Of a DNA stretch of 64,000 nucleotides, positions 1-64,000 are shown piece by piece; the stretch's first letter is position 1, and every line of letters starts with the position of its first letter. A model generated the notes under the pieces. That model had not been told where the DNA came from. It made no database searches and saw only the letters and a list, made by a program, of their open reading frames with translations. The position numbers were made by a program, and so were the translations under genes. The DNA is taken from the NCBI GenBank assembly GCA_913045625.1, contig CAJWPE010000001.1, forward strand, positions 1-64,000, read 5' to 3'. This DNA comes from an uncultured Chloroflexota bacterium (lineage in GTDB: Bacteria > Chloroflexota > Dehalococcoidia > Lucifugimonadales > UBA826).

Positions 1-3265
<3,265 letters not shown>

Positions 3266-3275
<10 letters not shown>

Positions 3276-4195
3276 AAATTCAATAAAAATTTTGCTAAAT
3301 TAGTTTTTTCGACTAACGAGTTCATGATTATATTTGTTTGAAAGGTTTTCATTCCTAAGCTATTTATATTCGGTATCAAATGAGAATCTATATCATCTAA
3401 AACAAAATAATCGCAAATTTCTTCAAAATGTTTTGCAATCCCAAATGCAGAAATCTCTTGATTTAATTCATCAAGCAATTTAGCAGTTGGGCCTTTGATG
3501 GCATCTCCATTCACAATAGAACTAACTGCTATTCTTTTTCCTTCAAAAGATTTCAACAAATCCAATACCCCTGGTAAAAAAATAATCGGATGTAAACTCA
3601 AAAAAGGATTTGAAGGACAATACAACAAATAATCAGCCTCTTCCAAAGCATTTAAGAAATTGGGTGAAGGCTTTGCATTCTGAATCCCATCAAATCTGAT
3701 AGAAGTAACCTTTGGTTCACAAAAATATTTTACAAAATATTCTTGAAAATTTAAGTCTCCTCTGTCAGTAGTTAAAATAGTTCTAACCCTATCATCTGTC
3801 ATTGGAATAATAGGAAATTCTAACCCATGTGCCTTACATAATTTGTCAGAAATTTCTGACAAACTCATATTTTGTTTAATTAAATTTGTTCGATAAATAT
3901 GGGTAGCGAAATCTAAATCTCCTAGCTGGAACCATGAATCTAATCCTAGTTTTTGTAATTCATTTAAAGTTCGGAAGGATTCATCTTTAATTCCCCACCC
4001 CAATTTTTCATTAGACTTACCAGAAAGTGTATACATCATAGTATCTAAGTCCGGAGATACATGAAGTCCATAAAATTCCTGATCATCTGCAGTATTAACC
4101 ACAATAGATAATTGATCTGGAGACAAAATTTCCGTAAGACCCAAAGCTAATTTTGCTCCCCCCACACCTCCAGCAAGAGCAACAAATTTACTCAA
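3266..4195 (-). CDS. cofD: 2-phospho-L-lactate transferase CofD/FbiA (F420 biosynthesis)
   Basis: Transfers the lactyl- or enolpyruvyl-phosphate group from its GDP-activated form to the deazaflavin Fo, giving F420-0 or dehydro-F420-0. At 309 aa it matches family length. The N-terminal GGVGGAK loop is at residues 9-15, followed by NTADDQEFYGLHVSPDLDT, a CofD signature that includes metal- and Fo-binding residues. The start is TTG, preceded by AGGAGG at 5 bases, a very strong ribosome binding site. It is divergent from recF and overlaps cofC downstream. cofG/cofH and the F420 glutamate ligase are not in this window. Confidence 0.93.
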
Positions 4196-4248
4196 AAAAT
4201 CCTCCTATATTTAATGGACCAGTTTATATGAATCTTGATTGTATCTCA

Positions 4249-4257
4249 TGCTAAAAT
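4249..4257 (+). promoter_or_regulatory. Possible extended -10 promoter element for recF
   Basis: TGCTAAAAT matches an extended -10 (TG-N-TAnnnT). It would put the transcript start about 25 bases before the recF start proposed here. No convincing -35 lies 16-18 bases upstream. This is a weak call based on position and one short match. Confidence 0.25.
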
Positions 4258-4290
4258 CCAAATACCGAGTAATAAATAAGGATTCTCATC

Positions 4291-5448
4291 ATTCATATTT
4301 CAAATCTCTCGCTCAGAAATTTCAGGAACTATCAGAACCTTGATATCAGTTTACCCGCTAAAGTCACACTTTTAATAGGAAATAATGGTCAGGGAAAAAG
4401 TAATTTTCTTGAAGCTATTTATATGCTTTCTGTAGCAAAATCATACAGAGGAAATACTGAAAGAGACCTCATTACAGAAGGATCTGTAAATGGCTTGTCA
4501 TATTCTAAAATTGCTTGTGATATTCAACTCGAGGAAAAAAGTACAAAACTAGAAATACACTATCAATGTGAGCCTTTTGATAACAAAGATGGTTTTATAG
4601 CACAAAAATTTATAAAAATTAATGGAATTCCTAAACGAGCTAGTGATTTTGTAGGTAATTTAAATTCTGTTTTATTTTCAGTTGCTGAATTAGATTTAGT
4701 GTTCGGCACACCTAGCTCTCGAAGAAGATATTTAAATATTTTAATTTCTCAAATTGATAAAACTTATTTAAAAAATCTATTAGATTTTCAAAAGATCAAC
4801 TCTCAACGAAATAGTCTTCTAAAATTAATTAGAGAAGGAAACTCTCAAGATAATGAACTCTCATATTGGGACTCACAATCTGCTAAATTAGCAACTGATC
4901 TAATAATCAAAAGAGTTGAGATATTAGAAAATTTATCCAATTTATCTAATCCTATACATAAAGAAATGAGCAATTTAAAAGAAAATATGTTTTGTTCATA
5001 TCTACCGAGTACTAGTGAAATGTATCCGACGAATCCTGAACAATGTTTCGATTTCATATGTTCAAAATTGATTTCAAATAGATCAAGAGATATATCATCT
5101 GGGACAACTTCAATTGGTCCACATAGAGATGACTTTCAAATTTTCATTAATAATTTAGATTCACATAGATTTTCTTCTAGAGGACAAGCTAGAACTGCAG
5201 TGTTAGCATTAAAATTTGCAGAAGCAGAAATACTAAAGCAATCAAGAAACACTACACCTATCTTATTACTAGACGATTTACTTTCCGAACTTGATTTAGA
5301 AAGAAGGGAACAAATTTTAGATATGACAAAAAAGTTTGATCAGTCAATAATTACTACTGCAGAACCTGAAATTATTGGTGCAGAATTTAAAAATCAATCA
5401 AACCTTTTAGAAATTAAAAATGGTGAAATTACAGAGAAAAACAAATGA
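4291..5448 (+). CDS. recF: DNA replication/repair protein RecF, ATT start
   Basis: SMC-like ATPase that loads RecA at gaps together with RecO and RecR. The first in-frame ATG (4423) lies after the Walker A motif, so it cannot be the start. Upstream in frame, ATT at 4291 gives a normal RecF N-terminus (MHISNLSLRNFRNY, taking ATT as Met) and puts Walker A (GNNGQGKS) at residues 30-37, its usual place. AAGGA lies 8 bases before ATT; ATC at 4288 is the only close alternative. The C-terminal Walker B (LLLDDLLSELD) and the SSGTTSIGPHRDD block are intact over 385 aa. It is not next to dnaN here, and it overlaps the next gene by ATGA. Confidence 0.9.
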   Translation: MHISNLSLRNFRNYQNLDISLPAKVTLLIGNNGQGKSNFLEAIYMLSVAKSYRGNTERDLITEGSVNGLSYSKIACDIQLEEKSTKLEIHYQCEPFDNKDGFIAQKFIKINGIPKRASDFVGNLNSVLFSVAELDLVFGTPSSRRRYLNILISQIDKTYLKNLLDFQKINSQRNSLLKLIREGNSQDNELSYWDSQSAKLATDLIIKRVEILENLSNLSNPIHKEMSNLKENMFCSYLPSTSEMYPTNPEQCFDFICSKLISNRSRDISSGTTSIGPHRDDFQIFINNLDSHRFSSRGQARTAVLALKFAEAEILKQSRNTTPILLLDDLLSELDLERREQILDMTKKFDQSIITTAEPEIIGAEFKNQSNLLEIKNGEITEKNK

Positions 5449-5849
5449 AAAGCTTTTCTATTTCAACAATTGTTGCAGGAGCAGCTCACTTAATTAGTAT
5501 TCCAACAGGACTAATGTTATTAATTTTCCCAATCATATCAAACACTGAAATTATTAGTGACGACAAAGGGTTTACTCAGTCAATTCAATCATATCAAACA
5601 CTTCTAGAATCTAATTTATCACTATCATTACCAATAATTGTGTTTCCTTGGATCATTTCAGGAGTTTGCCTCATTTCAAATTTAATGGCCACACAAAACT
5701 CATCTAGTAATTCAATTAGATTTCGATGGAAAACATATACATGGGGATCTGTAATTTTAATGATGATATATATAATTTTAAGTCCAACAGGACTGTATTA
5801 TGTTCCTGTTGGACTTTTATTACTTTTATCAACAATTATCAAAAGATAA
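5445..5849 (+). CDS. Small hypothetical membrane protein
   Basis: A 134-residue protein that I do not recognise. It has an N-terminal hydrophobic helix (about residues 9-30), a second (about 60-80) and two near the C-terminus (about 99-130), so about four membrane segments and no charged catalytic motif. Its ATG overlaps the recF stop (ATGA), so it is translationally coupled to recF, although no functional link is known. The last 70 coding bases contain a 12-bp inverted repeat followed by T-rich sequence (listed separately). The gene may be lineage-specific. Confidence 0.65.
   Translation: MKSFSISTIVAGAAHLISIPTGLMLLIFPIISNTEIISDDKGFTQSIQSYQTLLESNLSLSLPIIVFPWIISGVCLISNLMATQNSSSNSIRFRWKTYTWGSVILMMIYIILSPTGLYYVPVGLLLLLSTIIKR
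5781..5828 (+). terminator. Terminator-like hairpin inside the 3' end of a coding sequence
   Basis: Perfect 12-bp inverted repeat AGTCCAACAGGA (5781-5792) and TCCTGTTGGACT (5804-5815) around an 11-base loop. It is followed by tttattacttttat, a broken T-tract. It lies wholly inside the membrane-protein gene that ends at 5849, so an efficient terminator here would cut that mRNA short of its stop codon. The converging DUF35 gene ends at 5851, leaving no other room for a terminator. Confidence 0.55.
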
Positions 5850-5850
5850 A

Positions 5851-6264
5851 TTAAGCAGGCTCAAACATAGGGAGTGAAATTTCACCTTCGCCTTGATCTA
5901 ACCAAGAAAGCTTAACTTTCATGCCTATTTTAATATCTTCAATTGGGTTTTTGACATTAACAACATTGGTCATAATCCTAAAACCTTCATCTAAGTCTAC
6001 ATATGCCACAGCATAAGGCCCAATATCTTTAAATGCAGGATGCCTACTTTGCATCACTACACTAAAAGTGTACACAGTGCCCAATCCTTTTGATTGATTC
6101 CATGTGTTATTCAAACTACCACATTGAGTACAGTGTGCCCTTGGATAAAAAATCACTTCAGGACAATCATCACATGTTTGATACATTAATTTCTTTTCCT
6201 TTGTGGCATCCCAAAAAGGTTGTGTATCTGGCTCAGGAAATCTTGGTTGAGGTCTCATAGTCAT
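5851..6264 (-). CDS. DUF35 Zn-ribbon/OB-fold protein, partner of the thiolase-like protein
   Basis: A 137-aa protein with the two parts of the DUF35 family: an N-terminal rubredoxin-like zinc ribbon (CDDCPE...CTQCGS, about residues 31-48) and a C-terminal OB fold (LGTVYTFSVVMQ... and AYVDLDEGFRIMTNVV). DUF35 proteins bind acyl-CoA and form complexes with thiolase-superfamily or hydratase subunits, for example Ltp2-ChsH2 in steroid side-chain cleavage. It lies 14 bases downstream of the thiolase-like gene on the same strand, and AAGGAG precedes its ATG by 7 bases. Its substrate cannot be read from sequence. Confidence 0.85.
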   Translation of the reverse strand: MTMRPQPRFPEPDTQPFWDATKEKKLMYQTCDDCPEVIFYPRAHCTQCGSLNNTWNQSKGLGTVYTFSVVMQSRHPAFKDIGPYAVAYVDLDEGFRIMTNVVNVKNPIEDIKIGMKVKLSWLDQGEGEISLPMFEPA

Positions 6265-6278
6265 ATTATTTCTCCTTA

Positions 6279-7469
6279 TTAATCTGCAGCTAGAATAATT
6301 GGTGAAGTCGCATGACGAGCTCCAAGTTGTCCACCATTTCCTACAGCTACTGCTAATTTTGCATTGTCTACTTGTGAAGTTGATTCACCTCTCATCTGTC
6401 TAGTAGCTTCTAAAATACAAAATATTCCTCTTTCTCCCGGATGATTTGATGAAAGGCCGCCACCATCTGTATTCAATGCAGGACCGCCTTTTTGATCAAA
6501 TTTTAAAATTCCACTACTCACATAATCTCCGCCCTCACCTTTTTTACAAAAGCCCAAATCTTCAATCATTAACATAACTGTGATCGAAAACGAATCATAT
6601 GCCATCAAAGCATCTATTTCACTTGGAGTTACACCAGCATCTTGAAATGCAACAGGCCCAGATTGAGCGCCAGCACTCACAGTAATATCTCCACCATTTT
6701 CACGGTATTTAGTGGCTTCGCCACCACCTATAATCCATACTGGCTTTTTCTTACAATTCTTTGCAACTTCTTTTGAGGCAATAACTACGGCACCCCCACC
6801 ATCTGAAACCATGCAACATTCTAGTAAATGAAGTGGCCAGGCGATCATTCTTGATTCAACAACATCTTGAACGGAAATCTCATTTACTCCCACAAATTCT
6901 AAATCTGTCATAGCTTTGACAGCATCTGGGTTTCTCATGGCATGATACCTAGTAGCTACAGAAATTTCTGCAAACTGTTCATTTGTGGTGCCATATTGGT
7001 GCATATGCCTTGCTTTTACCATTCCATAACCCGCAATTCCTGTCATACCCCAAGAATCTTCCATATTATTGAATGGAGTAGGAGCACCTTGCCCTGTAGC
7101 TCCGGCTGTACCAATAGCGACTCTGCCCGAATGGGCTGTAGATCCATAAGTCAAAATCGCAACATTTGCTTTTCCAGCTGCAATCATAGTTGCAGCATGG
7201 TGTGCTTGGAATTCGTATGATGTACCACCTACACTAGTTACATCTATTAACCTAGGCTTGAAACCAAAATATTCCGAAATACTCAATCCACCAATATTTT
7301 GATTTTGACCATTGTCATATACAGCATCAACATCTTTCCAACTCAATCCTGCATCAGCTAAAGCCTTGGATGCAGATTCAGCTTTTATCTGTAGAGCGCT
7401 AACTCCTGGTGCAACCCTAAGTGGATATTCATGAATACCAACTACTGCCACTTCTCTCGTTTGGGACAT
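6279..7469 (-). CDS. Thiolase-superfamily protein (SCP-x/Ltp2-like), nucleophilic Cys apparently absent
   Basis: A 396-aa thiolase fold of the lipid-transfer/SCP-x subgroup. I start it at ATG 7469 because GAGGAG lies 8 bases upstream; the TTG at 7484 overlaps that site. Where classical thiolases carry the acyl-accepting Cys, it reads VTSVGGTSYEFQAHH with no Cys. The C-terminal GGGLSSNHPG His motif is kept, and AYDSFSIT resembles the Tyr-containing region of Ltp2-type retro-aldolases. With the adjacent DUF35 gene it forms the pair known to act as a CoA-linked retro-aldolase in steroid catabolism. Aldolase activity is an inference; a thiolase with an unusual nucleophile is the alternative. Confidence 0.82.
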   Translation of the reverse strand: MSQTREVAVVGIHEYPLRVAPGVSALQIKAESASKALADAGLSWKDVDAVYDNGQNQNIGGLSISEYFGFKPRLIDVTSVGGTSYEFQAHHAATMIAAGKANVAILTYGSTAHSGRVAIGTAGATGQGAPTPFNNMEDSWGMTGIAGYGMVKARHMHQYGTTNEQFAEISVATRYHAMRNPDAVKAMTDLEFVGVNEISVQDVVESRMIAWPLHLLECCMVSDGGGAVVIASKEVAKNCKKKPVWIIGGGEATKYRENGGDITVSAGAQSGPVAFQDAGVTPSEIDALMAYDSFSITVMLMIEDLGFCKKGEGGDYVSSGILKFDQKGGPALNTDGGGLSSNHPGERGIFCILEATRQMRGESTSQVDNAKLAVAVGNGGQLGARHATSPIILAAD

Positions 7470-7511
7470 AATTTTGCTCCTCAATGGATTTTTTCTTTGC
7501 TTTCTTCCGTG

Positions 7512-7540
7512 AAAATAGCATACAGGTGACTTAGCGTCAA
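7512..7540 (-). promoter_or_regulatory. Sigma-70-type promoter for the thiolase-like/DUF35 pair
   Basis: On the minus strand TTGACG (7540-7535) and TATTTT (7517-7512) are separated by exactly 17 bases, a good housekeeping promoter. It would give a leader of about 35 bases before the ATG at 7469. Confidence 0.55.
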
Positions 7541-7588
7541 TTCCAAACCGATATAGTAGCTGAGTTTAAATTCTAGTAAAATATCATA

Positions 7589-8659
7589 ATGACCTCTAAG
7601 GCTTATTCTCAAGAAAGATTTTGTGCAAAATGTAATGGGAAATTAATTCCTCTGAACCCTTTAATGTGTCCTTTTTGTGATGAACGAGTGCCGTACTCAA
7701 TGAAGTTTCTTAATAACGCTAGAATTGGCAAAAACAGCCTGTTCAGATGGACTGTAACTGCAATTTTAATATTATTTATGTGGAGTTTTGTAGGCGGAAT
7801 ACCATTTATGTCAGTATGCAGCATGTTAGACAATAATCCATTTTGGGGATATTCATGCGATATAGATTCATACGCACCTTCAATTAAAGGACCCTCTTCA
7901 GCTCCAAACTTTTTATTTCTTCATTTAGTTTTTGTTATTGGACTATTTGGTTTCTGGTTTTTAACAAATTCTATTCAAAAAAAACCAGTTTCAAAAATGA
8001 TTACAGGCAGAAAACAAATTGACAAAGAAAGAATTATTTTTGCCATGTTTGTATCATTTCTTTTTTATTCAATCGCACTATCAGGAGAATTATTTATATC
8101 AAATGCAAATAATGTTCCTCTAGCAATTAAATATGATGGAATTAGCCCAGATTGGATATTAATACTTATCCTAGCTATATTTTTTGTTCCTATACAAGCT
8201 GGATTAGAGGAAATTATATTCAGGGGATATATTCTTCACGGGCTTTCTCTAATTCTGAATAATAGAATATTTCTCGCACTTTCTACTGCATCAATATTTG
8301 CTTTTGTACACTTATCAAATCCAGAACCATGGACTTACGGAATTGGGCCCTATCTTATGGCAATTTTCACAATGGGATTTTTCATGTCTGCCATTACTTT
8401 AATAGATGGAGGAATGGAATTAGCTATTGGACTTCATATTGCAAATAATCTTTGGGTACACCTAATAGTCGGATTGGAAAATAGTGTGATAAACACACCA
8501 TCTCTTTTTGTGATTACTAGTTCAAATATTCAATATGAAGCAATTATTTTGCCTACAATTATTCAATTTTCAGTCACTTTTATTGCTTTTGGACTTAAAT
8601 ATAAATGGTTTAAATTTAATGACAGAAAAAAACATATATCCTCATCGAGTCTGATATAG
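7589..8659 (+). CDS. CPBP-family intramembrane glutamic endopeptidase with N-terminal zinc ribbon
   Basis: A 356-aa membrane protein. The N-terminus has a zinc ribbon (Cys12, Cys15, Cys27, Cys30), followed by several hydrophobic helices from about residue 50. The CPBP/Rce1-like core is clear: EEIIFRG with Glu207, Glu208 and Arg212 (EExxxR), then FAFVHLSNPEP and HIANNLW supplying the two further conserved His motifs. Members include type II CAAX proteases and bacterial immunity or processing proteases. The target here is unknown. The phosphodiesterase follows 7 bases downstream. Confidence 0.85.
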   Translation: MTSKAYSQERFCAKCNGKLIPLNPLMCPFCDERVPYSMKFLNNARIGKNSLFRWTVTAILILFMWSFVGGIPFMSVCSMLDNNPFWGYSCDIDSYAPSIKGPSSAPNFLFLHLVFVIGLFGFWFLTNSIQKKPVSKMITGRKQIDKERIIFAMFVSFLFYSIALSGELFISNANNVPLAIKYDGISPDWILILILAIFFVPIQAGLEEIIFRGYILHGLSLILNNRIFLALSTASIFAFVHLSNPEPWTYGIGPYLMAIFTMGFFMSAITLIDGGMELAIGLHIANNLWVHLIVGLENSVINTPSLFVITSSNIQYEAIILPTIIQFSVTFIAFGLKYKWFKFNDRKKHISSSSLI

Positions 8660-8666
8660 TTTTCAA

Positions 8667-9257
8667 ATGCGTTTTGGACTAATTACAGATACACACTTAC
8701 CCGGAAAAATTATTACTTTGGATGAATTAGGTGAATTACCTAGAAAATTCCTTTCCTCCGTAGACTATATTCTTCATGCAGGTGATTTAACATCTCCTAA
8801 AGTCCTAGACTGGTGTGAACAAATTGCTCCAGTTTTTTGCTCAACTGGCAATAATGATCCAATCCCAGACCCTCGAATGAAAGAAGTCCAGATTTTAAAT
8901 TTTGAAGGATGGAAAATAGGTATGATTCACAGCCTAGAAGGTCAATTTAAACCCTCTGAAGAATTACAAAATCTTTTTCCGGAACCTGTAGAAATCATGA
9001 TATCGGGACATACGCATCAAGAAAGACTTGAATTCAGGGATGGAATAGTAATGATTAATACTGGTAGCATCACTTTCCCACAACATAAAGAGGTACGATT
9101 AGGTACTGTAGGATTATTGGAATTATTCCCCAACCATTTAAAAATAGATATTTTCCCGTTAGGAGAAACACCGGGATCGCCAAATCCGGGAGTACGTTTA
9201 TTGTTAGAAATAAAAGATGGGAAAATTATCAACCAAGACGGTCCTGTTCTTACTTAG
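8667..9257 (+). CDS. YfcE/MJ0936-type metallophosphodiesterase
   Basis: A 196-aa calcineurin-like phosphoesterase. All metal-ligand motifs are visible in order: DTHLPG (residue 8 on), HAGDLT, GNND, MIHS and SGHTHQ, ending in an INTGS segment. The length fits the small bacterial/archaeal YfcE family, which hydrolyses phosphodiesters in vitro with unknown natural substrates. It sits 7 bases after the CPBP protease gene and is probably co-transcribed with it. It is cytoplasmic, with no signal peptide. Confidence 0.88.
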   Translation: MRFGLITDTHLPGKIITLDELGELPRKFLSSVDYILHAGDLTSPKVLDWCEQIAPVFCSTGNNDPIPDPRMKEVQILNFEGWKIGMIHSLEGQFKPSEELQNLFPEPVEIMISGHTHQERLEFRDGIVMINTGSITFPQHKEVRLGTVGLLELFPNHLKIDIFPLGETPGSPNPGVRLLLEIKDGKIINQDGPVLT

Positions 9258-9294
9258 TAAAATTCTAAGTGTATTGTTAAAAACAGCCAGAAAT

Positions 9295-9705
9295 CTAAAC
9301 GATTTGATATTCCACTTGAGAAACATTCGCGTCAAAATCCACCCAAAAAAAGTTTACGACTGGATTTTCATCATTCTCTAAAGACACCAAGACATAATAA
9401 AAATCTAGCCACCCAGATTCTTGAGCCATTCTCACATCAGTGTCAGAAGGGTAAGCAGGAGTGTGTGTATGGGAATGATAAAAGGCTATAAAAGACAAAC
9501 CTAAACTATCAGAATCTCTTTCAGCTACCATTTGCTCTTTTGGATCCATAACATACCTGTATGGAGAAGGTGTTAGATTTTTAATTCTATAAATTTTTGA
9601 GACTTGTTCATCTAAACCAGATAATATTCCACAACACTCATTTGGATTCTCTTCTCTTGAATGAGAAATCATGTCATCAACTAGTTTTTGAGTAATCGTA
9701 ATCAT
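9295..9705 (-). CDS. JAMM/MPN (Mov34) family metallopeptidase
   Basis: A 136-aa zinc isopeptidase fold. It has the JAMM signature: Glu23 in ECCGILSG, His77 and His79 in HSHTHTPAYPSDTD, and Asp90. Bacterial stand-alone JAMM proteins cleave C-terminal extensions from ubiquitin-like sulfur carriers such as CysO, or related substrates. No MoaD/ThiS/CysO-like gene lies next to it, so the substrate is unknown. It follows trmL and the 44-residue ORF on the same strand, with 13 bases after the latter, suggesting one transcript. Confidence 0.87.
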   Translation of the reverse strand: MITITQKLVDDMISHSREENPNECCGILSGLDEQVSKIYRIKNLTPSPYRYVMDPKEQMVAERDSDSLGLSFIAFYHSHTHTPAYPSDTDVRMAQESGWLDFYYVLVSLENDENPVVNFFWVDFDANVSQVEYQIV

Positions 9706-9718
9706 TAATCAATACCAA

Positions 9719-9853
9719 CTAAAACTTAAATAATTGCTTGAATATAGCAATTATTCTATTAAAAAACCCATCTTTTTTATTTAGACGGTTCTCATTACAC
9801 TCAACACACGTACAAGCAGGAGGATGATCATAGTGCCAATTTGATCTAGTCAT
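9719..9853 (-). CDS. 44-residue cysteine-containing small protein (predicted)
   Basis: A short ORF missed by length cut-offs. GGAG lies 7 bases before its ATG, and its start overlaps the end of trmL (ATGACTAG), so it would be coupled to trmL. The sequence opens MTRSNWHYDHPPACTCVECN, with Cys14, Cys16 and Cys19, and ends in a basic, hydrophobic helix. The Cys spacing suggests metal binding or an interaction motif. I do not recognise a named family. It is supported by the ribosome binding site, the gene overlap and the tight fit between two genes, but not by any homolog search. Confidence 0.55.
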   Translation of the reverse strand: MTRSNWHYDHPPACTCVECNENRLNKKDGFFNRIIAIFKQLFKF

Positions 9854-10343
9854 AATATTCTCCGTCATTTTTATCTCCGGAAACTATACTGCCTCCAAAA
9901 TCATTTTGACGCCAAGCCTCATACGCTATTATAGACACTGCGTTACCTAAATTCATACTTCTGTTTGCAGGAGTCATGGGAATATAAAGTTTAAATTCAT
10001 CTTCTACTAAACCTAAAATTTCCTGCGGCAACCCTACAGATTCAGGACCAAAAACAAAAGAATCTCCGGGCAAATATTTTATCTGATCATATTTAGTTCC
10101 TGCTTTAGAAGAAGTCATAAACATTCTCCCAGAAAATTTATTCCTATATTCTTCAAAGGAATCATACATAAAAACAGTCGCTAAATCTGAATAATCTAGT
10201 GCTGCTCTTCTAAGCTTCTTTGCGGTCATTTCAAAACCTGTAGGTTTAATGATGTGTAAATCCGAACCAGTATTAGCACAAAGCCTAATAATGTTTCCAG
10301 TATTATTGGGAATTTCAGGATGAAATAGAACTAAGTGAAAAAT
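9846..10343 (-). CDS. trmL: tRNA (cytidine(34)-2'-O)-methyltransferase TrmL, ATT start
   Basis: SPOUT methyltransferase that 2'-O-methylates the wobble base of tRNA-Leu. From the first in-frame ATG the protein would lack the conserved N-terminus. Reading upstream, ATT at 10343 gives FHLVLFHPEIPNNTGN and then IIRLCANTG, the standard TrmL start aligned from residue 1 (taking ATT as Met). A 9-base match to the anti-Shine-Dalgarno (GAGGTGATC) ends 2 bases before ATT, so this ATT is almost certainly the initiator. The C-terminal knot motifs are present (FVFGPESVGLP, IPMTPANRSMNLGNAVSI). The protein is 165 aa, near normal for the family. Confidence 0.9.
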   Translation of the reverse strand: MFHLVLFHPEIPNNTGNIIRLCANTGSDLHIIKPTGFEMTAKKLRRAALDYSDLATVFMYDSFEEYRNKFSGRMFMTSSKAGTKYDQIKYLPGDSFVFGPESVGLPQEILGLVEDEFKLYIPMTPANRSMNLGNAVSIIAYEAWRQNDFGGSIVSGDKNDGEYYD

Positions 10344-10415
10344 CTGATCACCTCTCTAAATTAATTTTATTAACCTATGACAAATCTACCTGTGTTGTGG
10401 CACAATAGCTACCTA

Positions 10416-10442
10416 TGCAACTGTTCAACTGGAATAGTTGCA
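10416..10442 (+). promoter_or_regulatory. Inverted repeat in the leader of the SDR pair
   Basis: TGCAACT (10416-10422) and AGTTGCA (10436-10442) form a perfect 7-bp stem around 13 bases. It ends 8 bases before the AGGAGG of the first SDR gene. It could be an operator or a leader hairpin that affects translation. There is no T-tract, so it is not a terminator. Confidence 0.3.
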
Positions 10443-10463
10443 AGAATTCTAGGAGGAATAATA

Positions 10464-11390
10464 ATGGCTAATTACCTAAATGGAAAAGTGGCAATTGTCA
10501 CTGGTGCCGGCAGAGGAATTGGAGCAGGAGTTGCAAAGCAATTAGCTGCTGAAGGCGCTAAAGTAATAGTAAACGACATAGGGGCATCTCTAGATGGTGA
10601 GGGTTTATCTAACACTCCTGCCGAACAAGTAGTAGAAGAAATCAAATCTTTAGGTGGAGAAGCTTCAGCTAATTACAATGATATCTCAACTATGGAAGGC
10701 GGAGAAAGTCTTGTTCAATCAGCATTGGATACATATGGCCAATTAGACATTGTCGTAACTGTTGCTGGAATTTTAAGAGATCGAATGATTTTTAATATGA
10801 CTGAAGAAGAATGGGATGATGTGATTAGAGTTCATATGAAAGGAACATTTACTGTTTGTAAATACGCATCAATTCTATTTAGACAACAACGAAGCGGTAG
10901 GATTATTACTTTTGCTTCTGAGTCCGGTCTAATAGGAAATACTGGCCAAGGAAACTATGCTGCAGCAAAATCTGGAATAGCTGGATTTACAAAAGTAGCA
11001 GCGAAAGATCTTGGTAGATACGGAGTTACTGCAAATTCTATTTGTCCTCGTGCAAATACTAGAATGACACAATCAATTCCTGATTCCTCCAGACAGCTGA
11101 GAGCTGATAGGCCTTCCGATCGAGAAGAAGTCCCTGAAAGTGAAGTAATGAATCCTGAGGATGTAGCACCTATGGTCGCATATTTAGCTTCAGATCAAGC
11201 TGCAAACATTAATGGACAAACATTTTTAGTTTACGGTGGAACTATTACTAAATTAGCCTTACCTAGAAGAACACGAACTATATTCAAACAAGGAAGATGG
11301 GAAGTTGAAGAACTAAGAAAATTAGTTCCACAACACCTCACACAAGGTTTAGTCAATCCTTCACCTCCACAAGCACCAAAAACTGCATAG
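10464..11390 (+). CDS. Short-chain dehydrogenase/reductase, 3-hydroxyacyl-CoA dehydrogenase type (first of tandem pair)
   Basis: A 308-aa NAD(P)-dependent dehydrogenase. The start is ATG 10464, with AGGAGG 7 bases upstream; an in-frame ATG at 10377 adds 29 unrelated residues and is rejected. The cofactor loop is GAGRGIGAG, and the catalytic block is the Ser of SESGLIG with YAAAK. The long acidic insertion (VVNDIGASLDGEG) resembles the dehydrogenase domain of multifunctional beta-oxidation enzymes. Where its neighbour reads NAISPGADSRMT, this copy reads NSICPRANTRMT, replacing the usual Pro-Gly pair. The two copies may be a duplicated dehydrogenase of acyl-CoA degradation. Confidence 0.85.
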   Translation: MANYLNGKVAIVTGAGRGIGAGVAKQLAAEGAKVIVNDIGASLDGEGLSNTPAEQVVEEIKSLGGEASANYNDISTMEGGESLVQSALDTYGQLDIVVTVAGILRDRMIFNMTEEEWDDVIRVHMKGTFTVCKYASILFRQQRSGRIITFASESGLIGNTGQGNYAAAKSGIAGFTKVAAKDLGRYGVTANSICPRANTRMTQSIPDSSRQLRADRPSDREEVPESEVMNPEDVAPMVAYLASDQAANINGQTFLVYGGTITKLALPRRTRTIFKQGRWEVEELRKLVPQHLTQGLVNPSPPQAPKTA

Positions 11391-11419
11391 TGGTGAATAA
11401 ATATAATTAGGAGAAAAAC

Positions 11420-12349
11420 ATGGGAGACCTACTTAAAGATAAAGTAGCAGTAGTTACAGGAGCTGGAAGAGGAATAGGTAGAGGAATTGCCTTATTGCTT
11501 GCCGAAGAAGGCGCCAAAGTAGTAGTAAACGACTTGGGCGGCTCAGTAGACGGAGAAGGAGCATCTACCACTCCTGCTGACGAAGTAGTTAATGAAATAA
11601 AAGCTAAAGGTGGAGATGCTGTTGCTAATGGTGATTCTGTAGCAACAATGGAAGGTGGAGAAAACATTATCAAAACTGCACTAGACAGTTTTGGAAAGCT
11701 AGATATTGTGGTAGCAGTTGCTGGTATTTTGAGAGACAGAATGCTTTTTAATATGACTGAAGAAGAATGGGATGCTGTTATTGCAGTTCACCTTAAAGGT
11801 ACATTTTCTGTACTCAAACCTGCCTCAATCCTGTTTAGACAACAAAGAAGTGGTAGATTTATTGCATTTTCATCTACATCAGGATTGTACGGCAACTCAG
11901 GTCAAGCAAACTATGGTGCTGCAAAAGATGGAATAGCAGGACTTATTCGAGGAATAGCCAGAGATCTAGGTCGGTATGGAGTTACAGCAAATGCTATCTC
12001 TCCAGGAGCAGATTCTAGAATGACTGAAAGTGTTCCTCAATCTGCCAGAGATATTAGGGCAGCTAGTGGAATTGAAGCGCAATCAGCTGTAACTCCTCTA
12101 GAGTTAAATAGAGACCCACAAGATGTTGCCCCAATGGTTGCATGGTTAGTTTCAGAAGAAGCAAAAGATGTGAATGGCCATGTCTTCCACTGTCAGGGTG
12201 GTCAAATTTCTTTAATGAGTAATCCTTATGAGGAACGTACACTACGAAAAGTAGGAAGATGGTCTCTAGAAGAAATTGATGCCATGTTTTCAGGAACATT
12301 AGGAATGGACATGGTAAATCCTGCTCCTATGCAGGCTCCAAAAGAATAA
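11420..12349 (+). CDS. Short-chain dehydrogenase/reductase, 3-hydroxyacyl-CoA dehydrogenase type (second of tandem pair)
   Basis: A 309-aa paralog of the gene just upstream, colinear along its whole length. It has cofactor loop GAGRGIGRG, NDLGGSVDGEG, the catalytic Ser in SSTSGLYG, YGAAK, and the canonical NAISPGADSRMTES. AGGAG precedes ATG by 7 bases. The C-terminal extension after residue 250 (ERTLRKVGRWSLEEID...) is shared by both copies and is longer than in simple FabG, which argues for acyl-CoA substrates over fatty-acid synthesis. A terminator follows. Confidence 0.87.
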   Translation: MGDLLKDKVAVVTGAGRGIGRGIALLLAEEGAKVVVNDLGGSVDGEGASTTPADEVVNEIKAKGGDAVANGDSVATMEGGENIIKTALDSFGKLDIVVAVAGILRDRMLFNMTEEEWDAVIAVHLKGTFSVLKPASILFRQQRSGRFIAFSSTSGLYGNSGQANYGAAKDGIAGLIRGIARDLGRYGVTANAISPGADSRMTESVPQSARDIRAASGIEAQSAVTPLELNRDPQDVAPMVAWLVSEEAKDVNGHVFHCQGGQISLMSNPYEERTLRKVGRWSLEEIDAMFSGTLGMDMVNPAPMQAPKE

Positions 12350-12367
12350 CATTCATTTAACAAGTAG

Positions 12368-12412
12368 CCTCAGATTCAGATTTTACTTATTTGATCTGAG
12401 GTTATTTTCTCA
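12368..12412 (+). terminator. Rho-independent terminator after the SDR pair
   Basis: CCTCAGAT (12368-12375) and ATCTGAGG (12394-12401) form an 8-bp perfect stem, followed by ttattttct. It sits 19 bases after the SDR stop and abuts the converging cyclophilin gene. Confidence 0.6.
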
Positions 12413-13712
12413 CTATTGAAATAGTATCTATCGCATCTCCAGGGGGTCCATTTTGAGAAGGGTCAACAGGAGCAATTTTCCTCACAACATCCATGCCTTC
12501 TATCACTCTTCCAAAAACAGGATGACAAGATTGGCCCGGCTCTGCACAATCTTTTTCTAACCCATTTTCATCAAATCCATCTAATTGAGGAAGTGGTGCA
12601 TAAGTTATGAAAAATTGACTCCCATTACTGCCTTTACCATTTTGTATCCCAGCATTTGCCATTGAAATAATACCTTCAGTATCATGCCTAGCATTAATAT
12701 TGAGTTCATTATCAAATTTATAACCAGGGCCTGCCATTCCTGAACCAGTAGGATCACCACCTTGAGCAACAAACCCCGGAATCACTCTGTGAAAAGTAAC
12801 TCTGTCATAAAATCCACTCTCTGATAGAAAAACAAAATTATTAACAGTGGCAGGAGCTAACTTCTCAAACAAATCAACTAAAATCACTCCACCATCGAAC
12901 ATTTTGATTTCTGCAAAATAATCAACTGTGGAATCAAGGGTATTTTCTGGAGATGTATCCCAACGGAATGCATCATCCCATACATATTGCCCAATTTGTT
13001 TATCAAAAAAGTAAGCTTTAGGGTCACCAGGAATTGGTGGAATCAAAATTGATACATTTTTCCCAAATTCAGTCTGGGTCAATTCAATATCAATATCCAG
13101 TTCAACTTTCTCACCATTTGGACCTTTAGTTGTTGGAGCAGCTGGAATTTTTCCAGCGATTTTAAGATTTTGAATATTAGACTGATTCTTAGAATCAACA
13201 GTTAATTCTAAATTTAGTTTAGAAGAAGTGTCTCTCAAAATTGGAATTACTTCCGCTAAAACCTTTGAATCTAAATCACCTTTAATTACGTATTGTTCTG
13301 AATCTTTTATAAGTTCAAGTTTCTCTTCATTGAATAATTTATCAATTACTGTGGTAATAAAAAAAGTTGGCTCTAAAGCAGCTTCTCCTTCAGATAACTT
13401 GGCCCAATTATTTCTATCTGGATATTTAAAATAATATTTATTATCAACTACTGTCATTAACCTATCAGTCTCTAAATCCAAATCTTGGACGCGCATGTAT
13501 CCTGAAAAGTCTCCTGTTTCAGAAATATCACCTTCCATTAATAAAGGATATGATTGTTGGAATCCTTCATAAGAAAAGCCTATAGTCACATTGAAATTTG
13601 TATGCCTAGAATAATCTTGTTCTTGTAATGCCAAATTAACAGAAGATAATGTATCTTGATTGCAAGCAAACAAGAAAAAAACTGTAGAAACCAATAGAAT
13701 TATATTTTTCAT
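12402..13712 (-). CDS. Lipoprotein fused to cyclophilin-type peptidyl-prolyl isomerase
   Basis: A 436-aa exported protein. The N-terminal signal ends in lipobox LFAC (Cys17), so it should be lipid-anchored outside the cytoplasm. Residues about 25-230 form a beta-rich domain resembling LppX/LprAFG-type lipoproteins (GDISETGDFSGYMRV, NKYYFKYPDRNNW). From about residue 265 a cyclophilin domain follows, with the active-site segment FHRVIPGFVAQGGDP, NGSQFFIT and the VFGRVIEGMDVV end. The pairing suggests folding or lipid-linked chaperoning at the cell surface. The N-terminal assignment is by pattern only and less certain than the isomerase. Confidence 0.85.
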   Translation of the reverse strand: MKNIILLVSTVFFLFACNQDTLSSVNLALQEQDYSRHTNFNVTIGFSYEGFQQSYPLLMEGDISETGDFSGYMRVQDLDLETDRLMTVVDNKYYFKYPDRNNWAKLSEGEAALEPTFFITTVIDKLFNEEKLELIKDSEQYVIKGDLDSKVLAEVIPILRDTSSKLNLELTVDSKNQSNIQNLKIAGKIPAAPTTKGPNGEKVELDIDIELTQTEFGKNVSILIPPIPGDPKAYFFDKQIGQYVWDDAFRWDTSPENTLDSTVDYFAEIKMFDGGVILVDLFEKLAPATVNNFVFLSESGFYDRVTFHRVIPGFVAQGGDPTGSGMAGPGYKFDNELNINARHDTEGIISMANAGIQNGKGSNGSQFFITYAPLPQLDGFDENGLEKDCAEPGQSCHPVFGRVIEGMDVVRKIAPVDPSQNGPPGDAIDTISIVRK

Positions 13713-13734
13713 TTAAACACCCAAAGGAAATTTT

Positions 13735-14757
13735 ATGAATAGAATAATATCAAGTATTGCAGGTAATGGCATACAAGGTGATAAGGGAAATGATGTCATT
13801 GGAACTAATTCAATGCTTGATAATCCGTTTCATGTCGAAATTGATTCTCTAAACAAATATTTATACATTGCAGATTGTTTCAATTTTAAAATCAAAAGAC
13901 TTGATCTAGAAACTAACATCATTTCTGATTTTGCAGGAACAGGCAAACAAGGTCATTCAGGTGACAATGGCCCAGCATTAGATGCAGATATAGATGAAAT
14001 TTATGCTTTACAAATTGACAAAAATGGTGATGTTTACATTTGCCAAAGATTTAACCCATCAATTAGAAAAATAGAAGCTTCATCAGGGAACATTTTCACA
14101 ATTGCAGGGACTGGAATTACAGGTTCTGGACAAGATGGCATTCCAGCTACAAAATCTGAATTCATAGAACCTAATGACTGTGTTTTAGACGGTAAGGGAA
14201 ATTTATTAGTTGCAGATGTTCAAGATCAAAAAATCAGATCCATAGATTTAAATAGTGGAATAATCTCTACTTTTGCAGGTACAGGTGTTAAAGAACATTC
14301 TGGTGATGGAAAATTAGCAATTAATGCTGGAATCTTTGGAGCTCGTGCAATCTGTGTAGACTTTTCAGGTAATACATATGTATGTGAAAGAGAAGGAAAC
14401 ACGATCAGAAAAATAGATAAAAACAATATTATCTCCACTGTAGCCGGAACAGGCGAAAAAGGTTATGAGGGTGATAATGAACTGGCAATTAACTGCACTT
14501 TTAATGGGCCAAAAGCAATCAGGTGTGACCAATCTGGAAATATATTAATTGTAGATACGGAAAATCACTGTATAAGAATTTTAGACATCAACACAAATTG
14601 CATTTACACAGTGGCGGGTGGAGCAAAAGGATCTCATGGTGACGGAAACAACCCTCTTGAAGCAGGGTTAGACAGACCTCATGGAGTGGTAACAAATAAA
14701 CTGAATCACATTTTTATTGCTGATAGTGAAAACCACAAAATCCGCATAGTTAAATGA
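13735..14757 (+). CDS. NHL-repeat beta-propeller protein
   Basis: A 340-aa protein made of about six NHL repeats. Each has an NPFHVEID/GNLLVADVQDQKIRSID-like arm and a spacer of the form TVAGTGEKGYEGD, repeated at about 50-56 residue steps. AAAGGA precedes the ATG. It has no signal peptide, which is unusual because many bacterial NHL proteins are secreted. The function of this group is not established; ligand binding or lactonase-like activity are options. It is divergent from the lipoprotein gene and convergent with the GNAT gene. Confidence 0.78.
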   Translation: MNRIISSIAGNGIQGDKGNDVIGTNSMLDNPFHVEIDSLNKYLYIADCFNFKIKRLDLETNIISDFAGTGKQGHSGDNGPALDADIDEIYALQIDKNGDVYICQRFNPSIRKIEASSGNIFTIAGTGITGSGQDGIPATKSEFIEPNDCVLDGKGNLLVADVQDQKIRSIDLNSGIISTFAGTGVKEHSGDGKLAINAGIFGARAICVDFSGNTYVCEREGNTIRKIDKNNIISTVAGTGEKGYEGDNELAINCTFNGPKAIRCDQSGNILIVDTENHCIRILDINTNCIYTVAGGAKGSHGDGNNPLEAGLDRPHGVVTNKLNHIFIADSENHKIRIVK

Positions 14758-15268
14758 TTTTAAAATAAAAAGCCATGTCATCTAAATCATTAGATGAATT
14801 GAGAGCATATCCAGGAACAATTCCAAATTTAATATAGTCTTTTTGTTCATATAAAGTTTCTGAAGGATCCCCCAATCTTGTATCTAAAATCAGTAACTTT
14901 TTTCCAAGTTTTTTAGCTTCCAATTCCAGTGTATCCATCAGAGCACTACCAATACCTTCACGTCTATGATTTGAAATCACCATTAACTTTTGAACCATAG
15001 CTCTATGTTTCGCATTTTGCATTTTAGCAGGAGCAAGTTGAACTGATCCTACTAAATTATCATCATCATCAAATGCAGCCCAAACTATAATTTGAGCAGA
15101 ATTTATTTCAGCAAAAACTTCTCTCCAATAAGATTCAGCAGCAGAATCAGACAAAGGATTTAAAAATGAAACAGACGCACCATTTTTGACTGAATCTTGC
15201 AAAAGTTTAACTAATGAATCAGAATTCTTTGCAGCAGAAATCATATCTAATTTAAGTATTTTTACCAT
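14750..15268 (-). CDS. GNAT-family N-acetyltransferase
   Basis: A 172-aa acetyltransferase. The acetyl-CoA loop is visible as VISNHRREGIGSALMDTLE (motif A, R/Q-x-x-G-x-G/A), with motif B in KKLLILDTRLG and a tail FGIVPGYALNSS. It resembles YobR/PA4794-like GNATs with unknown acceptors. It overlaps the end of the NHL gene by 8 bases and lies downstream of the PIG-L deacetylase on the same strand, so a deacetylase/acetyltransferase pair acting on one amino-sugar metabolite is possible but unproven. Confidence 0.83.
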   Translation of the reverse strand: MVKILKLDMISAAKNSDSLVKLLQDSVKNGASVSFLNPLSDSAAESYWREVFAEINSAQIIVWAAFDDDDNLVGSVQLAPAKMQNAKHRAMVQKLMVISNHRREGIGSALMDTLELEAKKLGKKLLILDTRLGDPSETLYEQKDYIKFGIVPGYALNSSNDLDDMAFYFKII

Positions 15269-15321
15269 ATATCACCATTTCTAACATAACCCTCTACTCT
15301 ACCTACATTAAGATTTAATTA

Positions 15322-16053
15322 CTAGCTACGGTAATAAATTCTCCGGAAAGTCTCGGCAACAGGCATTCCTTTTCCTTTTCCTCTTTCACCTTTCATTTCT
15401 TTAACTCTATCCATAATCTCATCAAATGATCTTCCATCCATTTGAGATTCATGTGAAGCAAGAGCTTTTACAGACGTTTCAATATGATCACTAATATCAA
15501 TCCACAAATCTGGTTGAGGATGTCCCATTATCCAAGCTTCAGAGACTTTATGGGGTTCAAAACCTTCATCAATTAACTCTGGAAATGTCATATGATCTCT
15601 TGATGCAGGAAATATAGCGGACATTGTAGTCTCTCCTGCAGCTATATGATCGGGATGCCCAGAACCATATCCACCATCTAAAACTCGCATTGGATATTGG
15701 CAAATTACCACATCAGGTTTGTGACGGCGAATTTCTCTAGAAATATCTTTTCTTAATTCTAAAGTTGGTTGTAAATAACTATCAGGATGATCCAAAAATG
15801 AAACATGAGATAATCCCAAAACTTTACCTGCTGCTTCCTGTTCTTTTCTTCTAGTAGCAGATAATTCTTTTTCAGTAATATTTCTATCACTGCTACCTTT
15901 GCTTCCGTCAGTACATAAAACGTATGCGAAATCCCACCCTTCACTGATTAATCTTGCTACAGTTCCAGAGCAACCATATTCAGCATCATCTGCATGAGCA
16001 GTAACTACTAACCCTCTTTTAAAGTGTTCTGGCCAATCAAGTGAACTTGACAT
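15322..16053 (-). CDS. PIG-L (LmbE-like) family deacetylase
   Basis: A 243-aa zinc-dependent N-deacetylase fold. The metal motif reads TAHADDAEYGCSG (His-x-Asp-Asp) near residue 18, and the third ligand motif is SGHPDHIAAG near residue 130. Family members include MshB/BshB of mycothiol and bacillithiol synthesis, and GlcNAc-PI deacetylases. AGGAG precedes ATG by 6 bases. It follows nuoN by 12 bases on the same strand, so it may be read from the end of the complex I operon. The thiol-pathway role is not shown, as no glycosyltransferase or ligase partner is adjacent. Confidence 0.85.
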   Translation of the reverse strand: MSSSLDWPEHFKRGLVVTAHADDAEYGCSGTVARLISEGWDFAYVLCTDGSKGSSDRNITEKELSATRRKEQEAAGKVLGLSHVSFLDHPDSYLQPTLELRKDISREIRRHKPDVVICQYPMRVLDGGYGSGHPDHIAAGETTMSAIFPASRDHMTFPELIDEGFEPHKVSEAWIMGHPQPDLWIDISDHIETSVKALASHESQMDGRSFDEIMDRVKEMKGERGKGKGMPVAETFRRIYYRS

Positions 16054-16065
16054 ATTTTCTCCTAA

Positions 16066-17535
16066 TTAACTAATTAATGCTTCAGATGCTAGCTGTATCA
16101 AATCCATCAGAGGTGAAGGAAACACACCACCAATTATCATTCCCACCAAAAGAATAACTAATATTATTTTAATAGATGGTGAAACCTTTATGGGAGAAGA
16201 ATCAATTCCTTTCTCAATATACATTTGCCTTGCAATCATCAAATAATAGTAAAGTGAAATCAAACTAGTCACAATACCTAAAGCTACAAGCCATAACAAA
16301 TCTTGAGCACCCACAGCATTAAACAAATAAAACTTACTGGTAAAACCTGCAAATACAGGTAACCCTGCCAAAGAAAACATTGAACAAACTAAGACTAGAG
16401 ACAAAAATGGTGATCTTTTTGATAATCCTGCAAAATCTGAAATTGAATCTTTACCAGAATGATTGAATACTGCAATCACAGAGGTAAAAGCTGCAAAATT
16501 AGTAATTGCATAAGCTATTACATAAAAAATTATCCCATTGATGACCAATACAGTCATTTCAGTTGATACAGAACCATCTTCATTGATCGAAATTAATGCA
16601 GAAATTCCCATTAATATATATCCCATATGTCCAATACTAGAAAAAGCAAGAAGTCTTTTTATATTTTTCTGAACTAATGCCCCTAAATTTCCTATCAACA
16701 TAGTGGCAACTGAAAGAACTATTAATATTAATTGCCACTCGTCACCAATTTGCAATAAGGATTCACAAAATAGCCTCAAAACTAATGAAATTGTTGCTAC
16801 TTTAGAACCAACTGACAGCCATGCAGTTATAGGTAACGGAGACCCTTCATAAACATCTGGAGCCCACATATGAAAAGGAACTGCAGACAACTTAAATCCA
16901 AGACCAGCAAATAAGAATATAAATCCTAATATTAAGAAAGGATTCAGGTCATCTATAGAAGTTAACATCAATGAAATTTCATCAAATCTTGTGGTCCCTA
17001 ATACTCCATAAATATTACTAATCCCATACAAAATTAATGCAGAAGAAAATGCTCCTAATAGAACGTATTTAACACCTGATTCATTGGATTTAATATTATA
17101 TCTATCAAAAGCTACCAAAACATATAAACCAAAACTTAGTAATTCTAGTGAAATATAAGCCGTCAAAAGCTCAGATGAGGATGAAAGTAACATCCCTGCA
17201 AGAATAGTAAAAATTAGAATTCCGTAAAATTCACCTTGATATTTAATTCTAGATTTAACAAATTCATTAGAAGAAATTAATACAATTATTCCTGCAATTA
17301 GAAAGAAAATCCTAAAAAGGTTTGCGTAGTCGTCAAATACTAATAAGCCCTGATACAAAATTCCATTAGTAAAAGTTAGTAAAGTAATCACTAAGATTAT
17401 TAATAAGCCAATGACTCCCACCCAGACTAAATAATCTTTCCTTTTTTCTGAAACAAATAAATCCAAAGATAATACCAAAAAGGCCAAGCCTGTCACTAAA
17501 AATTCAGGGATTAATAAAGAAAAATTATTGGTCAT
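16066..17535 (-). CDS. nuoN: NADH-quinone oxidoreductase subunit N
   Basis: A 489-aa antiporter-like membrane subunit of complex I with about 14 predicted helices. It contains the conserved proton-channel region FAGLGFKLSAVPFHMWAPDVYEGSP, with its key Lys, and QKNIKRLLAFSSIGHMGY. It is the last nuo gene and overlaps nuoM by 4 bases (ATGA), so translation is coupled. It pumps protons in the membrane arm. No odd features. Confidence 0.96.
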   Translation of the reverse strand: MTNNFSLLIPEFLVTGLAFLVLSLDLFVSEKRKDYLVWVGVIGLLIILVITLLTFTNGILYQGLLVFDDYANLFRIFFLIAGIIVLISSNEFVKSRIKYQGEFYGILIFTILAGMLLSSSSELLTAYISLELLSFGLYVLVAFDRYNIKSNESGVKYVLLGAFSSALILYGISNIYGVLGTTRFDEISLMLTSIDDLNPFLILGFIFLFAGLGFKLSAVPFHMWAPDVYEGSPLPITAWLSVGSKVATISLVLRLFCESLLQIGDEWQLILIVLSVATMLIGNLGALVQKNIKRLLAFSSIGHMGYILMGISALISINEDGSVSTEMTVLVINGIIFYVIAYAITNFAAFTSVIAVFNHSGKDSISDFAGLSKRSPFLSLVLVCSMFSLAGLPVFAGFTSKFYLFNAVGAQDLLWLVALGIVTSLISLYYYLMIARQMYIEKGIDSSPIKVSPSIKIILVILLVGMIIGGVFPSPLMDLIQLASEALIS

Positions 17536-19082
17536 ATAGCCCCCAAAATTCCAGACAAAATTGGACCCACACCATGTTTAATCACTTCCACAAACGGATA
17601 TGGCCACAACCCAATCAATAAAATCGTAAAAACCAAAATACTTGCAGCAAATCTCTCTCTCAAATTGGAATCGGTTAAATCTTCCCATTCGCTTGAAACA
17701 GGCCCAAAAAATGCTTTAGCTATTAATCTCAAGATGTATATAGCTGTAATTGCTGCTCCTACAACTGCAAAAGACCCAAGAATAATTCCTCCAAAACCAT
17801 AACTCTGGAATATACCCATAAAAATTAAGAGCTCGGCGACAAACCCGCTTAAACCTGGAAGACCCAATGAAGTAAGTCCAGCAATTCCAAATAATATTGT
17901 AGTCACGGTCATTTTTTTTGCTAAACCCTGTAAAACCAAAGAGTCTCGAGTATGAGTTCTTTCATAAATCATTCCTACAACTGCAAAAAATAAAGCAGTC
18001 ATCACTCCATGAGAAAACATTTGTAAAACTGCACCTGTTAATCCTAAATAATGCAATGTCGCTATTCCCATTAATACATATCCCATATGACTTACAGAAG
18101 AATAGCCAATTACATATTTAAAATCGGTTTGCCCCATAGCTGAAATGGCTCCATAAATGACATTTACAGCACCTAATACTATTAATAAAGGCATCCAAAA
18201 TTGAGCACCTTCGGGCAATAAAAACATTCCAATTCTTATAATCCCAAATGCACCTAACTTCATCAAAACACCAGCATGAACCATGCTCACAGCTGTGGGA
18301 GCAGAAACATGTCCATCAGGAGACCATGTATGAAAAGGCCATAAACCTGCCAATATACCAAAGCCTACCATCAACAAAGGAAAGGCAATTTTCTGAAAAT
18401 CTGTAGATAGATTTTCCGAAATTACCTTTTCAATTTCTAAAATGTTAAATGTACCTAAATTTGATTGAAGAAATATTGCTATGATAGCTACCCAAATCAA
18501 AACACTGCCTGCTACTAAAACCAAAGTTAATTTCATAGCGCTGTATTCTTTCGTTCTAGAAAATGTAGGAAATTTACTACTACTTCCCCATTTTCCAATT
18601 AATAAATACATTGGCAAAACAGATAATTCATAAAAGAAAAAGAAGAAAAACATATCTAAAGAAACAAAAACACCAAAAACACCCGACAATAACAAGAAAT
18701 ACAAAATAAAAAAGTCTTTTAAGTCCTCTTTAATGGCCCAAGAAACTATTGTTCCTGTAAACATAACTATGCCGGTTAAAAGAACCATTAAAGCTGCAAT
18801 TCCATCAATTCCAAGATCTAGAGAAATAGCACCAACCCCGTCGCCCCAAGTACCAGGAATATCTAACCAAGAATACGTATATAAAAATTGATACCCTTCA
18901 ATGGAGTGATCAAAGTTTAAATAAACCAATAAAGCAATCAACGAAACAATTGAAGAAATTGCTAGTGAGGAATATTTGATCACATATTGATATTGACTTG
19001 GAATTAACATTAATAAAACCACACCAATTAATGGGAAAATTATTAATGCTAATAGGCTAGTTTCATTAAATAATTCAATCAT
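17532..19082 (-). CDS. nuoM: NADH-quinone oxidoreductase subunit M
   Basis: A 516-aa antiporter-like subunit of the complex I membrane arm. It is recognised by LAGLWPFHTWSPDGHVSAPTAVSMVHAGVLMK, containing the conserved Lys/His channel residues, and FKYVIGYSSVSHMGYVLMG. FFFFFFYELSVLPMYLLIGKWG carries the conserved Glu of the proton path. It overlaps both nuoL and nuoN by 4 bases. Confidence 0.96.
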   Translation of the reverse strand: MIELFNETSLLALIIFPLIGVVLLMLIPSQYQYVIKYSSLAISSIVSLIALLVYLNFDHSIEGYQFLYTYSWLDIPGTWGDGVGAISLDLGIDGIAALMVLLTGIVMFTGTIVSWAIKEDLKDFFILYFLLLSGVFGVFVSLDMFFFFFFYELSVLPMYLLIGKWGSSSKFPTFSRTKEYSAMKLTLVLVAGSVLIWVAIIAIFLQSNLGTFNILEIEKVISENLSTDFQKIAFPLLMVGFGILAGLWPFHTWSPDGHVSAPTAVSMVHAGVLMKLGAFGIIRIGMFLLPEGAQFWMPLLIVLGAVNVIYGAISAMGQTDFKYVIGYSSVSHMGYVLMGIATLHYLGLTGAVLQMFSHGVMTALFFAVVGMIYERTHTRDSLVLQGLAKKMTVTTILFGIAGLTSLGLPGLSGFVAELLIFMGIFQSYGFGGIILGSFAVVGAAITAIYILRLIAKAFFGPVSSEWEDLTDSNLRERFAASILVFTILLIGLWPYPFVEVIKHGVGPILSGILGAI

Positions 19083-20953
19083 TCAACCACCCACCATATG
19101 ATAGCCATTAAAAACAAGCCTACAACCATCACCAAAGAATAATTATATAAATACCCTGATTGAAAATATTTAAGCCTATCTGCAGATTTTTTCGTAGAAT
19201 TTCCTAAACCATCAATCCCAGTATCATTAACAATAACTCTATCGAATACGGTTAACCATCTAGCGAAAGTAAAGACAATTTTAGTGGCAATCCAAGAATA
19301 AGTTTCATCAAATAAAAATTTCCGGGAAACTACTTGGTATAAAAATTTAAAAGGTTTAGAAATAGCGTTAATTTCAATTGTTCTAGTGCCATAAATCATC
19401 CAACCCAAAAGAGCTCCAGAAAACGCAACCAGTATTGAAACTACAGTTAACCAAGGAATCATGTGAAATTTGTGATGATCATCAATAAATGCAGCAAACC
19501 CTTCCCATCCTGAGATTGGACTTGGAAATGCTAATAAACCAGAAAATAAAGCTAAAACACTCAAAATTATTAATGGATAAGTCATTATTCTAGGAGATTC
19601 ATGGGCTTTTTCAGCATAATCAGATCTAGCAGAAGATAAAAATATCAAACAATATAATCTAATCATATATAGAGAACTTAAAAACACACCAAACAACGTA
19701 ATTGGAAAAAACCAAGGATTATATTCCCAAATAGAAATCAGAATTTCATCTTTACTAAAAAACCCACTTAAAGGAACTATTCCTGCTAAAGAAAGACTAC
19801 CAATTAAAAATGTCATTGAAGTTATAGGCATTTTTTTACGAAGGCCACCCATCAATTCAACTTCAGTTTGATCATGCATTCCGTGCATTACACTTCCGGC
19901 ACCTAAAAAAAGTAGCGCCTTGGAAAAACCATGTAAAACTAAGTGGAAAAACGCTGCCGGAACTCCAAATGATCCCAAAGAAAGCATCATTAATCCCAAG
20001 TGACTAATAGTTGAATATGCCAAAACTCTTTTTATGTCTGTCATAACTAAAGCAATGGCTCCAGCTAGTATAAAAGTCACAATTCCTACAATAGAAATTA
20101 TCACCAAAATACCTGGACCCAATTCAAATAAAGGAAACATTCTTCCTACTAAATAAATCCCAGCTGCAACCATAGTAGCTGCATGGATCAATGCGGAAAC
20201 TGGAGTAGGACCTTCCATTGCATCAGGCAACCAAACATGTAAAGGAAATTGAGCAGATTTGCCCATAGCACCTAAGAAAATTAACAAAGAACTCCAAAAA
20301 ATCACTTCATTAGAAATTCCTCCTTCCTGAGCCACATGAATTATTGAAGATATATCAAAAGTGCCTGAAGCTTTAAATAAAATTATTATGCCAATTAATA
20401 ATCCTACATCTCCAATTCGAGTAGTAACGAAAGCTTTCTTAGCAGCTTCTGATGCAGATTTTTTTTCATACCAAAAACCGATTAATAAGTATGATCCCAA
20501 TCCCACCAATTCCCAAGCAAAATACAATAATAATAGATTATCTGACAAAACTAAGAGCAACATTGCTGCAGCGAATAAAGAATGAACAGCAAAATACCAG
20601 CCAAACCTCGAATCACCTTTCATATATCCTACAGAGTAAATTTGTACCAAAAAAGCAACAAAGGTGATTAAACCTATCATTACTATAGAAATCCTATCAA
20701 TTAACAATCCCCAGGAAATTTCCCATTCTCCTAAATCTATCCATGTAAAACTTGAATGAATAGAAAGTAATCCTCCATTAACAAAATCTATCAAAACAAA
20801 AATAAATATTAAAAATGCAATTCCTATTGACGCTATAGAAATAACAGCTCCTTGAGTAGGAATGTATTTACTAAAAAGAGCTATTATTAAAAATGCAAAA
20901 ACACATATGAGTGGAAGCATCCAAATTAAGTTATTTACTTGCAATAAATCCAA
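19079..20953 (-). CDS. nuoL: NADH-quinone oxidoreductase subunit L
   Basis: A 624-aa subunit, the largest of the membrane arm. It has the antiporter core (FAWELVGLGSYLLIGFWYEK, AQFPLHVWLPDAMEGPTPVSALIHAATMV, IKRVLAYSTISHLGLMM) and a long C-terminal part that includes the lateral helix and final anchor. It starts with TTG, behind AAGGG within the nuoK end. It lies 4 bases after nuoK and overlaps nuoM by ATGA. Confidence 0.96.
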   Translation of the reverse strand: MDLLQVNNLIWMLPLICVFAFLIIALFSKYIPTQGAVISIASIGIAFLIFIFVLIDFVNGGLLSIHSSFTWIDLGEWEISWGLLIDRISIVMIGLITFVAFLVQIYSVGYMKGDSRFGWYFAVHSLFAAAMLLLVLSDNLLLLYFAWELVGLGSYLLIGFWYEKKSASEAAKKAFVTTRIGDVGLLIGIIILFKASGTFDISSIIHVAQEGGISNEVIFWSSLLIFLGAMGKSAQFPLHVWLPDAMEGPTPVSALIHAATMVAAGIYLVGRMFPLFELGPGILVIISIVGIVTFILAGAIALVMTDIKRVLAYSTISHLGLMMLSLGSFGVPAAFFHLVLHGFSKALLFLGAGSVMHGMHDQTEVELMGGLRKKMPITSMTFLIGSLSLAGIVPLSGFFSKDEILISIWEYNPWFFPITLFGVFLSSLYMIRLYCLIFLSSARSDYAEKAHESPRIMTYPLIILSVLALFSGLLAFPSPISGWEGFAAFIDDHHKFHMIPWLTVVSILVAFSGALLGWMIYGTRTIEINAISKPFKFLYQVVSRKFLFDETYSWIATKIVFTFARWLTVFDRVIVNDTGIDGLGNSTKKSADRLKYFQSGYLYNYSLVMVVGLFLMAIIWWVVE

Positions 20954-20957
20954 AACA

Positions 20958-21272
20958 CTACCCTTTCAAAATATTCATTTCATCAACGTTGACAGAATTT
21001 TTATTTCGATAAATTCTCAAAATTATTGCTATAGCTAAAGCTAATTCAGCTGCAGCAATTGTTATTACAAAAACAATTAATACTTGTCCAAAAGTTTGAA
21101 TTTCTTGTCCAAAACCTCTAAATGCTACAAAACCAATCAAGTTTATATTTACAGCATTTAACATGAGTTCAATTGACATCAATATTAAAACTGCACTTCT
21201 CCGAGCTAGCACGCCATAAAGTCCTAAAGAAAATAAAAGTGCTGATAGAAATTGGAAGTGAATTATTGTCAA
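20958..21272 (-). CDS. nuoK: NADH-quinone oxidoreductase subunit K
   Basis: A 104-aa, three-helix MrpC-like subunit with GLYGVLARRSAVLILMSIELMLNAVN, which includes the conserved membrane Glu, and a second conserved Glu in AAAELALAIAIILRIYR. The TTG start directly follows the nuoJ stop, with GAGGG 7 bases upstream. It forms part of the proton-conducting chain between NuoH and NuoN. Confidence 0.95.
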   Translation of the reverse strand: MTIIHFQFLSALLFSLGLYGVLARRSAVLILMSIELMLNAVNINLIGFVAFRGFGQEIQTFGQVLIVFVITIAAAELALAIAIILRIYRNKNSVNVDEMNILKG

Positions 21273-21770
21273 TTATCTACCCTCTTCGTCTTGCCTAACG
21301 AGTACCACAGCTCCAATCAATGCGACTAATAAAACCAAAGACGCTACCTCAAATGGAATTGCCCAATCCTGAAACAAACTTACTCCTAGATCAATCATGT
21401 TAATGGGATCTCCTTGAGAAGAGGGCATTGCAGTCGCAACAATTGCATACAACATAATAGCTAAAACAGTTAAAGAAACTAAAACAGCTAATGGTTTTTG
21501 AGAATTATCAGTCAATCCTTTGAAATCCTCTAATCTTGTAAGCATTAAAGCAAATAAAATTACAATGACGACAGCGCCACCATAAATTAAAATCTGAACT
21601 AAAGCCAAAAAGTCAGCAAACGCTAGTAAAAATATTCCCGCAGTCCCTAACATAGCAACTAATAATGCAAACGCTGCATAAACTATGTTTTTAACTGTCA
21701 CCACTAAAACTCCTCCACCTACAACTAGAGAACTAGCAATAAAAAAAAGAATCAGGTCAATAGAAATCAT
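21273..21770 (-). CDS. nuoJ: NADH-quinone oxidoreductase subunit J
   Basis: A 165-aa hydrophobic subunit with five predicted helices. The third-helix motif LVQILIYGGAVVIVILFALMLT is the family hallmark; its Gly-rich pi-bulge is involved in coupling. It starts by 1-base overlap with the nuoI stop (TAATG) and abuts nuoK. It is tightly coupled in the operon. Confidence 0.95.
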   Translation of the reverse strand: MISIDLILFFIASSLVVGGGVLVVTVKNIVYAAFALLVAMLGTAGIFLLAFADFLALVQILIYGGAVVIVILFALMLTRLEDFKGLTDNSQKPLAVLVSLTVLAIMLYAIVATAMPSSQGDPINMIDLGVSLFQDWAIPFEVASLVLLVALIGAVVLVRQDEEGR

Positions 21771-22381
21771 TATTCAGCAGAATCCTTTTCTGAAGATTCA
21801 GAATTTAAACTTTTATCTAAAGTTAAAGGAATAACTGAACCCTCAGCAGGTTTTGGCTTAGAGACTTTTTCTTTGGGTTTACCACTATTTTTTTCGGGCT
21901 GTTTAGGAGTCCAATTTACTTTATTTTGGTATTCCATCCCCATTCCCAAAAGAGTGTCTAAATTTGCTCGGTTCCCATTCCTCTGATACTTGCTCAATTC
22001 ATGTTCATGAGACATTTCTATAGCATCAAAATTACAAACATCTACACAAATGCCACAAAGAATACAACGTCCTAAATTAATTTCAAATTCATTAATTATT
22101 TTTCGTCTTCCACTAATTCCTTCTTCATACTTTGGATTATCTTTCATCTCTGCAGTCATACATTGAGTAGGACAATTCCTAACACAAACCATGCATCCAG
22201 TACAATACGGTTCCGCAATGTTTGAATCCCAAAGCAGAGAAGGAAATCCCATAAAACGTTCAGCTACCTGAATACGCTTGTCTACTTTAGGATACTCTGC
22301 AGTCACAGAAGGCCTAAATGTTGTCTTCAATGTAACAATTAATCCTCTCAAAAATCCTATATTTTTTAATTGTTGGATCAT
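21770..22381 (-). CDS. nuoI: NADH-quinone oxidoreductase subunit I (two 4Fe-4S clusters)
   Basis: A 203-aa ferredoxin-like subunit carrying clusters N6a and N6b, bound by CTGCMVCVRNCPTQC and CILCGICVDVCNF. It passes electrons towards NuoB. After the core, residues from about 150 form a Lys/Pro/Ser-rich low-complexity tail (PEKNSGKPKEKVSKPKP) that most NuoI proteins lack. NuoC in this operon has a similar charged extension at its N-terminus. It starts 2 bases after the nuoH stop. Confidence 0.95.
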   Translation of the reverse strand: MIQQLKNIGFLRGLIVTLKTTFRPSVTAEYPKVDKRIQVAERFMGFPSLLWDSNIAEPYCTGCMVCVRNCPTQCMTAEMKDNPKYEEGISGRRKIINEFEINLGRCILCGICVDVCNFDAIEMSHEHELSKYQRNGNRANLDTLLGMGMEYQNKVNWTPKQPEKNSGKPKEKVSKPKPAEGSVIPLTLDKSLNSESSEKDSAE

Positions 22382-22383
22382 AA

Positions 22384-23517
22384 TTATTCCTTGAAGTTTT
22401 GGCTGTCTCTTAATTGAGAAGAGGAAACAACACGAACAGTGTCGCCAGAATCATATTTTTTAGATCTATTTGAAATCATATAAAACAAAACCCCAGTCAA
22501 AAATATAGAAATCACGGACAAAACAAAATGTGAAAACCCATAAAAAAGTACTACTGAAGTGATCACTACATTTAAAAACGACAAAGGTACTAATAATTTC
22601 CAACCAAATGCCATCAATTGATCAATTCTTAATCGAGGATAAGTACCTCTAATCCAAAAAATTAAATAAATTACCGATACTGTTTTAAACATGAATAATA
22701 ATATTGACAGAAAGTCATGTAAGCTTCCTTCAAATGGCATTTGTGGCCAAACCCAGCCACCCAAAAACAAAATTGTAGTCAAAACTGCTACAGTAAAAGT
22801 ATTCATATATTCTGCTAAATAAAATACAGCCCAATGAGCTCCACTATATTCAACAAATGGTCCTCCCACAACTTCTGATTCAGCATGATGGATATCAAAT
22901 GGAATTCTTCCTAATTCAGCTAATCCAGCAATAAAAAATATTACGAAAGCCAATGGTTGTTTCAAAATAAATGCAAAAGTTTGTTGTTGATTAACTATCT
23001 CAGTTAAGTTAAGCGATTGTGCCAACATGGCAATTGTTAAAATCGACATAATAAATGGAATTTCATAACTCACAAGTTGACCTGCAGCTCTCAGTCCTCC
23101 CATCACAGCCCATTTATTTGCTGACCCCCATCCTGCCATTACCAATCCCATAACTGTTAATACCGAAATAGCTGTAATGTAAAACAAACCTAAATCTGAA
23201 TCATCAAGAACAATACCGTCAGTAATTGGAATGGCTACCCACATTAATAATGCAGGTACCAATACAGCTATAGGAGCAATCCAATACACAGCTCTGTCTG
23301 ACCAAGAAGGTAATAAATCTTCTTTGATAACTAATTTAATGCCATCAGCTAAGGGTTGTAATATGCCCCTAAAACCAACATATTTCGGACCCATTCTTTG
23401 TTGAATCCATGCTAAAACTTTTCTTTCCATCAAAGTCAGATAAGCAGCAATTCCGGCTAAAATTGTAAAAATCATTCCTGCATATACAAAATATTTTAAT
23501 ATTTCCTGAAAATTCAC
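22384..23517 (-). CDS. nuoH: NADH-quinone oxidoreductase subunit H
   Basis: A 377-aa, eight-helix quinone-site subunit. Motifs: ERKVLAWIQQRMGPKYVGFRGILQPLADGIKL at the quinone cavity, ELGRIPFDIHHAESEVVGGPFVEYSG with the conserved acidic loop, and RGTYPRLRIDQLMAFGWK. It starts at GTG and overlaps nuoD by 4 bases (GTGA). The last about 40 residues form an extra hydrophobic and charged tail. Confidence 0.96.
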   Translation of the reverse strand: MNFQEILKYFVYAGMIFTILAGIAAYLTLMERKVLAWIQQRMGPKYVGFRGILQPLADGIKLVIKEDLLPSWSDRAVYWIAPIAVLVPALLMWVAIPITDGIVLDDSDLGLFYITAISVLTVMGLVMAGWGSANKWAVMGGLRAAGQLVSYEIPFIMSILTIAMLAQSLNLTEIVNQQQTFAFILKQPLAFVIFFIAGLAELGRIPFDIHHAESEVVGGPFVEYSGAHWAVFYLAEYMNTFTVAVLTTILFLGGWVWPQMPFEGSLHDFLSILLFMFKTVSVIYLIFWIRGTYPRLRIDQLMAFGWKLLVPLSFLNVVITSVVLFYGFSHFVLSVISIFLTGVLFYMISNRSKKYDSGDTVRVVSSSQLRDSQNFKE

Positions 23518-24635
23518 CTATCCACCTCACCCATGATGATGTCTATAGATCCCAAAACTAATACAGCATCAGCTAAATAAGTATCACGAAGCATCAATTC
23601 CAAAGCTTGTAAATTAACAAAAGAAGGGGGACGAACTTTTACCCTATAAGGCTTATCTGATCCATCACTAACAACGAACACCCCTAAATCACCGCGGGGG
23701 GATTCTGTTCGAACAAAAACTTCCCCTTTGGGAGGCCTAACCATTCCTCTAATTGGAGTAATAATTTCACCGTCAGGAAGATCGGCTAAAGCCTGTTCTA
23801 TAATTTTAATAGACTCTCTCATTTCTTGAACCCTAACAAAATATCTATCCCAACAATCACCTTTGCTTCCAATAGGAATACCAAAATCAAACCGATCATA
23901 TATTGAATATGAATCTGTAACTCTAATATCTTCTAAAACGCCTGAAGCTCGAAGAGAAGGCCCTGAAAGCCCTAAATCAATAGCCTCATCCGCAGTAATT
24001 ATTCCAATATCTTTAGTTCGCACTAAAAACATTTCATTATTTGAAAGTAGCTCGTCACATTCATCTACGCTTTTTTTCAACTCGTCAATTAATTTATGAA
24101 CTTTATCTTTAAAATCTTTCTCAACATCTTCTTTAATTCCACCTATTCGAATATAGTTATGCATTAATCTAGCACCAGTAACGCTTTCAAACAGCTCTTG
24201 AATTCTTTCTCTTTCTCGGAATCCATAAAGCATTGGCGTAGTAGCACCGGCATCTAAACCATAAACGCCATAAAACAACATATGACTAGCAATTCGATTT
24301 AATTCACACAAAATCACTCTAATATACTGAGCTCTTTCAGGAATTTCTAAATCCATTAATTTTTCTACGGCTAAAGAAAAGGCAAGTTCATTATTCAAAT
24401 TTGCAACATAATCTAATCTATCAAAAAGAGTAATTATCTGGTTGTATGATTCACTCTCACAAATTTTTTCTGATCCTCTATGAAGATATCCTATGTGGGG
24501 TTCAACTTTCTGGATCTTTTCACCATCGACCCAAATGACTAACCTAAATACTCCATGAGTACTGGGGTGTTGAGGGCCCATATTAATCATTAAATCTATG
24601 GCATCTTCATTTATTTGTGATTGAGATACTTGCAT
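23514..24635 (-). CDS. nuoD: NADH-quinone oxidoreductase subunit D
   Basis: A 373-aa 49-kDa-type subunit of the quinone-binding module, related to the NiFe-hydrogenase large subunit. It begins with NMGPQHPSTHGVFRL, containing the His that contacts quinone, and has HIGYLHRG and GDCWDRY; the C-terminus ends DIIMGEVDR. The hydrogenase Cys motifs are absent, as expected. NuoC and NuoD are separate genes here. It lies 3 bases after nuoC. Confidence 0.96.
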   Translation of the reverse strand: MQVSQSQINEDAIDLMINMGPQHPSTHGVFRLVIWVDGEKIQKVEPHIGYLHRGSEKICESESYNQIITLFDRLDYVANLNNELAFSLAVEKLMDLEIPERAQYIRVILCELNRIASHMLFYGVYGLDAGATTPMLYGFRERERIQELFESVTGARLMHNYIRIGGIKEDVEKDFKDKVHKLIDELKKSVDECDELLSNNEMFLVRTKDIGIITADEAIDLGLSGPSLRASGVLEDIRVTDSYSIYDRFDFGIPIGSKGDCWDRYFVRVQEMRESIKIIEQALADLPDGEIITPIRGMVRPPKGEVFVRTESPRGDLGVFVVSDGSDKPYRVKVRPPSFVNLQALELMLRDTYLADAVLVLGSIDIIMGEVDR

Positions 24636-24638
24636 TGT

Positions 24639-25253
24639 TTACCACTCTTGATAATCATGAAACGGAAAACTTTTTCTTCCCGGAAACCCTTCAAATTCTT
24701 CAAATAAAAGTAATGGAGATAAATTTGGATGACCTTCAAAAATTACACCAAATAAATCATGACTTTCTCTTTCAAACCAATTTGCAGTAGTCCAAATTTC
24801 TGAAATTGTGGGAATAGATAAATCATTAATAGACAGGTTACATTTAACAGCAATTTTTTGTCTGAATTTCAATGAGACTAAATGATAGTTCAGTTCAAAA
24901 GTTTCAGAAATGGCTTCATAATCAACTACTGTTACCAATGATAAATAATTAAATTGAAGATTTTCATCATTTTTCAAATAATTACAAATCTCTATCAAAT
25001 TTTTTTTATCCACAGTTATCGTCACAATATCTGCTTCAGCACCTATAGATGGTGATATGTTCTCTGGACAATTCGTGTCAAGAAAAGAAGAAAGTTGTAA
25101 GCTTTTTTCATCTAAGTTAACAGGAACAGTTGGAACTTCTCTTTCTTTACGAACTGGTTTCTTGGGTTCGGGTTTTTTAGCCTCAGATGTTTCATCTGAT
25201 ACCTCTGCACCAGTAGATTCTACTAATTCTTCACTATCGGGGTTTTCTGGCAT
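24639..25253 (-). CDS. nuoC: NADH-quinone oxidoreductase subunit C
   Basis: A 204-aa 30-kDa-type subunit. The signature ESHDLFGVIFEGHPNLSPLLLFEEFEG followed by RKSFPF marks the conserved C-terminal part. The first about 45 residues are an acidic then Lys/Pro-rich extension (EAKKPEPKKPVRKEREVPT), probably disordered and not part of the standard fold. It may mediate docking where the missing NuoEFG module would sit; that idea is speculation. It is located 19 bases after nuoB. Confidence 0.93.
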   Translation of the reverse strand: MPENPDSEELVESTGAEVSDETSEAKKPEPKKPVRKEREVPTVPVNLDEKSLQLSSFLDTNCPENISPSIGAEADIVTITVDKKNLIEICNYLKNDENLQFNYLSLVTVVDYEAISETFELNYHLVSLKFRQKIAVKCNLSINDLSIPTISEIWTTANWFERESHDLFGVIFEGHPNLSPLLLFEEFEGFPGRKSFPFHDYQEW

Positions 25254-25272
25254 CTAAATACACCTAATTTAA

Positions 25273-25839
25273 CTAAACATCTCTATTACGAGCATCTAAT
25301 TTAATTTTTTCTTGTAGTTGTAATATTCCGTACTGCAAAGCTTCTGGACGAGGTGGACATCCTGGCACATAAACATCTACAGGAATTAAATGATCTACTC
25401 CCATCACAACTGAGTATGACTTGTAATAGGGCCCACCATTAGTAGCACAACTGCCCATAGCTATTACCCATTTAGGATCAGGCATTTGTTCATATAAAAG
25501 TTTAATAGGGTCAGCCATCTTTTTAACAACAGTCCCCGCAACAATCATTACATCAGCCTGTCTTGGAGAAGGCCAAGTAACAATTCCAAATCTATCCAAA
25601 TCATGATGAGAAGCATGAGTGCTAATCATTTCTATAGCACAACAAGCTAAACCAAAAGAAAGTGTCCACAAGGAAGATTTTCTAGCTAAAGAAAATAATT
25701 CATCTGATTTTGCAGTCAACGCATTAGGTAAAACTTTATTAAAAACACTCTCTGCAGGATTGTTACCTTCACCATATTTATATCCCTGACCTAGAATTTT
25801 TTCTTGAGGAATAAATTGAGAATTTTCATTTATTTCCAT
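25273..25839 (-). CDS. nuoB: NADH-quinone oxidoreductase subunit B (cluster N2)
   Basis: A 188-aa subunit holding the N2 4Fe-4S cluster that reduces quinone. Ligands are the tandem Cys in GLACCAIEM, the Cys in MGSCATNGG, and [10 protein letters not shown] use ATG at 25839, which has AAGG about 9 bases upstream and overlaps nuoA by 10 bases; a TTG at 25860 would add seven residues and is less likely. It works next to NuoD at the quinone pocket. Confidence 0.95.
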
Positions 25840-26210
25840 TGCAACACACCTTTTTTCCAACCATAGATAATTCCAAAAAATAATATAGCCATAAATATAA
25901 GCATTTCATAAAAAACTGCAGCACTCACATAATCTTGTAGAAATACCATTGCCCAAGGAAAAAGAAAAACAGCTTCTATATCAAAAATTATAAAAAGAAT
26001 TGCAAAAATATAATATCTAATCTGAATTTGAGACCAATTATAGGGAGATGCTGGAATACCACATTCATATGGGGTATCTTTGAGCTCAGATGGCCTTCTA
26101 GGTGAAATTATCCTCGATGCTAAAAACATTCCTAGCGCAGCCAATACACCTACTACAGCAACTACTATTACGGCTATCCAATTTACATCATACATTTCAG
26201 AGAAATACAC
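25830..26210 (-). CDS. nuoA: NADH-quinone oxidoreductase subunit A
   Basis: A 126-aa, three-helix subunit. Hallmark: [11 protein letters not shown] with the conserved loop Cys, then [19 protein letters not shown]. It is the first gene of the complex I operon. The start is uncertain: GTG at 26210 is drawn here, and ATG at 26195 gives a more typical short N-terminus, but neither has a well-spaced Shine-Dalgarno. A promoter-like pair lies about 110 bases upstream, next to the divergent ggt gene. Confidence 0.93.
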
Positions 26211-26316
26211 CTCATATTAATATCTCAAAATCTAGGAATGAGTTTAACATATAAGAAGATTTCTAATAAGCAGATTTATGCATACAAATACTGCACAACA
26301 TTTTTCTTAAAAATTG

Positions 26317-26345
26317 TATAAACTAGTCAAAAATTCAAAGGTCAA
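26317..26345 (-). promoter_or_regulatory. nuoA: Candidate promoter of the nuo operon
   Basis: On the minus strand TTGACC (26345-26340) and TTTATA (26322-26317) are 17 bases apart. The transcript would start near 26309 with a leader of about 100 bases. The -35 falls inside the GTCAAAAA repeats that precede ggt, so regulation of the divergent genes could be linked. Confidence 0.5.
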
Positions 26346-26358
26346 AAAAGGTCAAAAA
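26326..26358 (+). repeat. Short direct repeats GTCAAAAA between nuoA and ggt
   Basis: GTCAAAAA occurs at 26326-26333, 26341-26348 and 26351-26358; the last two are 10 bases apart, one helical turn. They lie between the divergent nuoA and ggt genes and overlap the proposed nuo -35. They may be an operator, though AT-rich slippage could also explain them. Confidence 0.4.
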
Positions 26359-28070
26359 TGTCAAACGTTCAAACCAATCTAACATTTCAAAAATCTGAAC
26401 CTCAATCCACAAAAGGAATGGTTGCAACTAAGGACAGATTAGCCACTAAAGCAGGTATAGATATGTTAGAAGCAGGAGGTAACGCTATAGATGCTGCAGT
26501 TGCTGCATGTCTAGCAATAGGCGTTGTTGAACCAGAATCAAGCGGAATTGGTGGTGGTGGATATATGGTATTTCAAATGGGGAATGAAGGCGGTGTCATA
26601 GGATTTCCTATGAAGGGACCTTTGAAAGGAAATCCTAATTTTTATGAACTCACTGGAGAAGCATCTACCGAAGGATTTGGATGGGCAGGAGTTAAAAATG
26701 ATGAAAACATACATGGATTTAAATCTATTGCAGTTCCAGGTTGCTTAGCAGGTTTATACGAAGCACATAAAAGATTTGGAAAATTACCTTTTAAAGATAC
26801 TATTTCACCGGCAATTAACTTAGCAAAAAATGGATTTCAACCAGAATGGTTTTCTTTGTATAAATTTGCAGGAATGTTACCAATGTTAAATCGGTACTCA
26901 GAATTGGGAAAAACTTTTTTACCAAATGGCAATTTAAATTTCGCTCATATGACTAACGGTGAAAATAAGTTAATTCAGTCAGATTTAGCTCAAACTTTAT
27001 TAGCGATTCAAGAAGATGGAATTGATGCATTTTATCGAGGTGATATAACAAAAAAAATAGTTACGGACATTCAACAAAACGGCGGAATTATAGATTATAA
27101 CGACTTCGATCAATACAAACCTTTCAATTGGAAAGGATTAGAGTTTCAATATAGAAACAAAACGCTTCGCGTACCTCCATATGCTTCAGCAGGCATAACG
27201 AGTGCAATGACTTTAAAAATTTTAAATCAAATTAATTTAAGTTCTTTTGATCACAATTCTACTGAAATGCTTCATTACTATATCTCCGCCGCTAAAATGG
27301 CTTACTCAGATAGGTTTAAATACGTAGCAGATCCTGAATTTTCTGATGTCCCTTGGAATGGGCTTGTTTCAGATGAATATTCAAAAATTCGAGCTTCAGA
27401 AATTAAAGAAAATGCTCCTAAAAATTATGGATTTGGAAATCCTTGGATTCAGGAAGGAAGATCTCCCCAATCTCAACTAGACCCTAGTAATCCTAGACCA
27501 GACAACGGGACAACGCATTTAGCAGTAATCGACGGAGATGGTAACGCTGTTTCAATTACAAACACTATAATGTCAGGATTTGGTTCTGGAATAATTCCTA
27601 AAGGAACTGGCGTAGTAATGAATAATGGGATGATGTGGTACGACCCAGTACCTGGCAGAGTAAATTCTATCGCACCAGGAAAATATCCCTTAAACAATAT
27701 GACACCATGCTTAGTCTTGGGTGACAATGGAGTAGAAATTGCAGTAGGGGCTTCGGGGGGAAGAAGAATCACAAATTGTGTAACATCCTTGTTGGTCAAA
27801 ATGATTGATTACAAAATGAATCCTCAAGAGGCCATAGATGCTCCCCGTATAGACTGCAGCTCAGATTTCACAGATCTGACACCTGAAATTGCTGAAAATA
27901 CAATAAATGAACTGATTCAGAAAGGCCATAATATAAACGTACTTTCAAATGAATTGTTGAGATCAGGAATAAATATGTTTGCAAGCCCAGTAGCAATTAC
28001 CAGAAACAACAACCAACTACGGGCCGGTGTTGATTCTTTCCACACAGCAAACGCTCAGGGATTATCATAA
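26358..28070 (+). CDS. ggt: Gamma-glutamyltransferase/glutathione hydrolase family protein
   Basis: A 570-aa N-terminal nucleophile hydrolase. The self-processing site is DNGTTHLAVID, with Thr385 as the predicted nucleophile and new N-terminus of the small subunit. The large-subunit signature GGNAIDAAVAACLAIGVVEP...GIGGGGYMV is intact, and NNGMMWYDP and GASGGRRI line the active site. No signal peptide is visible, unlike classical periplasmic Ggt, so it may act in the cytoplasm on gamma-glutamyl or related amides. It is divergent from nuoA and converges with the DRTGG gene with a 6-base overlap. Confidence 0.88.
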   Translation: MSNVQTNLTFQKSEPQSTKGMVATKDRLATKAGIDMLEAGGNAIDAAVAACLAIGVVEPESSGIGGGGYMVFQMGNEGGVIGFPMKGPLKGNPNFYELTGEASTEGFGWAGVKNDENIHGFKSIAVPGCLAGLYEAHKRFGKLPFKDTISPAINLAKNGFQPEWFSLYKFAGMLPMLNRYSELGKTFLPNGNLNFAHMTNGENKLIQSDLAQTLLAIQEDGIDAFYRGDITKKIVTDIQQNGGIIDYNDFDQYKPFNWKGLEFQYRNKTLRVPPYASAGITSAMTLKILNQINLSSFDHNSTEMLHYYISAAKMAYSDRFKYVADPEFSDVPWNGLVSDEYSKIRASEIKENAPKNYGFGNPWIQEGRSPQSQLDPSNPRPDNGTTHLAVIDGDGNAVSITNTIMSGFGSGIIPKGTGVVMNNGMMWYDPVPGRVNSIAPGKYPLNNMTPCLVLGDNGVEIAVGASGGRRITNCVTSLLVKMIDYKMNPQEAIDAPRIDCSSDFTDLTPEIAENTINELIQKGHNINVLSNELLRSGINMFASPVAITRNNNQLRAGVDSFHTANAQGLS

Positions 28071-28991
28071 AACTTCAAAATTAAAATTATCTAAAATTAA
28101 ATCACAACCAACATTTAATTTAATTAGGTGATCAAACTTAGAAAAATTTTGTAATTCATTAATTCGTTCCATTGTGTCTAAAGTATTAGAATCTACAACT
28201 AAAATTGGAACCTCCTCTTCGGTTGATTCGTATTTTACATATTCTATTGGGTCTAATCCCCCAGTCATAATAAAACAAGACATATCTGTAGATAATGCAG
28301 ACATTTGAACATCAGGACGATCACCCCTAACAATCACTGCTTTTTTATCTAACGTATTAAAAATCATTTCACCTGGGTCCATTCCAAACCCACCCACCAT
28401 ATAATGTTCTACTAATCGATCAGCATATTCATTACCATTGAAAAACTTTGCTCCCAAAATATCTGCTACCTGTTGAACACTAAGAGACAACAAAGTCCTA
28501 TTTTCCGGTACAGATCCTAAAACCTGAATATTTGCTTTCAAAAAAGCAGGAATAATATGTTCAGATAATTTCGATTCGCCATATTTCGTAACAAAATTTA
28601 TTACTACTCCAGCCAATTCATCCCCAAATTCCTGCAAATGTGGAATGTGATTTAAACAATTAGAAAAATCCAAAATAGAAATGATTTTCCCTTGAGTATT
28701 TTGTGCAATATTTTTTAATTCATCATGTGGAATGTGGGGGGAAACTTTGACAATCAAATTGTTAGTTTGATCTATTTCTTTAATAAATGAATTAAATTCA
28801 TTTACAGACAAAACTTTTGAAGGTAATAAATCAGAAACATCATCTTGTTGAAACAAATCATTTTGTTGACTAGGAACTAAATGAATCAAATCTATTGTTT
28901 TATTTTGATTAATCAGAATTTGAGAAAGAGAATAACTAAAAAATGTCTTGCCTGATCCGTTATCAATAGATGTTACAAACAAAACACTCAT
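28065..28991 (-). CDS. P-loop/DRTGG-domain protein (phosphotransacetylase N-terminal-like)
   Basis: A 308-aa protein. The N-terminus is a BioD/cobyrinic-synthase-like P-loop domain with NGSGKT at residues 11-16, followed by a DRTGG domain from about residue 200 (MVGGFGMDPGEMIF...KKAVIVRGDRPDVQMSAL). This is the arrangement found in front of Pta in many bacteria, and as stand-alone proteins of unknown role, possibly nucleotide or metabolite sensing. No phosphotransacetylase gene adjoins it. It is transcribed downstream of rpsU on the same strand. Confidence 0.78.
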   Translation of the reverse strand: MSVLFVTSIDNGSGKTFFSYSLSQILINQNKTIDLIHLVPSQQNDLFQQDDVSDLLPSKVLSVNEFNSFIKEIDQTNNLIVKVSPHIPHDELKNIAQNTQGKIISILDFSNCLNHIPHLQEFGDELAGVVINFVTKYGESKLSEHIIPAFLKANIQVLGSVPENRTLLSLSVQQVADILGAKFFNGNEYADRLVEHYMVGGFGMDPGEMIFNTLDKKAVIVRGDRPDVQMSALSTDMSCFIMTGGLDPIEYVKYESTEEEVPILVVDSNTLDTMERINELQNFSKFDHLIKLNVGCDLILDNFNFEVL

Positions 28992-29027
28992 CGGAAAACC
29001 TTATATGATAGGAGTGAACTAGACAAA

Positions 29028-29219
29028 TTAGCTTCTAGTCCTTCTTCTCCTCAATCTTCGAATACCTCGTTGCCTATCGAGACGCTCTTGTTCGCCTTTG
29101 GATCTAAAAAATCTTCTATTTCGAAGTTCACGCAAAATACCAGACCTTTGCATTTGAGTCTGAAATCTTTTTAATAAAACTTCTGGTTCTTCTCCATCTC
29201 GGAGACTAACGTATGCCAA
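29028..29219 (-). CDS. rpsU: 30S ribosomal protein S21
   Basis: A 63-aa basic protein of the small ribosomal subunit. I place the start at TTG 29219, preceded by GGAGG at 7 bases. The resulting N-terminus (AYVSLRDGEEPEVLLKRFQTQ after the initiator) aligns with S21, and an in-frame extension to 29288 adds unrelated residues across the ribosome binding site. The C-terminus is Arg-rich (RRLRRRRTRS), typical of S21. It lies upstream of the DRTGG gene on the same strand. Confidence 0.93.
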   Translation of the reverse strand: MAYVSLRDGEEPEVLLKRFQTQMQRSGILRELRNRRFFRSKGEQERLDRQRGIRRLRRRRTRS

Positions 29220-29260
29220 ATTTTTCCTCCAAAATAAACAATTAACATTAGGGAGGTTAG

Positions 29261-29269
29261 AGTATAGCA
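29261..29269 (-). promoter_or_regulatory. Extended -10 promoter element for rpsU
   Basis: On the minus strand TGCTATACT (29269-29261) is a near-ideal extended -10 (TGnTATACT). It would give a leader of about 35 bases before the TTG start of rpsU. No clear -35 is seen, which extended -10 promoters tolerate. Confidence 0.4.
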
Positions 29270-29353
29270 TATAGGAATAATGAATCATATCGTTGAAATA
29301 TCAAATTAGGTTTGTATTAATATAGTACATATAAAATTTTACAAAGGATAAAT

Positions 29354-29866
29354 ATGCCTGAACCAGATTTTCAATTCACTGAAATTTCAAAGTTTTCTCC
29401 TGAAACATTTGGTGAACCCGGTATGAGAACTTTTAGAATCAATGCTGATAGCGCTAGCAGTAATGCCTTGATATGGGTCGAAAAAGAACAATTATCTGAA
29501 TTATGTGAAAGCATGAATCAGTTAATTAATGAAGTTAAACTCGATCAAAACTCAGATACTTTTCCTCCTATTGAAAAAGAAGCACCAGGATTATCAAAAC
29601 TTGAATTCAAAACAAATAGAATAGCTTTTGGGTATGATGAAAACTCAAAAATGTTTTTAATTGACGTATACGATCCTCAAAGTATTTCCGAAGAAACCAC
29701 TCTAAGAATTTGGATTAATTCTATTCAATTAGAAGCATTTATAAATAAAGGTCTAGAAATTGTTTCTGCAGGTAGACCAAAATGTGAATTGTGTAAAAAA
29801 CCTATTAATCCTGAAGGGCATTCATGTGAATATAAAAATGGTCATTCAAAAGATCCAATCATTTAG
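29354..29866 (+). CDS. DUF3090 family protein
   Basis: A 170-aa protein matching the DUF3090 pattern: opening with FTEISKFSPETFGEPGMRTFRI, a central RIAFGYDENSKMFLIDVYD segment, and ending in a Cys4-like knuckle (CELCKKPINPEGHSC). In Actinobacteria this family sits beside SCO1664-type genes, as here (next gene 11 bases downstream). The function is unknown. AAAGGA precedes the ATG. Confidence 0.85.
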   Translation: MPEPDFQFTEISKFSPETFGEPGMRTFRINADSASSNALIWVEKEQLSELCESMNQLINEVKLDQNSDTFPPIEKEAPGLSKLEFKTNRIAFGYDENSKMFLIDVYDPQSISEETTLRIWINSIQLEAFINKGLEIVSAGRPKCELCKKPINPEGHSCEYKNGHSKDPII

Positions 29867-29877
29867 ATTTTCGTAAA

Positions 29878-30657
29878 ATGAATTCAAATCATATAAATGA
29901 ATATTCTGATCCTAAAAAATTATTTCCCACTCCTCCTAAAAAAATTATTGATTTAGAAGAAAGTGAATTAATCTCCCATATTATGAGTGGCAATTTTATC
30001 GGTGGACATACTATGCCATGGGGATCAAATTACACATTTATGATGTGGATAGATATTGATGAATCAGGGTGTATAGGCGTGATTTATAAACCTAGGGATG
30101 GAGAAAAACCTTTATATGATTTTGAACACAGGACTTTATATAAAAGAGAAAGAGCCTCATACATTTTGAGTAAAATATTGGGATGGCCAAATATACCATT
30201 AACTATAATCAGAAATGGACCATATGGATTAGGTTCTGTTCAAAGTTATATAGAATGTGACCCTAGAATTACTTTTTTTGAAATTAGAGAAGAACACTTA
30301 GACGATCTTTTTCCTATAGCAATTTTTGATTTAATTACAAATAATGCGGATAGAAAAGCAGGTCATTGTATTTTTGACAACCAAAATATCATTTGGTCTA
30401 TAGATCATGGCCTAACTTTTAATTCTGATTTTAAACTAAGAACTGTGATGTTTGAATTTTGTGGCAAAAAAATTCCTGACAAATTTATTGCTGATATATC
30501 AGACGCTTTGCCAAAATTAAAAAAAAACAAAGAAATGAAAAAACTCCTTTCTTCAGAAGAATTTGAATCGCTCGTAATAAGGATGGAGGATGCAATTGTT
30601 AATCCAATTATGCCTATTTTAAACCCCAATAGAGATATTCCTTGGCCTTTGGTTTAA
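29878..30657 (+). CDS. SCO1664-family protein (kinase-like fold)
   Basis: A 259-aa protein of the SCO1664 family, distantly related to PI3/4-kinase-like or HipA-like kinases. Visible elements are a Gly-rich N-terminal strand region (SNYTFMMWIDI), YKPRDGEKPLYDF with a candidate nucleotide-binding Lys, DLITNNADRKAGHCI as the catalytic-loop-like Asp/Asn block, and WSIDHGLTFN as a metal-binding-like block. It pairs with DUF3090 just upstream. The substrate is not known, and whether it is an active kinase is untested. Confidence 0.83.
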   Translation: MNSNHINEYSDPKKLFPTPPKKIIDLEESELISHIMSGNFIGGHTMPWGSNYTFMMWIDIDESGCIGVIYKPRDGEKPLYDFEHRTLYKRERASYILSKILGWPNIPLTIIRNGPYGLGSVQSYIECDPRITFFEIREEHLDDLFPIAIFDLITNNADRKAGHCIFDNQNIIWSIDHGLTFNSDFKLRTVMFEFCGKKIPDKFIADISDALPKLKKNKEMKKLLSSEEFESLVIRMEDAIVNPIMPILNPNRDIPWPLV

Positions 30658-30674
30658 ATATTCGATTTTCCATG

Positions 30675-30704
30675 TTGCTGAGATCAAGAGATTGGCACTA
30701 GAAT
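30675..30704 (+). promoter_or_regulatory. Possible promoter of tRNA-Ser
   Basis: TTGCTG (30675-30680) and TAGAAT (30699-30704) are 18 bases apart. Transcription would begin a few bases before the tRNA 5' end at 30718. This is a moderate consensus match only. Confidence 0.35.
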
Positions 30705-30717
30705 ATACAACGATTAT

Positions 30718-30807
30718 GGAGGGTTGGCAGAGTGGACGAATGCACCAGTCTTGAAAACTGGCATACCCTCACGGGTATCGTGGGTTCGAATCCCACACCC
30801 TCCGCCA
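30718..30807 (+). tRNA. tRNA-Ser (anticodon UGA)
   Basis: A class II tRNA of 90 nt including an encoded CCA. The acceptor arms GGAGGGT and ACCCTCC pair fully. The anticodon stem CCAG/CTGG carries the loop TCTTGAAAA with anticodon TGA. A long variable arm (GCATACCCTCACGGGTATC) and the T arm GTGGGTTCGAATCCCAC follow. The variable arm and anticodon fit serine reading UCA/UCG. The gene sits 18 bases before sucC. Confidence 0.97.
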
Positions 30808-30825
30808 AATGAATAAGGACAAGGT

Positions 30826-31983
30826 ATGAAACTTCACGAATATCAAGCGAAGAATATATTAAAAAAATTCAACATTCCTGTTCCAAATGGAGTTACTGCA
30901 GAAACTCCAGAAGAAGCTAAAATAGCTGCATCTGATTTGGGACAAACTGTGGTGGTGAAGGCACAAGTTCACGCCGGAGGTAGAGGAAAAGGAGGAGGCG
31001 TAAAAGTTGTACATAATCCTGAAGAAGCTCAAGAAGCTGCCAAAACTATTCTAGGATCCAATCTAGTTACATTTCAAACAGGTCCAGAAGGTGTTCCTGT
31101 CCAAAAAGTTTTAATTGAACAAGGAATCGACATTCAGAAAGAATTATATCTGGGTATGGTTATAGATGGAGCTACAAAAGGAATAGTGATAATTGCTAGT
31201 GAAGCTGGAGGCGTAAATATTGAGGAAATTGCAGAAAACTCTCCGGAAAAAATTCTTACCATTCCAATTGATCCTGTTTTAGGATTCCAACCATTTCAAG
31301 GAAGAGAAATTGCATACGGATTAGGAATGGAACAAAATCAAATTCGGCCTGCCACTAACCTAATTCAAAATTTATATAACGTATTTGTAAATACAGACGC
31401 CTCACTAATTGAAATTAATCCATTAGTAATTACTTCAAATGGAGAAATCATTGCGGCTGACGCCAAACTAAATATAGACGATGATGCTGTCTTTCGACAC
31501 AAAGATATTCAAGAAATGTCAGACCCATCTCAAGAAGACCCAGGAGAGGTTGAAGCTAGAGAAAATGATATCAATTATGTGAAATTGGATGGAAATATTG
31601 GATGTATAGTAAATGGTGCAGGATTAGCTATGGCAACTATGGACGTAGCTAGCGCATCTGGTGCTTCACCTGCAAATTTTCTAGATATTGGAGGAGGAGC
31701 TGACGAAGAAAAAGTTTCTAAAGCATTAAAGCTTGTCCTGTCAGACCAGAGCGTAGACCTAGTTCTAGTGAACTTATTCGGTGGAATTCTTCGATGTGAT
31801 ATAGCAGCTAGGGGATTCATTTTAGCTTCTCAAGAGGTTCCTGAAAAAATGAAACCTATGATTGTTCGAATGTTAGGAACTAATGCAGATGAAGGTAGAG
31901 AAATACTATCTAATTCAGATATTGATATAACTCTAGTAAATACTTTAGATGAAGCAGCTACAGCTATTAACAAAATAAAATAA
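30826..31983 (+). CDS. sucC: Succinate-CoA ligase (ADP-forming) beta subunit
   Basis: A 385-aa ATP-grasp subunit that makes succinate and ATP (or GTP) from succinyl-CoA in the citric-acid cycle. It begins [20 protein letters not shown], as usual. [17 protein letters not shown] is the ATP-grasp Gly-rich loop, and FGGILRCD near residue 318 belongs to the active site. It lies 10 bases before sucD, with which it forms the enzyme. Confidence 0.97.
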
Positions 31984-31993
31984 TGGATGTGAA

Positions 31994-32869
31994 ATGAGCA
32001 TATTAGTAGATAAAAACACAAAATTATTAGTTCAAGGAATTACAGGTAAAGAAGGTAGCTATCACGCAGCCAGATCAGCTGAATACGGAGCAAACCTTGT
32101 TGCAGGAGTAACACCTGGAAAAGGCGGACAAAACTTTAACGATTCAGTTCCTATTTTTGACACTGTAAAACAAGCAGTTAAAAATACAAAAGCTGATGCT
32201 TCATTAATTTTTGTTCCACCTGCATTTGCTTCAGACGCAATTGTGGAATCAATAGATGCAGGCATAAAAGTCATAGCTTGCATCACAGAAGGAATACCTG
32301 TTCAAGACAGTATTCAAGTTGTCAGATATTTAAAAGATAAAGATGTTACGTTAATTGGACCAAATTGCCCTGGAATAATTTCGCCAGGGGAAAATTTTAA
32401 AATGGGAATTATGCCTGGTCACATTCACATGGCTGGAAAAACAGGAGTAGTTTCAAGAAGCGGGACACTAACTTATGAAGCAGTAGGTCAACTAACAGAA
32501 TTAGGAATAGGCCAATCTACTTGTGTAGGAATAGGAGGAGACCCAGTATCAGGAGTTACTTTCATAGATATTTTAGAAAAATTTGAAAAAGATCCTGATA
32601 CAGACAGTATCGTCATGATAGGAGAAATTGGAGGAAGCAAAGAGCAAGAAGCAGCAGAATTCATAAAAAATCACGTTAGTAAACCAGTTGCAGCATTAAT
32701 CGTAGGACAAAGTGCCCCACCGGGCAAAAGAATGGGGCACGCTGGTGCAATCATCACAGGATCAGCAGGAAAAGCAGAAGAAAAAATAAAGGCTTTATCT
32801 GCAGCAGGAGTGGCAATTATTCCAGGACCTGCATACATTGGAAAAACACTTCAGGAAGCCCTCGGATAA
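31994..32869 (+). CDS. sucD: Succinate-CoA ligase alpha subunit
   Basis: A 291-aa CoA-binding subunit. It starts [21 protein letters not shown], has [10 protein letters not shown], and carries the phosphorylated His in [12 protein letters not shown] (near residue 247). The CoA fold and ligase domain are both complete. It is the second gene of the sucCD unit, with a strong hairpin terminator right after. Confidence 0.97.
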
Positions 32870-32870
32870 T

Positions 32871-32920
32871 ACGTTTGTTCTAAACTCAAAAAAAACATTA
32901 GAACAAATGTGTTTACTTTT
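32871..32920 (+). terminator. Rho-independent terminator after sucD
   Basis: ACGTTTGTTCTA (32871-32882) and TAGAACAAATGT (32899-32910) form a 12-bp stem with one G-U pair around an A-rich loop, followed by gtttactttt. The distal arm is close to the recA promoter and contains a LexA-box-like GAAC half-site. Confidence 0.6.
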
Positions 32921-32940
32921 GATTTTTCATATGCTAGTGT
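32912..32940 (+). promoter_or_regulatory. recA: Candidate recA promoter
   Basis: TTTACT (32912-32917) and TAGTGT (32935-32940) are 17 bases apart, and TG at 32932-32933 extends the -10. Immediately upstream lies GAACAAATGTGT (32901-32912), resembling a degenerate GAAC-N4-GTTC SOS box with two mismatches in the second half. LexA control is plausible but not shown. Confidence 0.4.
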
Positions 32941-32976
32941 GATTAGTAATGAAAATTAAAAAATTGGGAGGCACCA

Positions 32977-34023
32977 ATGAATCAAGATGAAAAAAAGAAA
33001 GCTCTAGACTTAGCAATAAGTCAAATTGATAAACATTTTGGTAAAGGCACTCTAATGAAGTTGGGGGACAGCCAAGATGCAACAGTAGAATCAATACAAA
33101 CAGGCTCACCATCATTAAATGCTGCATTGGGAGTAGGCGGAATACCAAAAGGAAGAGTTACAGAAATATACGGAGCAGAGTCATCAGGTAAGTCAACATT
33201 AACTTATCACATCATGGCATCAGCGCAAAGAGACAATGGAACGGCAGCGTATATAGATGCGGAACACGCTTTAGACCCAAGCTATGCAGGAAAATGTGGG
33301 GTAGACATAGAAAATTTACTCATCAGTCAACCGGACACAGCAGAACAAGCGTTAGAAATATGTGAATATTTAGTAAAAAGCAGTGCAGTAGACGTAGTGG
33401 TAATAGACAGTGTAGCCGCAATGGTTCCGAAAGCCGAATTGGAAGGCGATATGGGAGATTCACATGTGGGCCTACAGGCAAGATTAATGTCACAAGCTCT
33501 AAGAAAATTGACAGCATCAATAAGTAAATCTGGTACAGCAGTAATATTTATAAATCAAATTAGGGAAAAGGTAGGAGTATTTTGGGGAAGCCCAGAAGTA
33601 ACACCTGGAGGCAGAGCTTTAAAGTTTGCAAGTTCAGTAAGAATAGATTTAAGAAGAATAGAATCATTAAAACAGGGAACAGATATTATAGGGAATAGAG
33701 TGAGAGCAAGAGTAGTAAAAAACAAAGTTGCAGCACCATTTAAAACAGCTGAATTTGACATCATGTTTAATGAGGGGATAAGCAAAGAGGGAGATTTATT
33801 AGATTTGGCAGTAGAAAGTGACATAGTTAAGAAAAGTGGAGCATTTTATTCGTTTGGTGAAATACAAATAGGAAGAGGACGACAACAAGCAAAAGTATTT
33901 CTAAAAGAAAATCCAGTATTAACAGATGAAATTGAAGAACTAGTGGAAAGCGCCTTGAGCCCAAACGCATTAAATGATGTGGTCATTCCATCAACTGAAG
34001 AAGATGTAACAATAGATGAATAA
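32977..34023 (+). CDS. recA: Recombinase RecA
   Basis: A 348-aa strand-exchange ATPase central to recombination and SOS induction. Walker A is GAESSGKST (about residues 66-74), Walker [10 protein letters not shown], and there are [11 protein letters not shown] and loop L2 [18 protein letters not shown] precedes the ATG by 6 bases. No intein is present. The 3' end overlaps recX by 8 bases. Confidence 0.98.
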
Positions 34024-34495
34024 TGAAGTAGAAATTAAAAGCGATGAAACAAAATCAGCTTTTAAGAAAGCAAATATTTATATGAGTTATAGACCAAGAA
34101 GTGAATCGGAAGTAGAAAATAAACTTTCATTAATGTTCAATAAAAATGTAGTGAATAGTGTAGTGAATAGACTAAAAAAAGAAAAGTTGTTAGATGATTT
34201 GAGATTCGCAAAATTATGGGTAACATCTAGAAATATATCAAATCAAAAAAGTGAAAATTTCATAAGGTATGAGTTAGAACAAAAAGGAATTTCAAACGAA
34301 TATATTAATATTGCATTATCAGAAGTTGATAATAATGAAAACGCATATAAAGCTGGATTCAAAAAAATAAGGTCTTTATCAAATTTGCCTGAAAAAATGA
34401 TAGAGAAAAAATTGGAAGATTTTTTAAAAAGGAAAGGTTTTAACATTTCAACAACTAGAACAGCGATAAAAAAATTAATAGAAGAAAACGTATAA
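34016..34495 (+). CDS. recX: Regulatory protein RecX
   Basis: A 159-aa helical protein that binds RecA filaments and limits their activity. It has the three-repeat pattern of the family: [16 protein letters not shown] (repeat 1, R-S-E-x-E-L-type start), [15 protein letters not shown] (repeat 2) and the C-terminal [15 protein letters not shown]. Sequence similarity is low, as usual for RecX, but overlapping recA (8 bases) settles the identity. Confidence 0.88.
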
Positions 34496-34551
34496 ATTTT
34501 TAAGTCATGGTATCTTATAAGACAAAATGCTTGTAGGAGAACCCCAAAAAA

Positions 34552-35850
34552 ATGGACGGAGACTTATTACGAATAATTCTCATTGGTATATTTTTGATTT
34601 TATCTGCTTTCTTTTCGAGCTCTGAAGCTGCATTTTTATCCTTGCAAAAAACTCGATTATCTTATCTGGTCAGTAATAATGTACCAGGGGCTAAAAGAAT
34701 TTCAGAAATGGTAAATAACACAGAAAGGCTTTTATCAACAATTTTGTTAGGTAACAATCTTGTAAATGTAGCATTGAGTGCATTGATTACAGCTTTATGT
34801 GTAGATTTAATGGAAGACAGTAGTGCATTAGCCATACCTGTTGCAATAGGAATTGGAACGGTACTACTTTTAATATTTGGTGAAATAATTCCAAAAAGTA
34901 TTGCAGTAAAAAATGCTGAAAAAACATCTTTTTTATTTGCAAAACCTCTTAAAATTTTTGAAACATCACTATATCCAATTACTATATTGCTTCAATGGTT
35001 ATCTAAAATTACGCAATATGTGTTTGGTCAAGATAAGGAAAACGAAGAAGGTGTCACAGAAGGAGAAATTTTATCATTAATTGATTTAGGTGAAGCAGAG
35101 GGTACTGTTGAAGCAACAGAGGCTGAAATGGTAGAAAATGTCTTTAAATTTAGTGATATTCAAGTCAAAGAAGTGATGACACCGAGAATAGAAATTATTT
35201 CAATAGAAAAAGGTGCTACCCTTTCGAATTTTTTAAAAATTTACCAATCAAATTCTCACACTAGATTTCCAGTACACAAAGAAAATAATGAAAACATAAT
35301 TGGCATAATATCAACAAAAGATGTTTTGAGAGTTTTATCATTAGAAGAAATCAATTTTGATGACTCAGTAACTGAAATTATTAGAGACGCATATTTCGTT
35401 CCGGAAACCAAGTTAGCATCAGACTTATTTGAAGAATTACGTTTAACAGGTAATCAAATGGCTATCTGTTTAGATGAATATGGAGGAATTGCAGGACTAG
35501 TAACATTAAAAAGATTGACTGAGGCCATCGTTGGAAAAGTTGCGGAAGAAGGTCAGTCATTAGAAGAAGAATATGAAAGTATTAGCCATAACAGCTTCCA
35601 AATTGAGGGAGGTATGGATATAAATGAAGTTAACTCACAATTAAATTTAAATCTACCAGATGGAGAATATGAAACTATTGCCGGTTTTGTATTGTCAACT
35701 CTTGGCGAAATACCTAGTACAGGAGATAAATTTATATTTGAGAATTTAACATTCGAAATTATAAGCATGGATCAACTAAGAATCGATTCAATATTGATTA
35801 CAAGATCCCCTATCACAAATTTTATATCTGAAAATCAATCAAATAATTAA
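34552..35850 (+). CDS. CNNM/CorC (HlyC) family transporter-associated protein
   Basis: A 432-aa membrane protein. It has an N-terminal DUF21/CNNM domain (residues 1-190, three or four helices, FSSSEAAFLSLQKTRL, LGNNLVNVALSAL), two CBS domains (about 210-335, VMTPRIEIISI and GIISTKDVLRVL) and a C-terminal CorC_HlyC domain (about 350-430, FQIEGGMDINEVN). Family members take part in Mg2+/Co2+ efflux and tolerance, and the older label 'hemolysin' is misleading. AGGAG lies 12 bases before the ATG, slightly far. tilS starts 5 bases downstream. Confidence 0.9.
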   Translation: MDGDLLRIILIGIFLILSAFFSSSEAAFLSLQKTRLSYLVSNNVPGAKRISEMVNNTERLLSTILLGNNLVNVALSALITALCVDLMEDSSALAIPVAIGIGTVLLLIFGEIIPKSIAVKNAEKTSFLFAKPLKIFETSLYPITILLQWLSKITQYVFGQDKENEEGVTEGEILSLIDLGEAEGTVEATEAEMVENVFKFSDIQVKEVMTPRIEIISIEKGATLSNFLKIYQSNSHTRFPVHKENNENIIGIISTKDVLRVLSLEEINFDDSVTEIIRDAYFVPETKLASDLFEELRLTGNQMAICLDEYGGIAGLVTLKRLTEAIVGKVAEEGQSLEEEYESISHNSFQIEGGMDINEVNSQLNLNLPDGEYETIAGFVLSTLGEIPSTGDKFIFENLTFEIISMDQLRIDSILITRSPITNFISENQSNN

Positions 35851-35855
35851 TTTAT

Positions 35856-37289
35856 ATGTCCACAATCAATTCAAAATTCGATTTAAATAAGACTATTTCT
35901 AAATCTATAGAATCAAACAATTTAAATAAATTCAGAATTCTTGTAGGAGTTTCAGGGGGACCAGATTCTATAGCGTTGCTATATTCATTAAACGATATTA
36001 AAAACAAATATGACCTTTCAATTTTTGGTGCTCATTTAAATCATGGAATCAGATCAACTGATTCTGACAATGATCAACAATTTGTTGAAAAAAAATTTCG
36101 AGAATTGAAAATTCCTTTCCTTACAAAAAAAGTAAATCTAAAAAACATTACCCCAAAAAAATCGTCTTCATTAGAAAATATTGCTAGAATTGAACGGCAC
36201 AAATTTCTCTTTGATGCATCGAATCATTTTAATACTGATTTGGTCGCATTGGGACATCATATAGATGATCAAGCAGAAACTATAATGCTACACATTATTA
36301 GAGGTTCAGGATTAGAGGGGATTAAGGGGATGACTGAAATCTCCACAAGAGAAATTTACAATCAAGGAATCAACATTTACAGACCTCTTTTGAGTACTTC
36401 TCGTCTAGATATTTTAAAATATCTTTCTGAAAAAAATATCGATTTTCATACAGATGTTTCGAATTATTCTACAAAATATACTAGAAATTCTATTAGACAT
36501 TCTTTAATGCCTGAACTGGAAGCTTACAATCCAGAAATTAAGAAAAGTTTATACAGATTAAGTGAATCAGTAAAATACGATTTAAATTTCTTAGAGGAAT
36601 TTTCAAAAAATCAATTTAATGAAATTTCAGAAATTTCCCCCAATCAAATCATCTTCAAAACAGAAAAGTTACTAGAACTTTCTCCCTCTATTTTATTTAG
36701 AGTAATTAAACATTCATTTACTCAACTAACTGAGAATCAACAAGATATAGAAATGATTCATTTCAAAATGGTTGTAAGTTTAATTAAAGGTGAAACAGGG
36801 AAAAAAATACAATTACCAAAAAACCTAACAGTAATGAAACATTACGATCAGTTAATAGTTACCACAAATAAAAATACTGATTGTATACTTCCTGAAATAG
36901 ATAAAATATTTAGCCTAAATATCCCTGGCACAACTTTTATAAATGATTGGGAAATCACTACAACTTCACAAACAAAACCTTTCAACTACGAAAATATAGA
37001 TACAAATATAGCCTGGATAAAATATAATTCTAATAACAATCGTCTATATGTAAGAAAGCGCAAAAAAGGTGATAAATTTTTACCTTCTGGCATGACTAAC
37101 AATAAAAAAATTCAAGATTACATGGTTGACCAAAAAATTCCTCAATATTTAAGAGATCGAATACCTTTATTAGTAAATGAAAAAGATGAAATTTTATGGA
37201 TTGTAGGGTGGCGTACCTCAGAATTAGCAAAAACACATTGTGAACAAAAAGCTTTGAAAATTAACTTTCAATTACATACAAACAACTAA
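35856..37289 (+). CDS. tilS: tRNA(Ile)-lysidine synthase TilS
   Basis: A 477-aa PP-loop ATPase that converts C34 of tRNA-Ile(CAU) to lysidine. The PP-loop SGGPDSIALLYSL is at about residues 32-44, with GHHIDDQAETIMLHIIRGSGLEG following. The C-terminal TilS domain includes RKRKKGDKFLPSGM. It is complete for the longer TilS class. It overlaps metF by one base (TAATG). The enzyme is essential in most bacteria. Confidence 0.94.
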   Translation: MSTINSKFDLNKTISKSIESNNLNKFRILVGVSGGPDSIALLYSLNDIKNKYDLSIFGAHLNHGIRSTDSDNDQQFVEKKFRELKIPFLTKKVNLKNITPKKSSSLENIARIERHKFLFDASNHFNTDLVALGHHIDDQAETIMLHIIRGSGLEGIKGMTEISTREIYNQGINIYRPLLSTSRLDILKYLSEKNIDFHTDVSNYSTKYTRNSIRHSLMPELEAYNPEIKKSLYRLSESVKYDLNFLEEFSKNQFNEISEISPNQIIFKTEKLLELSPSILFRVIKHSFTQLTENQQDIEMIHFKMVVSLIKGETGKKIQLPKNLTVMKHYDQLIVTTNKNTDCILPEIDKIFSLNIPGTTFINDWEITTTSQTKPFNYENIDTNIAWIKYNSNNNRLYVRKRKKGDKFLPSGMTNNKKIQDYMVDQKIPQYLRDRIPLLVNEKDEILWIVGWRTSELAKTHCEQKALKINFQLHTNN

Positions 37290-38194
37290 TGGAAATGATG
37301 GAATCAAATTTTAAACAAAAATTAACTAAAAAAGAATTTGTCATTACTATGGAAGTGAGCCCACCTGATGAATTTGATTTAAAATCATTTTTCCCAAAAT
37401 TTGACTTCATAAAAACAAAAAGAATTGACGCCTTAAATGTAACAGACACCGCTAGAGCGCAAGGAAGAATGAGTCCTTTAGCTATTTCATCATTAATTCA
37501 AAATGAATTTCATATCGAAACAATTATGCACATTGCAGTGAGGCATAGAAATTTACTATCTCTTCATTCAGATTTGATGGGAGCCCATGCTTTAGGAATT
37601 AAAAATATTTTCTCAGTGATGGGAGACAAACCCAAAAAAAATTCTCCATTTATTAATTCAACATTTTCAGATTTAACACCCAATACTAGTTTAAAATTGA
37701 TGAAAAATTTTAATAATGGACTATCAATTAATGGCACAAAATTAAAATCAGCATCTAATTTTTATAAAGGTGCTGCATTTAATCCATCCACAAAAAATCT
37801 AGAAAAAGAAATGCAAAACCTTAAGCTAAAAGTTGAATCAGGTGCAGATTTTCTGCTTACTCAGCCTTTTTATTCGGCAAAACCATTACTAGATATTTTG
37901 AACGAAATTGGAGAATTTCCAATACCTTTAATCATAGGAGTTTTACCTTTAAGAAGTATTAAAAATGCTGAATTTTTACAAAAAAATGTTCCGGGTATCA
38001 ATATAGATAATAAAACTATGAGTTTAATGGAATCGTCAAAATCTCCAATAAAAACGGGCATGGAAATCAGCTCTAGCCTAGTTAATCAACTCAAAGGAAA
38101 AATTTCTGGAATGTATTACATCCCCCCATTCAATAACTATAAATCAATTTTAGATTTAATAGAAAGATTAGAAATTCCCGTTTCTTTTCAATAA
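37289..38194 (+). CDS. metF: Methylenetetrahydrofolate reductase MetF family
   Basis: A 301-aa TIM-barrel flavoenzyme reducing 5,10-methylene-THF to methyl-THF for methionine synthesis. It contains EVSPPDEFD near residue 23 (typical EVxPP), NVTDTARAQGRM, the MGDKPKK turn, GAAFNPSTKN and GADFLLTQPFY. The ends match a stand-alone MetF. Its 3' end overlaps the convergent cimA by 27 bases, another sign of genome compaction. Confidence 0.88.
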   Translation: MEMMESNFKQKLTKKEFVITMEVSPPDEFDLKSFFPKFDFIKTKRIDALNVTDTARAQGRMSPLAISSLIQNEFHIETIMHIAVRHRNLLSLHSDLMGAHALGIKNIFSVMGDKPKKNSPFINSTFSDLTPNTSLKLMKNFNNGLSINGTKLKSASNFYKGAAFNPSTKNLEKEMQNLKLKVESGADFLLTQPFYSAKPLLDILNEIGEFPIPLIIGVLPLRSIKNAEFLQKNVPGINIDNKTMSLMESSKSPIKTGMEISSSLVNQLKGKISGMYYIPPFNNYKSILDLIERLEIPVSFQ

Positions 38195-39742
38195 CCACCA
38201 TTCTAAACTATCCGATAAAGCTATCCAGCTAGCCTCAATAATATTTTCAGAAGAGCCAACTGTCGTCCAAGTTTGCTCTCCATCAGTTGATTCAATTAAC
38301 ACTCTTACAATGGAACCCGTACCAGATTGTTGATCTACTACACGAACTTTATAATCATTTAATCGAACATTACTAATTTCAGGATAAAATTCTAATAAAG
38401 CTTTTCGAAGAGCATTGTCTAAAGCATTAACTGGACCATCACCAGCAGAAGCAGTATGCATTTGTCTACCATCTACTTCAACTTTAACCATAACTTGAGA
38501 AGAAATATTCAATATAGCCTCATTTTTCTTTTCAATAATTGTCATAAAATCTACTAAATTAAAAGGTGACGAATATTTTGGTAATGTTCTCAATACCAAT
38601 AATTCAAATGATGCCTCAGCACCTTCATATTGATAACCCTGACTCTCTTTTTCTTTGATAATTGTCAATAATTCTGTAGCTTTTGACGGTTCGATATTAA
38701 TACCAAGGCTTTCTTCAGTTTTCCATAAAATATTGCTTTTACCAGACAATTCAGAAACTAAAACTCTTTTCTCATTACCAACAGTTTGAGGTGAAACATG
38801 CTGATAACTATCTTCAACTTTTTGTACAGCGGAAGCATGTAAGCCACCTTTGTGTGCAAAAGCAGTTGATCCAACAAAAGGTTGATTAGATATAGGTGGC
38901 ATATTAGCAATTTCAGCTACATAACGTGAAATTTCTGATAACTTTTGAAGCTGTTGATCAGAAATACAATTAATATTTTTTTTTAATTTCAAATTCGCAA
39001 TTAATGAAATTAAATTCGCATTTCCACATCTTTCTCCATAACCATTAATAGTTCCTTGAACTTGAATAGCTCCACAATCTAGAGCAACCAAAGACGATGC
39101 GACTGCCATATCAGTATCATTGTGAGTATGAATTCCCAAATGGACATCAAATTGATCAGAAATCAAAGAAATGATAGAAGCAATTTCACTGGGAATTGCA
39201 CCACCATTCGTATCACACAGAACTATACACTCTGCTCCAGCTTGAGCGGCTACTGAAATTACATCCATTGCGTATTCAGGATTTTTCTTATAGCCATCAA
39301 AAAAATGTTCGGCATCAAAAAAAACTCTTTTATTATTTTGGCGTAAAAATTCTATTGAATCTTTAATCATTGATAAATTTTCTTCTAAAGTTGTTTCCAA
39401 AATTTCAGTCACATGCAAATCCCAACTTTTACCAACTAACGTAATAACTGAAACTTGAGAATCTAATAAACTTTGAATCTGAGGATCGTCTTTGACATTA
39501 ATTCCTGCACGTCGAGTAGAACCAAAAGCAGTCAATGTTGAATTGTTCAAATTGACCTCTTGGGCTGCTTTAAAAAACTCAGCGTCTTTAGGATTTGAAC
39601 CAGGCCAACCTCCTTCAACAAAATGCACTCCTAACTCATCCAATTTTTTTAGAATATTAATTTTATCTTCTACAGAAAATGATATGCCCTCATATTGAGC
39701 GCCATCTCTTAAAGTAGTGTCATAAAGTTGAATTACAGACAT
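38168..39742 (-). CDS. cimA: (R)-citramalate synthase CimA
   Basis: A 524-aa acetyl-CoA/pyruvate condensing enzyme for the citramalate route to isoleucine. It starts VIQLYDTTLRDGAQYEGISFS, the DRE-TIM metallolyase signature; the GIHTHNDTDMAVASSL motif follows, along with NGYGERCGNANL, and a C-terminal LeuA-type allosteric domain is present (from about residue 390). The GAQYEG reading is the form seen in the long CimA group, distinct from LeuA (GEQSPG). AAGGA precedes ATG. It lies downstream of the nicotinate gene on the same strand. Confidence 0.9.
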   Translation of the reverse strand: MSVIQLYDTTLRDGAQYEGISFSVEDKINILKKLDELGVHFVEGGWPGSNPKDAEFFKAAQEVNLNNSTLTAFGSTRRAGINVKDDPQIQSLLDSQVSVITLVGKSWDLHVTEILETTLEENLSMIKDSIEFLRQNNKRVFFDAEHFFDGYKKNPEYAMDVISVAAQAGAECIVLCDTNGGAIPSEIASIISLISDQFDVHLGIHTHNDTDMAVASSLVALDCGAIQVQGTINGYGERCGNANLISLIANLKLKKNINCISDQQLQKLSEISRYVAEIANMPPISNQPFVGSTAFAHKGGLHASAVQKVEDSYQHVSPQTVGNEKRVLVSELSGKSNILWKTEESLGINIEPSKATELLTIIKEKESQGYQYEGAEASFELLVLRTLPKYSSPFNLVDFMTIIEKKNEAILNISSQVMVKVEVDGRQMHTASAGDGPVNALDNALRKALLEFYPEISNVRLNDYKVRVVDQQSGTGSIVRVLIESTDGEQTWTTVGSSENIIEASWIALSDSLEWWLLKRNGNF

Positions 39743-39754
39743 TAAAAATCCTTG

Positions 39755-40780
39755 TTAAATTAATCTTTCAAGTCTAGGACCATCTAATCTACCAGGTAAC
39801 CTACCTCTTTTAGAAACTACTTTATCTTCAATTTCTAATAAATCTGCACGAACATCGTTAGGAGCGGCACTTGAAATATAATTACCAACCAAATATCCCT
39901 GTACCGGTATATTTAAATCAGTAAAATTCTGGATTTTCTCAGGATTAAATCCTCCACTGACATAAATTTCTACGTGTTTGAAATTCATTTGGTCAAGCCT
40001 ATTTCTTACTTCTAGGACCATAGTGGGTGTAACCCCACCTCTTTCTAAAGGAGTATCTAAGCGAACACCACGTAATTTATCTCTTAATACTTCGGCTACA
40101 TTCAATGATTCTTCTGCTTCATCATGAAAAGTATCTACCACCACAATTCTTTGAACTTCAATTCCCAAATGTTTATCAAACGCAACTGCTGCATCAACTG
40201 TATTTCCAAAAATTAAAGGTAAACTATGAGGCATATTTCCCACTGGAGATCTGCCTGCGGTTTTTGAACCTAAATTAGTCGAAACGGAAGAACATCCCCC
40301 TATAACTGAAGCATAATCTAAAAGATGAGCTACATTGGGGTGTATGTGACGAGCACCATGCGAAATAACAGTCGAGTTATTACCTGCAGCATCAACGCAC
40401 TCTTTTGCTGCAGTAGCCCAACCTATACAGGACGATAAAATTCCACAAATACTGGTTTCATACAAAGCTACAGAAGCATAATTACAAATAATTCTCAAAA
40501 TTGGTTCGCCTGATTTAAATTCCTCACCTTCCTCTAATCCCCAAACCTCAACTTCAGAATCAGAATAATTTTCATTTTCAGAACTAGGCAAAACATTAGA
40601 CAGTAAAGATTTGACTTCCTCAATGCCACATAAAATCCCATCACGAGAAGCAGAAAAATCTAATAAAACTTTAGGATTTACTGATTCTAGGCGCATAATC
40701 TCCTTGGTCCAATGCAAATAAGTATCTGCAGGATCACCCTTGATGACAGAAGGCCGTATTTCAAAAGGAGGTGTAGTCAT
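39755..40780 (-). CDS. Nicotinate phosphoribosyltransferase (archaeal/Thermus-like short form)
   Basis: A 341-aa PRTase of the NAPRTase/QPRTase superfamily that salvages nicotinate to NaMN. Visible are SHGARHIHPN, GGCSSVSTNLGSK (phosphate-binding region), VDTFHDEAEESL and a C-terminal barrel with ERGGVTPTMVLEVRNRLD and EIYVSGGFNPEKI. It is shorter than the E. coli PncB and resembles the Thermoplasma-type enzyme. It is placed between cimA and a glycosyltransferase gene on the same strand. Assignment to nicotinate over quinolinate is by overall pattern. Confidence 0.83.
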   Translation of the reverse strand: MTTPPFEIRPSVIKGDPADTYLHWTKEIMRLESVNPKVLLDFSASRDGILCGIEEVKSLLSNVLPSSENENYSDSEVEVWGLEEGEEFKSGEPILRIICNYASVALYETSICGILSSCIGWATAAKECVDAAGNNSTVISHGARHIHPNVAHLLDYASVIGGCSSVSTNLGSKTAGRSPVGNMPHSLPLIFGNTVDAAVAFDKHLGIEVQRIVVVDTFHDEAEESLNVAEVLRDKLRGVRLDTPLERGGVTPTMVLEVRNRLDQMNFKHVEIYVSGGFNPEKIQNFTDLNIPVQGYLVGNYISSAAPNDVRADLLEIEDKVVSKRGRLPGRLDGPRLERLI

Positions 40781-40845
40781 AAATTTATAAAATCCTATAA
40801 AAATCCTAGATAGACATTTTACTCTCAGGATATATTAGGTGCAAT

Positions 40846-41601
40846 CTAATCAAATTTTCTTAATGCATTTTTAACAAAATTAAGTCCACCAAACCTCATT
40901 CTTATTAATCCCTTAATATCTTTCCATGCAGTCGAAATTATTTTTACACTAGTATTAGGGTCGTCTGTCCATAAAACAGGAAATTCTTTAACTTTGTAAT
41001 TTGTTTTTTCAGCCACAATTAATAACTCCGTATCAAAGAACCACCCAGTGTCGTGAATATAAGGTAAAAGTACATCAGCAGCTTCTCTTGAAATTACTTT
41101 AAATCCACATTGTGCATCTTTAAATGAAACAAAAAACATAGTACGAAACAAAAAACTATAACATCTAGAAATCAAACCTCTTTTAAAACTTCTTCCAATT
41201 ACTTGTGAAGATTTAATTAGCCTAGACCCTATAGCAATTGAACAACTTTGATTTTTAACACTGTCCAAAAGTAGTGGTAAAAAAGTTAAATCTGTAGACA
41301 AATCAATATCCATATATGACATTAAATCGCTATCACTAGAAAACCAAACAGTTTTTAATGCTCTGCCTCTACCTTTTTGATCTAATCTAAAATAATTAAC
41401 ATTTTTAAATTCAGAAGATAATTTTTGTACAATTTGAGGAGTGAAGTCTGTAGAACCATTATCAGCAACTATTATTTTCCATTGATAATTAATTAAAAAT
41501 TCTTCAGAAAAAGTCACCAATTTTCTTATAGAAGACTCTATAGTCTTTTCTTCATCTAAAACAGGAAGAACTATATCTAAAGAAGTGTAATTATTGTCCA
41601 T
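40846..41601 (-). CDS. Family 2 glycosyltransferase, dolichol/polyprenol-phosphate sugar synthase-like
   Basis: A 251-aa cytoplasmic GT-A enzyme. It opens DIVLPVLDEEKTIESSI, with ADNGSTD, the metal-binding DIDLSTDL, and the acceptor region DAQCGFKVISREAA. These are features of DPM1/ALG5-like enzymes that transfer sugars to polyprenyl phosphate. There is no transmembrane tail. It follows purH by 2 bases, so it is probably part of the purine operon transcript although the role differs. Confidence 0.85.
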   Translation of the reverse strand: MDNNYTSLDIVLPVLDEEKTIESSIRKLVTFSEEFLINYQWKIIVADNGSTDFTPQIVQKLSSEFKNVNYFRLDQKGRGRALKTVWFSSDSDLMSYMDIDLSTDLTFLPLLLDSVKNQSCSIAIGSRLIKSSQVIGRSFKRGLISRCYSFLFRTMFFVSFKDAQCGFKVISREAADVLLPYIHDTGWFFDTELLIVAEKTNYKVKEFPVLWTDDPNTSVKIISTAWKDIKGLIRMRFGGLNFVKNALRKFD

Positions 41602-41603
41602 AT

Positions 41604-43127
41604 TTAATGTGTAAAGTGTCTAGTACCAGTGAATAACATTGCCATGTCAAATTCATTGACTGAATTAATCACATCTTCATCTCTAATTGAGCCACCTGGT
41701 TGTATAATCGCCTTGACTCCACCTTCGTGTGCCATTTCTATATTATCGGCGAAAGGCATAAATGCATCAGATGCCAAACAAGAGCCCAAAGATTTTACTC
41801 CAGCTATTCGAAGAGCCAAGTGAATACTAACAACCCTATTTGGTTGACCTGCTCCCATACCTGTTAAACTATCATCTTTCGCCAAAACTATTGAATTCGA
41901 TTTAATATGTTTTAAACACTTCCAAGCAAAAGTTAAATCTTTAAATTCTTTTTCAGTAGGTTTTCGTTTAGACACAATAGTCCAGAGTGAAGGATCTTCA
42001 ATCAATTCATTGTTTGATTGAACTAAATAACCTCCAGAAACTGTTCTAACGTTGATTTCAGAGTTAATCCCTTGAGATTTCTCTGAAATTAAAATTCTAG
42101 TCCTTTTTCTTTTTTGTAAAACTTCCATAGCTTCATCAGAAAAAGATGGTGCAACTATTATGTCGAAAAGTATTCCTTTCATGGCATTTACAGTATCTAA
42201 TTCAACGATATTATTAAAACCAACAATTCCACCATAAGCAGATACTGAGTCTCCATCAAATGCTTTTTTAAATGCCTCAGATTGTTTCAAATCCAATGCA
42301 ATTCCACATGGATTTGTATGTTTAACTATTACGCATGCATTTTGGTCAAAAGAATTTACAGTAGTCCATGCAGCATCTGCATCCAAATAATTAGTGTAAG
42401 ACATAGGCATACCATGGACTTGGCGAGAATTAACTATTCCACCTGTTCCTAATAAATTAGAGTACACAGCTCCTGTTTGATGAGGGTTTTCTCCATACCT
42501 AAGATTCTCAATTTTATTCAATCCAATAGAAATTTCAGATGGTGACAAAATAGATTCATCATTCAGCCAATTTGATATAGCTGTGTCATATACAGCAACG
42601 TGCTGGAAAGCTTTTCTGGCCAATTTCTTCCTTTCCTCAATAGAAAAATTGCCCCCTGAATCAATTCGTTCTGATATCCAGTTATAATCACTCGGATCTA
42701 CAATTACTACTACATTGGGGAAATTTTTTGCTGCCGCTCTTAAAAGAGTAGGACCGCCAATATCAATATTCTCCAAAGCTGTTTCAAGAGTTACATCATC
42801 CTTTTTTACAGTTTCAATAAAAGGATATAGATTAACGATAACAAAATCGATTGTTTCTATATTAAGTTCTCTAATGGTATTCATCTGAGATTCATCTTCT
42901 CTTTTAGCAAGAATACCTGCGTGGATATTAGGATGGAGAGTTTTAACTCTACCTCCTAGAATTTCAGGAAATGCAGTGAAATCTGATACCTGAATCGGGT
43001 TGAATCCAAAATCTTTAAGGTTTTGATATGTACCACCCGTGCTAATAATGTTAGCTTGTTGATTTGATAAAGAATTTGCTAACAAATCTATTCGGGTTTT
43101 ATCACTTACACTTATTATTGCATTCAT
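41604..43127 (-). CDS. purH: Bifunctional AICAR transformylase/IMP cyclohydrolase PurH
   Basis: A 507-aa enzyme carrying out the last two steps of IMP synthesis. The N-terminal IMP cyclohydrolase domain has ISTGGTYQNLKDFG, GGRVKTLHPNIHAGIL and DLVIVNLYPF-like residues. The C-terminal transformylase contains RYGENPHQTGAVY, VIVKHTNPCG and AHEGGVKAIIQPGGSIRD. It is full-length with no gap. It follows purM on the minus strand, 14 bases downstream. Confidence 0.96.
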   Translation of the reverse strand: MNAIISVSDKTRIDLLANSLSNQQANIISTGGTYQNLKDFGFNPIQVSDFTAFPEILGGRVKTLHPNIHAGILAKREDESQMNTIRELNIETIDFVIVNLYPFIETVKKDDVTLETALENIDIGGPTLLRAAAKNFPNVVVIVDPSDYNWISERIDSGGNFSIEERKKLARKAFQHVAVYDTAISNWLNDESILSPSEISIGLNKIENLRYGENPHQTGAVYSNLLGTGGIVNSRQVHGMPMSYTNYLDADAAWTTVNSFDQNACVIVKHTNPCGIALDLKQSEAFKKAFDGDSVSAYGGIVGFNNIVELDTVNAMKGILFDIIVAPSFSDEAMEVLQKRKRTRILISEKSQGINSEINVRTVSGGYLVQSNNELIEDPSLWTIVSKRKPTEKEFKDLTFAWKCLKHIKSNSIVLAKDDSLTGMGAGQPNRVVSIHLALRIAGVKSLGSCLASDAFMPFADNIEMAHEGGVKAIIQPGGSIRDEDVINSVNEFDMAMLFTGTRHFTH

Positions 43128-43141
43128 TTTTCACTCTAATT

Positions 43142-44182
43142 CTATAAATTTTCTATAACTACTTGATCTACACTAGTTTTTTCAGCAACTTTACCAACAA
43201 CCATTGAACTTGGAATATATTTTAGAACAAGATCAGTATTTTCAGGATTGACAGATAAAACCATTCCCAAACCCATATTAAAAACATGGTACATTTCAAT
43301 AGATTCAACTTGACCTTGATTTTGAATCAAATTAAAAATTTGCTGCACGTTCCATGATTTCGAATCAAAAATTGCCATCATATTTTCTGGAAGAATTCTT
43401 GGAACATTTTCAAATAATCCTCCTCCTGTAATATGCGCTATCCCGTTTACTAATTCATAAACTGGCCTAAGTGTTTTGTAGTAAGAAATATGAGGTTTCA
43501 ATAACTCTTTCCCCAAAGAGTTTTCAATGCCATCAAATTGTTGAAAAAGTGGTGAGGTATCCTCTTCTAATTTAAATATGTGCCGTACCAAAGAATAACC
43601 ATTTGTATGCAAGCCATTAGAAGGAATTCCGATTAAATCATCATTTACTTGAATATTTTGATGGGGATTTAACATTTTGGATGCTTCTACAGCCCCTACA
43701 ACAAAACCTGAAATATCAAATTTTCCTGCTTGAAAAACTCCAGGCATTTCGGATGTTTCTCCACCTATCAAAGCACAATTAGAATCTTCACACATCTGAG
43801 AAATACCTTTCACAATCGTGACAACAATCTCTGGATCCATTACTGATGTTGCTATGTAATCCAAAAAAAATAACGGATCTGCTCCTACAACAATTAAATC
43901 ATTTATACATGCATTGACCAAATCAATACCTATGTTTGAATAATCATTAAACATCCCTGCTACACTTAATTTAGTCCCTACAGGATCCGTACTTGACACA
44001 AGAATTGGTTGATCATATCCAGAAATTTTATATAAAGCCCCAAAACCTCCAACACCTCCAATTACATTGCTGTCATATGTATTTTGAGCAATAGATTTAA
44101 TTTGGTCTTTAACTTTTTCAGAATTATCTAAATTAACTCCAGATGAAGTATAAATTTTTGAAATGTTTTTATGTGTAGGCAC
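43142..44182 (-). CDS. purM: Phosphoribosylformylglycinamidine cyclo-ligase PurM (AIR synthetase)
   Basis: A 346-aa ATP-dependent enzyme that closes the imidazole ring to give AIR. Motifs: GGVGGFGALYKI, SSTDPVGTKL, DLIVVGADPLFFLDYIA, CALIGGETSEMPG and HITGGGLFENVPRILP. It starts at GTG 2 bases after the purN stop and precedes purH. It is a complete member of the family. Confidence 0.96.
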   Translation of the reverse strand: MPTHKNISKIYTSSGVNLDNSEKVKDQIKSIAQNTYDSNVIGGVGGFGALYKISGYDQPILVSSTDPVGTKLSVAGMFNDYSNIGIDLVNACINDLIVVGADPLFFLDYIATSVMDPEIVVTIVKGISQMCEDSNCALIGGETSEMPGVFQAGKFDISGFVVGAVEASKMLNPHQNIQVNDDLIGIPSNGLHTNGYSLVRHIFKLEEDTSPLFQQFDGIENSLGKELLKPHISYYKTLRPVYELVNGIAHITGGGLFENVPRILPENMMAIFDSKSWNVQQIFNLIQNQGQVESIEMYHVFNMGLGMVLSVNPENTDLVLKYIPSSMVVGKVAEKTSVDQVVIENL

Positions 44183-44184
44183 AA

Positions 44185-44829
44185 TTAAAAAACCCCATTT
44201 TGCTTTGACACTAAATCCAAATCAATTTCTTTTTTACAAATTTTTTTTAAAGTTTCGATCCAAAACTTACGCTCTGTAATCTGAATTCGATTCTTTAAAG
44301 AAGTAATATCATCAGTAGGATAAACCTCTACAGTTTTTTGAGCTATCTTAGGCCCATTATCATAAGATTCATCAACTAAATGAAGCGTAATTCCACTGAT
44401 CTTCTCATTATTGTCAAGAACAGCTTTATGAACTAAATCACCAAACATTCCTTTACCGCTATATAAAGGTAATAAAGAGGGATGGCTATTAATAATTCTG
44501 TTTTTATAGTGTCTCAAAAGTAGCGGACCGATCTTTTTCATATAACCTGCTAAAAGGATTAAATTAACTTGATTAGAAAGCATGGTTTCAGTGATCACAG
44601 AATCTAATTCATATTCATTAGAATGGGTAATAGCGCTCAAATGAACAGCTAAAACATTAGAATGCTGAGCTCTTTTCAATGCACCTGAATCAGAATTATT
44701 ACTAATCACAACATTAACTGACGCATCTATAAACTGTTGATCACAGGCGTCTAATATTACTTGCAAATTAGTTCCTTCATGGGAAGCTAGAACACCTAAA
44801 TTTAATGTGACGTTATTCATCAGAATCAT
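44185..44829 (-). CDS. purN: Phosphoribosylglycinamide formyltransferase PurN
   Basis: A 214-aa N10-formyl-THF-dependent transformylase. The core includes GVLASHEGTNLQ (phosphate loop, replacing the common GSGSNLQ), LAGYMKKIGP and the catalytic INSHPSLLPLYSG with Asn and His, then DNGPKIAQKTVEV. I use ATG 44829, 4 bases after AGGAG; ATG at 44817 is the alternative. It starts 9 bases after the purF stop. Confidence 0.92.
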   Translation of the reverse strand: MILMNNVTLNLGVLASHEGTNLQVILDACDQQFIDASVNVVISNNSDSGALKRAQHSNVLAVHLSAITHSNEYELDSVITETMLSNQVNLILLAGYMKKIGPLLLRHYKNRIINSHPSLLPLYSGKGMFGDLVHKAVLDNNEKISGITLHLVDESYDNGPKIAQKTVEVYPTDDITSLKNRIQITERKFWIETLKKICKKEIDLDLVSKQNGVF

Positions 44830-44838
44830 CAATCTCCT

Positions 44839-46227
44839 TCATGATTCTAAAACTAATTTGTCCATTTCAAGTTGGATAGGAATAGGATAATTTCCAGTAA
44901 AACATCCCATACAATATTGGTTTCTTTCACCAGAAATAGATTTTAATAATCCATCATTACTCAAAAAACCTAATGAATCAACTTTCAAATGATCAGTAAT
45001 TTCATCTACTGTCATGTTGCTAGCTATTAATTCAGATTTTTTTGCCATATCAACCCCAAAATGACAAGGAGAAATAATAGGGGGGGCACAAATCCTCAAA
45101 TGTATTTCTTTAGCTCCACCTTTCCTTAACAAATCAACAATGTGAGGAGTTGTGGTTCCACGAACAATACTGTCATCAACTACTATTACTTTTTTGTCCT
45201 TTAAGATTTGGGGCAGTAAGTTAAACTTTCGTCTTACCCCTAATTCTCTCAATCTTTGATCTGGCAGAATGAAAGTTCTACCTACATATCTGTTTTTTAC
45301 TAAACCTTCAGTAAACGGAATACCAGATTGTTGAGAATATCCAACAGCTGCAGCAGTTGCTGAATCTGGAACTCCTATTACAACATCAGCATCTACCGGA
45401 AACTCTTTAGCTAGCTGAGCACCCATATTCATTCGAGATGTATAAACTAAATCCCCGTTTAAAAGAGAATCTGGTCTTGCAAAATAAATCTGCTCAAAAA
45501 TACAATTTCCTAAAACTTGAGTAGACTTAGGTTTTTGATAGATAGAACTTAAACCATCTTGATTAATGAGTACAGCCTCTCCGGGCAATACCTCACGATA
45601 AAATTCTGCACCTAAATGGTCTAGTGCACATGATTCTGAAGCAATTACCCACCCCTCATCTAAAATACCAATACATAGTGGCCGCACTCCTAACGGATCA
45701 CGTACTCCAATAATTTCGTCCTTAGTCAAAATCCCAAGAGAATATGCTCCATTCAATTTTCTCATTAAATATGCAATTCTTTCCGACCAGGAAGAAGCAG
45801 GGGCATTAGAAATCAAGTGAGCAATAATTTCAGAATCAGCAGACGATTGAAAATTTACACCTAGATCGACTAATTCATCGCGTAACTCGACAGAATTGAT
45901 GAGATTTCCATTGTGACCCAAGGCCAATTCAACTGAATCACTTTTCGAAATAAAAGGTTGAGCGTTTTTTATATTACTAGAACCAGTTGTAGAGTAACGA
46001 GTATGACCCAGAGCCATATGACCATTTAATTCAGAAAAGTCTTTTTCTTGAAAGGCTTGAGTGACTAATCCCATTTGAGTTTTTACTTGAATATTATATC
46101 CAGAACTTGTTGCAATACCTGCACTTTCTTGCCCTCTATGTTGAAGTGCATGAATTCCAAAAAAAGCAGCCCTAGAGGCTTGCTCACCTGGTGAGTAGAC
46201 AGCTACAACTCCACAAGCTTCTTTCAT
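44839..46227 (-). CDS. purF: Amidophosphoribosyltransferase PurF (Fe-S type)
   Basis: A 462-aa first enzyme of purine synthesis. It starts MKEACGVVAVYSPGEQ with nucleophile Cys5 behind a very short propeptide. The PRPP loop is VIVVDDSIVRGTTT. Cys residues in the C-terminal half, including CMGCFTGNYP at the end, fit the Bacillus-type 4Fe-4S enzyme, which uses oxygen-sensitive cluster decay for control. It is the first gene of purF-purN-purM-purH, 29 bases after the zinc-ribbon gene. Confidence 0.95.
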   Translation of the reverse strand: MKEACGVVAVYSPGEQASRAAFFGIHALQHRGQESAGIATSSGYNIQVKTQMGLVTQAFQEKDFSELNGHMALGHTRYSTTGSSNIKNAQPFISKSDSVELALGHNGNLINSVELRDELVDLGVNFQSSADSEIIAHLISNAPASSWSERIAYLMRKLNGAYSLGILTKDEIIGVRDPLGVRPLCIGILDEGWVIASESCALDHLGAEFYREVLPGEAVLINQDGLSSIYQKPKSTQVLGNCIFEQIYFARPDSLLNGDLVYTSRMNMGAQLAKEFPVDADVVIGVPDSATAAAVGYSQQSGIPFTEGLVKNRYVGRTFILPDQRLRELGVRRKFNLLPQILKDKKVIVVDDSIVRGTTTPHIVDLLRKGGAKEIHLRICAPPIISPCHFGVDMAKKSELIASNMTVDEITDHLKVDSLGFLSNDGLLKSISGERNQYCMGCFTGNYPIPIQLEMDKLVLES

Positions 46228-46256
46228 TTAATTTTCCAAAATATTACGTTTCAAAT

Positions 46257-46490
46257 TTATCCACCCATAAATAAATCTAAAATATTTCCAACTCCACTTG
46301 TCCGTCTTTTGAAAAATTCAGTGTATCCACAATTATCACATGTGATATGAGAAAATTTTTGATTTTGTATATCTAAAAACCGAGAAAGCCCAGAACCAGT
46401 TGTACGGATTTCACCAGTCTCATAGGACTTGTTTGTACATTTAGGACAGGAAAATTTAGTAATATTCTCGGGTTCATGATTAGAATTCAT
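46257..46490 (-). CDS. Zinc-ribbon protein, DUF2082 family
   Basis: A 77-aa protein with two Cys pairs, CPKC (residues 14-17) and CDNC, spaced about 35 residues apart. It ends in SGVGNILDLFMGG, the hallmark of the DUF2082 nucleic-acid-binding zinc-ribbon group. AGGTGG precedes the ATG. It is the gene ahead of purF on the same strand, but no functional link to purine synthesis is known. Confidence 0.75.
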   Translation of the reverse strand: MNSNHEPENITKFSCPKCTNKSYETGEIRTTGSGLSRFLDIQNQKFSHITCDNCGYTEFFKRRTSGVGNILDLFMGG

Positions 46491-46598
46491 AATTTCCCAC
46501 CTATAAAATCAAATATTAAGTGTTTACTGCTCGAAGTAGATAGTATCAGACAAATCACGAAAAAAACGGCACAAATTATGAATTTTTTTTCAATCAAA

Positions 46599-48101
46599 CT
46601 ATTCCACTATTGGTTGAGCAATTATCCACAAGCTTATCGCAGTATAAAAAACCATAAGAAACAACATTGGGATTTGAGTTTTAATAACTAATTTATTAGA
46701 TGAAATATCTCTACTTGCTATTTTATGTGATACATAAACGGAAATAATGTGCCCAACCACTAACGAAACTACTGAAAGAATCCATACAAATCTAGCGTTA
46801 ATTATAGAAAAATTAGGCACGTAATTTTTTGTTCCAAATAAATTCCAGTCAAACCCAAATGGATCTGAAATTAACGGAATAATATTTTGACCAGTAATTA
46901 TTAAAAAGGAAAAATAGTGCGAAAGATTATATGCCAATGCTATGGGAACTAAAGAGAAAACAAAAGTTTTTGAAACCTGTTCAGTAGAAATTAAACCTTT
47001 TGAAATTTTGGATGTCCACGAACAAATTGATACATAAATGACTGAAAAAAATAATGGGAAAAAAACACTTCCCAATGAGGTTATAACAGATGAATTATTT
47101 AGATTTAATGGATTTACCAGTGGCCAAATTATATTTTGAATTTCTATCCAAACAGGAGTCTCAGCAAAACCATCAAAAGTTACTGTGGCAAGAGCGGTAA
47201 TATGAAAAAACATTACCGAAGTCTTTATTTTCTCTCCTGAAGTCAGGCCCACAAAGAAAAATCTAATATTCAGTTTTCTATATTTTGGTTCAGATTTTTC
47301 CCAACATTCTAAACATCCAATACATCTTGATTGTATTAAACAATCAGAAGAACATTTAGAACAATTTGAAATTTCAGATTCTATTTCAGTGGGTGAAAAT
47401 CTAGAAAAAAGCCCAAACAATATATGAAAAGGATCAGCATTATTTAACCAAACGTGTTTTCCAAATAAAAGCATTCCAGTAAAAGTGTAAAAAGTATAAA
47501 TTATGAGAAATATTGACAAGTGAAATGGCTGAGAAGCACCAGAATAAACATTTTCTATCCAGGCAAATATTAAAAACAAAATTAATGCCGGCCAAGATTC
47601 AATTTTTTGGTTCCATTTCAAGATAGGGTCTGATGATTTTCGTCGATCTAAAAGTGTGAATAATATCAACCAAGGATTTGTAAAAAGCCAAATATTTCCC
47701 AATAATGCTACTAAATAGCCAATACCTACCCACCAAATAATCCAAATAAAAGTTGGGGAGAAATTATCTAAAGGTTCTTGTGTACCTACAAATCCTGTGA
47801 ATATACATAAGATAAGAAGTGCAACAGAAATAACCCCGAATAAAAAACTGAAGAACTTTAAAACTATTTTCACATATCTGAATGAAAATAAATTTAATGT
47901 CCAATATTTTTGATCATTTAAAGATTGTGAAAAAAACCACCCAATAATTAAAAAAGATACGGCAACTGTCGCAGCTGCACCTATCATAAAATAAGATAGA
48001 GGAAGAGGAAGGTCATATCTTTCTCCAAATCCATGAGCACTAACTGGATATGAGGAAATAATTAAAATAAATATAACAAATAACGCTGAAATAAATTTCA
48101 A
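46599..48101 (-). CDS. Polytopic membrane protein, 'fenitrothion hydrolase'-like, N-terminal His after signal cleavage
   Basis: A 500-aa protein with a signal peptide whose predicted site (YPVSA/HGF) leaves His23 as the mature N-terminus, then GERYDLPLPLSYF and roughly 11 transmembrane helices. The HGxGxxxDLPLPL start is what I recall from actinobacterial proteins annotated as fenitrothion hydrolase; true activity of that label is doubtful. A loop at about residues 245-268 has six Cys (CSKCSSDC...CIGCLEC), a possible metal or Fe-S site. A free N-terminal His is a common copper ligand. It is downstream of the cupredoxin-like lipoprotein and the 180-aa protein in one operon. Copper handling is inferred, not shown. 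Confidence 0.72.
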   Translation of the reverse strand: MKFISALFVIFILIISSYPVSAHGFGERYDLPLPLSYFMIGAAATVAVSFLIIGWFFSQSLNDQKYWTLNLFSFRYVKIVLKFFSFLFGVISVALLILCIFTGFVGTQEPLDNFSPTFIWIIWWVGIGYLVALLGNIWLFTNPWLILFTLLDRRKSSDPILKWNQKIESWPALILFLIFAWIENVYSGASQPFHLSIFLIIYTFYTFTGMLLFGKHVWLNNADPFHILFGLFSRFSPTEIESEISNCSKCSSDCLIQSRCIGCLECWEKSEPKYRKLNIRFFFVGLTSGEKIKTSVMFFHITALATVTFDGFAETPVWIEIQNIIWPLVNPLNLNNSSVITSLGSVFFPLFFSVIYVSICSWTSKISKGLISTEQVSKTFVFSLVPIALAYNLSHYFSFLIITGQNIIPLISDPFGFDWNLFGTKNYVPNFSIINARFVWILSVVSLVVGHIISVYVSHKIASRDISSNKLVIKTQIPMLFLMVFYTAISLWIIAQPIVE

Positions 48102-48110
48102 ACTATTTTC

Positions 48111-48866
48111 CTAAGGATAAACCTCAATTCTAAACAATTTCGTCTCATCACTATGATTTTCAGAAGTTTTTGAATCATTAGGAGGAGATCCGCTAGTTAT
48201 TCTAGATTTCCTATTTAATTCATTCTGCCATGTGATTTCCATTCCTGGAGTAGCGTAAACAACGTTTGGATCAAAAACTAAAGTTTGAGTAGTTTCGTTT
48301 TCAGTAATTAAAATTGTAATTTCATCAATATATTGATTCTTATCAGAAACTTCTATCATAGCTACAGTCTGATGTTCCATATGATCATGATACATAATCG
48401 ACTTTTCTAAAAAATCATCAGGAATTTTATATGAATAAGAATCACCTGGTAATAGTGTATTTGATTCGAATAATTCCCCATGACCAGAGTGACCAGAGTG
48501 ACCAGAGTGACCAGAGTGACCAGAGTGGGCACTAGTATGAGCAGTCACGTTATATCGTCCAGTAGCAATTGCTTTAAATTCCATAATGGAAGCTTGATTA
48601 GGTTTTAGCAGTTTTTTAATGTCATAACCATGTAGGTGTATTTCAATTTCTTCATTAGAATTGAACAATAACTTTACCTGATCGTATTGTTTTAAAGTAA
48701 TCACGTTGATTCCGTTAGAAATTTTGCCATTTTCGATTTGTATAGTAGTTTCTTTTATGTTTGGAATTTCAGATTTACTTTGATTTGTATCAGTATCTGT
48801 ACCCGAACAAGCTGCTACAAAAATCAAAGTAAATATAGAAACAATATAATTTAACGGTTGATTCAT
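48111..48866 (-). CDS. Cupredoxin-like lipoprotein with (His-Ser-Gly)n repeat
   Basis: A 251-aa exported protein. Lipobox VAAC places the lipid anchor at Cys20. Residues 35-105 and 140-250 are beta-rich. The segment MYHDHMEHQTVAMIEV (about 158-172) resembles a cupredoxin copper-site region, and IHLHGYD lies at about 76-82. Between them a (His-Ser-Gly) run at residues 114-129 gives six His at three-residue spacing, a soft metal-binding tether. It overlaps the next gene upstream by 4 bases. This makes it a candidate copper-binding or -donating lipoprotein; the classical Cys-His-Met ligand order is not fully clear. Confidence 0.72.
   Translation of the reverse strand: MNQPLNYIVSIFTLIFVAACSGTDTDTNQSKSEIPNIKETTIQIENGKISNGINVITLKQYDQVKLLFNSNEEIEIHLHGYDIKKLLKPNQASIMEFKAIATGRYNVTAHTSAHSGHSGHSGHSGHSGHGELFESNTLLPGDSYSYKIPDDFLEKSIMYHDHMEHQTVAMIEVSDKNQYIDEITILITENETTQTLVFDPNVVYATPGMEITWQNELNRKSRITSGSPPNDSKTSENHSDETKLFRIEVYP
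48482..48526 (+). repeat. Five perfect tandem 9-bp repeats coding for (His-Ser-Gly)5
   Basis: The unit GACCAGAGT occurs five times without a mismatch (48482-48526). On the minus strand it encodes the His-Ser-Gly run of the cupredoxin-like lipoprotein. Identity at DNA level, including wobble bases, points to recent slippage expansion. The 9-bp unit keeps the frame whatever the copy number. Confidence 0.97.
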
Positions 48867-49405
48867 TTATTCTTCCTAAAAATAATGTTAAAAATATATC
48901 TTAAAATTATAACTCCTAAAAATGCCAAAAGTCCCAATGTTAAAAAAGAATTCAATGGGTTAGGAGATACTACATCTATCTCAAATACAGTTGAAAAATT
49001 ATGTGAATCTAATTGATTTTCATTTACTTCTACATCAATTAATAAAAACCACTTTCCCTCCGAATCTAAAGAAATGTCTACCTCATAATATTCTGGATCA
49101 AACAAAGTATTATTCATTTCAGATTTGAAAATTTGAGCAGAGTCCATATTTTCGATTGAAGGTGATAAATAAACTTTCAAATTTTGGAATTTTTCTTGTG
49201 ATTCTTGTTTTCTTACATATAAAGCAAAATGATTTAAACCTTTAACAGGTTGATCAGGAATAGAACCAATGCCTATTACAAAATTACCAACTTGATTTTC
49301 TTGGTAATTTTTTACTGACCCATTTGCTTCTATAGTAGTGGATAAGGAAAACAATAAAAATCCACAAATGAAAATAAAAAAAATTATTGTTTTTGAAGTT
49401 ATCAA
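48863..49405 (-). CDS. Exported beta-sandwich-like protein with C-terminal membrane anchor
   Basis: A 180-aa protein with an N-terminal signal (residues 1-28), a beta-rich extracellular part (VGNFVIGIGSIPDQPVKGLNHFALYVRK...) and one C-terminal helix (about 152-174) followed by a basic tail. The shape is like YtkA/CopC-type domains, but I find no diagnostic residues. The TTG start lies 3 bases after the trpB stop, without a clear ribosome binding site, so translation may be coupled to trpB. It overlaps the lipoprotein gene by 4 bases (ATGA) and heads the three-gene envelope set. Confidence 0.65.
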   Translation of the reverse strand: MITSKTIIFFIFICGFLLFSLSTTIEANGSVKNYQENQVGNFVIGIGSIPDQPVKGLNHFALYVRKQESQEKFQNLKVYLSPSIENMDSAQIFKSEMNNTLFDPEYYEVDISLDSEGKWFLLIDVEVNENQLDSHNFSTVFEIDVVSPNPLNSFLTLGLLAFLGVIILRYIFNIIFRKNK

Positions 49406-49408
49406 TTT

Positions 49409-50617
49409 TTAGATATTTAGTGCTTGTGCAACTGTTTCCATATCTTTATCACCCCTGCCAGACATTCCTAATAAAATGACATCATTTTGAGATAAAGTCG
49501 GAGCTAATTCAGACACATAATAAACTGCATGTGCAGGCTCCAAAGCAGGAATAATACCTTCTGTTTCACATATTAATTCAAACCCCTTTAGGGCTTCTGA
49601 ATCGCTTACACTAACATATTGGGCTCTTTCAATATCTTTTAACCAACTATGCTCAGGACCAACTCCTGGATAATCAAGACCTGCAGAAATACTATGTGTT
49701 TCGATAATCTGGCCGTCATCATTCTGTATTAAATATGACATACTTCCATGTAAAACACCTACTTTTCCAGCTGAAATAGTAGAAGAATGCTTTCCGGTTT
49801 TTATGCCTTCACCTCCAGCTTCAACACCAATCAATTGAACTTTTTCATCAGAAATAAAATCATAAAACAAACCAATAGCGTTACTTCCTCCACCAACACA
49901 GGCAATTACATATTGAGGTAGTTTCCCTACTGCTTGTAAAATTTGAGCCCTAGATTCTTTTCCTATAATTCTCTGGAAATCTCTAACGATCATGGGATAA
50001 GGATGAGGACCAACAGCACTGCCAATTAAATAATGTGTACTTTGAACATTAGTAACCCAATCTCGAATTGCTTCGTTAATAGCATCTTTTAATGTTTTAC
50101 TGCCAGAATTCACTGAAACTACTTCAGCACCCAATAATTTCATTCTAGATACATTTAGTGCTTGTCTTCGAATATCTTCTTCACCCATATAAACTACACA
50201 TTCGAGACCTAATTTTGCACAAACAGTAGCAGTTGCCACACCGTGCTGACCTGCACCTGTTTCGGCAATTATCCTGTTTTTACCCATTTTTTTAGCTAAT
50301 AAACCTTGTCCAAGAGCATTATTAATCTTATGGGCACCAGTGTGAGCCAAATCTTCACGTTTCAAGTAAATTTGAGCGCCTGAAAGTTTGTCAGTTAAAT
50401 TTTGAGCAAAATATAATTCTGTAGGTCTACCAACAAATGTTTTTAATATCTCAGAAAGATTTGCTTGAAAATCAGCATCATGTTTTATTTTTTCATATTC
50501 TAATTCCAACTCATTCAGCGCTGGAATTAAAGTCTCAGGAACATATTGACCACCAAAGATTCCATATCTACCCTGAGAATCCGGAATTTTTGCAGAACCT
50601 ATTGAAAACTCATTCAT
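49409..50617 (-). CDS. trpB: Tryptophan synthase beta subunit TrpB
   Basis: A 402-aa PLP enzyme joining indole and serine. The PLP Lys is Lys97 in [29 protein letters not shown] and the PLP-phosphate loop VGGGSNAIG follow. It is the common TrpB1 form, not TrpB2. No other trp gene adjoins it: a methyltransferase gene precedes it and an envelope-protein gene follows. A stand-alone TrpB could serve indole salvage or work with a trpA located elsewhere. Confidence 0.93.
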
Positions 50618-50625
50618 TTTGATAA

Positions 50626-51444
50626 TCAGATTTTTCTAGCTACAATGTCTAACCAATTTCTTGGTACATGAGTAACATTAAGTTCTTTGTAAGTTTGTCT
50701 AACACCCTCTTGTAATACCTCACTAGCAGTATCTAAAGGTATTCCAGGCATGGTTCCTTCAATAAAATCTGAAAAAGCACAAATATCTAACCATCCTTCC
50801 ATAGGAACTTGAACAGTATCTATTTTTTGAATTTCGATTTTTAATCCGTGACGTATTAACAAATCAGAATAATCTTGAGGAGTTAGTTGTTTTCTTGATT
50901 CAACTTTAAGAGATTTTTCAGGTTTCAAGCCATATTCTTTTCTCAAAATTCTAAATGCTTTAAACATCCATTTTGAATAAAAAGACAGTGAATCTTCATG
51001 CTGTCCTCCCTCATAAAATGAAGTATTAAAAGCAAATTTTCCATTCTTAGATAAAGATTTAGAAATTTCACTCAAAACAATATCTTTATCGGGCAAATAA
51101 TGTATAGCATTACAAAAAACTACAGTGTCTACAGAGTCTTTGATAGATTCAGAAATGTTTTCTACTCCACTTTGAACATATTTTACAGCCCCATTAGAAA
51201 TATCTTTTAGTTCATCCATCGCAGTTTTAAGTGCTATTTGGGAATGATCAAGAGCTATAACTACTGTATTGGTAGTTCGATTTATTCTCTCTAAAATTAA
51301 CCTTGTCACACCGCCTGCACCACAGGCTAAATCTACAATTCTCAGGTCAGAAGCCACATCTGCCATATCAATTAATCGAGAATTTAGTTCTGCATAAAAA
51401 CTATTTTTAGAAAATGTAGAGAAGTTATAATCACTTGTAGTCAT
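50626..51444 (-). CDS. Class I SAM-dependent methyltransferase
   Basis: A 272-aa enzyme with a standard Rossmann SAM site: [15 protein letters not shown] (motif I), [11 protein letters not shown] (motif II), [16 protein letters not shown] (motif IV) and [17 protein letters not shown]. The C-terminal 130 residues are specific and unrecognised. It is similar in layout to UbiE/small-molecule methyltransferases. The substrate is not predictable; the trpB gene starts 8 bases after it ends. Confidence 0.78.
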
Positions 51445-51509
51445 AAAATTGGATTTTCACTGTAAATTTTTAGTTGATTATACAGGGGTATGAATTATTT
51501 GTTAAATCA

Positions 51510-52976
51510 TCATTTCGACTTTGCAGAAACAAATTTAATGTTCGGCCCAAAAATGTTGAGACTAAAAGAAATTACTACAATTGCCGTAGCTAACATAAAA
51601 GCTCTAGAAATACCTTCAGTAAAAGCAAATCTAATTTCTGCGATTTTTTGAGGATCAGACACTGTTTCTAAAATTGATAAGTTTGGTTCAAGTCCCATGG
51701 AAGACATTGTTAACACAACGATTGAAGTTGCAACCGCTGTTCCAGTCAAATTGCCAGCTGTTCTCACCATACTAATTACAGAGGTCACGACTCCATATTT
51801 TTCTGAAGAAACAACACTAACTATAGAACTTTGATTTGGAGATTGAAAAATCCCATTCCCTGCTCCCGCTAAGAAATGAATTAATAAGACTGCAAATGGG
51901 GTTGAATCTACAGTCAAAGTTGTACTGATAAAAATGGCTAATCCCCAGCAAAACAAACCACAAAGCGTAGGCCATTTAGTACCATATTTATCTGATATTT
52001 TTCCGCTTAACGGACTAGTCAATGTCATCATTATAGGCATAGGGGAAGATAGCACTGCAGCTGTAAACGCAGATAAACCCATAACTTGAATTATATAAAA
52101 GGGCATCAAAAAGAATACAGAAGAACCAGCCATAAAAGTTAAAAAGCGACCTAGGGTTCCAACAAAAAAAACAGGGTTTCTAAATAATGAAAGATCAATC
52201 ATTGGAGAATCAAATACACGTTCTCTCCAAACAAACATAATTAAACAAAATACTGAAATCAAAAATCCCATTAAAACGGGAAAACTACCCCATCCAAGTG
52301 TATGAGAAAATGTCATAGAGAGTAAAAAAGATGCCAGGGTACCGGCAGAAAAAATAGCACCATACCAATCAAATTTTGAGTGAGACTTCAGTTTTACAGA
52401 AGAATTCTTTTTAAGTACAAATAAAGATAATAACAAGCCTCCACTCGATACAAAAACACTAGCCATATAGAGTGCACGCCAACCATACTCAGAAACCAAA
52501 TAACCACTTAATATTGTTCCCAACAAACCTCCCATACCGATGACAGAGAGATACAAACCCAAGGCAAGACCTCTTTCCGATTTTGGAAATGCTTCAACCA
52601 ATAAAGCCATTCCATTAGCCAAAATCATAGACACAGCAATTCCTTGAATTGCTCGGGCAATTAGTAGCATAGGAAAATTTGTAGAAATTGTAGCTACTAT
52701 CCCTCCAATTATAAAGACTACAAGACCTGAACAATAAACATATTTCCTACCAAAAATATCTGAAAATCTACCCATTGGTAAAAGTAAAGAACTAATACAC
52801 AATGTATATAGCAGGTACACCCATTGAACCGTAGGAATATCTGCATTAAATTCAGAAGACATGCTAGGCATAGCTATATTAGTACCTGTTTGATCTCCAA
52901 CTTGCACAAAAATCACTACAGCTATTGAAGAATATACCCACCATTTATATATATTTTGATTTTTAGAAAAATTCAA
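51510..52976 (-). CDS. MFS transporter, DHA2/EmrB-like (14 helices)
   Basis: A 488-aa major facilitator protein with about 14 predicted helices. Motif A is GRFSDIFGRKYVYC (about residues 68-81). VQWVYLLYTLCISSLLLPMG and the motif C-like stretch IGMGGLLGTILSGYLVSEYGWRALY fit the DHA2 drug:H+ antiporter group. It starts with TTG 8 bases after pth on the same strand. A role in export of toxic or amphipathic compounds is likely from family, not demonstrated. Confidence 0.88.
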   Translation of the reverse strand: MNFSKNQNIYKWWVYSSIAVVIFVQVGDQTGTNIAMPSMSSEFNADIPTVQWVYLLYTLCISSLLLPMGRFSDIFGRKYVYCSGLVVFIIGGIVATISTNFPMLLIARAIQGIAVSMILANGMALLVEAFPKSERGLALGLYLSVIGMGGLLGTILSGYLVSEYGWRALYMASVFVSSGGLLLSLFVLKKNSSVKLKSHSKFDWYGAIFSAGTLASFLLSMTFSHTLGWGSFPVLMGFLISVFCLIMFVWRERVFDSPMIDLSLFRNPVFFVGTLGRFLTFMAGSSVFFLMPFYIIQVMGLSAFTAAVLSSPMPIMMTLTSPLSGKISDKYGTKWPTLCGLFCWGLAIFISTTLTVDSTPFAVLLIHFLAGAGNGIFQSPNQSSIVSVVSSEKYGVVTSVISMVRTAGNLTGTAVATSIVVLTMSSMGLEPNLSILETVSDPQKIAEIRFAFTEGISRAFMLATAIVVISFSLNIFGPNIKFVSAKSK

Positions 52977-52984
52977 AATCAGAC

Positions 52985-53575
52985 CTAATTAAAATCAGAC
53001 ATAGCTTTAACAATGCCATGTTCAATAACAGTTTCAATAATTTGATTGCCACAGGAAATTGAAGAAATTATTTTTTCTTTTTCTTCTAAATTTGGTTCGC
53101 CCAAAACATAATTGATTTGATCTTCAGAATTATCTGGTGAACCAACGCCTATTCTAATTCTAGCAAAATCCTCAGATTGAATTGATGAAATTATTGATCT
53201 AATACCGTTATGACCACCTGCACTACCTGAGGCTCTCAGTCGAAGTTTACCTACTGGAAGATGAATATCATCATATACAACCAATAATTCAGAAAATTGA
53301 ATAGAAAATCTGTTCAAAAGATACTGTGCTGGAATCCCACTTTCATTAATAAAAGTTCTAGATTTAGCTAGAATAATTGGTTTTTCATTAATTTCCCCAA
53401 AAGCTATTTGTATTGATTTATTGGTTCGTTTAAAGGCAACAGAAAGCTTTTCAGACAATAAATCTAAAAACCAAAATCCTGCATTATGACGAGTGTGAGC
53501 ATATTTTTGACCAGGATTTCCAATACCTAAAACCACTAATGTAGGATTTTCAACAAATTTTTTTTTCGTGAACAT
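52985..53575 (-). CDS. pth: Peptidyl-tRNA hydrolase Pth
   Basis: A 196-aa enzyme that frees tRNAs from dropped peptidyl-tRNA. Signature motifs: LVVLGIGNPGQKYAHTRHNAGFWFLDLL with catalytic His, KSRTFINESG with conserved Asn, and VVYDDIHLPVGKLRLRASGSAGGHNGI with catalytic Asp. It has normal length. It is followed by the MFS gene in the same direction. Confidence 0.95.
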   Translation of the reverse strand: MFTKKKFVENPTLVVLGIGNPGQKYAHTRHNAGFWFLDLLSEKLSVAFKRTNKSIQIAFGEINEKPIILAKSRTFINESGIPAQYLLNRFSIQFSELLVVYDDIHLPVGKLRLRASGSAGGHNGIRSIISSIQSEDFARIRIGVGSPDNSEDQINYVLGEPNLEEKEKIISSISCGNQIIETVIEHGIVKAMSDFN

Positions 53576-53732
53576 TTTATGAAATTATAAAATGGACATA
53601 ATTAATTGCAACCTATAATTATTCACCAAATATTTGAAATAACTACTAATCCTGCAGATGGGTTGTAAATAGGATGTGGTTTGATTAAATAAAATCAGGT
53701 AAATATCAATAGTTGATTGACTAAAAATCTAC

Positions 53733-54281
53733 TTAAACATTAATTGAGCTGTCGAAAGCATCTGGATCAAATTTAGCGCCTTGTAAAGAAACTCTAGTAA
53801 GATTTGCTTCGACAAAATTCGAACCTCTTAAATCAGTATTATTCAAATTAACTCTTTCCATGATGGCTTTTTCAAAATTTGTACACCTGGCTATAGCGCC
53901 TTGCATATTAGCACCTATCACTCTTGCTGTACTTTGGCCAGAATTCGATGCAGCACCACTCAAATTAGCACCTTGTAAATTAGCTTGAGAAAGATTTACA
54001 TTTTTCATTTCTGTGACAGTTAAATTAGATCTAATCAAATTAGATTTTCTGAAATCACAATAATTTAATACTGCTCCTCTCATATAAGCTCTAGAAAGAT
54101 CAGATTCAACAAATATTGAATTTTGTAAATTCGAAAATGAAAAATTTACTGACCTAAGATCAATGCCAGAAAAATCAATATTAGATAAATCCAAATTGGA
54201 TAAATTAGTTCCAACAAGAGAAATATTTTGAGAAATATAATCTAAAACTAAATCTCTAGAAAATTCAACATGGTCAATCAA
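53733..54281 (-). CDS. Pentapeptide-repeat protein
   Basis: A 182-aa protein built from about 25 pentapeptide units of type A(D/N)LxX, such as LSNLDLSNIDFSGIDLRSVNF and LSQANLQGANLSGA, so it should form a quadrilateral beta helix. It has no signal or membrane segment. It starts at TTG and overlaps the molybdoenzyme gene by 8 bases, implying coupled translation. Some family members bind gyrase (Qnr-like), but most have no known role. Confidence 0.87.
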   Translation of the reverse strand: MIDHVEFSRDLVLDYISQNISLVGTNLSNLDLSNIDFSGIDLRSVNFSFSNLQNSIFVESDLSRAYMRGAVLNYCDFRKSNLIRSNLTVTEMKNVNLSQANLQGANLSGAASNSGQSTARVIGANMQGAIARCTNFEKAIMERVNLNNTDLRGSNFVEANLTRVSLQGAKFDPDAFDSSINV

Positions 54282-55302
54282 TCGTAATCTTCACAGGTTT
54301 TGAACCGTTAACTGCGTATCCGAGTTCGTTCCATACTGATTCCAATGGTTGATTGTTACCAAAAGAATCCTTTGCAATTGACATAATAGTGTATACACCA
54401 TTTGAAGGTGGATTCCATAAATATTGCCAATGCCTCCAAGAATATTTTTCAGAAGGCCCTGTTAGTTCAGTTTCATTCCAAGTTTGACCATTATCAGTAG
54501 AAATTTGAACGGAATCAATAGGATTTCTACCAGACCATGCGATCCCTTGAACAGAAATTTGTTTAACATTTAAATGAGAATTATCTTCTGGAAAAGTAAT
54601 TAAAGATTTTACTTGAATCTCTTCAAGTGGTTTTTGAGAGCCATCTGTATACTTCAAAACATACTTTTTGCCTTGAAAATATCCACTGAAAGGAGAATCA
54701 ATAGCTGAAATTTTAGTGAGCCATTTTACTGACGCCATTCCATACCAGCCAGGGACTATTAATCTCAACGGAAAACCATGCTCTACAGGTAAATCTTCGC
54801 CATTCATTTCATATGCTAGCAAAGTATCAGGATCAAAAGCCATTTCTTTAGAAAGGCTTCTTAAATAAGGTTCGTGGGGCTTATTAGATTCTGTTTCACC
54901 CTGATCCGCACCTTGAAATAAAATTTGTAATACAGAATCATTTAGATTCACTAAATTTAAAACATCTCTTAATGAAACGCCTGACCAAATTGCATTACTA
55001 ACAGCACCATTAGAAAATTGATTTCCTGGTACTGAAGGTGTTAAATCACCCCTATTATTTCCTGCACATTCTAATGTGGCAGATATAGTTTTTTTGGGTA
55101 ACTTTTTTAAATCATCCAATTTCAATGAAATTGGATGATCAACTAATCCATCAATAATCAACTCAAATTCATTTTTAGAAATTTGAGGAAAATCAAAATG
55201 GCTTCTGATATAAAAACCATCATTAGGAGTCAGCCATTTAGATAAACTCAGTTGGAGAGTTTCACCAACATATGGATCATCGCCAACTTTTTTTAAATTC
55301 AT
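54274..55302 (-). CDS. Molybdopterin-dependent oxidoreductase, sulfite oxidase family (no signal peptide)
   Basis: A 342-aa enzyme with the molybdopterin domain (residues about 1-220) and a C-terminal Mo-co dimerisation domain (about 230-342). The Mo-ligand Cys is in SATLECAGNNRGDL. VEHGFPLRLIVPGWYGMASVKWL is the conserved cofactor loop, and VQISTDNGQTW belongs to the dimerisation domain. No Tat or Sec signal is seen, so it may be cytoplasmic, unlike most bacterial SorA/YedY. moaC and moaA lie downstream in cis within 3 kb. The substrate could be sulfite or a sulfoxide; sequence alone does not decide. A 13-bp inverted repeat lies in the coding region. Confidence 0.87.
   Translation of the reverse strand: MNLKKVGDDPYVGETLQLSLSKWLTPNDGFYIRSHFDFPQISKNEFELIIDGLVDHPISLKLDDLKKLPKKTISATLECAGNNRGDLTPSVPGNQFSNGAVSNAIWSGVSLRDVLNLVNLNDSVLQILFQGADQGETESNKPHEPYLRSLSKEMAFDPDTLLAYEMNGEDLPVEHGFPLRLIVPGWYGMASVKWLTKISAIDSPFSGYFQGKKYVLKYTDGSQKPLEEIQVKSLITFPEDNSHLNVKQISVQGIAWSGRNPIDSVQISTDNGQTWNETELTGPSEKYSWRHWQYLWNPPSNGVYTIMSIAKDSFGNNQPLESVWNELGYAVNGSKPVKITID
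55111..55139 (-). other. Perfect 13-bp inverted repeat inside the molybdoenzyme gene
   Basis: ATCATCCAATTTC (55111-55123) and GAAATTGGATGAT (55127-55139) are separated by three bases. The RNA hairpin would lie about 165 bases after the start codon. It codes for an ordinary peptide (ISLKLDDLKK), so protein needs do not demand the symmetry. No T-tract follows. Confidence 0.9.
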
Positions 55303-55321
55303 GAAACAAACTCAATAATTA

Positions 55322-55576
55322 TTATGATCTTGGTTCTCGAGGCCTAGCTTCATTAACTCTAATATCTCGACCCATAAAATCTTTGCTATCTAAAGCTTCA
55401 ATTGCTTCTTTTGCTTGGTCATCATCACTCATCTCAACAAAACCAAAGCCTTTTGATCGACCGCTATCACGATCAGTAATTATTCTTACATCTACAACCT
55501 CACCATATCGACCAAAATGTTCTTTCAAGTCATCTTCTGATGTGTTGTATGAAATGTTTCCTACGTATATATTCAA
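55322..55576 (-). CDS. Single-RRM RNA-binding protein
   Basis: An 84-aa protein with one RNA recognition motif and no extra domain. RNP2 is IYVGNI (residues 3-8) and RNP1 is KGFGFVEM (about 43-50); R-rich ends NEARPREPRS finish it. It starts at TTG with AGGA 7 bases upstream. Such proteins in bacteria are often cold-inducible, as in cyanobacteria. It lies between the moaC group and the molybdoenzyme gene, apparently by chance. Confidence 0.92.
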   Translation of the reverse strand: MNIYVGNISYNTSEDDLKEHFGRYGEVVDVRIITDRDSGRSKGFGFVEMSDDDQAKEAIEALDSKDFMGRDIRVNEARPREPRS

Positions 55577-55669
55577 ATTCTCTTCCTAAATTAACCTAAT
55601 AAATCAAACCGATTCATTTATTGTTCGGGCATTTTACCACATACTTGAGAATGATAAGCAAGTTTATGC

Positions 55670-56161
55670 CTAATCTAGTTGATGATCTCCAGATTTTCCA
55701 CCAGATTTATATGATAACCAAGTTTCTATTTTTAATTTTTTATCTATTGCTTTACACATATCATAAACAGTTAAAGCACAAACAGAAGCCGCTGTTAATG
55801 CTTCCATTTCCACACCAGTTTGAGATGAAATTTTGGCAGTAGCAATAATCAATATTTGAGAATTTTCTTTGTCAATTTCAAAATCAATATCTAAATGTGT
55901 GAGCTGTAATGGGTGACATAATGGAATTAAGTCAGATGTTTGTTTTCCACCCATAATCCCAGCAATTTTAGCCACTGATAAAACATCCCCTTTTTCAAAC
56001 TCATTTTTGATGATTTTTTCTAAAGTATCAGGTTTCATTTTAACCAATGACTTAGCTATGGCTGTTCGAGTTGAAACAATTTTTTCAGATACATCAACCA
56101 TAGTTGCTTTTCCTTCATGGTCAATATGAGTTAAAGAATTAGAAGTTTCATGTGTTTTCAT
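55670..56161 (-). CDS. moaC: Cyclic pyranopterin monophosphate synthase MoaC
   Basis: A 163-aa enzyme that turns the MoaA product into cPMP. Motifs: THIDHEGKATMVDVSEK, KIAGIMGGKQTSDLIPLCHPLQLTHLDI and GVEMEALTAASVCALTVYDMCKA, ending KSGGKSG. Catalytic Lys and His residues are kept. It overlaps rnhA by 4 bases (ATGA). Along with moaA two genes upstream, it supplies molybdenum cofactor. Confidence 0.95.
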   Translation of the reverse strand: MKTHETSNSLTHIDHEGKATMVDVSEKIVSTRTAIAKSLVKMKPDTLEKIIKNEFEKGDVLSVAKIAGIMGGKQTSDLIPLCHPLQLTHLDIDFEIDKENSQILIIATAKISSQTGVEMEALTAASVCALTVYDMCKAIDKKLKIETWLSYKSGGKSGDHQLD

Positions 56162-56541
56162 TGTTTTTTTGCTTCCCCATAAGCCAATTTATCAGCTTTT
56201 TCATTAAATTCATTTCCAGAATGACCTTTAACCCATTCCCATTTCACATTTTTTTCTGATACAAGTTTTTCTAAAATTTCCCAAAGGTCTTGGTTTTTAT
56301 TTTTCTTCCATCCTTTAGTAATGGTATTTATTACATAAGTTGAATCCGAATAAACTGTCAAATCTTTGGAATCAACATTTTTTAATCCTTCAATAACGGC
56401 AGTGATCTCCATTCTATTATTAGTAGTATTTTTTTCACCACCAGACAAAAAAATGTTGTCATTTTCTTGCAAAATTACGACTCCCCACCCTCCTGGACCG
56501 GGATTACCAATACATGCCCCATCGGTATAAATATCTATCAT
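56158..56541 (-). CDS. rnhA: Ribonuclease HI
   Basis: A 127-aa enzyme that degrades RNA of RNA:DNA hybrids. It starts IDIYTDGACIGNPGPGGWGVVI, with catalytic Asp7. NRMEITAVIEGL provides the Glu, VYSDSTYVI the second Asp and NEKADKLA the last. It is short because it lacks part of the C-terminal region found in E. coli, as in other small RNases HI. It is nested between moaA and moaC. Confidence 0.93.
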   Translation of the reverse strand: MIDIYTDGACIGNPGPGGWGVVILQENDNIFLSGGEKNTTNNRMEITAVIEGLKNVDSKDLTVYSDSTYVINTITKGWKKNKNQDLWEILEKLVSEKNVKWEWVKGHSGNEFNEKADKLAYGEAKKQ

Positions 56542-56549
56542 TAACTAAT

Positions 56550-57572
56550 TTATCCCCCGATGTGATACATCTCTACTTTTTTCAAATTTTTATTACTCAA
56601 ACTGGATCTCTGTTCAGAATAATTATCATCTCTTGCCTTCCATGTATTTTGAATAATGTGTATCAAATCTTCATCTGATACACCCGACCTCAAAGAAGAT
56701 CGTAAATCTAATCCTTTTTGCCCAAATAGGCATGTGAAAATTTCTCCTTCAGGAGAAAGTCTTAATCTCGTACAATCGCCACAAAAGGGTTGAGATACGG
56801 AAGAAATTACACCAAATTGTCCTTTTCCATCAAGAAATCTATATTTTTTTGCAACTTCACCTCTATATGCAGATTCTATAGGTTCAGCTGGAAAAACATC
56901 ATTAATTTGATCAATTAATTGTTTTGAAAATATAACTTCACTTAAATCCCACTGATTTAAATTACCGACATCCATATATTCAATAAATCTAGGAATTAAG
57001 TTATTTTCACGGCACCATTCAATTAACTCTAAAATTGTGTGGTCGTTCACATTTTTTTGAACAACTACGTTGATTTTAATTGGAGATAATCCAACTTTTT
57101 TAGCTTCCAAAATGCCATTTTTCACTTTTGAAGTGTCAAAGCCCCTACCATTCATTTTTTGAAAAACATCATCGTCTAATGAATCCAAACTCACAGTAAT
57201 TCTATTTAATCCTGCATCTTTTAGATCTTGGGCAAATTTTTCTAACAAATATGCATTTGTAGTCATTGCTATATCATCAATTTCATCTATACCTGCAAGC
57301 ATTTCGATCAAATCTGGAATATCTTGTCTAACTAAAGGTTCTCCGCCAGTAATTCTTATTTTTTTTACACCAATCTGAACTGAAACTTTAGCAATTCTAT
57401 AAATTTCTTCAAAAGAAAGTAATTTTTCTTTGGGCAAAAACTCATATCTTTCTCCAAAAATTTCAGCAGGCATGCAATATGTACATCGAAAATTACATCT
57501 ATCAGTTACAGAAATCCTGAGATCCCTTAAGGGCCTATTAAATTGGTCTACTGGATTTATCTTTTTCATCAT
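56550..57572 (-). CDS. moaA: GTP 3',8-cyclase MoaA
   Basis: A 340-aa radical-SAM enzyme, first step in molybdenum cofactor synthesis. The SAM cluster is CNFRCTYCMP (residues about 27-36), GGEPLVRQDI follows, and the second cluster has CGDCTRLRLSPEGEIFTC. The C-terminus ends in the conserved Gly-Gly (YHIGG). Its start overlaps the end of rdgB by 35 bases, more than usual, with no clear ribosome binding site, so the exact Met is uncertain (57572 or 57569). Confidence 0.94.
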   Translation of the reverse strand: MMKKINPVDQFNRPLRDLRISVTDRCNFRCTYCMPAEIFGERYEFLPKEKLLSFEEIYRIAKVSVQIGVKKIRITGGEPLVRQDIPDLIEMLAGIDEIDDIAMTTNAYLLEKFAQDLKDAGLNRITVSLDSLDDDVFQKMNGRGFDTSKVKNGILEAKKVGLSPIKINVVVQKNVNDHTILELIEWCRENNLIPRFIEYMDVGNLNQWDLSEVIFSKQLIDQINDVFPAEPIESAYRGEVAKKYRFLDGKGQFGVISSVSQPFCGDCTRLRLSPEGEIFTCLFGQKGLDLRSSLRSGVSDEDLIHIIQNTWKARDDNYSEQRSSLSNKNLKKVEMYHIGG

Positions 57573-58176
57573 AATTACTTTTTGATAATTGGTAGAGGAA
57601 TTCTACAGCTTTTGTCATTGCTTGACCTCTATGACTAATTTTTTGTTTCTCTAATAAAGACATTTCGGAAAAAGTTTTATTTTTTGATGGCACATAAAAC
57701 AAAGAATCATACCCAAAACCATTTATTCCTTTTGATTTTAGATGAATTCTACCTTCAATCTCTCCCTTAAAAGTTGTTACCTCTAATAAATTCGGATCCC
57801 AAATTGCAACCACACATACAAATTTAGCAAAAATCTCTTGATCTTTAAAAGGCTGAAGGTTTTGTATCAAGAAATTATTTCGATCTTGATCTGTTTTTCC
57901 TTCACCTCCATACCGTGCAGAAAAAACACCCGGTTCTCCGTTTAGAAGAGTAACTTCTAATCCTGAATCATCCGCAATAGTAAGTACTGACGATTGTTCG
58001 CCATATTGTTTAGCTTTTAAAATAGCATTTTCTTCAAAGGTGTTTCCTGTTTCTTCAACAGTAAAATCAATATTCAATTCTTCTAAATTTAAAAGTGAAA
58101 AAATATTTTTATCTAAAAATTCATTTAACTCATTAATTTTTTTAAAATTTTTCGTAGCAACCAATATTTTTATCAT
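57538..58176 (-). CDS. rdgB: dITP/XTP pyrophosphatase (RdgB/HAM1)
   Basis: A 212-aa house-cleaning NTPase that removes deaminated purine nucleotides. It starts IKILVATKNFKKINEL (T/S-x-N-x-x-K), then ADDSGLEVTLLNGEPGVFSARYGG, GYDSLFYVP and SHRGQAM. The C-terminal tail runs into moaA. It lies upstream of moaA in the same direction, with the FBP aldolase/phosphatase gene ahead. Confidence 0.93.
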   Translation of the reverse strand: MIKILVATKNFKKINELNEFLDKNIFSLLNLEELNIDFTVEETGNTFEENAILKAKQYGEQSSVLTIADDSGLEVTLLNGEPGVFSARYGGEGKTDQDRNNFLIQNLQPFKDQEIFAKFVCVVAIWDPNLLEVTTFKGEIEGRIHLKSKGINGFGYDSLFYVPSKNKTFSEMSLLEKQKISHRGQAMTKAVEFLYQLSKSNYDEKDKSSRPI

Positions 58177-58197
58177 TTGTGAAGCTAAAACTAATAA

Positions 58198-59316
58198 TTA
58201 TTGAAACTTAAATGACGATAACAACCCTTCAACAGTATCTCTAAATCCTCCATATTCAAGTTCAGTATAAGGAAGCATGGCAGGACCTGACCAACCTTGG
58301 CTCCTCATCTCCAAGCCTTTAAGTTGAGCTAATTTTCTTACTTCATCCCAAACAGGATTATCAAAAAAATCAACAAATGAATGAGAAAAATATCCGTCCG
58401 CATTTAATGAAAAACCTACGGCAGATACTAGAGGCAAACAATACGGCCCAGTTACTGCTGTATTAAGAGGGACAGGCATTAAAGGCATTACATGAGAACC
58501 CCTTGAGTCTCCACCAACATAATGTGCCTTAGTAAATGCAGATAAAATTTCTTCTGGAGCAGGAAATATTCCTTGATTTCTTATTAGGGCAACAGGATCA
58601 TCTTTGCCTGTATAGGTACCCGCTATTGAATGTAGTCTCTGGGCAGAAATTGAAGCTGCTTTATTATTAAAAGTTCGCGAATAAATTGAATCAATTCCAA
58701 ATCTTTCGTTATCTCTAAGTAATGCAGTGATTCCGTAATAATCATCAGGGGCATCTAATTTAAGAACACTATCTCCGTCAGTATTGTCCATATCTATAAC
58801 ATCAAATGAAAACCCTTTAATCATCGGAGGAAGCATTAAGCCTCCACAATACATGGGATCTGCAAAAGCTAAAAATAAAGGTAAATTGTAAGCACCTGGA
58901 CCACATTTATCGGCAGCAAAAACCATAAAAGATTCTGCAGGTCGAGGTGATTCCAAAGAATGATCAAATTCAATTTCCGCTACTGCAGGGCCCGCACCTC
59001 TAACATTTCCTGATGGGGCATCAACTAATAAATCTTGGCCGGCACCATATAACCCCTGAGATTTTGCGACATTTGTACCTTCAATAAAGGCATCCCATGC
59101 AAATTGATGAACCTCAGAATTATTTTCTCCTTTAGTGTGAGACATTAAAATCGCAATATCATCACCTGTATAGGATACGAAAACATCAATTAACAACCCG
59201 TCTGTTACAGCTTTCTGTGCTAAGGTTTCAACAGTTTCTAGCATCAAATCTGATGGCCTAGTGTGTCCTCCTATAGATCCAATATCTGCCTTAATCAAAG
59301 ACAACGTGATTTTCAT
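58198..59316 (-). CDS. fbp: Fructose-1,6-bisphosphate aldolase/phosphatase (archaeal type, class V)
   Basis: A 372-aa bifunctional gluconeogenic enzyme producing fructose-6-phosphate straight from triose phosphates. The start LSLIKADIGSIGGHTRPS holds metal-binding Asp and His. FVSYTGDDIAILMSH, MVFAADKCGPGAYNLPLF and GIFPAPEEI contain further metal and Schiff-base region residues. GGGAG precedes the ATG. The family is found in archaea and in deep-branching bacteria, including Chloroflexota. Its presence implies one-way gluconeogenesis. Confidence 0.92.
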   Translation of the reverse strand: MKITLSLIKADIGSIGGHTRPSDLMLETVETLAQKAVTDGLLIDVFVSYTGDDIAILMSHTKGENNSEVHQFAWDAFIEGTNVAKSQGLYGAGQDLLVDAPSGNVRGAGPAVAEIEFDHSLESPRPAESFMVFAADKCGPGAYNLPLFLAFADPMYCGGLMLPPMIKGFSFDVIDMDNTDGDSVLKLDAPDDYYGITALLRDNERFGIDSIYSRTFNNKAASISAQRLHSIAGTYTGKDDPVALIRNQGIFPAPEEILSAFTKAHYVGGDSRGSHVMPLMPVPLNTAVTGPYCLPLVSAVGFSLNADGYFSHSFVDFFDNPVWDEVRKLAQLKGLEMRSQGWSGPAMLPYTELEYGGFRDTVEGLLSSFKFQ

Positions 59317-59436
59317 ATAAATCTCCCAGTTATTTACTCATGAAATCATTTTATTACTTGAAGAGTGGAATATCTATAACAAGAATATTTTGATTTATAA
59401 TGTGTTTTTTAAAACCTACCTTAATATGGAAATTAA

Positions 59437-60579
59437 ATGCTATCTGAATTTCGAGTAATAGAATTAAGCGATTATCCTGCAGGATCAATATTGGGAATGC
59501 ATCTTGCTGATCAGGGTGCTGATGTGATCAAAGTAGAATCGAACCCCAACAACCGTGAAATAGTAAAACAAAATCTAGAAGCTTCTGTTTGGAATCGAGG
59601 GAAAAAATCATTTGCATTGCCCCATCCAGGAACTAGTTATGCTAATCAGGCAGATAACACTGAATTTAAATCTACCCTATTGAAATTGATTTCAATTTCA
59701 CAAATTTTTATAGAAAACATTGACACAAAATTTGGCGATGCAATTGAAATTTCATACGAAATGGCCAAAACAGTTAACCCTGAAATTATCTATATAAAAC
59801 TTACTTCATTTCCTGAAAACCATCCTTACAGGCATTTACCTAGCAAAGAAGAATTGATTTCTTCTGCTTCGGGAATCTATGCTATGAATGGATCAGGTCA
59901 AACACCAGTTAAAGGTGAAGGTCCTTCATTTCATGAAATTCCATATTCAAGTGGAATGGCTGGTATAACAGCAGCGCCAGCAGTAGCAGCAGCCATTTTT
60001 CAAAAATCTATTACTGGAAAAGGTCAATTGATTTCTATGTCAATTCACGATGCTATGTTCCAAGGAATGGGATCTCAGTTGGTCAGGCACCATCAAAGAC
60101 AAAATGGAAACCAAGAATCTCACCCAGTAATAAAAAGATTTTACCAATGCAAAGATTATAGGTGGATAAATATCAACATAGGTGGAATGAAACGATTTTT
60201 AGAACCATTCCTTCAATTAGTACATAAAATTGAATGGTTAGATCAATTAAGTAATTTACAATTTTTGAATGAAAATAAAGACGTTAAAATACACTTAGAA
60301 AAAGAATTTGAAAAATTATGGATTGAAAAAACTGCAGTTGAATGGGAAAACGCTCTTGATCAAATAGGTGTTCCGGGAACAATGTGCAGATCTGTAAATG
60401 AATGGATGGAATCTGACCAAGCAATTCAATCTGAAACAGTAATTCAAGTTAACGACCACTTTTTTGGAGAAATGAAACAGCCAGGAAGAATAATTAGAAC
60501 CAACCATCATTCCAAGATTAATCCAGCCCCCAAATTAGGTGAACATAATGAATTAATTGAGGGTTTGTTTAATGGATAA
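59437..60579 (+). CDS. CaiB/BaiF family CoA-transferase-like subunit, catalytic Asp replaced
   Basis: A 380-aa class III CoA-transferase homolog. It has the N-terminal fold start (FRVIELSDYPAGSILGMHLADQGADVIKVES) and TGKGQLISMSIHDAMFQ. Aligned backwards from TGKGQ, the position of the acyl-carrying Asp holds Ser172 (IPYSSGMAG), so it should not form the usual enzyme-acyl anhydride. It overlaps the second gene by 8 bases, suggesting a heterodimer in which this partner is structural or binds substrate. The N-terminal half is also shortened between residues 55 and 80. Confidence 0.83.
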   Translation: MLSEFRVIELSDYPAGSILGMHLADQGADVIKVESNPNNREIVKQNLEASVWNRGKKSFALPHPGTSYANQADNTEFKSTLLKLISISQIFIENIDTKFGDAIEISYEMAKTVNPEIIYIKLTSFPENHPYRHLPSKEELISSASGIYAMNGSGQTPVKGEGPSFHEIPYSSGMAGITAAPAVAAAIFQKSITGKGQLISMSIHDAMFQGMGSQLVRHHQRQNGNQESHPVIKRFYQCKDYRWININIGGMKRFLEPFLQLVHKIEWLDQLSNLQFLNENKDVKIHLEKEFEKLWIEKTAVEWENALDQIGVPGTMCRSVNEWMESDQAIQSETVIQVNDHFFGEMKQPGRIIRTNHHSKINPAPKLGEHNELIEGLFNG

Positions 60580-61783
60580 TCTGCCACTAAAAGGAATCAG
60601 GGTTTTAGATCTCACTTTAGTTTTAGCTGGACCTACATGTGGAAGAACTCTAGCTCAATACGGGGCAGAAGTGATTAAAATCGACCCTGACCATAGAGTT
60701 CCTGGTTTAACTCCCTGGATTGATGTTGGTAGAGGTAAAAAAAGCATTTGTTTAAACATTACTAAAAATGGTGGCCTTGAAGCTTTTTTAAAATTAGCAG
60801 AAACAGCTGATGTAATAATTGAAGGATTTAGAAAAGGTGTAACTGACCGGCTTGGAATAGGTTACGAAGAATTAAAAAAGAAGCATCCTAAAATTATTTA
60901 CGCATCAATTAATTGTTTTGGCCAAACCGGACCATGGTCATTAAGGCCTGGATTTGAACAAAACGCACAAGCAGCTACAGGTATTCAAGTTAGAAACAGT
61001 GGAGACATCTCTAATCCACCTAGAACGGCTACATATACTTTAAATGATTATGGAACAGGCTTAGCTGCTGCATATGCTGTAATCCTAGCTTTAATTGAGA
61101 GACAAAAGACAGGCAAAGGACAACGCGTGGAAGCTGCTTTGACGTATACTTCAGCAAATCTATCTGGAACCTTTCACACTAAACAAAATACTAACAACTT
61201 CGCATCAAAAATTCACTCAACACGCGTGGGTTCACAACCAGGACTAAAAGGTACAAATATTTTCAACAGATTATATGAAACAAAAAATGGATGGGTGTTT
61301 TTATCTGCACCAATTAGAGACAAAAACTATCAAGTCCCTATGCTAGGCTATTTAAATGCAGTTCCTGAATTTTCACATATTGCTGATATAGCTCATAAAA
61401 ATTTTGAAGGTTATGACAATAATGATCCAGAAGAAGAGATGTTAAAAATATTTTTAACAGAAACTTCCGAGTATTGGATTAATTTGCTACAAAAACATGA
61501 AATTGAAGCTGTAAAAAACATTTCTAGTGAAGAAATATTTAATGATGAATATAATCACAAAAGAAAAATGATTATGCAGCAGACTTATGAAAATTGGGGG
61601 ACAGTTACGTGGAGCGGCAATCCTGTATCAATCAATTCTAATGAACCCTTTAATGTAAGTCCTCCTCAATTTGGTGAACACACTTTTGATGTTTTAAAAC
61701 ATGCAGGAATTTCAGAAAATGAAATAAAAAATTTAATTGAATCTGGAGCTATTCCTGAAACTGTTCCTATTAATTTAAAGTAA
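60572..61783 (+). CDS. CaiB/BaiF family CoA-transferase
   Basis: A 403-aa class III CoA-transferase. The start is ATG 60572, with GAGGG 7 bases upstream; TTG 60557 overlaps that site. VLDLTLVLAGPTCGRTLAQYGAEVIKID is typical, and Asp159 in LNDYGTG is the expected catalytic Asp, followed by TGKGQRVEAAL. It probably moves CoA between carboxylic acids. Its 8-base overlap with the preceding Asp-less homolog points to a two-subunit enzyme. Its substrate is unknown. Confidence 0.88.
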   Translation: MDNLPLKGIRVLDLTLVLAGPTCGRTLAQYGAEVIKIDPDHRVPGLTPWIDVGRGKKSICLNITKNGGLEAFLKLAETADVIIEGFRKGVTDRLGIGYEELKKKHPKIIYASINCFGQTGPWSLRPGFEQNAQAATGIQVRNSGDISNPPRTATYTLNDYGTGLAAAYAVILALIERQKTGKGQRVEAALTYTSANLSGTFHTKQNTNNFASKIHSTRVGSQPGLKGTNIFNRLYETKNGWVFLSAPIRDKNYQVPMLGYLNAVPEFSHIADIAHKNFEGYDNNDPEEEMLKIFLTETSEYWINLLQKHEIEAVKNISSEEIFNDEYNHKRKMIMQQTYENWGTVTWSGNPVSINSNEPFNVSPPQFGEHTFDVLKHAGISENEIKNLIESGAIPETVPINLK

Positions 61784-63091
61784 TTTTTTTGCTTCTGCGG
61801 CAAAATGCTCAGCAAAATAAACACAAAGCCCCAAATATTGTTCAGGATCTAGCATTGAATTAATTTCTTCAGAATTAAAGTTTTGAGTAATTTCTTGTTG
61901 TTCATTCAATGCGGAAATAAAATCAACACCAGTTTTAGCAGAATGTTGAGCAGCGTCATAAACAACGTCGTGAGCTCTTTGTCGACCTAATTTCTTTCCA
62001 AGCTCTAGCATTATTTGCTCAGACATAATTAAACCACCACTTAAATCTAAATTTTTTCTCATTCGATCAGGAAATACCTTAAGATCAGAAAAAATATAAA
62101 TTGATGAATTTACAATTTTGTTAGTTAATTCACATGATCTGTCTATTGCAACATTAATCATCATAGAGGTAGTTTTATCTGCCTCATGCTCAGTTTGCAT
62201 AGCCTCCAATGACATAGGGACCAAAGACCGTAATTCAGCTGCCCAAGCAACAATATCCTGACAATTTCTAGGATTTCTTTTTTGGGGCATAGTTGAAGAT
62301 CCTACTGCTCCGTCTGGAACAGGTTCTTCAACTTCACCAAATTCCTGTTTCATTAGAGTATAAATCTCTCGGGCCATTTTACTAGAAGTAGCTGCAAACA
62401 TCGCCAAATTTAATATATATTCTGTAAGGTGATCTCCTATAGTACGTGCAGGCATAGACATAGAAGTAAAACCTAACTCTTCAGCCATCAATTTTTGTGT
62501 TTCTAAACCTTCCATTCCTACAGATGCCATAGTTCCTGCACCACCACCTAACATAGTCACAAAAACTCGTTCTTCACAATTTTTAAATCTATGAAAATGT
62601 CGAATAAGTTCATCAATCCACACAGCAATTTTATAGCCAAAAGTGGCAGGAACAGCATGTTGTCCATGTGTTCTTCCTGGTAAAGCATAATTTTTTGTTT
62701 CTAAAGCTAAATCTGATAAAACATCTAATAATTTCAAAATTTGCTCTAAAAATAATTGGTGAAATTGTTTAACTAATAACAGTTTACCTGTTTGAGTAAT
62801 ATTTTGAGTTGTAGCCCCCCAATGAATATAACCACCAGCTTCAGGACCACAAACTCTATCTAATTCCCAAATTAGAGGTACTAAAGGGTGACCTGTTTTA
62901 TCTAGAGATTGATTAATATTATCAATATTTAAATTAGCAATTAATGCCATTTCAGTAATTTTTTGAGCTGCACTTTCAGGAATAATTTTTTGTTTAGCTT
63001 GTGATCTTGCTAAAGCTGCTTCAACATCAAGATAGGCTTGAAATAACTGTTCTCTAGAAAAAAAGGTGGTGATTTTATCTATCTCATTCAT
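61775..63091 (-). CDS. Fumarase/aspartase-superfamily lyase (adenylosuccinate lyase/carboxymuconate cycloisomerase-like)
   Basis: A 438-aa lyase. The superfamily signature GSSTMPQKRNP is present, as are GYIHWGATTQNI and LPGRTHGQHAVPATFG with conserved His. The order and spacing fit the group that includes PurB and 3-carboxymuconate cycloisomerase (PcaB). It is not in the purine operon. It runs toward the CoA-transferase pair with a 9-base overlap. AGGAG precedes ATG. I cannot tell adenylosuccinate lyase from PcaB-like activity by sequence alone. Confidence 0.78.
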   Translation of the reverse strand: MNEIDKITTFFSREQLFQAYLDVEAALARSQAKQKIIPESAAQKITEMALIANLNIDNINQSLDKTGHPLVPLIWELDRVCGPEAGGYIHWGATTQNITQTGKLLLVKQFHQLFLEQILKLLDVLSDLALETKNYALPGRTHGQHAVPATFGYKIAVWIDELIRHFHRFKNCEERVFVTMLGGGAGTMASVGMEGLETQKLMAEELGFTSMSMPARTIGDHLTEYILNLAMFAATSSKMAREIYTLMKQEFGEVEEPVPDGAVGSSTMPQKRNPRNCQDIVAWAAELRSLVPMSLEAMQTEHEADKTTSMMINVAIDRSCELTNKIVNSSIYIFSDLKVFPDRMRKNLDLSGGLIMSEQIMLELGKKLGRQRAHDVVYDAAQHSAKTGVDFISALNEQQEITQNFNSEEINSMLDPEQYLGLCVYFAEHFAAEAKKLL

Positions 63092-63107
63092 TTAAGCTCC
63101 TTAAGTT

Positions 63108-63193
63108 TGTGGATATCATGTGGATATCATTTAAAGAAAAAGTCAATATTTTTATTCCAAAAAAGTATCCACACTTATATTAGATTTTCCACT
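63108..63193. promoter_or_regulatory. Cluster of near-consensus DnaA boxes between the lyase gene and obgE
   Basis: Against TTATCCACA: ATATCCACA on the minus strand at 63108-63116 and again at 63119-63127 (11 bases apart), GTATCCACA on the plus strand at 63165-63173 (one mismatch each), and TTTTCCACT at 63185-63193 (two mismatches). The first two lie in an exact 11-bp tandem repeat (GTGGATATCAT). The surrounding DNA is A+T-rich. It may be a DnaA-controlled site or part of an origin. Confidence 0.5.
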
Positions 63194-63205
63194 AATCTTC
63201 AACAA

Positions 63206-63217
63206 TATCACGTGATA
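63206..63217. promoter_or_regulatory. 12-bp perfect palindrome TATCACGTGATA
   Basis: A perfect dyad in the 215-base gap before obgE, 90 bases from its start. The size fits an operator for a dimeric regulator. Nothing else in the window repeats it as far as I saw. Confidence 0.35.
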
Positions 63218-63306
63218 AAATTGAATTAATTCCCCTGACTGATATTACTAGTTTCACCAATTAACACAGCCTTATTATAAATATTATTTTAAACAGATAA
63301 ACTCTA

Positions 63307-64000
63307 ATGATTGATCAAGTATACATAAATATAAAAAGTGGAAACGGTGGAAACGGTGCCATAAGTGGTAGACATGAGAAGTTTATTCCTAGAGGAGGTC
63401 CAGATGGAGGAGATGGAGGAAATGGAGGAGATGTTATTTTTAGAGGAAATAGGAATATAAATACATTGATTGGTTTTAGATATAAAAAAATATTTAAAGC
63501 TGAAAACGGTGGAAACGGCGCTAGTGCTAAAAAACATGGTAAAAACGGAAAAAGTATTTATATTGATGTTCCTACTGGTACTCAAATAGTAGATTCAAAC
63601 GAAGAAATAATTTTTGATATTGTTGAACACGATCAAGAGGAAATAGTTATATTTGGAGGACAAGGTGGTTATGGTAATGTTAAATATACATCTTCTACCA
63701 ATCAGTATCCAGTAATAGCCCAAAATGGCGAAAACGGGGTAGAAATGGATGTGAAATTAGAATTAAAAGTTTTAGCAGACGTTGGTATTATTGGTGCACC
63801 AAATGCAGGTAAATCTAGTCTCATTACATTTCTCACGTCTGCTAAACCTAAAATTGCTAATTATCCATTTACTACTCTAGAGCCTGTATTAGGAATACTA
63901 GATTACCGTGATGTAGACATGGTTATAGTGGATATTCCTGGTTTGATTGAAGGTGCGCATAATGGTATAGGCTTAGGTCATGATTTTCTTCGTCATATCG
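63307..64000 (+). CDS. obgE: GTPase Obg/CgtA (3'-truncated by window)
   Basis: Ribosome-associated GTPase involved in 50S maturation and stress response. The start MIDQVYINIKSGNGGNGAIS then RGGPDGGDGGNGGDV is the Gly-rich Obg fold. The G domain follows with P-loop GAPNAGKSSL, NYPFTTLEP (G2) and DIPGLIEGA (G3). The open frame runs off the window at base 64000, so the rest of the G domain and any C-terminal domain are outside. The usual FRREK block reads GRHEKF. The start follows the 215-base intergenic region with the DnaA-like boxes. Confidence 0.95.
   Translation, partial: MIDQVYINIKSGNGGNGAISGRHEKFIPRGGPDGGDGGNGGDVIFRGNRNINTLIGFRYKKIFKAENGGNGASAKKHGKNGKSIYIDVPTGTQIVDSNEEIIFDIVEHDQEEIVIFGGQGGYGNVKYTSSTNQYPVIAQNGENGVEMDVKLELKVLADVGIIGAPNAGKSSLITFLTSAKPKIANYPFTTLEPVLGILDYRDVDMVIVDIPGLIEGAHNGIGLGHDFLRHI

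Follow-up and report, generated by a model that had tools for sequence, protein, structure and literature searches.

What kind of system is encoded by three adjacent genes, here called A, B, and C, that directly follow trpB in a 64,000-nucleotide stretch of DNA (the window) from an ocean SAR202 bacterium of the Chloroflexota? Inspection of the open reading frames showed that all three exist just as they had been described from the sequence and are read from the minus strand, A first, then B and C. A starts 3 nt past the trpB stop codon, A and B overlap by 4 nt, and a gap of 9 nt separates B from C (Table 1). The closest relatives of the C protein in the window are found in SAR202 cluster bacteria. 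The original prediction had left two options for this locus, a copper capture and transfer system or a copper-dependent membrane enzyme.

Table 1. Coordinates of the three genes and of the protein features discussed in the text (positions in the window).
Feature	Positions	Strand	Description
Gene A	48863..49405	-	YtkA-like beta-sandwich protein of 180 aa; exported, with a C-terminal anchor
Gene B	48111..48866	-	Lipoprotein of 251 aa; two cupredoxin-like domains, no Cys ligand
B HLHGY motif	48624..48638	-	His77 and His79; nearly invariant, part of the conserved HLHGYD
B His-Ser-Gly run	48480..48527	-	Residues 114-129; relatives His-rich here, sequence and length variable
B YHDHMEH motif	48372..48392	-	Weak PF07732 match at residues 137-168
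Gene C	46599..48101	-	500 aa polytopic membrane protein, unnamed family
C His23	48033..48035	-	Predicted first mature residue; invariant
C six-Cys loop	47304..47363	-	Residues 247-266; predicted cytoplasmic, not conserved
C Asp310	47172..47174	-	Outer end of helix 6; invariant
C His395	46917..46919	-	Outer half of helix 9; invariant
C His451	46749..46751	-	Middle of helix 10, mid-membrane; invariant where present
C His459	46725..46727	-	Inner end of helix 10; invariant where present

The A protein starts with a predicted signal peptide and ends in a transmembrane anchor, in keeping with its earlier description as exported and anchored. Taken alone, the A sequence from the window matched no Pfam family. 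YtkA (PF13115) was matched by 9 of 21 A relatives, with a best value of 4e-8, and a profile of the relatives searched against all PDB sequences gave a single significant match, 9ll2, a "Copper resistance protein" (E 3.1e-7). This match persisted (1.2e-4) when the most divergent members were left out and the alignment shrank to 16 rows. The YtkA domain occurs in CtaK, a protein implicated in assembling the CuA site in caa3 oxidase, and is also the terminal domain of the copper importer YcnJ (PMC13344008). A is similar to CtaK (PMC13344008) in that it is an anchored, YtkA-like protein in a genome with a caa3-type oxidase and CuA, but it is held by a C-terminal helix instead of being a lipoprotein, and its gene is linked to B and C rather than to oxidase genes.

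The B protein was expected to be a lipoprotein with a His-Ser-Gly run, and both a lipobox (AAC20) and the run, HSGHSGHSGHSGHSGHG, were found. B matched PF07731 above the cut-off and PF13473 weakly, and 23 of 34 B relatives matched Cupredoxin_1. In the PDB, the B profile picked up CuA domains, NirK, and laccases, and the structural model of B (pLDDT 83) had fold matches to CuA, NirK, and multicopper oxidase, so that the cupredoxin fold is supported by sequence and structure comparison alike. Conservation of the HLHGY motif makes His77 and His79 probable copper ligands. Multicopper oxidases carry HxHxxxH copper motifs, which the YHDHMEH motif of B resembles. The Cys ligand of a type 1 blue copper or CuA site is absent from B, in which the lipobox Cys20 is the sole Cys, and B is therefore excluded as an electron carrier of the blue-copper or CuA type. 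The natural reading of this sequence is that B would bind copper through His residues or serve as a copper chaperone.

C is the least familiar of the three proteins. It has a predicted signal peptide ending in VSA directly before HGFGERYDLPLP, with the cleavage site deduced from sequence. The AlphaFold model (pLDDT 88, pTM 0.87) has about 11 helices after the signal peptide, the number originally proposed, which we read as 10 membrane-spanning helices and one outer half-helix. Structures were predicted as monomers, with a second prediction made without three plasmid-derived rows, and the sidedness of residues was assigned by charge distribution. Sequence searches with C matched no Pfam, NCBIfam, or PDB family, and Foldseek comparison of the model to the PDB gave no match at E<=0.001; the top Foldseek matches, GltPh among them, had TM-scores near 0.1 and were set aside. 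C thus had no match to known transporters by sequence or by fold. An identity with CopD was rejected because PF05425 was matched neither by C nor anywhere else in the window genome. A literature search on SAR202 and copper returned nothing concerning the A-B-C locus, and the C family is apparently unnamed, and undescribed in the papers searched.

Relatives of C were found in Chloroflexota, Pseudomonadota, mycobacteria, and haloarchaea. With distant polyferredoxin-type matches counted, 57 of 201 genomes have them in Chloroflexota, and 34 of 249 in the phylum to which a Burkholderiales relative belongs. Plasmid-borne relatives occur in mycobacteria, rhizobia, Sulfitobacter, Variovorax, and haloarchaea. 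One Muproteobacteria genome with six C matches has a 934-aa ORF (L042, 3428-6229) in which C is fused to a 402-aa C-terminal region without a Pfam match.

A functional name had been attached to such proteins. The original prediction mentioned similar polytopic proteins under the label fenitrothion hydrolase, which we take to be a database label, and by that label C would be an organophosphate hydrolase. The label could not be confirmed on annotated plasmids, where the C relatives are called hypothetical protein, and the literature searched held no functional account linking it to the C family. A hydrolase would leave the copper neighbors and the partners A and B unexplained, and C occurs in open-ocean bacteria and haloarchaea; we consider this function extremely improbable.

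Is the association of the three genes itself conserved? The upstream sequence reached 600 nt or more in 94 distinct C loci; B lies beside C on the same strand in 41 of them, A in 29, and both in 26, and these adjacency counts place the linkage of A, B, and C beyond chance. The complete trio is the rule in the SAR202 family of the window, and B-C pairs reach Burkholderiales, Variovorax, and mycobacteria. The expectation that the genes would be kept together elsewhere thus holds strictly in SAR202 and more widely for B and C. In rhizobia and other Pseudomonadota, many loci contain C with neither A nor B nor an obvious copper neighbor.

In other lineages, copper genes are found as neighbors of C. 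A CopC-CopD-cytochrome c fusion is encoded immediately upstream of C in other Chloroflexota, and in Sulfitobacter a divergent gene for the chaperone PCuAC adjoins C. CopC/CopD and PCuAC are in this way immediate neighbors of C elsewhere, but they were matched by none of A, B, and C in our searches. Two plasmids of mycobacteria carry a B-C pair together with copper monooxygenase genes and sigC; in M. tuberculosis, SigC controls how copper is acquired (PMC7924339). When the Pfam families of 101 operon neighbors were tallied, most were one-off housekeeping families, and the copper- or thiol-type families that recurred were YtkA, Cupredoxin_1, DsbD_TM, and CopC. Two further kinds of neighbor were seen. 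In Thioglobus and some SAR202 genomes, a gene for a large Sortilin-Vps10/BNR beta-propeller protein of about 900-1230 aa immediately precedes a C paralogue (L043 3-2678, L050 2580-5915, L063 2200-5892). In several SAR202 genomes, a recurrent protein of 130-160 aa without a Pfam match is encoded just 5' of A (L111 4407-4889, with relatives in L033, L034, L035, L037, L038, L039, and L055).

The profile of A, the folds of B, and the neighbors of C point to copper independently of one another. This agreement bears out the proposal of a copper role for the locus as a whole, which on these sequence comparisons we regard as highly probable.

The residues conserved in C suggest where copper could be bound. 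Alignments showed that His23 is kept in all relatives that cover the position, from Chloroflexota to haloarchaea, so the post-signal His singled out by the original prediction as a key residue proved to be invariant. Five residues, His23, Asp310, His395, His451, and His459, are invariant among the bacterial and archaeal proteins. The charge distribution predicts His23, Asp310, and His395 to be on or near the outer face of the membrane and His459 to be near the inner face, and this outer-to-inner series could be a copper path. CopC likewise employs an N-terminal His. As for a histidine brace, which calls for His as the first mature residue, the position is invariant in C, and cleavage before it is predicted. 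The C paralogues at L050 5980-7428 and L052 5977-7419 have the conserved His without an ordinary signal peptide before it.

An N-terminal His together with invariant Asp and His residues in a membrane protein recalls the copper monooxygenases, next to whose genes C is found in mycobacteria. C might accordingly be itself a copper-dependent membrane enzyme, with His23 in a histidine-brace-like site that A and B load with copper. C has no Pfam match to monooxygenase subunits, however, an hmmscan of 44 C members having found no PmoA, PmoB, or PmoC family, and its loci show no regular association with an electron donor or substrate gene. Since His451 and His459 lie toward the inner side, a path fits better than a single outer active site. 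Of the two options first proposed for the locus, capture and transfer has therefore held up as the best reading; the enzyme is the weaker option, and we judge it unlikely. The invariant His residues of helices 9 and 10 could also ligate heme b, which would make C a quinone-linked redox protein. C matched no cytochrome b family, and a heme function would leave the N-terminal His, A, and B without a role, so we hold this to be very improbable.

A second feature of C that had been drawn into the copper machinery is its loop of six Cys residues. All six exist (residues 247, 250, 254, 260, 263, and 266), but the loop failed the test of conservation, with three Cys left in two congeneric species and none in many relatives. 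It is also predicted to lie on the cytoplasmic side, opposite His23, and we rejected it as a copper site on both counts. A different origin is suggested by the broad C profile, which also finds distant polyferredoxins with Fer4_5 and NapH similarity (1e-30 to 1e-57). These relatives matched NapH and NosR models, and CcoG was not among the matches. In the aligned helices, C and the polyferredoxins share Gly106, Trp120, Trp138, Pro143, Pro386, Pro414, and mostly His395, and the six Cys of C align to 6 of the 8 ferredoxin Cys columns, with the two CP cysteines absent. C is thus distantly related to polyferredoxins of the NapH/NosR/CcoG type, and its loop sits on their ferredoxin columns, but it lacks their FCRYxCPxG motif, the two CP cysteines, and often all of the Cys residues. 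Where a polyferredoxin has eight Cys and CPxG, members of the C family have six, three, or no Cys, and the motif reads GKxxW. Conversely, His23, Asp310, His451, and His459 of C are not conserved in the polyferredoxins. A tree built without the Cys loop set C apart from the polyferredoxins (SH-aLRT 98) and implied several changes in Cys number within C. From the sequences, the six-Cys loop is probably the remnant of a ferredoxin domain. Some of the polyferredoxin relatives (L173-L187, for example L182 and L176) have long N-terminal regions that are His-rich, with HDHG-type repeats, or contain cytochrome c repeats.

By analogy with CcoG, a membrane cupric reductase that contains two iron-sulfur clusters (PMC7558416), C might be a cupric reductase or electron-transfer protein whose six-Cys loop is a cytoplasmic iron-sulfur site, and the distant kinship with 8-Cys polyferredoxins of NapH similarity, together with the placement of the six Cys on the same columns, would fit such a function. 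The His residues persist, however, in a family in which the loop is gone from many members and down to three Cys in two congeners. Because the loop is missing or reduced in these members, electron transfer through it cannot be the common function of the C family, and we think a reductase quite unlikely.

The window genome encodes a caa3 oxidase operon whose subunit II contains the CuA motif CAEYCGDSHANM, and family searches also found SCO and Caa3_CtaG. COX1 is present in 55 of 57 C-bearing Chloroflexota versus 112 of 144 without C (Fisher p 7e-4, a value that ignores kinship), COX1 being common in Chloroflexota even without C. Matches to CopD or to a copper P-type ATPase were absent from the genus, as represented by three genomes with a completeness of 78, 94.6, and 97%, and the copper P-type ATPase model was matched in all 14 control genomes. 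The SAR202 lineages of this genus may be without any P1B-type ATPases. With no copper exporter found, a hand-over of copper at the membrane or on its periplasmic side becomes attractive, with copper import as a possible alternative.

We therefore favor, with a probability of roughly 0.6, the reading of A-B-C as an envelope system that captures copper and transfers it for the assembly of a cuproenzyme. The C genes that have no A, B, or copper neighbor and the lack of a transporter match for C weigh against it. The protein families, residue conservation, gene linkage, copper neighbors, and genome content were observed, whereas we infer copper binding itself, the sites involved, the way in which copper flows, and the enzyme supplied. 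We would expect the parts to act as follows. The His-rich B would take up copper outside the cytoplasmic membrane. C would be the membrane core, in which the free N-terminal His23, His395, and Asp310, probably with Asp413, would form an outward-facing copper site, and along helix 10 His451, halfway through the membrane, and His459, at the inner face, would continue the series and may move the ion inward. The YtkA/CtaK-like anchored domain of A would pass copper to cuproenzyme assembly, most likely that of the caa3 oxidase by way of SCO.

The known system with the most similar parts is YcnJ (CopC-CopD-YtkA) with YcnI of Bacillus subtilis, which shares with the proposed A-B-C system an outer copper site with an essential His, a polytopic part, and a YtkA domain (PMC13344008). 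Essential His residues of YcnJ are found both in the outer copper site and in the polytopic membrane part, and the protein supports heme-copper oxidases (PMC13344008). The differences are that C is not CopD, having no PF05425 match, that B is cupredoxin-like and not CopC, and that in the window the parts are separate genes. Copper uptake and delivery are as such a kind of system already known; it is the C family that appears to be new. More tentatively, C could have arisen from a polyferredoxin scaffold as a membrane copper transporter or receptor of a new class, in which the iron-sulfur domain was lost and the mature N-terminal His and the Asp/His path were gained, and which in the genus of the window would supply respiratory copper without CopD or a copper P-type ATPase.

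Copper import and delivery are poorly characterized in bacteria, with few proven membrane proteins (CcoA, CopD/YcnJ), and the A-B-C locus matters for this reason. C is widespread in ocean, soil, and haloarchaeal genomes, has no family model or structural relative, and contains sharply conserved candidate copper ligands, and it provides an exact list of residues and hosts for testing. The locus offers an idea of how copper could reach the respiratory oxidase in a lineage that lacks those known copper transporters for which we searched.
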